DNA of 33,267 nucleotides from Bacteroidales bacterium (GTDB lineage: Bacteria; Bacteroidota; Bacteroidia; Bacteroidales; GWF2-38-335): NCBI GenBank assembly GCA_016936815.1, contig JAFGXD010000097.1:1-33267 (forward strand), in the 5' to 3' direction. The notes under the pieces were generated by a model, which saw only the letters and a list, made by a program, of their open reading frames with translations, had not been told where the DNA came from and did no database searches. Both the position numbers and the translations under genes were made by a program. Below are positions 1-33,267 of the stretch, piece by piece. How positions within the stretch are numbered: the first letter of the stretch is position 1; the number at the start of each line of letters is the position of its first letter.

Positions 1-55
1 AATAAAATTAATTATTTTTTAATTAAATTTACCTCGCTTTTTAAACAAAAAAACT

Positions 56-1945
56 ATGAAAAAAAACGAAAAGCCAAATGTCTTCTACGACATACACATG
101 CATGCTTTTACTCTTAATCATGCCGGAATTATTGCTTATTTAAACCGCTCGCTTATTAACAATGGCGTTTCGCTTAACGATTTGTTTAGCAAAAGTTTTT
201 TTGTAAACATCTTGAGTTTATTGCTTTATAAATCAAGTAGTTCTAATGAGAAAACCGGAGGTAAAAAACTTTCGTTTAGCAAAATTCTTAAAATTGTTTT
301 GGTAATTATTGCCTGCTGTCTGTTTATTGAAGGTTGGTGGCTTATTTTTTACAAGTCGCAACAGGGATTGGAATTTGCTAAACTTTCATTAATTCAAAAC
401 CCTCTTATCTTATTTGCCGGAATTGTGCTTGTATTGTTGCTTTCATTAATAATTCTTAAAAAGAAATCCTTTAGTAAAATTAAAACTTTGCTGTTATTCG
501 CTCTATCTGCTTTTGTAATTGCCGTTATTGCTTCAAGTCTGGTTTATTATTTTACCTTTTTAACAGACTTTGACTTCTCATACAAAACTATTTTAGTTGA
601 AACTCTTTACAAATTATGGGTTTTTATTAGCTTCCTTGCAGCCGCAATTATTGCCCTTGCGGTTCTTGTTGTTCCTTCTTTATTAAAGTTTTCGAAGAAA
701 GCCGATAGCTTTGTTTCCGATAATTTGGGAAAAGCTCTAAATCTTTTTTCATACATGGAAAACGACATTGCAACTCAATTCTATACTATTGAAGATGAGC
801 TTAAGTACTACGATGCTAATTCAAACCTAAAGCAAAGTCAACAGTCAATTAAAGAAAAAAAGGCGGAAGGTAGAAAAAGCAATTTCGAAATTCTGGATTA
901 TTCATACAAAAAGGTAATTCTTACTCCATTAATAATGGATTTTGGATATAAAGGGAAAGACGATTTTTCGCAAGTGTTCTATAATTCAAGTCCGGTAAAA
1001 CCTGTTCTTACTCAACTAGTTGATTTATATCTTGGAATTGGCGAATACACCAAAAACAAAGATTATAATCTCTTGGAAATTTATCCCTTCCTTGGCATTA
1101 ATCCAATTAATTATTTGGCAAAAGATGAGGAGGAAAAACATGGAAAAATCAGACTGGAAAGGTTATTAAATAAATATTTTTCATCAAAACTTATTGATGA
1201 TAGTTTTGAGGAAGAAAACCGTTACAGACTTTTTAGAAACAGGTATGAAAATTTAAAGCTTGATAACCTGCTGGATACTAAACCGGAAAATAAGATCAAA
1301 ATTCACTCTGTTGATGATGGAAGCATATACAAAAACCTTTTCTGCGGTATTAAACTCTATCCGCCTTTAGGCTTTAACCCCTGGCCCGACAAAAATCCCA
1401 AAGAACTGGAAAAAAACTGCGAATTGTATGATTTATGTGAAAAATATAAAATCCCAATTACAAGTCATTGCAACAATGGGGGATGGACAATTGCTGAAGC
1501 CGAAAAAGTGGAGTCATACACAAACCCCAAAATCTGGGAAAAGGTGTTGGCTAAGTTTCCCGACTTAAAAATAAATTTTGCACATTTTGGCGGTAATGGA
1601 AAAGGAAGTCTGGGATTCGACGAAAAACGGCAAAAGGAAATTCTCAAGCTTATTGGAAATTACAATAATGTTTACACCGATATTTCCTGTATTTTCAACA
1701 CCAAAGAAAAAATATCGTACTTGTACAATCTTATTGAAAGTGAAAATAGTAAATACGAAAAGAATCTGGAAGACAGAATACTTTTTGGCACTGATTTTCC
1801 AATGATTTTGTCGGCTCAGACCAAAAACTACGTTGATTATATAAAAGTTTTTATGGATAATACCAAACCCGAACTAATAGAAAAATTCACTTTACAAAAC
1901 CCTGAAATATTTTTGTGGAACCAAAAAATAGAAAGCTATGAATAA
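56..1945 (+). CDS. Amidohydrolase-family TIM-barrel hydrolase with an inserted four-helix membrane domain
   Basis: Seen: 629 residues. The N-terminus carries an H-x-H metal motif (H14, H16) in a DIHMH context. Four hydrophobic helices follow at about residues 78-100, 111-135, 142-168 and 187-210. The rest of an amidohydrolase barrel then comes: GIKLYPP (K433), TSHCNNGG (H471), NFAHFGG (H510) and FGTDFP (D580). Known: these are the usual metal and catalytic positions of amidohydrolase-2-type enzymes. Inference: an even number of helices keeps both barrel halves on the same side of the membrane, probably the cytoplasm, so this would be a membrane-anchored hydrolase. Substrate unknown. The next gene overlaps by 8 bp, so the two are probably co-translated. 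The start ATG at 56 directly precedes the first metal motif; I see no clear promoter in the 55 bases before it. Confidence 0.72.
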   Translation: MKKNEKPNVFYDIHMHAFTLNHAGIIAYLNRSLINNGVSLNDLFSKSFFVNILSLLLYKSSSSNEKTGGKKLSFSKILKIVLVIIACCLFIEGWWLIFYKSQQGLEFAKLSLIQNPLILFAGIVLVLLLSLIILKKKSFSKIKTLLLFALSAFVIAVIASSLVYYFTFLTDFDFSYKTILVETLYKLWVFISFLAAAIIALAVLVVPSLLKFSKKADSFVSDNLGKALNLFSYMENDIATQFYTIEDELKYYDANSNLKQSQQSIKEKKAEGRKSNFEILDYSYKKVILTPLIMDFGYKGKDDFSQVFYNSSPVKPVLTQLVDLYLGIGEYTKNKDYNLLEIYPFLGINPINYLAKDEEEKHGKIRLERLLNKYFSSKLIDDSFEEENRYRLFRNRYENLKLDNLLDTKPENKIKIHSVDDGSIYKNLFCGIKLYPPLGFNPWPDKNPKELEKNCELYDLCEKYKIPITSHCNNGGWTIAEAEKVESYTNPKIWEKVLAKFPDLKINFAHFGGNGKGSLGFDEKRQKEILKLIGNYNNVYTDISCIFNTKEKISYLYNLIESENSKYEKNLEDRILFGTDFPMILSAQTKNYVDYIKVFMDNTKPELIEKFTLQNPEIFLWNQKIESYE

Positions 1946-3560
1946 ATTTTTCGACCTGCATGTGCATACTACATTAAAGCCAATGAATTCATATTCGGAA
2001 GAGAAAGGATACTCGCCTGTAAGAGAATGCCCGGATCACGACATCTGGCGTTACCGACCAATGAAGAAAGAAAGTTGGATGTTAGACAAGGATAAGGATT
2101 CAGATTCTAAATCCAATTTAAACAAAGCAAAAACCGGAAATGTTAAATGCATGGTTCTTTCCTTATACCCATTCGAACAGGGTTTTATGAAATTGGCCGG
2201 AAAAAAGGCCGACAACAACAAACTTTTCGATAAAGCTTTTGCAAATATGTTGGGTTTCGATGAGGAAAGAGTAAATAATTTGCAGGACCGGAATTGTAAC
2301 TATTTTGCAGATTTGCAAGTCGAATACAATTTACTTAAAGACAATAAGTTAAATAATTCCCAGTCGGGAAAATGGCAGTACGTTTTGGTAAAAACCTATG
2401 CTGAAATAGAAAATGCCATTCAGGAAAACAAATTGCCCATTGTTTTAAGTATTGAAGGAGCTGCTGCATTTGGCCTTGCTACCGGAAAATACTACGACAT
2501 GGAGAAAAACAATCCTGCCGAATTCGAAAAAGCAAAAATTGAATATCTGCAAAATGTCGATAAGGTGAAATCGTGGGAATACGCACCATTGTTTATTTCT
2601 CCGGCTCATCATTTTTATAATCAGGTTTGTGGAATGGCAAAAAGCATTTCAGCCGATTCTGCAATTGCCGAGCTAATTCGTCCTTTGGTTATTAATCAGG
2701 ATTACAAACTTCCCGACGGCAGAATGTGCTACGATGTGGGATTTACCGATTTAGGAAAGAAATTGCTTGAAAAATTGCTTCAAGAAAGGGAAGAAACAAT
2801 AAATGGCAAAAAAGTAAAATTCAAAAGAATATTTATTGATATAAAGCACCTTAGCGGAAATGCACGTAAGGAATACTTTAAATTTGTTGAAAAATACAAA
2901 ACATCCGACGGTAAACCGGGAATACCAATAATTGCAAGTCATACCGCTGTAAATGGCTTTCCAACAATTGCACAAGCTATTGCCCAAAAAGACGATATTA
3001 AGAAAAGCAAATTCAAAACACAAATAACAAGTCGCTATGGCACAAGAATAGACTGGTTTAATCGTTGGAGCATAAATTTAACAGATGAGGAAGTAAAAAA
3101 GATTTATGAAAGCAGAGGATTAATAGGTTTCCTTTTGGATGAGACAAGGCTTTCAAATAAATGGCATTTAAAAGACATTCATAAAAAGAGTAAATCTGAG
3201 CAAAAAGAAAAATACATGGAAATGTTTTTCAATCATTTGTTTCATGCAGTTGGAGTTATAAACAACATAAAAGGTTGGGATATACTAACTATTGGTTCCG
3301 ATTTAGATGGAGGAATAGATGTTATGGACTGTTACCGCTATAAAATTTCAAATGGAAAACACGAAAGCAAAGGACTTGAAGCATTAAGTGAGTTAGGAAA
3401 CGACCTTATTGAATTTTGGCATAAACAACTTAATAGCAGTCGCTTTAACAATCCTTCAGCCAAGCCTTATCGCAAATATGTTTACGATAGAACTCCAGAG
3501 TATTTTATAGAAAAACTTATGTGGCAAAACGGCATGGATTTTCTAAAAAGATGGATGTAG
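1938..3560 (+). CDS. Peptidase M19 (membrane dipeptidase)-like metal hydrolase
   Basis: Seen: 540 residues, no signal peptide. Motifs in order: FDLHVHT (H8, H10), LSIEGAA (E173), DIKHLSG (H304), ASHTAVNG (H335) and IGSDLDGG (D455). Known: renal dipeptidase-type M19 enzymes use HxD, a bridging Glu in an EGG-like motif, two further His and an Asp in a G-x-D-F-D-G motif. The order and spacing fit, but the first motif here is HxH rather than HxD. The protein is also longer than usual M19 members (about 320-400 residues), with extra sequence before E173 and around residues 350-440. Inference: a divergent dinuclear metal hydrolase, perhaps acting on a peptide or amide. It starts inside the end of the preceding hydrolase gene and probably works with it. 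Its stop lies three bases from the convergent histidine kinase stop. Confidence 0.65.
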   Translation: MNKFFDLHVHTTLKPMNSYSEEKGYSPVRECPDHDIWRYRPMKKESWMLDKDKDSDSKSNLNKAKTGNVKCMVLSLYPFEQGFMKLAGKKADNNKLFDKAFANMLGFDEERVNNLQDRNCNYFADLQVEYNLLKDNKLNNSQSGKWQYVLVKTYAEIENAIQENKLPIVLSIEGAAAFGLATGKYYDMEKNNPAEFEKAKIEYLQNVDKVKSWEYAPLFISPAHHFYNQVCGMAKSISADSAIAELIRPLVINQDYKLPDGRMCYDVGFTDLGKKLLEKLLQEREETINGKKVKFKRIFIDIKHLSGNARKEYFKFVEKYKTSDGKPGIPIIASHTAVNGFPTIAQAIAQKDDIKKSKFKTQITSRYGTRIDWFNRWSINLTDEEVKKIYESRGLIGFLLDETRLSNKWHLKDIHKKSKSEQKEKYMEMFFNHLFHAVGVINNIKGWDILTIGSDLDGGIDVMDCYRYKISNGKHESKGLEALSELGNDLIEFWHKQLNSSRFNNPSAKPYRKYVYDRTPEYFIEKLMWQNGMDFLKRWM

Positions 3561-3563
3561 AAA

Positions 3564-5522
3564 CTAAGTTTTAGGAATAGTAAAAAATAAACTTGTTCCT
3601 TTGCCCAAAGTAGATTCGGCCCAAATTTTACCGCCATGTTTCACAACAAATCTATGGCATATTTCCAAACCTATTCCTGTTCCCGATTCTCCTGATGTTC
3701 CTGCTTTGGCCGTTTTATTATCCTGAAACAGATTTTTAAGATCTTTGTCGTTAATCCCAATGCCCGAGTCTTTTACCGAAAAAATAAATTTGTCGTTTTC
3801 TTCCGTGAAATTAATTTGTACTTTTCCATCTTGAGGAGTAAATTTTACTGCATTGGAAACCAGATTTCTAAAAACTGTGGAAATCATATTACTATCTGCA
3901 TAAACAAACAGCGATTCAGGAATAATGTTTTTTATTTGAATTCGTTTATAAGAGGCAGAAATAGAAACAAGAGAAACTGCGGTGGAAACCATATTGTAAA
4001 CGCTGACTTTTTCTTTTTTAAGTACTACTTTCTCTGATTGTAATCTTGACCAGTGTAATAGGTTTTCTAGTAATTGAAAGGTTTTTGTGCCGGCCATATT
4101 AATTTCAGAAATATACCTTTTCTTGGTTGTATCATCAAGCTCTTCATATTCTTCGTAAAGAAGCTCTGAGAAACCAATAAGGGAATTAAAAGGGGAACGC
4201 AAATCGTGACCTATTATTGAAAACAAAGTGTCTTTTGTTCTATTCGATTCGGTAAGATTTTTTTCCGATTGCTGCAATTTGTTGTTTAATTCCTGTAACT
4301 GCCTGTTTCTTTCTGCAAGTAGGGTGTTCAATCTGTTTTTTCTCCTATTGTTTCGCACTATCAAAAAAAGTTGAACTGAAATAACAAAAATAATACCTAT
4401 AAGTAAATAGAGTAGATGTAAACGGCCTCTTTCTTTAGACTCTTGTTTTAGTCGCTTGTTTTCCTGTTCAATTTTGTATTCACGCAGTTCATTACTCTGA
4501 CTCATATCATCGAGTTTTTGCATAAGAGATAGGTTTCCTTCCATGTCAACCGAATCCTTATACAAAACAAATTCCTCGTAAGCACTAAGAGCCAGTTCGA
4601 AACGATTTTGTTTCTTATAAATAAAAGATATTATTTCGTAAGCCTGAGAAATCTGTTTTTTTAATCCTAAATCAAAAGCACATTCTAAACCAAGTCTTGA
4701 ATAATACACAGCAGAATCTAATTTTTCCAAAATTAAATATGTATGGCCAATATTATTGTAAATAATTGAACTTAACCATTTATTATCTCTATTTGCAACA
4801 ACATCTAAAGCCTTGAAGAGATAAATAATTGCTTTAGAATTATCTTTAATTTTCGAATATACAACTGCCATATTAATTAATGAGGAACACATTGCAAAAT
4901 AGTCGTCAATTTGCTTGCTATTTTCCAAAGCATCCTTAAAATATCTAAGTCCCACATGTGGATCTCCCTGATCGGAATAAATAAGCCCAATATTGTTCAA
5001 GCTTTTGGCAATTAGCTTTTTATCATCCATTTTAACAGCATAATCGGAAAATTTTTGGAAATACTGAATGGCTTTTTCAGGCATTTTTATTTTCCAATAA
5101 ATCATGCCAATATGGTTATGCGTTGCAGCAAGTATTTCTATATTATTAAGCTCCATAGCAATTTCCATAGCTTCAACATGAAGTCTCATAGCTACTTCGT
5201 ATCTACTTAGGGTGTAATTAGTTAATCCTAAAGCATTTAATGATTTAGCAAGACCGGGTTTATAATTATGGGTTTTTGAAAGATTTAGAGCTTCATTTGC
5301 ATAATCTAAAGCTTTTAGAGGAGATGCAACCCATATTTCGTTGGCTAGTTCAATTAACAAATCAATTTTTTCTATACCAGCGCTTGTAAGTAATCGTTTT
5401 TCCAAAGAATCAACAGGATGAGAAAAAACGCTTTCTTTAGATAAATAAATTTTGTCACTTTGTCCGTAATTTGTCAATCGACAAATTAAAACAAAAAATA
5501 AAAGAGTAATAAAAAGCTTCAT
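3564..5522 (-). CDS. TPR-containing sensor histidine kinase
   Basis: Seen: 652 residues. An N-terminal hydrophobic stretch (about 1-20) looks like a signal peptide. Tetratricopeptide-like repeats fill about residues 40-330, then a coiled coil and one membrane helix (about 367-390). The kinase part shows an H-box HDLRSPFN with phospho-acceptor H439, an N-box NLVSNAVKF, and G-boxes DSGIGI and GTGIGLEICHRF. Known: Bacteroidota commonly encode kinases with periplasmic TPR sensors of this shape. No receiver domain is fused and no response-regulator gene is adjacent, so the partner must be elsewhere. The gene starts four bases after the stop of the upstream lipoprotein gene, so the two form an operon. 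Inference: the lipoprotein and the periplasmic TPR part may sense the same envelope signal. Confidence 0.85.
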   Translation of the reverse strand: MKLFITLLFFVLICRLTNYGQSDKIYLSKESVFSHPVDSLEKRLLTSAGIEKIDLLIELANEIWVASPLKALDYANEALNLSKTHNYKPGLAKSLNALGLTNYTLSRYEVAMRLHVEAMEIAMELNNIEILAATHNHIGMIYWKIKMPEKAIQYFQKFSDYAVKMDDKKLIAKSLNNIGLIYSDQGDPHVGLRYFKDALENSKQIDDYFAMCSSLINMAVVYSKIKDNSKAIIYLFKALDVVANRDNKWLSSIIYNNIGHTYLILEKLDSAVYYSRLGLECAFDLGLKKQISQAYEIISFIYKKQNRFELALSAYEEFVLYKDSVDMEGNLSLMQKLDDMSQSNELREYKIEQENKRLKQESKERGRLHLLYLLIGIIFVISVQLFLIVRNNRRKNRLNTLLAERNRQLQELNNKLQQSEKNLTESNRTKDTLFSIIGHDLRSPFNSLIGFSELLYEEYEELDDTTKKRYISEINMAGTKTFQLLENLLHWSRLQSEKVVLKKEKVSVYNMVSTAVSLVSISASYKRIQIKNIIPESLFVYADSNMISTVFRNLVSNAVKFTPQDGKVQINFTEENDKFIFSVKDSGIGINDKDLKNLFQDNKTAKAGTSGESGTGIGLEICHRFVVKHGGKIWAESTLGKGTSLFFTIPKT

Positions 5523-5526
5523 AGAA

Positions 5527-6630
5527 CTATATTTCAGCTTTGTTTAACAATGGAATCATCCCAATAAGAGAAGTAATTGAAGCGTTTAGTTCAATTGCTT
5601 TTTTTGGATACTCAGCAGATTCTTCCAAATAAATATTATTTTCAACATCGGTTTTTTCCCACTTAACCAGTTTTCCGTTTAAATAAAAAAACTTGTTGCT
5701 TACATTTCCTGTTTCTAAATCTCCGTTTTCAAGTTCGTAAAACTCAATAGATTCTTGTTCAACATAAACCAACTGTCCCTTATTGTAAAAAACCATCCAT
5801 GTTTCAGATACTTCTTCAGAGTATTCATATTTCAGGCAAATTATTTTATCGTCTTCTAAGTAAGCTGTAACCTTCTCTACACCTTCCGGCGACATGCTCT
5901 CTCTTTCATCATAAACATCCGAAGCAATGGCCTCCATAACTTCAGAAATATAATTATCATGATTAGCAATCATAAAATAGTTTGTATCAATTATTGCTGA
6001 TTTTTGAATTTCTTTACAAAGAAAAATATCAGCAAATCCATCTTTATTATTATAAAATGTATTTTTTGAAATCCTTGTATTAGAGGCACATGAAGAAATT
6101 CCATATTGTTTACAGTTTGTAATAATATTCTCTTCAATAGATAAACTGTCAGCCAATTTCTCGCATTTAATTCCGTATGACCCTGAAGTATGAATTTGAT
6201 TGTTTCTTAATACAATGTTTTTTCCCGATTTAACATGTAGAAGGGCTGGTGTAAGTTTTTCATTACTTGTAAAATACAGATTTAATCCTTCAATTATTAG
6301 GTTATTGCAACTATCAATAATAAGAAAACTACCAGAAGAATCTGCAAGACACAGTTCAGCATAATCGCCATGAATTAGCAGATTATTCTTATTTATTATT
6401 GAAATAGGCTGAATACAATCTAAACGGTCTGCAATAGTAAGAGTATCGAAATCGTTAGAAATTTCCAAAGCCAAAACCAATCCGTTAAAATCGGTTATTA
6501 TATGATTTGTAATCATAGCAAGGGTATCAACAGGCTTTACATCCTGATTAGAATCAGAATTGTTTGCTGATTCTTCGAAGCAGGCTGTAAATAAAACAGC
6601 AATTAATAGTAAAAGAAATAATTTCTTCAT
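5527..6630 (-). CDS. Lipoprotein with right-handed beta-helix region
   Basis: Seen: starting at the ATG whose first base is 6630, the protein is 367 residues and opens with MKKLFLLLLIAVLFTAC, a lipoprotein signal with a lipobox cysteine. A longer frame reaches 6681, but its extra 17 residues would bury the signal peptide, so I reject it. Residues about 70-200 contain repeated N-x-I/L units such as NNLIIEGL, KNIVLRNNQIHTS and ENIITNCKQYGI, the pattern of parallel beta-helix (NosD/pectate-lyase-like) coils. The C-terminal part is acidic and shows no motif I recognise. Known: beta-helix lipoproteins often sit on the cell surface or in the periplasm and bind polysaccharide. Inference: co-transcribed with the downstream histidine kinase gene (four-base gap), so possibly an accessory sensor. 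No catalytic residues could be assigned. Confidence 0.65.
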   Translation of the reverse strand: MKKLFLLLLIAVLFTACFEESANNSDSNQDVKPVDTLAMITNHIITDFNGLVLALEISNDFDTLTIADRLDCIQPISIINKNNLLIHGDYAELCLADSSGSFLIIDSCNNLIIEGLNLYFTSNEKLTPALLHVKSGKNIVLRNNQIHTSGSYGIKCEKLADSLSIEENIITNCKQYGISSCASNTRISKNTFYNNKDGFADIFLCKEIQKSAIIDTNYFMIANHDNYISEVMEAIASDVYDERESMSPEGVEKVTAYLEDDKIICLKYEYSEEVSETWMVFYNKGQLVYVEQESIEFYELENGDLETGNVSNKFFYLNGKLVKWEKTDVENNIYLEESAEYPKKAIELNASITSLIGMIPLLNKAEI

Positions 6631-6783
6631 TGTAAATTTTTTTCTAAACGAAAGTACAAAAAAAACATTAGAGCATTGCAATTCTTATAAACAATTGTGT
6701 GAATGGATTCCTATTATTTCTACCACAAACAACAAGTCAAAATATAGGTTTTAAATATTATTGAATGACTTGGATTCGTTAGT

Positions 6784-8565
6784 CTAATAATACAATAACC
6801 ATGCATTAGGCTCAAAATCGGCTCTTATGCTGTTTAATTCATTAATAGCAGTTTTCTTATCGGCATAAGCTTTGCAACAAACCATGTGCAAGCGTCCTCT
6901 CATTCCAAATTTTTTAGAATCACAGCCTTTTTCCTTAAGTTTTATCACATAATTATCGGCATTGCTTTCAATCTCGAAACAACCAACAACCACATAATAC
7001 AATTTCTGACCCTTTGGAAATTCGTGAGTTTCAACCTGAGTCTCTGTTTGATTATTGTTGTTTTGACTGTTATTTGTTGTATTATTTTCAACAGTTGAAA
7101 CATCGTCGGCCACAACATTTTCAATAGTATCTTCCGTAATTATTGTATCAACAACTACAGCAATGGTGTCGGTTTTTGCAGAATCTATTGGTAATGCGTT
7201 GTCGTTATTGTTGTTGCTATTTTCGCCATTGTTGTCTTTTTCGCCATTGTTAGAGGATTCTTTTCCACCAATAAACGGAATTTTTTCTTTAAGTTCGTTA
7301 AACTGTTCGGGGTATAGCATTGCCCATGTTACACCGGCAGCAATAATTAGAAGGATTATCCACAGACCAATATACCTTCTTTTTTTCTTTCCGGTTTTTT
7401 CTTTTTTGGGCTTGGGTTCTTTTTTAGGTTTTGGTTCTTTTTTCTTTTTTTCCTTCTTTTCTTCTTTCTTTACTTCAGTATTTTGTTCTATTTTATCTTC
7501 TATTTTTTCTTCGGAAATATTTTCAACGGGTTGAGGTTCAACACCGGTTTCAATCTGTTCTGGTATAGTATTTTCGGATTCAGGTATATTTTTTGTTTCG
7601 CCTTTAATTTCGGGAGCTGAATCTGCAACCATTGGTGGAACAACTACTGCTGTTTTTTCGACCGGTTTTTTAGCTTCTTTTTCGGCCTTTTTCTTTTCTA
7701 ATCTTTCTCTTTTTAGTTTTTCCCTGGCTTCTTTTGCAAGTTTTTTCTTCTCTGCAGCCTCTTGTTTTGCTTTAAGTTTGGCTGCAGCGGCGGCTTTTTT
7801 CTTTTCTTCGGCAAGTTTTTTGGCTTTAGCTTTATCCTGAGCAGCAGCTTTTTTCTTTTCCTCAGCTTTCTTTTTTGCCAGTTCTTTGGGATTTAGCTTT
7901 TTTGCCGTTTCGGCCGGGGTTATTACATTGGTTTCCTCGGTTTTTTGGGGTTCGGAAATTGTTGAAGTAGTTTCAATTTCCGGTTCGGGAGTTTCTTTAG
8001 AAATTTCAGACTCCACATTAAGAGTGTCTTGCTCCGGTTTTAATTCTGTTGATTCTTCAACTTTAGACTCCACAATATTTTCAGAAGCTTGAGGTTCGGG
8101 AATATTTTGAGTTTCTTCAATTATAGGTTCGGGGCTGGCCTCAGGAGTAGGAATTTCAGCAACAGGAGGTAATGCTTCAGTTTTTTCGGGTTCCGAAATA
8201 ATCGTGGTTTCGGTAGGTTCGGTTTTTTCGGGTTCAGTTGAAGGTATTTCCGACAAACCAGTGGGAGTAAAAATAACTTTTCCATTAGAGTCTTTTGTAA
8301 AAGTGCAGAGTCCCTCAATTTCAAATGCATTGCCTTGATTTACAGTATTAACAAGTTTTTCGGTAAATTCTTTGAGTTTATTTTTTGCATCTTCGCCTGA
8401 GCAATTTTCTTTTTTCACAATAAATCCTTCGAGCACACCATCGTCGAAACGAATAAATTCATTAAAATAAAATGCACCCGATTGTTTGTTGTGCATTATT
8501 GCACCAAAGCCCGGGATTATTACTCTGTCGGTGTTTTGAATTAATTCCTTTATGTAGTTTTCCAT
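6784..8565 (-). CDS. HU-like DNA-binding / transmembrane / SPOR-domain protein
   Basis: Seen: 593 residues in four parts. Residues 1-105 resemble the bacterial HU-CCDC81 fold (MENYIKELIQNTDRVIIPGF, then GAIMHNKQSG). Residues 105-375 are low-complexity Pro/Glu/Thr followed by Lys/Ala/Glu coiled coil. A Lys-rich stretch (about 365-395) ends in one membrane helix at about 398-417. An Asn/Asp/Thr linker leads to a SPOR domain (about 520-593, KLYYVVVGCFEIE onward). Known: SPOR domains bind denuded peptidoglycan at division sites, and this HU-SPOR layout recurs in Bacteroidota. Inference: the positively charged side and HU part stay in the cytoplasm and SPOR lies in the periplasm, so the protein could link nucleoid and septal wall. 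A possible -7 box (TAAATTTG, complement of 8633-8640) lies about 70 bases upstream. Confidence 0.8.
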   Translation of the reverse strand: MENYIKELIQNTDRVIIPGFGAIMHNKQSGAFYFNEFIRFDDGVLEGFIVKKENCSGEDAKNKLKEFTEKLVNTVNQGNAFEIEGLCTFTKDSNGKVIFTPTGLSEIPSTEPEKTEPTETTIISEPEKTEALPPVAEIPTPEASPEPIIEETQNIPEPQASENIVESKVEESTELKPEQDTLNVESEISKETPEPEIETTSTISEPQKTEETNVITPAETAKKLNPKELAKKKAEEKKKAAAQDKAKAKKLAEEKKKAAAAAKLKAKQEAAEKKKLAKEAREKLKRERLEKKKAEKEAKKPVEKTAVVVPPMVADSAPEIKGETKNIPESENTIPEQIETGVEPQPVENISEEKIEDKIEQNTEVKKEEKKEKKKKEPKPKKEPKPKKEKTGKKKRRYIGLWIILLIIAAGVTWAMLYPEQFNELKEKIPFIGGKESSNNGEKDNNGENSNNNNDNALPIDSAKTDTIAVVVDTIITEDTIENVVADDVSTVENNTTNNSQNNNNQTETQVETHEFPKGQKLYYVVVGCFEIESNADNYVIKLKEKGCDSKKFGMRGRLHMVCCKAYADKKTAINELNSIRADFEPNAWLLYY

Positions 8566-8991
8566 AATTGTTTAGTTTTCGGTTGGCGGTTCTTTTCGGC
8601 AGTTTAAAAAAACGAAAAAAAAACAAGGTATACAAATTTATCTCAACTAATTTTGATATGTCCACCGTGTTTTTCGCTTGCCAGTAATTGTCTTGAAATT
8701 TGTCGGGCAAGAGATAGCTATAAAAACGATATTGTTTTTTTCTTGCTAGTTTAATATTGTAATTTATTACGTCTTTGAGGTAATTTCTAATTTTTGAACA
8801 GTTTTTTTGTGACTATCAATCTGTCTTATTCATTGATTCCCACGGGTTAAAACCCATGGCTATGATTGGGCAACCAGTTCGTGGTTATGGGGGGATAAAT
8901 TGTTAATAGCGGTTGGCTTTTGGCTTCTAGCTGTTTGTGACCTTTCTACTCTATTTGAAAATGTTAATTTTCTTAATTGAAAGAAGGTCAT
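8566..8991. other. 426-base gap with one copy of the dispersed palindromic repeat
   Basis: No convincing gene is visible. The left part is AT-rich and contains the probable promoter of the HU/SPOR gene. Copy A of the dispersed repeat fills about 8777-8940. Short frames here have no ribosome-binding context and run through the repeat. Confidence 0.7.
8777..8940 (+). repeat. Dispersed palindromic repeat, copy A
   Basis: Core at about 8839-8897: an imperfect palindrome CCACGGGTTAAAACCCATGG, then CTATGATTGGG, then a short hairpin AACCA-GTTCG-TGGTT. A leader (GAGGTAATTTCTA, then a T-rich run ending GTGAC) is shared with copy D. A TTGGCTTTTGGCTT tail follows, as in copies B and C. It is intergenic, in the same orientation as the other copies. 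Confidence 0.8.
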
Positions 8992-9354
8992 TTATTTCTT
9001 AAAAACACATGCAAAAATTGTTCTGGTAAACCCAATTCCAAACCCATTTTGCAAATAAGAATAGACATAAACAATGGTGCCGCCTTTCTCGGAGGCTTGT
9101 CTTTTTAATTCGTCTATTGTCTTAATCTTTAACCCACTGTTGAAGTAAAATAAGAATTTTTCTGTTAGTTCTATCTCACCCAAATAATTCAAGTTACATA
9201 CGTCCGGTTTTTCATAAGTAATTATTACTTTATCTAAAGTATTTCCTAATTTTGAACATGCAAAACTTGCACCCGAAGTCTTGTTAATGTTGCCATTTGT
9301 ATATGTAAATGACAATAATGTTGCAAAAAATACAAAACTGATAATTGTTTTCAT
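8992..9354 (-). CDS. Small exported protein, possibly of the RcsF/YbjQ-like fold
   Basis: Seen: 120 residues. An N-terminal hydrophobic segment (MKTIISFVFFATLLSFTYTN) suggests a signal peptide. The mature part contains three cysteines, at FACSK, DVCNLNYLGEI and FACVFK. The pattern of a Cys near a NYLGEI strand, followed by IDELKRQASEKGGTIVYV, recalls small envelope domains of the RcsF/DUF4156/YbjQ type (short strand, helix with K-x-x-A-x-x-x-G, strand). That resemblance is by eye and weak; a family call is inference. The gene stands alone, with repeat copy A on its 3' side and the M1-like gene on its 5' side. Function unknown. Confidence 0.5.
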   Translation of the reverse strand: MKTIISFVFFATLLSFTYTNGNINKTSGASFACSKLGNTLDKVIITYEKPDVCNLNYLGEIELTEKFLFYFNSGLKIKTIDELKRQASEKGGTIVYVYSYLQNGFGIGFTRTIFACVFKK

Positions 9355-9439
9355 GTTAGTTATGGTTTTAGTTTTAACTTAATAGTTTGTTTTTAGTATT
9401 ATGATTAGAATTACTAGGACAATATTATGAAAAGGTTTT

Positions 9440-9470
9440 GAAAATTCAAGCATTGTGGAGGGGAATTTTC
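9440..9470 (-). terminator. Possible terminator hairpin after the M1-like gene
   Basis: GAAAATTC (9440-9447) and GAATTTTC (9463-9470) form a perfect 8-bp stem with a 15-base loop, just past the stop at 9483. The stem is AT-rich and the following T-run on the minus strand is short, so termination is uncertain. Confidence 0.3.
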
Positions 9471-9482
9471 TTCAAAATGGAA

Positions 9483-10865
9483 TTAGTTATTTATTAATTC
9501 CTTAACAAACTTGTATTTTCTAAGCTTGAAATTTTTAAAATAGTTTCTTTCAATTTTCTTAATAGTCTTTTTTTCTAATCCAATTTCTTTAAGAGTTTGT
9601 ATAAGAGTTTCGTATCCGTGTTTATTGTTGCTTACGTTTGCATAAAGTTTTTTAATAAACTCAATCATTAGTTTTTCTCCAATTATTCTTTCAATTGCCA
9701 GTAACTGAAAAGGAGAAATGTTATATCGTTGCATTTCATGAATTTCGTCTTTATGCTTTATTTTATCTAAACGAACAAATCTAAAAGGGAATCCATTAAT
9801 TTTCTTTAGAAATGGAATATAGGAACATATTTTTATTGCTTTAAGATTGTTATATTTATTACTTAATTTTGAGGTATTTCCATCGTGTAAAAGAAATTTA
9901 AAACTAAAAAACTCGGTAATTGATTCATTTAAAAACCAATGAAGATTTGATTTTGGAACAAATAATGACCCAAAATAGTAGTGAGCAAGCTCGTGACTTG
10001 ACGCTCCGTAATTAGTAATTTTTTTGTTGTTGCGCCTGTTTACGAAAACAATTGTTGGTAAAGAAAAGAACGCAAACTCATAGGTAAGGTTTTTGTTTAT
10101 TTCTACCTTGGCATATACGGGATTAGAATTATGCTCAATACCTAGTAGTTTTTCGTAATAGGTTATTATTTTTCGGGTTTCGTTTACCAATTTTTGTTGT
10201 ACTGCACTATCAATATTTATTAGAATGATGTTTTCAATTTCTTCCCATTTGTAATCTCCTGCAATAATCATTGGTAAGCTCGAAGTTTGCTTATAATTTA
10301 CCGGAGATGGCTGCGGTTTAACATCGCCAATATTAATAAATTGGCAATCATCGCATTTTACTTGAATTGAATATTCAATCTTTTTTCTTCTTCTGCATTG
10401 GTCTATACGTTCACATGAATCTTGAATAATAACCGGATGCCAAGATGACATTCCATTTGCTCTAAAAATTGAATAATTTGTAACCAAATCAAAATCGGAT
10501 TCTACATTGTATTTGCTTGAATCGTTAGATACTTCAAATGAACCGGAGACAATAAATCTCAGACTATCGGTTTTGGATGGTATACGGTTAAGAGTTATTT
10601 TATACAGATTAACCAAATATAATTGTTCTGAACTGTCAATAATAAATGATTGTTCAATGGAATTAAGAAGTATTTTTTCCACTTCAAGATATTTGTGAAG
10701 CGTGAATTTCAATTCCTTGTTATCTGTAATAATATTTGTAATTGTAAAATCTTCAGTTAGTTTTCCTTGTTTGCTTTTAATGTCTATATGGCCGGCCATT
10801 ATATTGTTTTGTGCTAATGAAGGAAGGGTAAGAAGGAGAAGAATAAACCAAAAGATAGATTTCAT
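9483..10865 (-). CDS. Secreted M1-like (gluzincin) metalloprotease homologue
   Basis: Seen: 460 residues with a signal peptide (MKSIFWFILLLLTLPSLAQ). A zinc motif HELAH at residues 291-295 is followed after exactly 18 residues by Glu 314 in LNESITEF, matching the HExxH-x18-E arrangement of M1 aminopeptidases. Upstream, FFSLPTIVFVNRR occupies the place where M1 enzymes carry GAMEN, but the GAMEN motif itself is absent. Cysteines at DSCERIDQC and KCDDC could form disulfides. Known: M1-fold proteins without GAMEN include non-aminopeptidase members. Inference: an exported zinc protease or a diverged relative of unknown substrate. A good promoter lies upstream (10894-10925). The gene has no close partner and is flanked by repeats. 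Confidence 0.65.
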   Translation of the reverse strand: MKSIFWFILLLLTLPSLAQNNIMAGHIDIKSKQGKLTEDFTITNIITDNKELKFTLHKYLEVEKILLNSIEQSFIIDSSEQLYLVNLYKITLNRIPSKTDSLRFIVSGSFEVSNDSSKYNVESDFDLVTNYSIFRANGMSSWHPVIIQDSCERIDQCRRRKKIEYSIQVKCDDCQFINIGDVKPQPSPVNYKQTSSLPMIIAGDYKWEEIENIILINIDSAVQQKLVNETRKIITYYEKLLGIEHNSNPVYAKVEINKNLTYEFAFFSLPTIVFVNRRNNKKITNYGASSHELAHYYFGSLFVPKSNLHWFLNESITEFFSFKFLLHDGNTSKLSNKYNNLKAIKICSYIPFLKKINGFPFRFVRLDKIKHKDEIHEMQRYNISPFQLLAIERIIGEKLMIEFIKKLYANVSNNKHGYETLIQTLKEIGLEKKTIKKIERNYFKNFKLRKYKFVKELINN

Positions 10866-10893
10866 AAAGTATTGGTTGAAGTTTTTTATGCAA

Positions 10894-10925
10894 CAAAAGT
10901 ATTATATAATTTTAGAACTTACAAA
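10894..10925 (-). promoter_or_regulatory. Promoter of the M1-like gene
   Basis: On the minus strand TTTG (10925-10922), 20 bases, TACTTTTG (10901-10894). This fits the Bacteroidota consensus TTTG / TAnnTTTG. It predicts a leader of about 25 bases before the ATG at 10865. Confidence 0.6.
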
Positions 10926-10960
10926 AACAATTTGTAGGGGTTCTTTGGATAATAGTACTG

Positions 10961-11001
10961 ATTAGTTCGGATAGGATTTTTGATATTTATTCGGGTAAAT
11001 T
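10961..11001 (+). repeat. Short dispersed repeat, first copy
   Basis: ATTAGTTCGGATAGGATTT... agrees with 15601-15641 at about 35 of 41 positions, counted by eye. Both copies lie in non-coding DNA of the accessory region. Confidence 0.6.
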
Positions 11002-11037
11002 GAATAGTATTCTAAAATCGCTTTCTGATATTTTATT

Positions 11038-11150
11038 CCATGATTACCACGGGTTAAAACCCATAGCTATGATTGGGCAACCAGTTCGTGGTTTGGGGGG
11101 GATAAATTTTAATAGCTTTTGGCTTTTAGCTTTTAGCTGTTGGCTTGTTT
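11038..11150 (+). repeat. Dispersed palindromic repeat, copy B
   Basis: Core at about 11047-11105: CCACGGGTTAAAACCCATAG, the CTATGATTGGGCAACCAG stretch and TTCGTGGTT. The tail has TAATAGCTTTTGGCTTTTAG. Same orientation as copies A, C and D. Confidence 0.8.
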
Positions 11151-11293
11151 GAGAAGAAGTGACCTTGAGACTTTGAGACTTTAAGACTATGAGCTCATTT
11201 GGCATCGCCTCATCTCCTCATCGCAATTTCGCCCCTTCGCCCCTTCGCAATTTCGGGTTTTGTTTTTTGCCTTCGGCGTTTGTTGTTTTTTCG

Positions 11294-11410
11294 TTACCAC
11301 GGGTTAAAACCCATGGCTATGATTGGGCAACCAGTTCATGGTTAGGGGCGGATAAATTTTAAATAGCTTTTGGCTTTCAACTGCCTACTCCATAAGTATT
11401 GATTTAAAAG
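11294..11410 (+). repeat. Dispersed palindromic repeat, copy C
   Basis: Core at about 11297-11351 with CCACGGGTTAAAACCCATGG. The tail AAATAGCTTT ... CTACTCCATAAGTATTGATT (ending about 11410) is shared with copy D. It lies about 120 bases from the premature end of the radical SAM gene. Confidence 0.8.
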
Positions 11411-11531
11411 GTTGGGTTATTTTGTGGAAGAGACTTGTTTTGCCACAAATAATTTCGGCTTTTATTTCAATTATTTTGTTAATGCTTATTTCATTGCCGT
11501 TTTCTGATTGAAGTTTTTGGGGTATTACTAT

Positions 11532-12185
11532 TTAATGTCTCCGGATTTTATCATGTCTTTTTTTATCTCCGTCAATTGTTATCTGAAATTTATTGAGATT
11601 AATTTGTTTGAAACTTTCAATCATTTTTTCATCAATAAGATACCCGTTTGTAGTAATTGAATTTGCAAAGGTCTTATTATTACGAATCATTAATTCCTTC
11701 GAAAATTCTGATATTGGTTTAACAATTTCGTAATAATACATGAGCGGCTCTCCTCCAAACCAACATAAATCAAGACCTGAAATAGAATTCGTCATGTATT
11801 CGATATGTTTTAATATTTTAGATTTTGTGTCTTCTGACATATAGTCTTTCGGGTGTTCTTCATAACAATACCAACAATTGAAATTGCAATCTAATGTGGG
11901 ATGCAAAAACAATTTATATTCTGTATCTAGAAATATCGCTTTTTTGTTTTTGAATATGAGCTCCTTTAATTCGTCACGATTGGAGTCAACAATAAACCCA
12001 TATTTGTAAAATTTTTCAAACAAACTTCGATAATTTTTGCAAAAATAATCAAGATTATTTAATTTCTCGGTAACGAAAAAATAATTATTTTTATCAAACC
12101 TAACAACAGCTCCAGTTAAAGAATTGTACAAATAATAATAACCATCTTTTTCTAACGAGTAATTATATCTACTTAGTTTTTTCAT
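11532..12185 (-). CDS. Radical SAM peptide maturase, truncated before the SPASM region
   Basis: Seen: 217 residues. Residues 1-80 form an N-terminal region typical of peptide maturases (a YNSLTGAVVRFD-like strand pattern). The radical SAM cluster motif is C100-x3-C104-x2-C107 (CNFNCWYC), followed by WFGGEP (143-147), ITTNGYLID and FQITIDGDKKRHDKIR. The frame stops at RRH (TAA at 11532-11534). Known: radical SAM/SPASM maturases are normally about 350-450 residues, with two auxiliary iron-sulfur clusters in the C-terminal SPASM part, absent here. After the stop the frame stays open for about 47 codons but shows no SPASM cysteine pattern. Inference: either a broken gene, perhaps through deletion near repeat copy C, or a minimal enzyme. 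It lies downstream of a Gly-Gly peptide gene, its likely substrate. Confidence 0.75.
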   Translation of the reverse strand: MKKLSRYNYSLEKDGYYYLYNSLTGAVVRFDKNNYFFVTEKLNNLDYFCKNYRSLFEKFYKYGFIVDSNRDELKELIFKNKKAIFLDTEYKLFLHPTLDCNFNCWYCYEEHPKDYMSEDTKSKILKHIEYMTNSISGLDLCWFGGEPLMYYYEIVKPISEFSKELMIRNNKTFANSITTNGYLIDEKMIESFKQINLNKFQITIDGDKKRHDKIRRH

Positions 12186-12280
12186 ATTTTAATATTAACT
12201 CCTATTCTATTTCGTTTTGATTGAAATTATTGACAATTAGATTGGTATGTTGATAATATTTTCTTATAGTTGTCAAAATG

Positions 12281-12314
12281 AAAAGAGGCTGACTATTACA
12301 AAACAGCCTCTTTT
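12281..12314 (-). terminator. Strong hairpin between RiPP precursor and maturase genes
   Basis: AAAAGAGGCTG (12281-12291) and CAGCCTCTTTT (12304-12314) form a perfect 11-bp stem with a 12-base loop. It starts 12 bases past the precursor stop. On the minus strand the stem ends in a TTTT run followed by C. Inference: an intrinsic terminator or attenuator that favours precursor transcripts over maturase transcripts. Confidence 0.7.
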
Positions 12315-12325
12315 TACTTCAGTAG

Positions 12326-12541
12326 TTAGCAAATAGAATCTTTTGCTCCTCCACAAAGTGAATCTTTTGCTGGTTCAGTACAAACCCATTTGATTTCAAT
12401 ATTACAAAGTTTAATGGTACAATCCTTGGGACATACGACCTTTGAGGCATCTTTGCTAGAAAACCCACCATTGATTTCCATCATTTCAAATTCATTGAAG
12501 ATTTCATCAACAATTGCAATTTCATTTTTTTTGTTATCCAT
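12326..12541 (-). CDS. RiPP precursor peptide: Gly-Gly leader and six-cysteine core
   Basis: Seen: with the ATG at 12541 the peptide has 71 residues. The leader MDNKKNEIAIVDEIFNEF continues to EMMEINGG, a double-glycine site at residues 25-26. The 45-residue core holds six cysteines at 37, 41, 46, 54, 63 and 71, spaced x3, x4, x7, x8, x7; the last is the C-terminal residue. AKDSLC and AKDSIC are an internal repeat. Known: Bacteroidota RiPP precursors often have a short acidic leader ending E-M-x-x-I-x-G-G beside a radical SAM/SPASM maturase. The frame extends to an ATG at 12697, but those 52 residues do not look like a leader, so I prefer 12541. Inference: thioether or other cross-links to cysteines are plausible. 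No exporter or C39 protease gene is visible in the window. Confidence 0.75.
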   Translation of the reverse strand: MDNKKNEIAIVDEIFNEFEMMEINGGFSSKDASKVVCPKDCTIKLCNIEIKWVCTEPAKDSLCGGAKDSIC

Positions 12542-12742
12542 TTCAACAAAATTTAAGAATAAATGGGCTGCGTTTATAGTGGCGTCACTCTTATCACTTT
12601 TCAAATTTTGGTACCTGAATTTGAAGATGCAATTATAAGATAAAGTGTTTGTATATATTTTGCTTGGTTGTTTTATATGATAAATGGTCAATTTCATGAA
12701 TATGTGGTTGTTTTTTACAAATAATTGGTATTTTGATTACTT

Positions 12743-13093
12743 TCAGTAGTCTAAAACAGATTTGAAATTACATAGTTTGCGTCGGGAAATATTTATTTCC
12801 ATTCCATTAATCAATTTAACAGTTCTTTTTCTACTGGTTTGAATAGAGTCTATCTTGCTCATATTAATGATTGTATTATGATTTGCACGAATAAATCCTT
12901 GTTCAGCCAACTCAATTTCGAAATGCTTTAGCAATTTTGAAACAATAATTTCTTCATTATCAATTGAATGAATCTTTGTTATATAGCCTTCACATGATAA
13001 ATGTGTAATTATATCTAAGTCAACAAAATGCGTTTTTCCTTTTTCTTTTAAAACAAGCTTTTTGTTTTTTTGACAACTAAAATCTTTTTTCAT
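12743..13093 (-). CDS. LytTR-domain transcription regulator
   Basis: Seen: 116 residues from the ATG at 13093. The whole protein is a LytTR DNA-binding domain: DIITHLSCEGYITKIHS, LLKHFEIELAEQGFIRANHN, TIINMSKIDSI and a C-terminal INISRRKLCNF. No receiver domain is fused. Known: LytTR domains bind pairs of short direct repeats and often control bacteriocin and peptide genes. A longer frame starts at 13180, but the extra residues run through AT-rich DNA with phased GCAAAT motifs that look like operators, so I favour 13093. The precursor gene lies about 200 bases downstream on the same strand. Inference: it activates the RiPP locus, itself included. Confidence 0.8.
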   Translation of the reverse strand: MKKDFSCQKNKKLVLKEKGKTHFVDLDIITHLSCEGYITKIHSIDNEEIIVSKLLKHFEIELAEQGFIRANHNTIINMSKIDSIQTSRKRTVKLINGMEINISRRKLCNFKSVLDY

Positions 13094-13115
13094 TTTGATT
13101 AATTTTTTTAATTGT

Positions 13116-13175
13116 ATTTGCCAAGAGCAAATTTCCTGCAAATTATATTTTTTTATATTTGCATATAGTTTGCAT
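13116..13175. promoter_or_regulatory. Phased GCAAAT/TTTGCAT motifs upstream of the LytTR gene
   Basis: ATTTGC occurs at 13116-13121, GCAAAT at 13127-13132 and 13138-13143 (11-bp period), and TTTGCAT at 13158-13164 and 13169-13175 (again 11 bp). Two direct-repeat pairs in opposite orientation, one helical turn apart, suggest protein binding. Binding itself is inference. Confidence 0.4.
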
Positions 13176-13201
13176 CTCATTTTTTGTTTTTCTGGTTGGC
13201 C

Positions 13202-13323
13202 ATGTTAACAAGAACATAATCTCTTATTGTAAATAATTATTCAATTTATTGGGTGCAAGGATAGGTAAAAAACATTAATAATACAAGAAGATTTTGTAAA
13301 ATACGGGAATTGATTTAGGTAGT
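13202..13323. repeat. 122-bp duplicated block, copy 1 (upstream of the LytTR gene)
   Basis: ATGTTAACAAGAAC, TAATCTCTTATTGTAAA, ATAGGTAAAA and ATTTTGTAAAATACGGGAAT occur in the same order and spacing at 15436-15557. I counted about 24 differences in 122 ungapped positions. Each copy is followed on its right by 9-bp units. Confidence 0.85.
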
Positions 13324-13431
13324 AGTTTGTACAGTTCTTAAAGTTCTTAAAGTTCTTAAAGTTTGTAAAGTTTATCAAGTTTATCAAGTTTATCAAGTTT
13401 GTAAAGTTTATCAAGTTTATCAAGTTTGTAA
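13324..13431. repeat. 9-bp tandem repeat, 12 units
   Basis: Twelve consecutive 9-bp units in perfect phase: AGTTTGTAC, then AGTTCTTAA three times, then AGTTTGTAA and AGTTTATCA variants. The matching position of copy 2 has only four degenerate units (15558-15593). No spacers of CRISPR size. Confidence 0.9.
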
Positions 13432-13434
13432 AGT

Positions 13435-13640
13435 GAGGTAATTTCTACTTTTTGAACTGTTTTTTTTGTGACCTTGCGACCTTGCGACCTTTAGACCTTG
13501 TGGCTATTAAACTATCTTATTCACTGATTCCCGCGGGTTAAAACCCATGGCTATGATTGGGAAACCGGTTCGTGGTTATGGGTGGATGTATTTTAAATAG
13601 CTTTCAACTTCCTACTCCATAAGTATTGATTTAAAAAGTA
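13435..13640 (+). repeat. Dispersed palindromic repeat, copy D
   Basis: The leader GAGGTAATTTCTAC and T-run match copy A. The core at 13530-13588 begins CCGCGGGTTAAAACCCATGG. The tail CTACTCCATAAGTATTGATT matches copy C. It ends about 30 bases before the stop of the S41 gene. Confidence 0.8.
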
Positions 13641-13667
13641 ATAGTAGAATTATTGATTTGAAATTGT

Positions 13668-15041
13668 TCATTTTCCTTTTATTTTAATTATGTTTTCGTA
13701 AATCAATTTATCTGAAATTTCGTTTTCATTACAAAATACATCGGGTTCCAAATGAGGTTTTTTGGAACATTTTTCTCTAAATTGTTTGGTTGAAATATAG
13801 ACTGCCAATTTGCTTTCCGGTAAAACAAATGTTTTAGAGTCAATATATCCTTGTGTTTTGCCAGCAGATGTTTGACCAATTAATATCCCCCTTTTTTTAC
13901 ATTGCAATATTGAGGCAAATGAAACTGCAGATGAATAGGTTCTCCTACCAATTAATACAAATACATTTCCTTTAAACTTTTCCTTTTTTTTGCTTCTAAT
14001 AATATTGTTATTCATTGCAATCATTTTCCCGTTTTTTTTCAGTAACACTTTTCTTTTATATTTATTGAATATCCAAAAAGGACTTGAAGTGATAAGGGAT
14101 ATTTTTTTTTGGGAATTAATCAACTCACTTTTCTTCTCTGCTGTATTAATAAATGCATAATCGGCAAAATAGTAATCTTCTTTTAATAAATAGTCCAGGA
14201 AGTCAATAGCTCCATTTACTGTGCCGCCTGAATTTTGTCTAATATCAATCACTAAATTTTTTATTTTATTTTTTTCTATTTCTCTTTTCAGTTGTTGCAA
14301 AAATTCGAGCATTATATCCGAATCAATAGAGTTTTCGAAATTGACCCAAGCAATTTTTACATCTTCGACTTCCTTTATTTCCAGAGAGATATCTTTTGAA
14401 TTATGTGATTTATTCAATTGTTCTAAAGTAACAGTCAATGTGTTTACATCAATAATTTTATTGTTTTCAATATAAGAAATCTCATTAACAGGCTTGTCTC
14501 CCCATAGAATTGAATAGTAAAATTGAAAAAAGACTTCAAAATACAAATCAGATAGAATATTTGATTCAGAATTCAATAGCGGAAAAATTTCTTTTTTAAA
14601 TTGCTCAATTTCAATATTGTTGATCTTAACCAATATTTTCTTTTTAGAATTTGAGTCCTTTCCGTCTTGTGGTTTTAGAAATATAGTATCGTTTTGGAAG
14701 TAAATTTCAAATGGAAAACTGAAAGCATTTTTAAATTCTTCAAAATTTGGTAAGACTACACCCGTATGCCCATCATTTATGGAATTTAGTAATACTGTCA
14801 ATTTTCTCCAATATTCTATTCGTGTTGTCAAAGAATTACATTCCTTCTTAAGATTGTCAACAGCATTAATAAAACTCTGCTTGGGGGATTCGTCATGAAA
14901 TTTCGGATGATATTTAAAAACCAGTCCTTGCAAATGATTCAAGTCATTTGCAATTTGCGCACTATCTAAGAATACAATTTGTTGGGAAATTGCAAAAAAT
15001 GGTATGCAATTAAGAACAAATAGCATCAGTTTTTTTCGCAT
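13668..15041 (-). CDS. Exported S41-family (C-terminal-processing-like) serine peptidase
   Basis: Seen: 457 residues from the ATG at 15041, which places a signal peptide (MRKKLMLFVLNCIPFFAIS) at the N-terminus; the longer frame to 15086 adds 15 residues and is less likely. Conserved S41 features: VIDIRQNSGGTVNGAI (strand and oxyanion region), then GRRTYSSAVSFASIL with the likely catalytic serine at 370 or 371, and GILIGQTSAGKTQGY. The region before residue 250 may hold a degenerate PDZ-like part. Known: S41 peptidases cleave near hydrophobic C-termini in the periplasm. It lies on the same strand as the RiPP locus, between the HTH and LytTR genes. Processing of the peptide by this enzyme is possible but unproven, since repeat copy D and about 500 bases separate the two. 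Confidence 0.8.
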   Translation of the reverse strand: MRKKLMLFVLNCIPFFAISQQIVFLDSAQIANDLNHLQGLVFKYHPKFHDESPKQSFINAVDNLKKECNSLTTRIEYWRKLTVLLNSINDGHTGVVLPNFEEFKNAFSFPFEIYFQNDTIFLKPQDGKDSNSKKKILVKINNIEIEQFKKEIFPLLNSESNILSDLYFEVFFQFYYSILWGDKPVNEISYIENNKIIDVNTLTVTLEQLNKSHNSKDISLEIKEVEDVKIAWVNFENSIDSDIMLEFLQQLKREIEKNKIKNLVIDIRQNSGGTVNGAIDFLDYLLKEDYYFADYAFINTAEKKSELINSQKKISLITSSPFWIFNKYKRKVLLKKNGKMIAMNNNIIRSKKKEKFKGNVFVLIGRRTYSSAVSFASILQCKKRGILIGQTSAGKTQGYIDSKTFVLPESKLAVYISTKQFREKCSKKPHLEPDVFCNENEISDKLIYENIIKIKGK

Positions 15042-15161
15042 CAGTAAACGTATTTTTGTCATTTTTAGAATCTTCATAATAACCAATAATAGTTTTCTAT
15101 GGTAATTTCGTCATTTTTTAAATATCAAATAGAAAAAAAAAGCTTATTTATTCTCCAAGTA

Positions 15162-15341
15162 TTAATATACAATATTAATTTCAAATCCTGTTTGTCTAAG
15201 CCTGTTAATCATATTTCGAGCGGTTTTGTCGCAACAATTGAATTTCTTGCAAATTTGTTTTGGTGATGAAATAGAACCTCTTTCAATCTGTTCTTTTAAA
15301 TAATCAAGTCTCTCTATATAAGTAATATAATCGGGTTTCAT
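15162..15341 (-). CDS. Small helix-turn-helix protein
   Basis: Seen: 59 residues from the ATG at 15341. A start further upstream would be a TTG at 15395 inside a perfect inverted repeat, so I reject it. The sequence YIERLDYLKEQIERGSISSP followed by KQICKKFNCCDKTARNMINR is a DeoR/HTH-11-like helix-turn-helix of the kind that precedes the rest of longer regulators, here standing alone. Known: very short HTH proteins with a R-x-x-x-G-(T/S)-P-K-(Q/E) start are common near secreted-peptide loci in Bacteroidota; that recollection is not checked. Inference: a DNA-binding partner for the nearby LytTR regulator. Its upstream DNA shares the duplicated 122-bp block with the LytTR gene. Confidence 0.6.
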   Translation of the reverse strand: MKPDYITYIERLDYLKEQIERGSISSPKQICKKFNCCDKTARNMINRLRQTGFEINIVY

Positions 15342-15380
15342 TTTTTTCTCTCTTTTTTGGCTTACATGTCTGTAATAATA

Positions 15381-15395
15381 TTGCAAAATTTGCAA
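15381..15395. promoter_or_regulatory. Perfect inverted repeat upstream of the HTH gene
   Basis: TTGCAAA-A-TTTGCAA is a 15-bp palindrome around one base, about 40 bases before the HTH start. The half-site resembles the GCAAAT motifs before the LytTR gene. A shared operator is inference. Confidence 0.4.
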
Positions 15396-15435
15396 CTGCC
15401 AATTTTTATGTCTTTTGCATTATTTCTGTTTAGCA

Positions 15436-15557
15436 ATGTTAACAAGAACCTAATCTCTTATTGTAAACAGTTATTCAATAAATCGGTGGCAAGAATAGGT
15501 AAAAAGAGTGTAAAAAGCAATAGTATTTTGTAAAATACGGGAATTAGATTAGGTATT
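15436..15557. repeat. 122-bp duplicated block, copy 2 (upstream of the HTH gene)
   Basis: Same length, order and orientation as 13202-13323, about 80% identical without gaps. Both copies lie some 95-110 bases upstream of a small regulator gene on the minus strand. Confidence 0.85.
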
Positions 15558-15593
15558 AGTTGGTATAGTTTATTAAGTTCGTAAAGTTTATAG
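15558..15593. repeat. 9-bp tandem repeat, 4 units
   Basis: AGTTGGTAT, AGTTTATTA, AGTTCGTAA, AGTTTATAG directly follow block copy 2. This is a shorter, more degenerate version of the 12-unit array at 13324-13431. Confidence 0.75.
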
Positions 15594-15600
15594 GGTTTTG

Positions 15601-15641
15601 ATTAGTTCAGACAGGATTGTTGATATTTCTTCTGGCAAATT
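15601..15641 (+). repeat. Short dispersed repeat, second copy
   Basis: ATTAGTTCAGACAGGATTG... matches 10961-11001 at about 35 of 41 positions, in the same orientation. Confidence 0.6.
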
Positions 15642-15764
15642 ACCTTGAAACGACTGCATAAAAGAGGGTATAAGCCCATGCTTTCTGTCAGTTTATCTGA
15701 TGGGGCAGTCTACTCGATTGCCAATAGTACCAAAAAATCTTTGAATATTTTTAATCCTAAATAT

Positions 15765-16052
15765 TTATAGTATATTTTTCAAATCCTGCATTCCAACAAT
15801 TGCCATTATTTCAACATTATTATCATTAATTCTGTAGTATATGGTGTCCGATCCACAAGGACATCTTCTATATCCTTCTTTTAAATAATCCACAGATTCA
15901 AATGCAAATGGCCTTTCTGCAATAATTTCAAAATAATCAAAAAAAGTATTATAGTATTTGTCAGCTTGAGCAATACCAAACTTTTTGACTCCAAAATGAT
16001 GAATGCGAATCAAGTCCTCTTTGGCTGCATTACTTAGTTTATATTCAGCCAT
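15765..16052 (-). CDS. parE: ParE/RelE-superfamily toxin
   Basis: Seen: 95 residues. The pattern YKLSNAAKEDLIRIHHFGVK, then QADKYYNTFFDYFEIIAE, RPFAF, YRRCPCGSDTIYYRI and VEIMAIVGMQDLKNIL is that of ParE-like toxins. Known: ParE toxins poison DNA gyrase, and related RelE toxins cleave mRNA; the long helical pair and Y-R-x-x-x-x-G-x-x-x-I-Y-Y form favour ParE. The gene overlaps the upstream antitoxin gene by 8 bp, so the two are co-translated. It sits at the right edge of the repeat-rich accessory region, where toxin-antitoxin pairs are common. Gyrase as target is inference. Confidence 0.85.
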   Translation of the reverse strand: MAEYKLSNAAKEDLIRIHHFGVKKFGIAQADKYYNTFFDYFEIIAERPFAFESVDYLKEGYRRCPCGSDTIYYRINDNNVEIMAIVGMQDLKNIL

Positions 16053-16284
16053 TAAGTAAAGACTTTGACTGTATTAAAATTTGCTCTTTGGTATCACTTG
16101 TAAATCCACTTTTTTCGGATTTTTCCAATTTTGCTCTAATCCAGTCAATATGAGCTTGCTGTTTTCGGGCCTGTCTAATCAAATCGTTGACAAGTTCACT
16201 TTTACTTGAATATTCCTCGTTGTCTATTTGAGCTTTTAACCATTCATCATTTGGTTTTGAAAAAGAAATACTTTGTCTTGGCAT
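16045..16284 (-). CDS. parD: ParD-family antitoxin
   Basis: Seen: 79 residues. The N-terminal half MPRQSISFSKPNDEWLKAQI followed by YSSKSELVNDLIRQARKQ is a ribbon-helix-helix domain of the ParD/CopG type. The C-terminal half (about 45-79) would wrap and neutralise the toxin. Known: ParD represses its own operon by binding palindromes near the start. A fitting inverted repeat lies 17-28 bases upstream of the ATG. The gene comes first and overlaps parE, the usual order for this family. Confidence 0.85.
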   Translation of the reverse strand: MPRQSISFSKPNDEWLKAQIDNEEYSSKSELVNDLIRQARKQQAHIDWIRAKLEKSEKSGFTSDTKEQILIQSKSLLNG

Positions 16285-16300
16285 AGTTTTATAATTTTGA

Positions 16301-16312
16301 TGTAAAATTACA
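16301..16312. promoter_or_regulatory. Candidate ParD operator
   Basis: TGTAA-AA-TTACA is an inverted repeat with 5-bp arms, just upstream of parD. Its position suits autorepression; binding is inferred. Confidence 0.4.
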
Positions 16313-16479
16313 CCAAATATGAATCATATGCAAGTTTTTGTCTTTGTAATGTTGGCAACTCGTCTATATGCACTATCTTTTCCTAAAAAAACTTAGCAAC
16401 AAATACCGTAATTGGGCAATGTGGACAAAATTTTTACAGTTTGTAAATAATTTGCTTTTTTTTTTAAATGTTTTTTGAA

Positions 16480-16487
16480 TAGCTTTG
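16480..16487 (+). promoter_or_regulatory. -7 promoter box of lspA, almost at the start codon
   Basis: TAGCTTTG fits TAnnTTTG and ends five bases before the ATG at 16493. A TTTG at 16451-16454 is 25 bases upstream, slightly far for a -33 box. The transcript would start at or near the ATG. Confidence 0.5.
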
Positions 16488-16492
16488 CGCCC

Positions 16493-17143
16493 ATGAAAAT
16501 GAACATATTAACCCGGTCGGTTTTAATTGTTTTTCTGATTCTTTTAGTGGATCAGATTATTAAGATATACATTAAAACCCATTATTTAATTGGTGAACAA
16601 ACTCCAATTATTGGCGATTTCTTTGTGCTTCAATTTATTGAAAACCCTGGAATGGCTTTTGGAATGCGTTTTGGCGGAGAGTGGGGAAAGTTGGCTTTAA
16701 CGCTTTTTAGAATATTGGCAGTTATTGGAATAGGATGGTATATTTTACATTTAATAAGAAAAAAGCAAAGCAATTTCCTTATCTTTTCTTTGTGTTTAAT
16801 TTTTACCGGAGCTTTTGGAAATATTATTGATTCTATGTTTTATGGATTAATTTTTTCGGAAAGTCCTGTTGTTTATTCAATGTCGGAGCCCGCAAGTTTT
16901 GTAGGTTTTGGAGAAGGTTACGGTACTTTTCTTCATGGAGAGGTTGTAGATATGTTTCAGTTTAATGCTTTTTGGCCCGATTGGGTTCCTGTTGTGGGTG
17001 GAGGAAGTATTTTTCCGCCAATTTTTAATCTTGCCGATTCTGCAATAACAATTGGTGTTGCTCTGCTTATTGTGCACCAGATAAAAGTTATTCGTAAGGA
17101 AAACAGGGAAAAGAAAACGGCAAAAATTACTGCTGAAGTTTAG
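16493..17143 (+). CDS. lspA: Lipoprotein signal peptidase
   Basis: Seen: 216 residues from the ATG at 16493; the frame opens upstream at a TTG (16475), which overlaps the probable -7 box and is rejected. Four membrane helices can be placed. Conserved motifs: LVDQIIKIYI in helix 1, ENPGMAFGM, GAFGNIIDSMFYG, HGEVVDMFQF (first catalytic Asp) and IFNLADSAITIG (second catalytic Asp). Known: LspA removes signal peptides from diacylglyceryl-prolipoproteins in the inner membrane. The insert between the third and fourth helices, with SEPASFVGFGEG, is usual in Bacteroidota members. The gene's stop overlaps the stop of the convergent SpoIIE phosphatase gene by three bases. Confidence 0.95.
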   Translation: MKMNILTRSVLIVFLILLVDQIIKIYIKTHYLIGEQTPIIGDFFVLQFIENPGMAFGMRFGGEWGKLALTLFRILAVIGIGWYILHLIRKKQSNFLIFSLCLIFTGAFGNIIDSMFYGLIFSESPVVYSMSEPASFVGFGEGYGTFLHGEVVDMFQFNAFWPDWVPVVGGGSIFPPIFNLADSAITIGVALLIVHQIKVIRKENREKKTAKITAEV

Positions 17144-19302
17144 AATTTTAGACCAATAACCACAATATCATCTACTTGTTCGTAATTATGTCCCTCCAAA
17201 TCGGTAAATGATTTCCATTTTTCAATTTCGGAATCAAGTACCTCCATTTGTGATAATGCTGTTTGTTTCTGATTTTCAAGTAATAAACCCTTAAATGGTT
17301 TGTACTTAAATTTTTTCCCTTTAGGCCCGCCAAACTGGTCGGCAAAACCGTCGGAGAACATATAAACCGACATTTCCTTCTGAATTTTAAAGCAATGCGA
17401 AGTATAGGGAACTTTGTTATTTAGATAATAGCCAATTGGCATTTTGTCGGCTTTTATTTCGGTAAAATATTTATTTTGTGCTATTTCCTTTAAATCGTCT
17501 TGTAATTGAATAGCTTCAGAATTTTTACTGAAAACAAATTCGGGTTCATTATTGGAAATTATGTATAAAGGGTTGTTAGCTCCGGCAAATTGAATGGTGT
17601 TTTCTTTGGTGTCGATAACACATAACGACATATCCATTCCGTCTTTTGAGCCGCCTTCTATACCTGTTTGATGAAGTGAGTTAATAATTTGTTTTCGTAA
17701 GAGATTTAGAATTTCCGATGCATCTAAGCTGCTCATTGAAGTTGCAATTTCGTTTAGGAAAGCTATTCCCAACATACTCATAAAAGCACCCGGAACGCCG
17801 TGACCTGTACAATCTGCAGCAGTAATAGCAACCTTGTTATCTTTTCTAAACATCCAGTAAAAATCGCCCGAAACAATATCTCGTGGTTTAAAAAGTATGA
17901 AATGTTCGGGAAGAATTTCGGCAGCGAATTTTTGTTGTGGAAGCAAGGCAGATTGAATTCTTTTTGCATAATGAATACTGTCTGTTATTTCCTGCTTTTG
18001 TTCAGTAATCATATCTCTTTGTTTTTCAGCAACATTCTTTTGTTCCTGAATTTCATCCCTTTGAGTTTCAATTTCGTCTCTCTGGGCTTCAATTTCTTCT
18101 TTTTGCATTAGGATTTCTTCTTTCTGCTGAAAAATTTCATCTCTTTGTTTTTCGATTTCTTTCTTCTGTTTTGCCAACAGAATATTTGCTTTTCGTTTTT
18201 GGTTATAACCTCTAATAACCAATAAAGTAAGTACGGTAACCAACAAAAATCCGGCAATAATTACAGTTCTTGTTCTGTTTACTTCGGCAAGAAAATCGGC
18301 TTCTGGAACAATTACTGCTATATAGAAGGATTTTTTGTTACTAAGTTTGAATTCCTTAACACCGCACCACCAGCTTTCCCCGTTAAAATTGAAATAAAAT
18401 GGTTCTAAAGTTCTTTTTTCCTCATTTTTCCATTGGTTTATTGCAATATTAACCTGAGGAACGCCAATATCTTTGTATTCTTTCAGAACATTGGTTTTAA
18501 TGGAATCGATAAGCATAAACTCTTTAACACCTGGAAGTCCAATTACCTTATCTTCCTGATTAAAAACAAATGCCATTCCGTTTTTGCTAATCTCTAATTT
18601 TGTAGTAAACAGCGAAATATCAGTAAGCATAATATCAAAAGCCATAACCTTGGTAACGGAAGAATCTCTTCTGCACTGCCATTTTATTGAAGTTGTTATT
18701 CCCGGGTCTTTTGTAGTTTTAAATGTGTAGGGTTCTGTCCATGCGGGTTGGTCGCCGTATGAGTTTTCCAAGGCCTCAAGAAACCATATTTTTTTAAGAG
18801 GTGAGTTTGCGGAATCTGTTTCTTTAATCCATTTTTCGAGAATTTCTCCTTGTAAATAATCATCGTATTTCCAACGTATTCTATAGACTTTTTCCATTGA
18901 ATCTATTGGTGTAATACGATTTTGCCAGGTTGAATCCTCCTGCAAAAGCATATATTCTCCTCCCAGTGAGTTGGCAAGAAGCAGTGAAGAAACCTGTTTA
19001 GAGTTTTTTAGTACCGGAACAAAAAACGGATTTAATATTTCCGGATTAATTTCTTCGTAAACCTCTCCTTTACCTCTGTCGCGAGCCATTAGCAAATTAG
19101 AAATAACGGGATCGAAAAAATCGTGCAATTCGGTTTCTGTTTTTGCAATAGTTCTTTTAATAAGCGAATGAGAAAGATGGTCGACTGTTTGCGAAAGATT
19201 AAAAAGCATTATTATTAATACCGCTATAGACACAGGCATTACAAAAATAATTACATTTCTGAGGTTAAAACTATTAGCAATTATTTTCAGTAATTTTTTC
19301 AT
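17140..19302 (-). CDS. Membrane-bound SpoIIE-type serine phosphatase with extracytoplasmic sensor
   Basis: Seen: 720 residues from the ATG at 19302, which puts the first membrane helix at residues 16-36; the longer frame to 19371 is less likely because a -7 box lies inside it. A large extracytoplasmic region (about 37-344, probably Cache-like) is followed by a second helix (about 345-367), a coiled coil of Q-R-D-E-I / Q-K-E-E-I repeats (about 370-450), and a SpoIIE/PP2C domain with RDIVSGDFYW, AADCTGHGVPGAFMS and FSDGFADQFGG metal-binding motifs. Known: such enzymes dephosphorylate anti-sigma-factor antagonists or feed other partner-switch pathways. No partner gene is adjacent, so the target is unknown. 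Confidence 0.9.
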   Translation of the reverse strand: MKKLLKIIANSFNLRNVIIFVMPVSIAVLIIMLFNLSQTVDHLSHSLIKRTIAKTETELHDFFDPVISNLLMARDRGKGEVYEEINPEILNPFFVPVLKNSKQVSSLLLANSLGGEYMLLQEDSTWQNRITPIDSMEKVYRIRWKYDDYLQGEILEKWIKETDSANSPLKKIWFLEALENSYGDQPAWTEPYTFKTTKDPGITTSIKWQCRRDSSVTKVMAFDIMLTDISLFTTKLEISKNGMAFVFNQEDKVIGLPGVKEFMLIDSIKTNVLKEYKDIGVPQVNIAINQWKNEEKRTLEPFYFNFNGESWWCGVKEFKLSNKKSFYIAVIVPEADFLAEVNRTRTVIIAGFLLVTVLTLLVIRGYNQKRKANILLAKQKKEIEKQRDEIFQQKEEILMQKEEIEAQRDEIETQRDEIQEQKNVAEKQRDMITEQKQEITDSIHYAKRIQSALLPQQKFAAEILPEHFILFKPRDIVSGDFYWMFRKDNKVAITAADCTGHGVPGAFMSMLGIAFLNEIATSMSSLDASEILNLLRKQIINSLHQTGIEGGSKDGMDMSLCVIDTKENTIQFAGANNPLYIISNNEPEFVFSKNSEAIQLQDDLKEIAQNKYFTEIKADKMPIGYYLNNKVPYTSHCFKIQKEMSVYMFSDGFADQFGGPKGKKFKYKPFKGLLLENQKQTALSQMEVLDSEIEKWKSFTDLEGHNYEQVDDIVVIGLKF

Positions 19303-19328
19303 TTTCCGTTTACTTAGAAACAATTGCT

Positions 19329-19336
19329 CAAACCTA
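19329..19336 (-). promoter_or_regulatory. -7 box of the SpoIIE phosphatase gene
   Basis: Minus strand TAGGTTTG, 27 bases before the ATG at 19302. No well-placed TTTG was found upstream. Confidence 0.4.
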
Positions 19337-19535
19337 ATAGATTTTTTGGAGAAAACTATATTTAAGGTCAAAAATTTGCGAAAAGCAGTTCAAACAAAAA
19401 CAAATTTTATTAGATTTTAGAAATAGAATAAGGTCAAACATATGAAATAAATGGAAATAGTTTAGAAAATACACTCTAGATTTTAGCCTTGGCTGTTACA
19501 TAAAAAAAATACTAGAACAATTTACGGATTTTTGC

Positions 19536-19543
19536 TACCTTTG
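19536..19543 (+). promoter_or_regulatory. -7 box of the saccharopine-dehydrogenase-like gene
   Basis: TACCTTTG fits TAnnTTTG and leaves a leader of about 20 bases before the ATG at 19569. A -33 box is not obvious. Confidence 0.5.
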
Positions 19544-19568
19544 AAATCTGTTAATAAAAATTAATATC

Positions 19569-20786
19569 ATGGTAAAGAAATTAAAAGTAGGTGTACTAAA
19601 AGAAACGAAAACTCCACCCGATAGAAGAGTTTGTGTTGCACCACAACAAGCAGTTAAACTGGTAAAACAATTTCCAAATGTAGAATTGGTAATACAAGCC
19701 AGCGATAACCGTTGCTTTCTAAATAGTGAATATTCCGAATTGGGATTAACAGTTGTTGATGATGTTGCCGATTGCGATATTTTACTGGGAGTTAAAGAGG
19801 TTCATAAACCTACCTTGTTGCCAGAAAAAAAATATCTCTTCTTTTCGCATACCGCTAAAAAACAGCCATATAACCGTGAGTTACTTCAAAAAATGGTGGC
19901 AATGAATATTCAAATGATAGACCATGAATATTTAACCGATGAAAATAATGTGCGACTTGTTGCTTTTGGTCGATGGGCTGGCATTGTAGGTGCTTATAAT
20001 GGTCTCCTAGGTTTTACTAAACGATTTGGCGGAACACAAATTAAAAGAGCCATTGATTGTCACGATATGAAGGAAATGTTGGCAGAGGTTGAAAAGGTGA
20101 AACTTCCCGCCGGATACAAAATAATTGTTACAGGTAAAGGTCGTGTTGGAAAAGGAGCTATGGAAACTCTTACTCCATTAAATCTTAAAACTGTAAGTGT
20201 AGATGATTTTTTGTCAAAAGAATTTAACGAGCCTGTTATTTGCTGGATAGATGCCGATGAATATACAACTAGAAAAGATGGAGCAAAATTCGAATTCCCT
20301 GATTTTTTCCGGAATCCGCAAAACTATAAAGGTAATTTCAAGCGTTTTACTAAGGCTGCGGATATGTATATTGCTTGTCATTTTTGGGATCCAAATTCAC
20401 CTGTATTTATTGAAGCTAACGATTATAAAGAATCCGATTTTAAGATAAAAATTATTGCTGATGTTAGCTGCGACATAAAAGATCCAATTGCTTCAACTTT
20501 AAGAGCTTCTACAATTGCTGAACCGTTTTTTGGTTATAATCCAAATACAGAAGAAGAAGGAGAGGCTTTTAACAAACAAAATATAACTGTTATGTCGGTT
20601 GATAATCTTCCCGGAGAACTTCCCCGCGATGCTTCTGTTGAATTTAGCGAGGCTCTTCTTAGCCAAGTATTTCCATCGCTTTTTGGAGAAGATAAAAGAG
20701 GAATAATTGAAAGAGCTTCAATTTGCAAGGATGGAAAACTAACAACAAAATACTCCTATCTGCAAAATTATCTTGAAGGAAAATAA
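19569..20786 (+). CDS. Saccharopine dehydrogenase / alanine dehydrogenase-like NAD(P)-dependent oxidoreductase
   Basis: Seen: 405 residues, cytoplasmic. The N-terminal half has KETKTPPDRRVCVAP, GVKEVHKP (Lys) and YLFFSHTAKKQ (His), matching the Lys and His catalytic pair of lysine-forming saccharopine dehydrogenase and of lysine-ketoglutarate reductase. A nucleotide-binding stretch IIVTGKGRVGKGA follows (about residues 180-195). The C-terminal region has VSCDIKDPIASTLRAS and VDNLPGELPRDAS, also typical of that branch. Known: the family interconverts lysine plus 2-oxoglutarate with saccharopine; members of the wider group act on alanine. Inference: a role in amino-acid metabolism, with lysine chemistry the better guess. 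dxs follows 57 bases downstream with its own promoter. Confidence 0.75.
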   Translation: MVKKLKVGVLKETKTPPDRRVCVAPQQAVKLVKQFPNVELVIQASDNRCFLNSEYSELGLTVVDDVADCDILLGVKEVHKPTLLPEKKYLFFSHTAKKQPYNRELLQKMVAMNIQMIDHEYLTDENNVRLVAFGRWAGIVGAYNGLLGFTKRFGGTQIKRAIDCHDMKEMLAEVEKVKLPAGYKIIVTGKGRVGKGAMETLTPLNLKTVSVDDFLSKEFNEPVICWIDADEYTTRKDGAKFEFPDFFRNPQNYKGNFKRFTKAADMYIACHFWDPNSPVFIEANDYKESDFKIKIIADVSCDIKDPIASTLRASTIAEPFFGYNPNTEEEGEAFNKQNITVMSVDNLPGELPRDASVEFSEALLSQVFPSLFGEDKRGIIERASICKDGKLTTKYSYLQNYLEGK

Positions 20787-20788
20787 TA

Positions 20789-20820
20789 TTTGCTTGAATG
20801 GTACGTTTTAGCTATCTTTG
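20789..20820 (+). promoter_or_regulatory. Promoter of dxs
   Basis: TTTG (20789-20792), 20 bases, TATCTTTG (20813-20820): a textbook Bacteroidota promoter. It supports the ATG at 20844 and rules out the TTG at 20790. Confidence 0.7.
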
Positions 20821-20843
20821 TATACTTGTTCACCAGTAAGTTA

Positions 20844-22775
20844 ATGACTAAAGAAAGCCCTAGATTACTAGATTTGATTAACAATCCCGACGACCTTAAG
20901 AAGTTCGCCATAAAAGATCTTGTGCAAATTTCAGCCGAACTGCGACAGTTTATTATTGAATCTGTTGCATGCAATCCCGGTCATTTCGGCGCCAGTCTTG
21001 GAGTTGTTGAACTTACAGTGGCTTTACATTATGTGCTTAATACTCCACACGATAAACTGGTTTGGGACGTTGGTCATCAGGCATACGGACATAAAATCTT
21101 AACCGGAAGAAGAGAAAATTTTCATACAAACAGAAAGTACGGAGGAATAAGTGGTTTTCCAAAAGTTTCTGAAAGCCAATACGATTCCTTTGGTGTAGGA
21201 CATGCTTCTACTTCCATATCGGCAGCTCTGGGAATGGCCGTTGCCGAGAGAGATAATAAGGAAAAGAGAAGAATTGTGGCCGTAATAGGAGATGGATCAA
21301 TGACCGGCGGTTTGGCTTTTGAAGGTTTGAACAATGCCGGAATGGAAAAATCTAATCTTCTGGTAATTCTCAACGACAATAATATGGCTATTGATGCCAA
21401 TGTTGGTGCGCTAAAAGACTATTTGTTGGATATTGCAACTTCTAAAACTTACAATAAGGTAAAAAATGATGTTTGGAGGTTTTTAGGCAGCATTTCACAA
21501 TTCGGACCAAATGCGCAACGTATGGTTCAGAAAATTGACAATAGTCTAAAATCTATAATATTACGGCATTCAAATTTATTTGAATCGTTAAATTTCAGAT
21601 ATTTCGGTCCTGTTGATGGTCACGATGTTGTTTTATTAGCAAGAGTTTTAAAAGATTTGGGTGATATTGATGGACCAAAGCTCCTTCATGTAAAAACTAC
21701 AAAAGGCAAGGGATTTCAGCAGGCGGAAAAAGATCAAACCTTATGGCATCATGCTCCGGGCAAGTTCGATAAGCAAACCGGAGAATTGTACATTTCGGGA
21801 GACAAGACCCCACAACCACCTAAATATCAGGATGTTTTCGGAAAAACTATTGTAGAACTTGCAAAACAAAACGACAAGATAATGGGCATAACACCTGCAA
21901 TGCCAACGGGTTGCTCTTTAAATCTTATGATGGAAGAAATGCCAGACAGAGCATTTGATGTTGGAATAGCGGAAGCTCATGCGGTTACTTTTTCGGCAGG
22001 ATTGGCTATTCAGGGAAAAATCCCGTTTTGTAATATTTATTCCACATTTATGCAAAGAGCTTTCGATCAGGTAATTCACGATGTAGCTTTGCAAAATTTG
22101 AATGTAATTTTTTGTTTAGATCGAGGAGGTCTTGTTGGAGCAGATGGTGCAACTCATCATGGAGTTTTCGATTTGGCATATATGCGAATGATTCCAAATA
22201 TGATTGTTTCTGCACCAATGAACGAAGAGGAACTGCGAAATTTGATGTTTACCGCACAGTTTGGAAAAGGACCTTTCAGCATTCGTTATCCAAGAGGAAA
22301 CGGTGTAATGGCCGATTGGGAAAAGCCATTTACTGAAATTGAAATCGGCAAAGGAAGATTGGTTTCAAAAGGAAAAGAAATTGCCGTGCTTTCAATTGGA
22401 CATATTGGAAATATTGTACAGAATGCGGTTCGTAAACTTGAAAAGCAAAATATTTTTCCGGCTCATTACGATATGAGGTTTGTGAAGCCAATTGATGAAG
22501 AAATTCTTCACCATGTTTGCAATAATTTTCAAAAAATTGTATGTGTTGAAGATGGCGTAATTAGCGGAGGTTTTGGCTCAGCAGTTTTAGAATTTATGGC
22601 AGAAAACAATTATCGTAACCAAATTAAACTATTGGGCGTTCCCGATAAATTTATTGACCATGGAACCCAATTTGAACTTCGTAAAGAATGTGGATTTGAT
22701 ACAGAGGGTATTTTAAAAACTATTGAAGAAATTGCCTGCAAGCAAATAAGGGTTGAAAAAAAAGCTGCAGGGTAA
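20844..22775 (+). CDS. dxs: 1-deoxy-D-xylulose-5-phosphate synthase
   Basis: Seen: 643 residues from the ATG at 20844, the usual length. Motifs: GHQAYGHKILTGR, thiamine-diphosphate motif GDGSMTGGLAFEGLNNAG ending NDNNMAI, RYFGPVDGHD, then the transketolase-like central domain with DVGIAEAHAVTFSAG and LDRGGLVGADGATHHG, and a C-terminal domain with SIGHIGNIV and EDGVISGGFGS. Known: it condenses pyruvate and glyceraldehyde 3-phosphate in the first step of the methylerythritol phosphate route to isoprenoids. These are needed for menaquinone side chains, whose head group is made by the mqn genes further right. Confidence 0.97.
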   Translation: MTKESPRLLDLINNPDDLKKFAIKDLVQISAELRQFIIESVACNPGHFGASLGVVELTVALHYVLNTPHDKLVWDVGHQAYGHKILTGRRENFHTNRKYGGISGFPKVSESQYDSFGVGHASTSISAALGMAVAERDNKEKRRIVAVIGDGSMTGGLAFEGLNNAGMEKSNLLVILNDNNMAIDANVGALKDYLLDIATSKTYNKVKNDVWRFLGSISQFGPNAQRMVQKIDNSLKSIILRHSNLFESLNFRYFGPVDGHDVVLLARVLKDLGDIDGPKLLHVKTTKGKGFQQAEKDQTLWHHAPGKFDKQTGELYISGDKTPQPPKYQDVFGKTIVELAKQNDKIMGITPAMPTGCSLNLMMEEMPDRAFDVGIAEAHAVTFSAGLAIQGKIPFCNIYSTFMQRAFDQVIHDVALQNLNVIFCLDRGGLVGADGATHHGVFDLAYMRMIPNMIVSAPMNEEELRNLMFTAQFGKGPFSIRYPRGNGVMADWEKPFTEIEIGKGRLVSKGKEIAVLSIGHIGNIVQNAVRKLEKQNIFPAHYDMRFVKPIDEEILHHVCNNFQKIVCVEDGVISGGFGSAVLEFMAENNYRNQIKLLGVPDKFIDHGTQFELRKECGFDTEGILKTIEEIACKQIRVEKKAAG

Positions 22776-22923
22776 ATATTTCTTAATCAAAAAATAACTG
22801 CTGTAAGATAAAAAAAATCATAACCCCTTTTTTCTATTAATTTTTTTTAACATTGAAGGGTGCTCTGTTTGTAAGATATTTGTAGAAGTAAAAACGATTA
22901 TTAAACCAATAAAATATATACTC

Positions 22924-23376
22924 ATGAAAAATTTGTTATTATTAATTGGGTTTTTTACAATTGTTAGCATTTCCGCACAAAACAATGAACCAAAAACGGA
23001 AATTAGAGTAAATAAAGAAGTAGACGAAAACGGAAATATTGTCAGGAACGATTCAACTTATGTTATGACATGGAGTTCAAATGGCGATACAAAGGCATTC
23101 TTTAACGACTCTTTGTTTTTTGGGAACAGGGGCAGTATTTCCTCTAATTTTTTCAACGGTTTCTTAAATGATACTATATTAAACAATTTTAATAATTTTG
23201 GTGCAGAAAGTTTTATAAATGATTTTCTGAATAATAATAGTATGGGCAGTGATTTATTAAAAAGGCAACAAGAATTAATTGAGCATTTTATTAAAGATAT
23301 GGAGATAGAAAAGCAAATTCCTAAAAAACAGGAAACTGCTAAAATACCCCCCGGAACTACAATTCATTCTTTGTGA
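22924..23376 (+). CDS. Small exported protein of unknown function
   Basis: Seen: 150 residues. A signal peptide (MKNLLLLIGFFTIVSISAQ) ends in an alanine-containing cleavage-like site. The mature part has KTEIRVNKEVDENGNIVRND and STYVMTWSSNGD, then an Asn/Phe-rich stretch (about 65-105) and a charged C-terminus. No catalytic or binding motif is recognisable. It ends eight bases before the convergent stop of the next gene. A tyrosine- and serine-rich start followed by low-complexity Asn/Phe resembles small exported proteins common in this phylum. Function unknown. Confidence 0.55.
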   Translation: MKNLLLLIGFFTIVSISAQNNEPKTEIRVNKEVDENGNIVRNDSTYVMTWSSNGDTKAFFNDSLFFGNRGSISSNFFNGFLNDTILNNFNNFGAESFINDFLNNNSMGSDLLKRQQELIEHFIKDMEIEKQIPKKQETAKIPPGTTIHSL

Positions 23377-23384
23377 TGTTTGCT

Positions 23385-23669
23385 TTATTTAACAGCAAGA
23401 TACACGAATTCAGGAGTCTCACATAAGTTAGAATCTGATTTAGCAAAACCTTTTGCTGAAGAAAATTTATTTTCCAATTCAATTATAAATTCTTCAAGAG
23501 CTCTTTTGCTTTTTGTTTTAACCAACCAATGGAAGGTTTTAAAGTCTTTGTAGGTAAACTCCACAGGCATAATTTCTGAAATTACGAAAGAAAAAGCTTC
23601 ACACTCTTTTGTTTCTTTTTTTACAAAATCTTCAATATTTTCCCTGATTTTAAAAAATGAATTTTTCAT
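23385..23669 (-). CDS. Hypothetical 94-residue cytoplasmic protein
   Basis: Seen: from the ATG at 23669, 94 residues; a TTG two codons upstream (23675) is not needed. The sequence is a mixed alpha/beta pattern: KIRENIEDFVKKETKE, VISEIMPVEFTYKDFKTFHW, LEEFIIELENKFSSAKGFAK, ending ETPEFVYLAVK. There is no signal peptide, membrane helix or recognised motif. It stands alone between the convergent small exported protein and the TMTC-like gene. Coding-like composition supports a real gene, but I do not recognise the family. Confidence 0.5.
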   Translation of the reverse strand: MKNSFFKIRENIEDFVKKETKECEAFSFVISEIMPVEFTYKDFKTFHWLVKTKSKRALEEFIIELENKFSSAKGFAKSDSNLCETPEFVYLAVK

Positions 23670-23852
23670 GCACAATTTTTATGTTCTTAGTTTTTAGGTT
23701 TGTCTTTCCGAAAACCATTGTTTGGTTGTTAGACAAGTACTCATACGTTATAGTTTAAAATGGTTGTTTACGGATTTACTAAAGGTAGAAATTAGCTTCT
23801 TAAAGGTAGGTTTTGGCGTATTTTCGGCTGTCTAATTTATTTTTGCAAAAGA

Positions 23853-25979
23853 CTATTTACATTTTTCAGTAAAAGGACAATTGGAAATATCAAAGCCAAT
23901 ATTTTCAGCCTTTTCAAGACATTTACAAGCATTGGAAATAGAATCCAGCTCGAAATATGCTAGGCCTAAATTATACCAAGCATTTCCAAAATTTGGATAA
24001 TAAGTAAGAGCTTTTTTGTAATCTTCTATTGCAGATGGTATTGCTCCCTTTTTAAAAACAATATTTCCTCTTCTAAAATATGCTTCTGCATTATTAGGTT
24101 GAATCTGTAAAACGTAGTTTAAATCCTGCAAAGCATTAGACAAATTGTTTTGCGCTTCGTATGCAATTGCACGATTTACATATGCTGCAATATTTCTTGA
24201 GTTTTCATTTATTACAAAAGAAAAATCTTCCAATGCCAGGTCAAGTTTACCCATTTTTAAGTTTGAAATTCCTCTATAAAAAACCGACATTGTAAGTCTT
24301 GGGTTTAATTCCAGAGCCTCATTAAAATCAGCAATTGCTTCTAAATCTTTTCCCAGAGCTGCAAGAACAAGTCCTCTGTTATAGTAAGATACAGCGTAAG
24401 TGGGCATGTATTTAACGGCTTTGTTTAAATCGTTAAGGGCGGCGTCCAAATTACCCAAATACAAGTTTACCAGTCCTCTATTTGCAAATGCTTCAAAAAA
24501 AGTAGGTCCATTTTCAATTGATTTATCTAAGTCTTTTTTTGATGCCAACAACGAATCTTTAAGATTGTTTGGAAGTAAATTAGCTGAAACTGCTGTCTGG
24601 GCACGTAGTTTTCCCCTATTATTCCAAGCGTGCGGATCCTTTGGGTCATATTTAATTGCCAAAGTATTATCTTCAAAAGCCCCTTTAAAATCGCCAAGAT
24701 ACGATTTTGCCAGAGCTCTCTTTCCATAAGCCCAGCTTAGATTTGGGTATTTATTAATAACACTATTCCAGAGTGAAATACTATTATCCCATACTTTTAC
24801 TCTTTGAAAAGAAAGAATAGACAAAACAATAATATATGTTACTAAAATAGTTCCTGCAAGTAGTTTTAGGTTTTTTTTCTTTTCAAGCAATAAAATAAAT
24901 AAATATGCCATAAGTATAAAAATTCCAATAGAAGGAATGTAGGAATATCGGTCGGCAATAATAAATTTTCCAGTTTGCAAGTGTACTTCAAATATTTTGA
25001 GAACAAGAATAAGATTAACAAGAAAGAAACCGGTTGAAAAAACAAAAAGTCGATTCTTTTTAAAAAAGTAAACTAATAATGCAAAGAGTATTAATAATAG
25101 AAGTGGAAAAAAGAGGAATGCAAGGCCTGGACTTCCATCAGGATAAGGATAGTATGCAGAAAGCTCTATTGGAATAATAATTTTCCCAATATAAAGGAAA
25201 AATCCGTAACAGGCATAAACTATTCTGTCGTAAAGAGGAAAAGACTCGGAACTTATGTAAGGAAAAGTTGCATGAGCCTTCATTGCCAAATAACCAAAAA
25301 AACCGGCAATAATAAAAAATGGCAATTTTTCAAGAATAAGTTTTTTGGAAAAAATATTTCTATTTTTGTAATAATCAATTAGCACTAAACTTGGTGCAAG
25401 AGCCACAGCCTGTCCTTTCGATAAGCAGGAAAGAATAAAAAACAAAACGCTTAGCCATATCAAGGTAAGTTTTTTCTTTTCCAAATATTTTAAATATGAA
25501 ATTAGAGAAAGAAGAAAGAAAAGTCCGAAAAGAACATCTTTTCTTTCAGATATCCAAGCCACAGATTCAACATGAAAAGTATGAATTCCAAATAATAATG
25601 AAACAATTACAGCAAAAGTATTTCTAAATTCGTTGGTTATTAATTTTCTTATGAAAACAAACACAAGAAGAGTATTAATAAGGTGAAGCAGAATATTTAC
25701 AAAATGAAAGAGCCATGGATTATTTTCCGCAATGCTATAATCAATAGCAAGAGAAAAAAGAGTTAAAGGATGATAATGACCATCGTAATAAGAGGTAAAA
25801 ATATTTACAATATTATTTGATGAGAGACTCCAAATCAGAGGATTTTCGGTAACATATCGGTTATCGTCGAAATTAGTAAAATCGGCAAAAAATGCCGGCC
25901 AATACACAATTAAACTAAGAAGTAAAATAGCTGTAAGAGCAAAGAAAAGGCTATATTTTTTATCAAACCTCAAAATCAT
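23853..25979 (-). CDS. TMTC-like integral membrane protein with C-terminal TPR array
   Basis: Seen: 708 residues from the ATG at 25979. A longer frame to 26039 would overlap the upstream gene far more and adds no motif. The first 430 residues hold about ten membrane helices. After the first helix comes FTNFDDNRYVTENP with an acidic pair, then FHFVNILLHLINTLLVF and GIHTFHVESVAWISERKDVL. This pattern matches the GT-C glycosyltransferase-like TMTC/DUF1736 family. Residues about 430-700 are TPR repeats ending with a C-terminal NACKCLEKA motif. Known: eukaryotic TMTC proteins O-mannosylate proteins; bacterial members are mostly uncharacterised. The start overlaps the AlbA-domain gene by 17 bp. Glycosyl transfer is inference. 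Confidence 0.75.
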   Translation of the reverse strand: MILRFDKKYSLFFALTAILLLSLIVYWPAFFADFTNFDDNRYVTENPLIWSLSSNNIVNIFTSYYDGHYHPLTLFSLAIDYSIAENNPWLFHFVNILLHLINTLLVFVFIRKLITNEFRNTFAVIVSLLFGIHTFHVESVAWISERKDVLFGLFFLLSLISYLKYLEKKKLTLIWLSVLFFILSCLSKGQAVALAPSLVLIDYYKNRNIFSKKLILEKLPFFIIAGFFGYLAMKAHATFPYISSESFPLYDRIVYACYGFFLYIGKIIIPIELSAYYPYPDGSPGLAFLFFPLLLLILFALLVYFFKKNRLFVFSTGFFLVNLILVLKIFEVHLQTGKFIIADRYSYIPSIGIFILMAYLFILLLEKKKNLKLLAGTILVTYIIVLSILSFQRVKVWDNSISLWNSVINKYPNLSWAYGKRALAKSYLGDFKGAFEDNTLAIKYDPKDPHAWNNRGKLRAQTAVSANLLPNNLKDSLLASKKDLDKSIENGPTFFEAFANRGLVNLYLGNLDAALNDLNKAVKYMPTYAVSYYNRGLVLAALGKDLEAIADFNEALELNPRLTMSVFYRGISNLKMGKLDLALEDFSFVINENSRNIAAYVNRAIAYEAQNNLSNALQDLNYVLQIQPNNAEAYFRRGNIVFKKGAIPSAIEDYKKALTYYPNFGNAWYNLGLAYFELDSISNACKCLEKAENIGFDISNCPFTEKCK

Positions 25980-26958
25980 AATTGGTAAAAGGAGGTTGTT
26001 GAGGATTGTTTTCCAACGAATTACGAGAAAATTCTTCAATAGAAATTCTCCTGTTTTTATATCGGAACGAATCAGATAATGAAATAGTATGCTCCTTAAT
26101 TCCGTTTGAATAGAAAAGCTTTACTCTAATTTCACCATTTGCAAAATCCTGAAAGGAATCTAAATTCACAGTAAGTTTAGCTTCCAGAACTGTAGCAAGC
26201 TCTTCTTGAAAAAGAGGGTTTTTGTTGGGGACTGAAAAAACATTATTAGAGCCTTCATTTCTAACAAAATACTCTTGAATGCCGGTAAAAGATTTATCGT
26301 AAATTTCGGAGGGAATAGAAATTTCCATTTTATAATTTCGTTCAATATTTTTCGAAATATTTCTAACCAAGAATTTGGGAAAGAAGCTAATAGAAACAAT
26401 TTTTCCTTCTGAGAGAATAGGAACACCATTGGTATTAATTATTCCAAAAAACTCAACTTCGGTAACATTAGTTTTAAGATAGGCAGCTCTTATTTCATTT
26501 TCTTCCATAACAATTTCCTTAAAAGCCGATCTTTTATAGAATTTGTAATCCCAGTTCATGTGTGGAGCATCGGGACTTTGAGGAATTTTTATTAGAATAA
26601 TTGATTTTTCGGGCTTCCTTTCAAAGAAAACTTGTTCTACCCTAAGATTTTTGATATTTCTTGAAATTCTTGATTCTAAAATACCTTTAAGCCATATTTT
26701 AGAAACCTTGTTTCCATCAACAAAAGAGTAAGAAAAGGCTCTGCGTTTTCTAGTGTCAATGCCGTAAATAATCCAACCACCGCCGGTATTTGCCATGGCG
26801 GAGACCAAAATAGAAATTTTATTTATAGAGGCTTCTGAATCGGGATTAAGGTCTTTTCCCGTAACAAACTCAAGCCATAGCGATTCTTCCGCTTTGTTAA
26901 GAAGAAGTAAATCAATGTCTTCGGAAGATATTTCCTTTTTTTCCAGAATATCAGTCAT
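25963..26958 (-). CDS. Schlafen AlbA_2-domain protein
   Basis: Seen: 331 residues. Residues about 20-160 read ESLWLEFVTGKDLN, INKISILVSAMANTGGGWII (then YGID) and APHMNWDYKFYKRSAF, the pattern of the AlbA_2 domain of Schlafen-like regulators (Glu-Phe core, then N-T-G-G-G strand, then a Y-x-R motif). The C-terminal half (about 160-331) has no family I recognise. Known: AlbA_2 proteins are often annotated as ATP-binding or DNA-binding regulators; several act on RNA. A possible -7 box lies five bases before the ATG. It overlaps the next gene by 17 bp, so the two are probably translationally coupled. Confidence 0.7.
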   Translation of the reverse strand: MTDILEKKEISSEDIDLLLLNKAEESLWLEFVTGKDLNPDSEASINKISILVSAMANTGGGWIIYGIDTRKRRAFSYSFVDGNKVSKIWLKGILESRISRNIKNLRVEQVFFERKPEKSIILIKIPQSPDAPHMNWDYKFYKRSAFKEIVMEENEIRAAYLKTNVTEVEFFGIINTNGVPILSEGKIVSISFFPKFLVRNISKNIERNYKMEISIPSEIYDKSFTGIQEYFVRNEGSNNVFSVPNKNPLFQEELATVLEAKLTVNLDSFQDFANGEIRVKLFYSNGIKEHTISLSDSFRYKNRRISIEEFSRNSLENNPQQPPFTNYDFEV

Positions 26959-26963
26959 AGGGT

Positions 26964-26971
26964 CAAAAATA
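26964..26971 (-). promoter_or_regulatory. -7 box close to the AlbA-domain start
   Basis: Minus strand TATTTTTG, five bases before the ATG. No -33 box is clear. A match in AT-rich DNA could be chance. Confidence 0.3.
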
Positions 26972-27017
26972 CATATTTTTTTTATTCCCTTGATTTTGAA
27001 TTGAGGAAAAAAGGTTA

Positions 27018-27944
27018 TTAGTTGTTAATTCTTAAAAATTCTGCTGCACTTAGAGCTGCAATTGTTCCTTCAGCTACAGCGGTTGTTATTTGTCTGTATT
27101 TTTTAGCAATGCAATCGCCGGCAGCAAAAACTCCTTCCAGATTGGTTTTCATATCCTCATCTGTTAATATTTCATTTTTTTCGTTAACAGCAACAAGGTT
27201 TTTAATTTTTTCGGTATTGGGTAAGTAGCCAATAAAAATAAAAACTCCATCAACAGATTTTTCAGTAATTTTGCCGGTTGGCAGATGTTCAATACTTACT
27301 TTTTCTAAAGTGTTATTTCCAAAAAATCCACGAAGTTCCGATTCCATTATGAAATCAATTTTGGGATTATTTTTAGCTTCCTGAACTGCATGTTCAAAAG
27401 CTTGAAATTTATCGAATTGATGAACAATAGTTAATTTTGAGGCATATTTTGTTAGAGTTACTGCTTCTTCAAGAGCCGAATTACCTCCGCCAACAACAAT
27501 TAATTCCTTGTCTGTAAAAAATTCACCATCGCATGTTGCACAGTAAGAAATGCCCGTTCCTTTAAAAACATCTTCGCCCGGAATATTTAAAGAACGAGGT
27601 TTTCCACCTGGAGTTAAGATAACCGATTTGGCAAAAAACTCTCTTCCATCATCAAGCATAACAGATTTAAGTTTATCCGACAAATTATAATTATTGATTT
27701 TTATATTTGATTTTATGTGGCAACCAAAATCTTTTGCTTGTTTTTTCATAGTGTTGGCAACCATGAAGCCGTTTGTTGTTTCAACTCCCGGATAATTGGC
27801 AATTTCGTTGGTAAGTACCATTTGTCCCCCAATTGCTCCTTCATTAAGAATAAGCGTTTTTAATTTAGCACGAGAAGAATAGATGCCGGCAGTTAATCCT
27901 GCGGGTCCGGCACCTAAAATCATTACATCATATATGTCATTCAT
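27018..27944 (-). CDS. trxB: Thioredoxin reductase-like flavoprotein with altered NADPH motif
   Basis: Seen: 308 residues, the usual length. FAD motif GAGPAGLTAGIYSSR, redox-active C135-A-T-C138 in SYCATCDGEFF, second nucleotide motif VVGGGNSALEEA and FAD C-terminal motif FAAGDCIAKKYRQI. Oddity: where NADPH-dependent enzymes carry H-R-R-x-x-x-R, this one has HQFDKFQ. Known: the HRRxxxR arginines bind the NADPH 2'-phosphate, and homologues lacking them (for example Thermoplasma) do not use NADPH. Inference: the donor may be NADH, ferredoxin or another flavin partner. It lies 11 bases downstream of the atypical thioredoxin gene, probably in one operon with the NifX-like and methyltransferase genes. 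Confidence 0.9.
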   Translation of the reverse strand: MNDIYDVMILGAGPAGLTAGIYSSRAKLKTLILNEGAIGGQMVLTNEIANYPGVETTNGFMVANTMKKQAKDFGCHIKSNIKINNYNLSDKLKSVMLDDGREFFAKSVILTPGGKPRSLNIPGEDVFKGTGISYCATCDGEFFTDKELIVVGGGNSALEEAVTLTKYASKLTIVHQFDKFQAFEHAVQEAKNNPKIDFIMESELRGFFGNNTLEKVSIEHLPTGKITEKSVDGVFIFIGYLPNTEKIKNLVAVNEKNEILTDEDMKTNLEGVFAAGDCIAKKYRQITTAVAEGTIAALSAAEFLRINN

Positions 27945-27955
27945 AATGCATTTCT

Positions 27956-28303
27956 TTATTCAAAATACTTATCAAGAATATTGGTAATTTGTTGATGACT
28001 TTGAATACTACTTGTTGCATGAACCATTTGACCGTTTTTATAATAAACTGTAAAAGGCAATCCCATAAAGTTGCGACACATTGGTGCATTACGAATAGGA
28101 GCAGCTTCCGGGGTGTCGAATGCCATAGAAAAAAACTTTATGTTAGTGCGCTCGCTTTCAAGCTCTTCCATAACTTCGTAAACAGGAATACACATTGGTC
28201 CCATTCTACCTGCACAAACCATTACGTTTTCGTTCTCGTTAATAATTTTTTCCAACTCATTTGAAGTTTCTATCTCATGGATAGCAGTTTGTAACATTTT
28301 CAT
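27956..28303 (-). CDS. Atypical thioredoxin-fold protein
   Basis: Seen: 115 residues. The normal W-C-G-P-C site is replaced by CAGRMGPMC, so Met residues flank the Gly-Pro and the cysteines are C30 and C38, seven apart. A third cysteine, C76, precedes the conserved cis-proline P83 in MGLPFTVYYKNGQ, which confirms the thioredoxin fold. Known: thioredoxins normally reduce disulfides with CxxC. Inference: a changed redox pair or a metal- or persulfide-related role. It is directly followed by a reductase that also lacks the standard NADPH motif, so the two may be a matched pair. Annotation as plain thioredoxin would be misleading. Confidence 0.8.
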   Translation of the reverse strand: MKMLQTAIHEIETSNELEKIINENENVMVCAGRMGPMCIPVYEVMEELESERTNIKFFSMAFDTPEAAPIRNAPMCRNFMGLPFTVYYKNGQMVHATSSIQSHQQITNILDKYFE

Positions 28304-28358
28304 TTCCTTTTTATTTATTTGATTTTTAATATATTAATTAATAGTTTTAAATTGTTTT

Positions 28359-29012
28359 TTATTTTGTGGCAACCAAAAGTCTAACATATTTTTTCATGTA
28401 AAATGATTCAGAAAATTTTTGAAATCCTTTTTCTGAAAGAATTGATTTCCAATCATGAGTAATATATTCAAAAGCGTATTTACATTCAATTGCTTTAAAA
28501 ATCCATTTATGAAGTAGGGGCATTTTTTTCATATTAAACTCTGCAAAGTCTAAAATTATAAATCGGCCATTTGGCTTTAAATGTCTATAAGCATTTTCAA
28601 TTACAATTTTTCTTATTTCATGAGGAAATCCGTGAATAACAAAACTAATGAAGACCAAATCAAATTTCTGTCCTAAATCGAACTGAATATCTATTCTTTG
28701 GTTAATAAATTCAGCTCTTTTGTCGTTCTTGAATTTTGAATGAAATTGCTTTTCCATGTTTTTAGAAATATCTAAACCCTTAAGTGAACCGTTGGATCCA
28801 ACATATTTAAGCATTAAAGAAGCGTTTCTACCAGTACCACAGCCCAAATCAAGAATTGAGTCATTTTCCTGTATTTCTGAATTTTTAATAGCTTTTCGAA
28901 TAAATGATTTGTAAAACCCAAAAGATGCTATATTCATTACGGAATCGTAGTATCTCGACATAAATGGTTTTAGTTCAACTCCAGAATCCGGATAAATTTT
29001 TTCATTCTTCAT
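28359..29012 (-). CDS. Class I SAM-dependent methyltransferase
   Basis: Seen: 217 residues. Motif I is ILDLGCGTGRNASLM (about 53-67), followed by LKGLDISKNM (acidic end of strand 2), DLVFISFVIHGFPHE (motif II region) and LKPNGRFIILDF (motif III). The C-terminal part matches the UbiE/ArsM-like small-molecule methyltransferase layout. The substrate cannot be read from the sequence. Its start overlaps the stop of the upstream NifX-like gene by 11 bp. Inference: works in the same pathway as the NifX-like protein and atypical thioredoxin, perhaps handling a thiol, metal or quinone compound. Confidence 0.8.
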   Translation of the reverse strand: MKNEKIYPDSGVELKPFMSRYYDSVMNIASFGFYKSFIRKAIKNSEIQENDSILDLGCGTGRNASLMLKYVGSNGSLKGLDISKNMEKQFHSKFKNDKRAEFINQRIDIQFDLGQKFDLVFISFVIHGFPHEIRKIVIENAYRHLKPNGRFIILDFAEFNMKKMPLLHKWIFKAIECKYAFEYITHDWKSILSEKGFQKFSESFYMKKYVRLLVATK

Positions 29013-29451
29013 AATTTGGTTTATTTGTTATTATTGATTTTAGAGTACCGGTTTTTAAGGTAAATAGTTTAAAACCTTGTGTTTCTCTGCTTAATTCTTC
29101 TTCAATCCACATTATACTATTTTCTATTTTTTTTATTGCTTCTGAAGGTGTTTCATTATCAATAATTACGGGAACAAACCAACGATTAATCAATTGAATA
29201 TTTGTGCCAAATTGTTTAGAAACCAGAACTTGAACATTTTCCTTCAATAATAATTCAATAATAGCATTACCCTTTTTTAGTAAACCATGAGCTTGTTCTT
29301 CTTTAAGGTTTTTATGGGCATTTAATAACTCTTTAACTAATTGAAATTTTTGTTCATTCCATTCGTATATAAGATATTTATCTGCTTCACCGAAGTGTTT
29401 AAATTCAAAGTTGCCTGAAAAACTTATTGCAAAAGCGAATTTTATTTTCAT
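29002..29451 (-). CDS. NifX/NifB-domain (dinitrogenase cofactor-like) protein
   Basis: Seen: 149 residues. MKIKFAFAISFSGNFEFKHF (then GEADKYLIYEW) and EQAHGLLKKGNAIIELLLKE (then NVQVLVSKQFG) give the alternating strand-helix pattern of the dinitrogenase iron-molybdenum cofactor-binding fold. Known: NifX, NafY and the C-terminal part of NifB share it; many members occur in anaerobes without nitrogenase. No nif gene is nearby, so a nitrogenase role is unlikely. The promoter sits directly before the ATG. The gene opens the likely operon with the methyltransferase, thioredoxin and reductase, and is divergent from the Fnr-like regulator. Confidence 0.75.
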   Translation of the reverse strand: MKIKFAFAISFSGNFEFKHFGEADKYLIYEWNEQKFQLVKELLNAHKNLKEEQAHGLLKKGNAIIELLLKENVQVLVSKQFGTNIQLINRWFVPVIIDNETPSEAIKKIENSIMWIEEELSRETQGFKLFTLKTGTLKSIITNKPNYEE

Positions 29452-29455
29452 ATTA

Positions 29456-29488
29456 CAAAGTTAGCTTAGCTATGACCCTAATTACAAA
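29456..29488 (-). promoter_or_regulatory. Promoter of the NifX-like operon, almost at the start codon
   Basis: Minus strand TTTG (29488-29485), 21 bases, TAACTTTG (29463-29456), ending four bases before the ATG at 29451. The transcript would begin at or near the ATG. Confidence 0.55.
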
Positions 29489-29568
29489 AATTGAATAGGG
29501 ATTATTCTGTTATAAAGATTGAAATTTAATAAGAAATGGCTTATAATATTTCAATTTCTAAAAAGTAT

Positions 29569-29582
29569 TAAAACCGGTTTTA
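29569..29582. promoter_or_regulatory. 14-bp palindrome in the divergent control region
   Basis: TAAAACCGGTTTTA is a perfect palindrome between the NifX-like operon and the Crp/Fnr gene. A second inverted pair, ATTGAAAT (29518-29525) and ATTTCAAT (29548-29555), lies beside it. Both are candidate operators for the Crp/Fnr regulator. Confidence 0.4.
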
Positions 29583-29604
29583 TTAATAAACATCTTTATT
29601 TAGA

Positions 29605-29634
29605 TTGAATTAAAGACTACTTTTACTATTTTTG
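29605..29634 (+). promoter_or_regulatory. Promoter of the Crp/Fnr regulator gene
   Basis: TTG (29605-29607), 19 bases, TATTTTTG (29627-29634). It leaves a leader of roughly 14 bases before the ATG at 29653. The palindrome at 29569-29582 lies just upstream of its -33 box. Confidence 0.5.
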
Positions 29635-29652
29635 TAAATATCAATTTAAGAA

Positions 29653-30348
29653 ATGAATAATATTAAGTATGACGACAATAATTGCATGGAATGTAAAAAT
29701 TCATGTAGTTGTTTTCAATTTTTGGTTAATGAAGATGTAGATTTTATTAATTCAAAAAAGAAGCAGATAACTTATTTAAAAGGTGAACAAATTTTTAAAC
29801 AGGGAGCTTTTGCTCCTTATGTTCTATTTATTCTTGATGGATTAGTAAAAGTGTTTTTGCAAACAGGAGGTTCAAGACAGTTGAATATAACATTAACCAG
29901 ACAAGGAGATTTTATGTCGTTTTCCTCGGTTTTTGATAATGATGTTTATAATTATTCGGCTTTAGCTCTTAGAGATACTAAAGTTTGTATGATTGACAAA
30001 CTTGCTTTAAGGCAACTTTTACTTAGAAATCCTGATTTTGCTTTACGTATTACTTCAAAAAACAGCAAAAGTGAAAACAGATATTTGGAAATAATAAAGA
30101 GTGTTTCCTTTAAACAAATGAGAGGCAAACTTGCTTCAGCATTATTGCATTTGTATGATTTATCTCAAGAAGAGACTATCTATGAATACTTGTCTCGACA
30201 AGATATTGCAGATTTTGCATCAATTACTGTTGAAAGTACCGTGAAGTTTTTAAAAGAATTTGAGAAAGAAGGGTTAATAAAATTGAAAGGTAAAGAAATT
30301 GAAGTTTTAGATTTGAAAAAACTTATTGAAATTGAATTAAGAGGATAA
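29653..30348 (+). CDS. Crp/Fnr-family regulator with N-terminal cysteine cluster
   Basis: Seen: 231 residues. A cysteine cluster C11-x2-C14-x3-C18-x-C20 (NCMECKNSCSC) opens the protein. A cyclic-nucleotide-binding-type beta-roll follows (about 30-150; YLKGEQIFKQGAF, LFILDGLVKVF), then a dimer helix and a C-terminal helix-turn-helix with SRQDIADFASITVESTVKFL. Known: E. coli FNR uses an N-terminal C-x2-C-x5-C set plus one internal Cys for an oxygen-sensing 4Fe-4S cluster; here the spacing differs and VCMIDK offers an internal Cys. FNR reads its site with E-x-x-S-R; here the helix reads E-S-T-V-K. Inference: a redox or metal sensor that controls the divergent NifX/thioredoxin operon. Confidence 0.85.
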   Translation: MNNIKYDDNNCMECKNSCSCFQFLVNEDVDFINSKKKQITYLKGEQIFKQGAFAPYVLFILDGLVKVFLQTGGSRQLNITLTRQGDFMSFSSVFDNDVYNYSALALRDTKVCMIDKLALRQLLLRNPDFALRITSKNSKSENRYLEIIKSVSFKQMRGKLASALLHLYDLSQEETIYEYLSRQDIADFASITVESTVKFLKEFEKEGLIKLKGKEIEVLDLKKLIEIELRG

Positions 30349-30380
30349 TTATTAATAAAATATTTTTATATTTTGTCAGA

Positions 30381-31223
30381 TTATGCCCACCAATTTTCTT
30401 CTTCCGGTTTTGGTGTAATTCCTTTTTCAACCGCTACTTTAAAGAGTGTTTCAATGGCATTTTTGCCTTCTAATCCTAAATTTTTTGTGTAGTTGTTTAC
30501 ATACAAATTAATGTGGTTTCTTATTACCTTTTCGTCCATTTCCTGAGCCATAGATTTTATGTAATTTATACTGCTGAGGGGATTTTCAAAGGCAAATAAA
30601 ATGCTATTGTTTAATGCTTTATAAAAAAGTTTTGAAGTGCTTTCATCCACTCTACGTGAAATCATAATTCCACCCAAAGGAAGCGGCAAATTGTACTGTT
30701 TTTCCCAAAATTCGCCCAAATCTAAAATCTTTTTTAAGCCTTTTAATTGGTAAGTAAAACGGGTTTCATGAATAATAAGTCCCGCATCTGCCTCACCGGA
30801 AAGTACTACCTCTTCAATATCGGAAAATAAATATTCTTTAGTGTTTAATTTTTCTGGATATGCTATTGAAAGTAAAAGGCTTGCGGTTGTTTTTTTGCCC
30901 GGAACAGCAATTTTCAGGTTACCAACCTCATCGGGATAAATCTTCTTTTTACTAATAAGAAGAGGGCCGTTGTTTTTTCCCAGAGCAGCCCCGCAATCTA
31001 ATATTTTGTAAAAACTCGAAACATACAAAAATGCATGAAAAGAAAGTTTTGTAACATCAAGAATTCCGTTAACAGACATTCTGTTTAGCTCTTCCACATC
31101 GGCAATTACCGGCTCGAAACTTAGTCCGTACGATTCGGATTTTCCGTTAATTAATCCGTCGAAAATAAAAGTATCGTTTGGACATGGTGAAAATCCAATT
31201 GTTAGAAGTTTATTATTTTTCAT
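30381..31223 (-). CDS. mqnD: 1,4-dihydroxy-6-naphthoate synthase (futalosine menaquinone pathway)
   Basis: Seen: 280 residues. The family motif IGFSPCPNDTFIFDGL (about 9-24) is followed by DVTKLSFHAF, GKNNGPLLISKK, KIAVPGKKTTASLL, EADAGLIIHETRF and NLPLPLGGIMISRR, all as in MqnD. Known: MqnD converts cyclic dehypoxanthine futalosine to 1,4-dihydroxy-6-naphthoate, a late step of the alternative menaquinone route. Its start overlaps the mqnB stop by 11 bp, so the two are co-translated. mqnA, mqnC and mqnE are not in the window. Periplasmic-binding-protein-like fold; cytoplasmic, since no signal peptide is present. Confidence 0.92.
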   Translation of the reverse strand: MKNNKLLTIGFSPCPNDTFIFDGLINGKSESYGLSFEPVIADVEELNRMSVNGILDVTKLSFHAFLYVSSFYKILDCGAALGKNNGPLLISKKKIYPDEVGNLKIAVPGKKTTASLLLSIAYPEKLNTKEYLFSDIEEVVLSGEADAGLIIHETRFTYQLKGLKKILDLGEFWEKQYNLPLPLGGIMISRRVDESTSKLFYKALNNSILFAFENPLSSINYIKSMAQEMDEKVIRNHINLYVNNYTKNLGLEGKNAIETLFKVAVEKGITPKPEEENWWA

Positions 31224-31896
31224 CAGAGTAATTTTTCATTAATGAAAACAAAAAATTGTGCAAATTATTTAAGGCAAGTTTTATGTTCCAGTTTTGTTGG
31301 TTACGGGGCAGAACGTAATTAGAAATAGCTCTAATTTGAACAAAGGGAATTTTCTCCATTATACAAGTGTAAGCAATTCCGGCACCTTCCATGCTTTCGG
31401 TAATAGGATTGTATTTTTGTTTAAGAAAGTCAATCTCTTTTTCATTACCGGAGGCTTTGTTTACTGTTATACCGCAAACTTTGGGTAAATTAATAAATTT
31501 AAGACTTGTTTTGTTTACTAATTTGCCATTACTGAAAGGAAAAGTATTTGGGTTTTCAAGTTTTAAGTCGTAAACTGACAGGAAATTTCCATTATCATCG
31601 GAGCCTAAATCTGCAAAGCAATCGGAAACAACGTTAACAAGCGAGCCAATTGGAATATCTTTTGTAAAAGAGCCTGCGAGTCCACAGTTTATTACTAAAT
31701 CGTATTTTTTTGTTTGCAAAGTTTTTAGAAGATTGTAGGTTGAAATACTGCTTCCAATTCCGGTAATAAGCAAAGCAAAGTTTTTGTTTCCATTAGAGAA
31801 GTTCCAGAGATTTTCGTAAAAAGATTCTTTTTTTTCTATTTTATCCAAAAAGCCTTTGATTTCCAGATTTGTTGCTGCTGTTATTAGAATTTGCAT
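31213..31896 (-). CDS. mqnB: Futalosine hydrolase
   Basis: Seen: 227 residues of the nucleoside phosphorylase fold: MQILITAATNLEIKGF, LLITGIGSSISTYNL, DLVINCGLAGSFTKDIPIGS, CGITVNKASGNEKE and ITESMEGAGIAYTC (purine-binding Met-Glu), then IRAISNYVLPRNQQNW. Known: MqnB removes hypoxanthine from futalosine to give dehypoxanthine futalosine. The overlap with mqnD, the other pathway gene, makes this a firmer call than the related methylthioadenosine nucleosidase. The sulfotransferase gene upstream is 49 bases away, so it may share a transcript, but no functional link is evident. Confidence 0.9.
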   Translation of the reverse strand: MQILITAATNLEIKGFLDKIEKKESFYENLWNFSNGNKNFALLITGIGSSISTYNLLKTLQTKKYDLVINCGLAGSFTKDIPIGSLVNVVSDCFADLGSDDNGNFLSVYDLKLENPNTFPFSNGKLVNKTSLKFINLPKVCGITVNKASGNEKEIDFLKQKYNPITESMEGAGIAYTCIMEKIPFVQIRAISNYVLPRNQQNWNIKLALNNLHNFLFSLMKNYSDEK

Positions 31897-31945
31897 ATAT
31901 TATATTTCGCTTTAATAATAAAAGAGATTGAAGATGTTTGCTATT

Positions 31946-32788
31946 CTATAGATATCCATATTTTCTCATCACTTTTTCTTGATTTTGTTGCAATTCCATA
32001 GCTAAATCAGCACTTAGTTCTAATTTCCAGCTACCTTCTTTACCTTTTCTGAAAAAACTTTCTGAATCGGGTGCCTTTTCTTTAAAACCCTCTTTCTGCT
32101 CCATAGCTTTTAATACATCGAAACTGCTAAATTCAATTGCCTTTTTTATTTGTTCTTTAGATTTTTCTAGACCAATAAACTTAACAGCCTTTTCGAATGT
32201 TTCATAAGTATTATTTAGCATTTCTTCATATTTTAAAACCAATATAGGAAAAGGCAATTTGCAAGTCCAACTTTCTACATGTTCCGACCATGTAAGTAGT
32301 TTTTGTCTGAGTTGATTATGAATTCTGTCGGTTTTTGAACAAAAGGCATAGTTAGTATTATTCATAGCCTTTACCATATTTACGGTTGTTGTATTAGAAT
32401 GATGAGCAAAAGACACGGCAACATCAAGAGGATTTCTAATGAAATATATGGCCGATTTTGTAACCGATTCCGGAATCATTGGTTTCCCGTTGGTCAAAAA
32501 TGTGTATGCATCGTGAATTTTAAGAAATCGTAAACCATCTTCCGAATTGGCGTATTCTCTGTAAACATCGGGACGAAGAAGATCTGTTTCGTCGAAATTA
32601 AGCTCTCCTGAAGATAGACCTGTTATTTCGTCGAAAATATTTCTAGCACTTGCAATGGGAGTTTTTTCTAACTGATTAATGGAGACCGGTTCTTTAGAAT
32701 CTAAAAGTAAATTAGACAGAAACACCCTAAACCAAGTGTTTCCCGATTTTGGGTATGAGGCAAGCCATATAATATTTTTTTTATCCAT
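31946..32788 (-). CDS. PAPS-dependent sulfotransferase
   Basis: Seen: 280 residues. The 5'-phosphosulfate loop is WLASYPKSGNTWFR (residues 8-21; K14, S15, G16, T18). The 3'-phosphate motif is AIYFIRNPLDVAVSFAHH (about 130-148). The C-terminal R-K-G-x-x-G-x-W motif appears as FRKGKEGSWK (about 253-262). Known: this is the sulfotransferase-1 fold, moving sulfate from PAPS to a hydroxyl or amine. Substrate unknown. It starts six bases after the PqqD-like gene stop, so the pair is an operon. Inference: it may sulfate a peptide held by the PqqD-like protein, or both may be parts of a larger biosynthetic operon. Cytoplasmic: no signal peptide or membrane helix. Confidence 0.88.
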   Translation of the reverse strand: MDKKNIIWLASYPKSGNTWFRVFLSNLLLDSKEPVSINQLEKTPIASARNIFDEITGLSSGELNFDETDLLRPDVYREYANSEDGLRFLKIHDAYTFLTNGKPMIPESVTKSAIYFIRNPLDVAVSFAHHSNTTTVNMVKAMNNTNYAFCSKTDRIHNQLRQKLLTWSEHVESWTCKLPFPILVLKYEEMLNNTYETFEKAVKFIGLEKSKEQIKKAIEFSSFDVLKAMEQKEGFKEKAPDSESFFRKGKEGSWKLELSADLAMELQQNQEKVMRKYGYL

Positions 32789-32794
32789 ATTTTT

Positions 32795-33073
32795 TTAGAA
32801 AACTACAACAAGTTTCTTTTCTACCATTTCCTCGAGAAAATCGAGTGTGTCGGTTTCACATTCATCTCTTTCAACATCGTATTCTTCCATTAATTGAATA
32901 ATTAAATCATCAACTTTAATTTCTTCAGAAATTCTTTCCCAAATGGCAGAAGCTATCTCATTAAGTCCGTAATATTCTCCATTTTCTACCGACATCATAA
33001 CAACTTCACCATCTAATTTGCTGTAAACCATCTCAGGAGTTCGTTTTACCAAATTGTTTAATCCTATTTTCAT
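32795..33073 (-). CDS. PqqD-family peptide-binding protein
   Basis: Seen: 92 residues. The sequence VYSKLDGEVVMMSVENGEYY, then GLNEIASAIWERIS, then VDDLIIQLMEEYDVERDECE and a C-terminal LDFLEEMVEKKLVVV is a full PqqD domain (winged-helix-like fold). Known: PqqD and its relatives (RiPP recognition elements) bind precursor leader peptides for maturases, and also occur beside sulfotransferases and kinases in clusters that are not fully understood. It is the first gene of the visible operon. The rest of any cluster would lie right of the window, and no leader peptide is visible here. Promoter at 33098-33128. Confidence 0.85.
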   Translation of the reverse strand: MKIGLNNLVKRTPEMVYSKLDGEVVMMSVENGEYYGLNEIASAIWERISEEIKVDDLIIQLMEEYDVERDECETDTLDFLEEMVEKKLVVVF

Positions 33074-33097
33074 AAAACTTGTGTTTAATTCTTTTTA

Positions 33098-33128
33098 CAA
33101 ACCTACATGAAATTTAAATAAGACACAA
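33098..33128 (-). promoter_or_regulatory. Promoter of the PqqD-sulfotransferase operon
   Basis: Minus strand TTG (33128-33126), 20 bases, TAGGTTTG (33105-33098), leaving a leader of about 20 bases. It suggests the PqqD-like gene is the first of its operon. Confidence 0.55.
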
Positions 33129-33267
33129 GTAATCGATGCTTGATGTTGAGTTGCAATGACAAGGTTAATACTTAAAAGGTTAGTCCTTACAAATACATAT
33201 AAGGCTTTATTTATTGATTTTTTTTAATATATGGCGAATTGTGCAATACAATAAATGATAGTAGAAT

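Follow-up and report, generated by a model that had tools for sequence, protein, structure and literature searches.

A stretch of 33,267 nucleotides from a Bacteroidales draft genome, hereafter the window, carries a locus that is probably the remnant of a radical SAM RiPP cluster, a decayed representative of a known kind, the radical SAM Gly-Gly peptides of Bacteroidota. A precursor peptide with a double-glycine leader and six Cys residues lies here upstream of a radical SAM/SPASM peptide maturase that is represented, in the assembled sequence, by its N-terminal half. Another genome of the same genus, Bacteroidetes bacterium GWF2_38_335, encodes a full-length version of the enzyme (L022:5989-7299, 436 aa) with a 73-aa, six-Cys peptide (L022:5699-5920) immediately upstream. 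Downstream of the sister maturase gene come genes for a TonB-type outer-membrane barrel protein (PF14905), a C39-peptidase ABC exporter (PF03412 + PF00664 + PF00005) and a small protein that no Pfam family matches.

The original prediction described five open reading frames on one strand, and this is confirmed, the strand being the minus strand and the order as claimed: HTH (15162..15341), S41-family peptidase (13668..15086), LytTR DNA-binding protein (12743-13180 as an open reading frame), precursor (12326..12541) and maturase (11532..12185). The precursor has 71 residues (MDNKKNEIAIVDEIFNEFEMMEINGG / FSSKDASKVVCPKDC..., also written MDNKKNEIAIVDEIFNEFEMMEINGG-FSSKDASKVVCPKDCTIKLCNIEIKWVCTEPAKDSLCGGAKDSIC), divided into a 26-residue leader (FNEFEMMEINGG) and a 45-residue core. 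Double-glycine leaders have hydrophobic residues at positions -12, -7 and -4 and GG at -2/-1; the window leader, read from its sequence, has F(-12), M(-7), I(-4) and GG. The predicted six-Cys core with spacing 3, 4, 7, 8, 7 is present, and its description as belonging to no nameable class agrees with profile searches, in which it matches no curated family. Upstream of the peptide gene, a sigma-70 scan and a search for the Bacteroidota -33/-7 promoter found nothing convincing.

The sister peptide was located by its position beside the maturase and tested for similarity afterwards. The two leaders are alike (FNEFEMMEINGG / LDDFQMMETYAG), and their alignment score is equalled by none of 2000 shuffles. 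The two peptides match by BLASTP with E=7e-6, as a single comparison, and when 1495 stop-to-stop ORFs, taken from the window and from other parts of its genome, are compared with the sister peptide, the window peptide is the top match. Similarity between the cores is not significant, their score being reached by 199 of 2000 shuffles. Sequence search alone recovered nothing convincing from 60 relatives besides the precursor's own gene. The original prediction was to be abandoned if no homologue of the peptide stood beside any radical SAM gene. The RiPP-type reading holds because the full-length maturase of the sister genome is preceded by a peptide whose Gly-Gly-type leader is homologous.

The peptide and maturase genes are also separated by a strong hairpin in both loci. 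In the window (12276..12320, minus strand), it consists of an 11-pair stem containing GAGGCTG, flanking pairs and a 12-nt loop, and this region 3′ of the peptide gene folds better than all 200 shuffles. A simple hairpin scan with a loop limit of 8 nt does not list it, given its 12-nt loop. The window and sister hairpins occupy the same place, with folding energies of -17.7 and -18.3 kcal/mol and z values of -3.4 and -3.7, respectively. They probably act as terminators or attenuators, which fits attenuated maturase expression.

The maturase was correctly recognized by kind (Pfam Radical_SAM, PF04055, E=3e-16) and by its CNFNCWYC and GGEP motifs, which supply the CX3CX2C cluster motif and the GGE motif within the radical SAM barrel, but the 217-aa product is only the N-terminal half of a family of about 440 residues. 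In profile searches, the open reading frame matches such families over their first ~214 positions only. Residues 3-217 (215 residues) are 54% identical to the sister maturase, and homology ends right at the stop codon. A model of the fragment (mean pLDDT 83) comprises an N-terminal RRE-like winged domain and barrel strands beta1-beta4. In the sister model, these are followed by beta5, beta6 and a SPASM region of poor model quality. The window protein thus lacks a complete barrel, strands 5-6 being absent together with the whole SPASM domain. The sister enzyme has the Cys residues of the SPASM auxiliary cluster, and the conserved Cys 325, 344, 385, 388, 394, 398 and 411 (L022 numbering) all fall within the missing half.

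The lost half was sought in the 666 nt downstream, where a three-frame comparison with the C-terminal halves of three relatives scored no better than shuffled DNA. A search of the whole assembly also found none, which is weaker evidence as it had no positive control. Judging from what is known of SPASM enzymes, a protein without two barrel strands and the SPASM Cys residues would not be expected to be active. With neither search recovering the missing half, activity of the enzyme is very unlikely, and in its present state the locus therefore cannot mature its peptide. Against decay, the remaining 217 codons are open and without frameshift, which points either to a recent lesion or to continued use.

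In the intact sister version, the peptide would be produced with its double-glycine-type leader, to which the RRE-like N-terminal domain of the maturase presumably binds. The radical SAM barrel and the SPASM auxiliary iron-sulphur clusters may then install Cys cross-links, probably thioethers, before the C39-ABC exporter cleaves after GG/AG and exports the core. The hairpin between peptide and maturase would set the dose. In the genome of the window, the C-terminal half of the maturase appears to have been lost, and as a result of this loss the peptide, if still made, would be unmodified.

The main rival to decay is a false join in the draft assembly: the real maturase would be intact and followed, as in the sister species, by outer-membrane protein and exporter genes, and the contig would have been wrongly joined near 11,530. 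Such a join is possible because the draft is fragmented into 192 contigs. A module of intergenic repeats (11014..11412, families D2, D4, D5 and D7) also begins 120 bp downstream of the broken gene. The original prediction that an exporter and a C39-domain peptidase are missing from the window is borne out, though a C39-ABC exporter, 59% identical to that of the sister genome, does exist elsewhere in the assembly. It lies with the start of a downstream gene on an isolated contig of 3.5 kb (C21, 3514 bp), which speaks for a false join. The persistence of this intact exporter is a point against decay, though the exporter may serve a peptide other than that of the window. Against a false join, no contig holds the C-terminal half, and the stop codon falls exactly where homology ends. 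Apart from weak short matches, the 120 bp between stop and repeat are unique in the assembly, so the join would not be at a long repeat. We infer that the gene is truncated in the organism itself; mis-assembly is the less likely of the two. The position of the locus is not conserved between the two genomes, as lspA, a neighbour of the window, is found on another contig in the sister genome (G001 C4) with no peptide genes nearby.

It is improbable that the five genes form a complete regulated operon of HTH, S41, LytTR, precursor and working maturase. They do share a strand and follow one another in order, and LytTR regulators are plausible for peptide loci, but the maturase is half a gene and the role of the other three as parts of the cluster is unsupported beyond adjacency. 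The LytTR protein (Pfam LytTR, 1e-14) is without a receiver domain and more likely starts at 13092 (12743..13092), since MKKDFSCQ... then resembles the MNKDHACQ... of a relative in L049. In the stretches examined, no RiPP genes adjoin its nearest relatives. The S41 protein (Pfam Peptidase_S41, 2e-19) has some precedent, as S41 peptidases adjoin related maturases in L023 and L024, but those two are less similar to it than are S41 proteins whose loci lack such genes, and no report of S41 peptidases in radical SAM RiPP clusters was found in the papers searched. The predicted HTH regulator exists as a small open reading frame, but its helix-turn-helix matches in Pfam are weak, all of them below curated cut-offs. 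Neither a LytTR nor an S41 gene was seen beside the sister cluster. Finally, a 470-bp repeat module (13169-13639) separates the LytTR-precursor-maturase block from S41 and HTH, and related repeats flank both blocks. For these reasons, S41, LytTR and HTH are counted as neighbours and not as parts of the cluster.

The surroundings of these genes have several features of their own. An intergenic repeat of about 104 bp (CGGGTTAAAACCCATGGCTATGATTGG...) occurs in four copies (8807-8910, 11014-11117, 11264-11367 and 13498-13601), and its core, allowing up to two mismatches, has 19 occurrences in the genome. Copies of a 196-bp sequence, 77% identical, lie upstream of the LytTR and HTH genes (13169-13364 and 15403-15598); its interpretation as a dispersed element was rejected, as the genome has only two full copies, both in the window. 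Between the LytTR and S41 genes, a tandem 9-bp repeat (AGTTTATCA and variants) is present in about a dozen copies (13324-13440). Upstream of the LytTR gene (13131-13173), TGCAAA/TTTGCA pairs about 11 bp apart stand on both sides of an A/T stretch and may be sites to which the LytTR protein itself binds. The window also encodes a ParE toxin / ParD antitoxin pair (15765-16284, Pfam) and a divergent M1-type metallopeptidase-like protein (9483-10865; PF01433, E=2e-8).

The least probable proposal is that the half-length protein functions, for example as an RRE carrier that binds the leader, or as a partner that another radical SAM/SPASM protein completes in trans. Its open, well-conserved frame with an RRE-like fold and the two other, distantly related radical SAM genes of the genome speak for it, but the protein has neither barrel strands 5-6 nor any auxiliary cluster ligand, and no intact-flanked relative among the loci examined has a split architecture. 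It is therefore very improbable, and a naturally halved maturase still serving this peptide, perhaps as a presenter of the leader to an enzyme completed in trans, is more so still.

Decay remains the preferred reading, and the neighbourhoods of related maturases speak for it. In other Bacteroidota, most of the loci examined pair a maturase relative with small multi-Cys peptides bearing Gly-Gly or similar leaders (L023-L027, L029-L031, L080 and L082-L084), and C39-ABC exporters adjoin in L025-L028, L030, L082 and L084. The same maturase family is also found with another core type, in which several Gly-Gly precursors in tandem show a C-x-C ... C-x-C-x-C pattern (L024:700-1340 and L031:5478-5945). 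Of 395 genomes of the class, 7 contain a match to the sister maturase at E<=1e-30. The intact relatives (L022, L025-L031 and L080-L084) represent a Bacteroidota lineage of radical SAM Gly-Gly peptides without a curated model. The window locus itself serves mainly as a caution that the presence of catalytic motifs is no proof of a working enzyme; for study, the sister locus in GWF2_38_335 would be the better choice.

Among known maturases, the top profiles for the sister enzyme are Clo7bot (TIGR04334), TIGR04463, CefB (NF038107) and PapB (NF047865), which align over nearly its full length, with E values of 1e-46 to 1e-50 for the first three. No curated NCBIfam model is matched above its cut-off; with 96-173 bits where these four require 340-600, the enzyme falls outside their families, and the precursor matches none. 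Structure comparison finds the closest solved folds in the RiPP maturases TigE (PDB 8VPO), CteB (PDB 5WGG/5WHY) and SuiB. Of PDB sequences, only the thioether-forming CteB matches the sister maturase significantly, at about 22% identity, and the window protein is without half of the CteB/TigE fold. In ranthipeptides, a Cys side chain is thioether-linked to a non-alpha carbon. For Bacteroidales, an architecture of radical SAM enzymes, Gly-Gly precursors and C39 exporters (PCAT) has already been described (PMC10352776). The window copy is unlike those clusters in its half maturase, in having no exporter nearby and in a peptide outside curated families. It resembles them in its GG-leader precursor and radical SAM/SPASM maturase and, in the sister species, in the accompanying outer-membrane protein and C39-ABC exporter.
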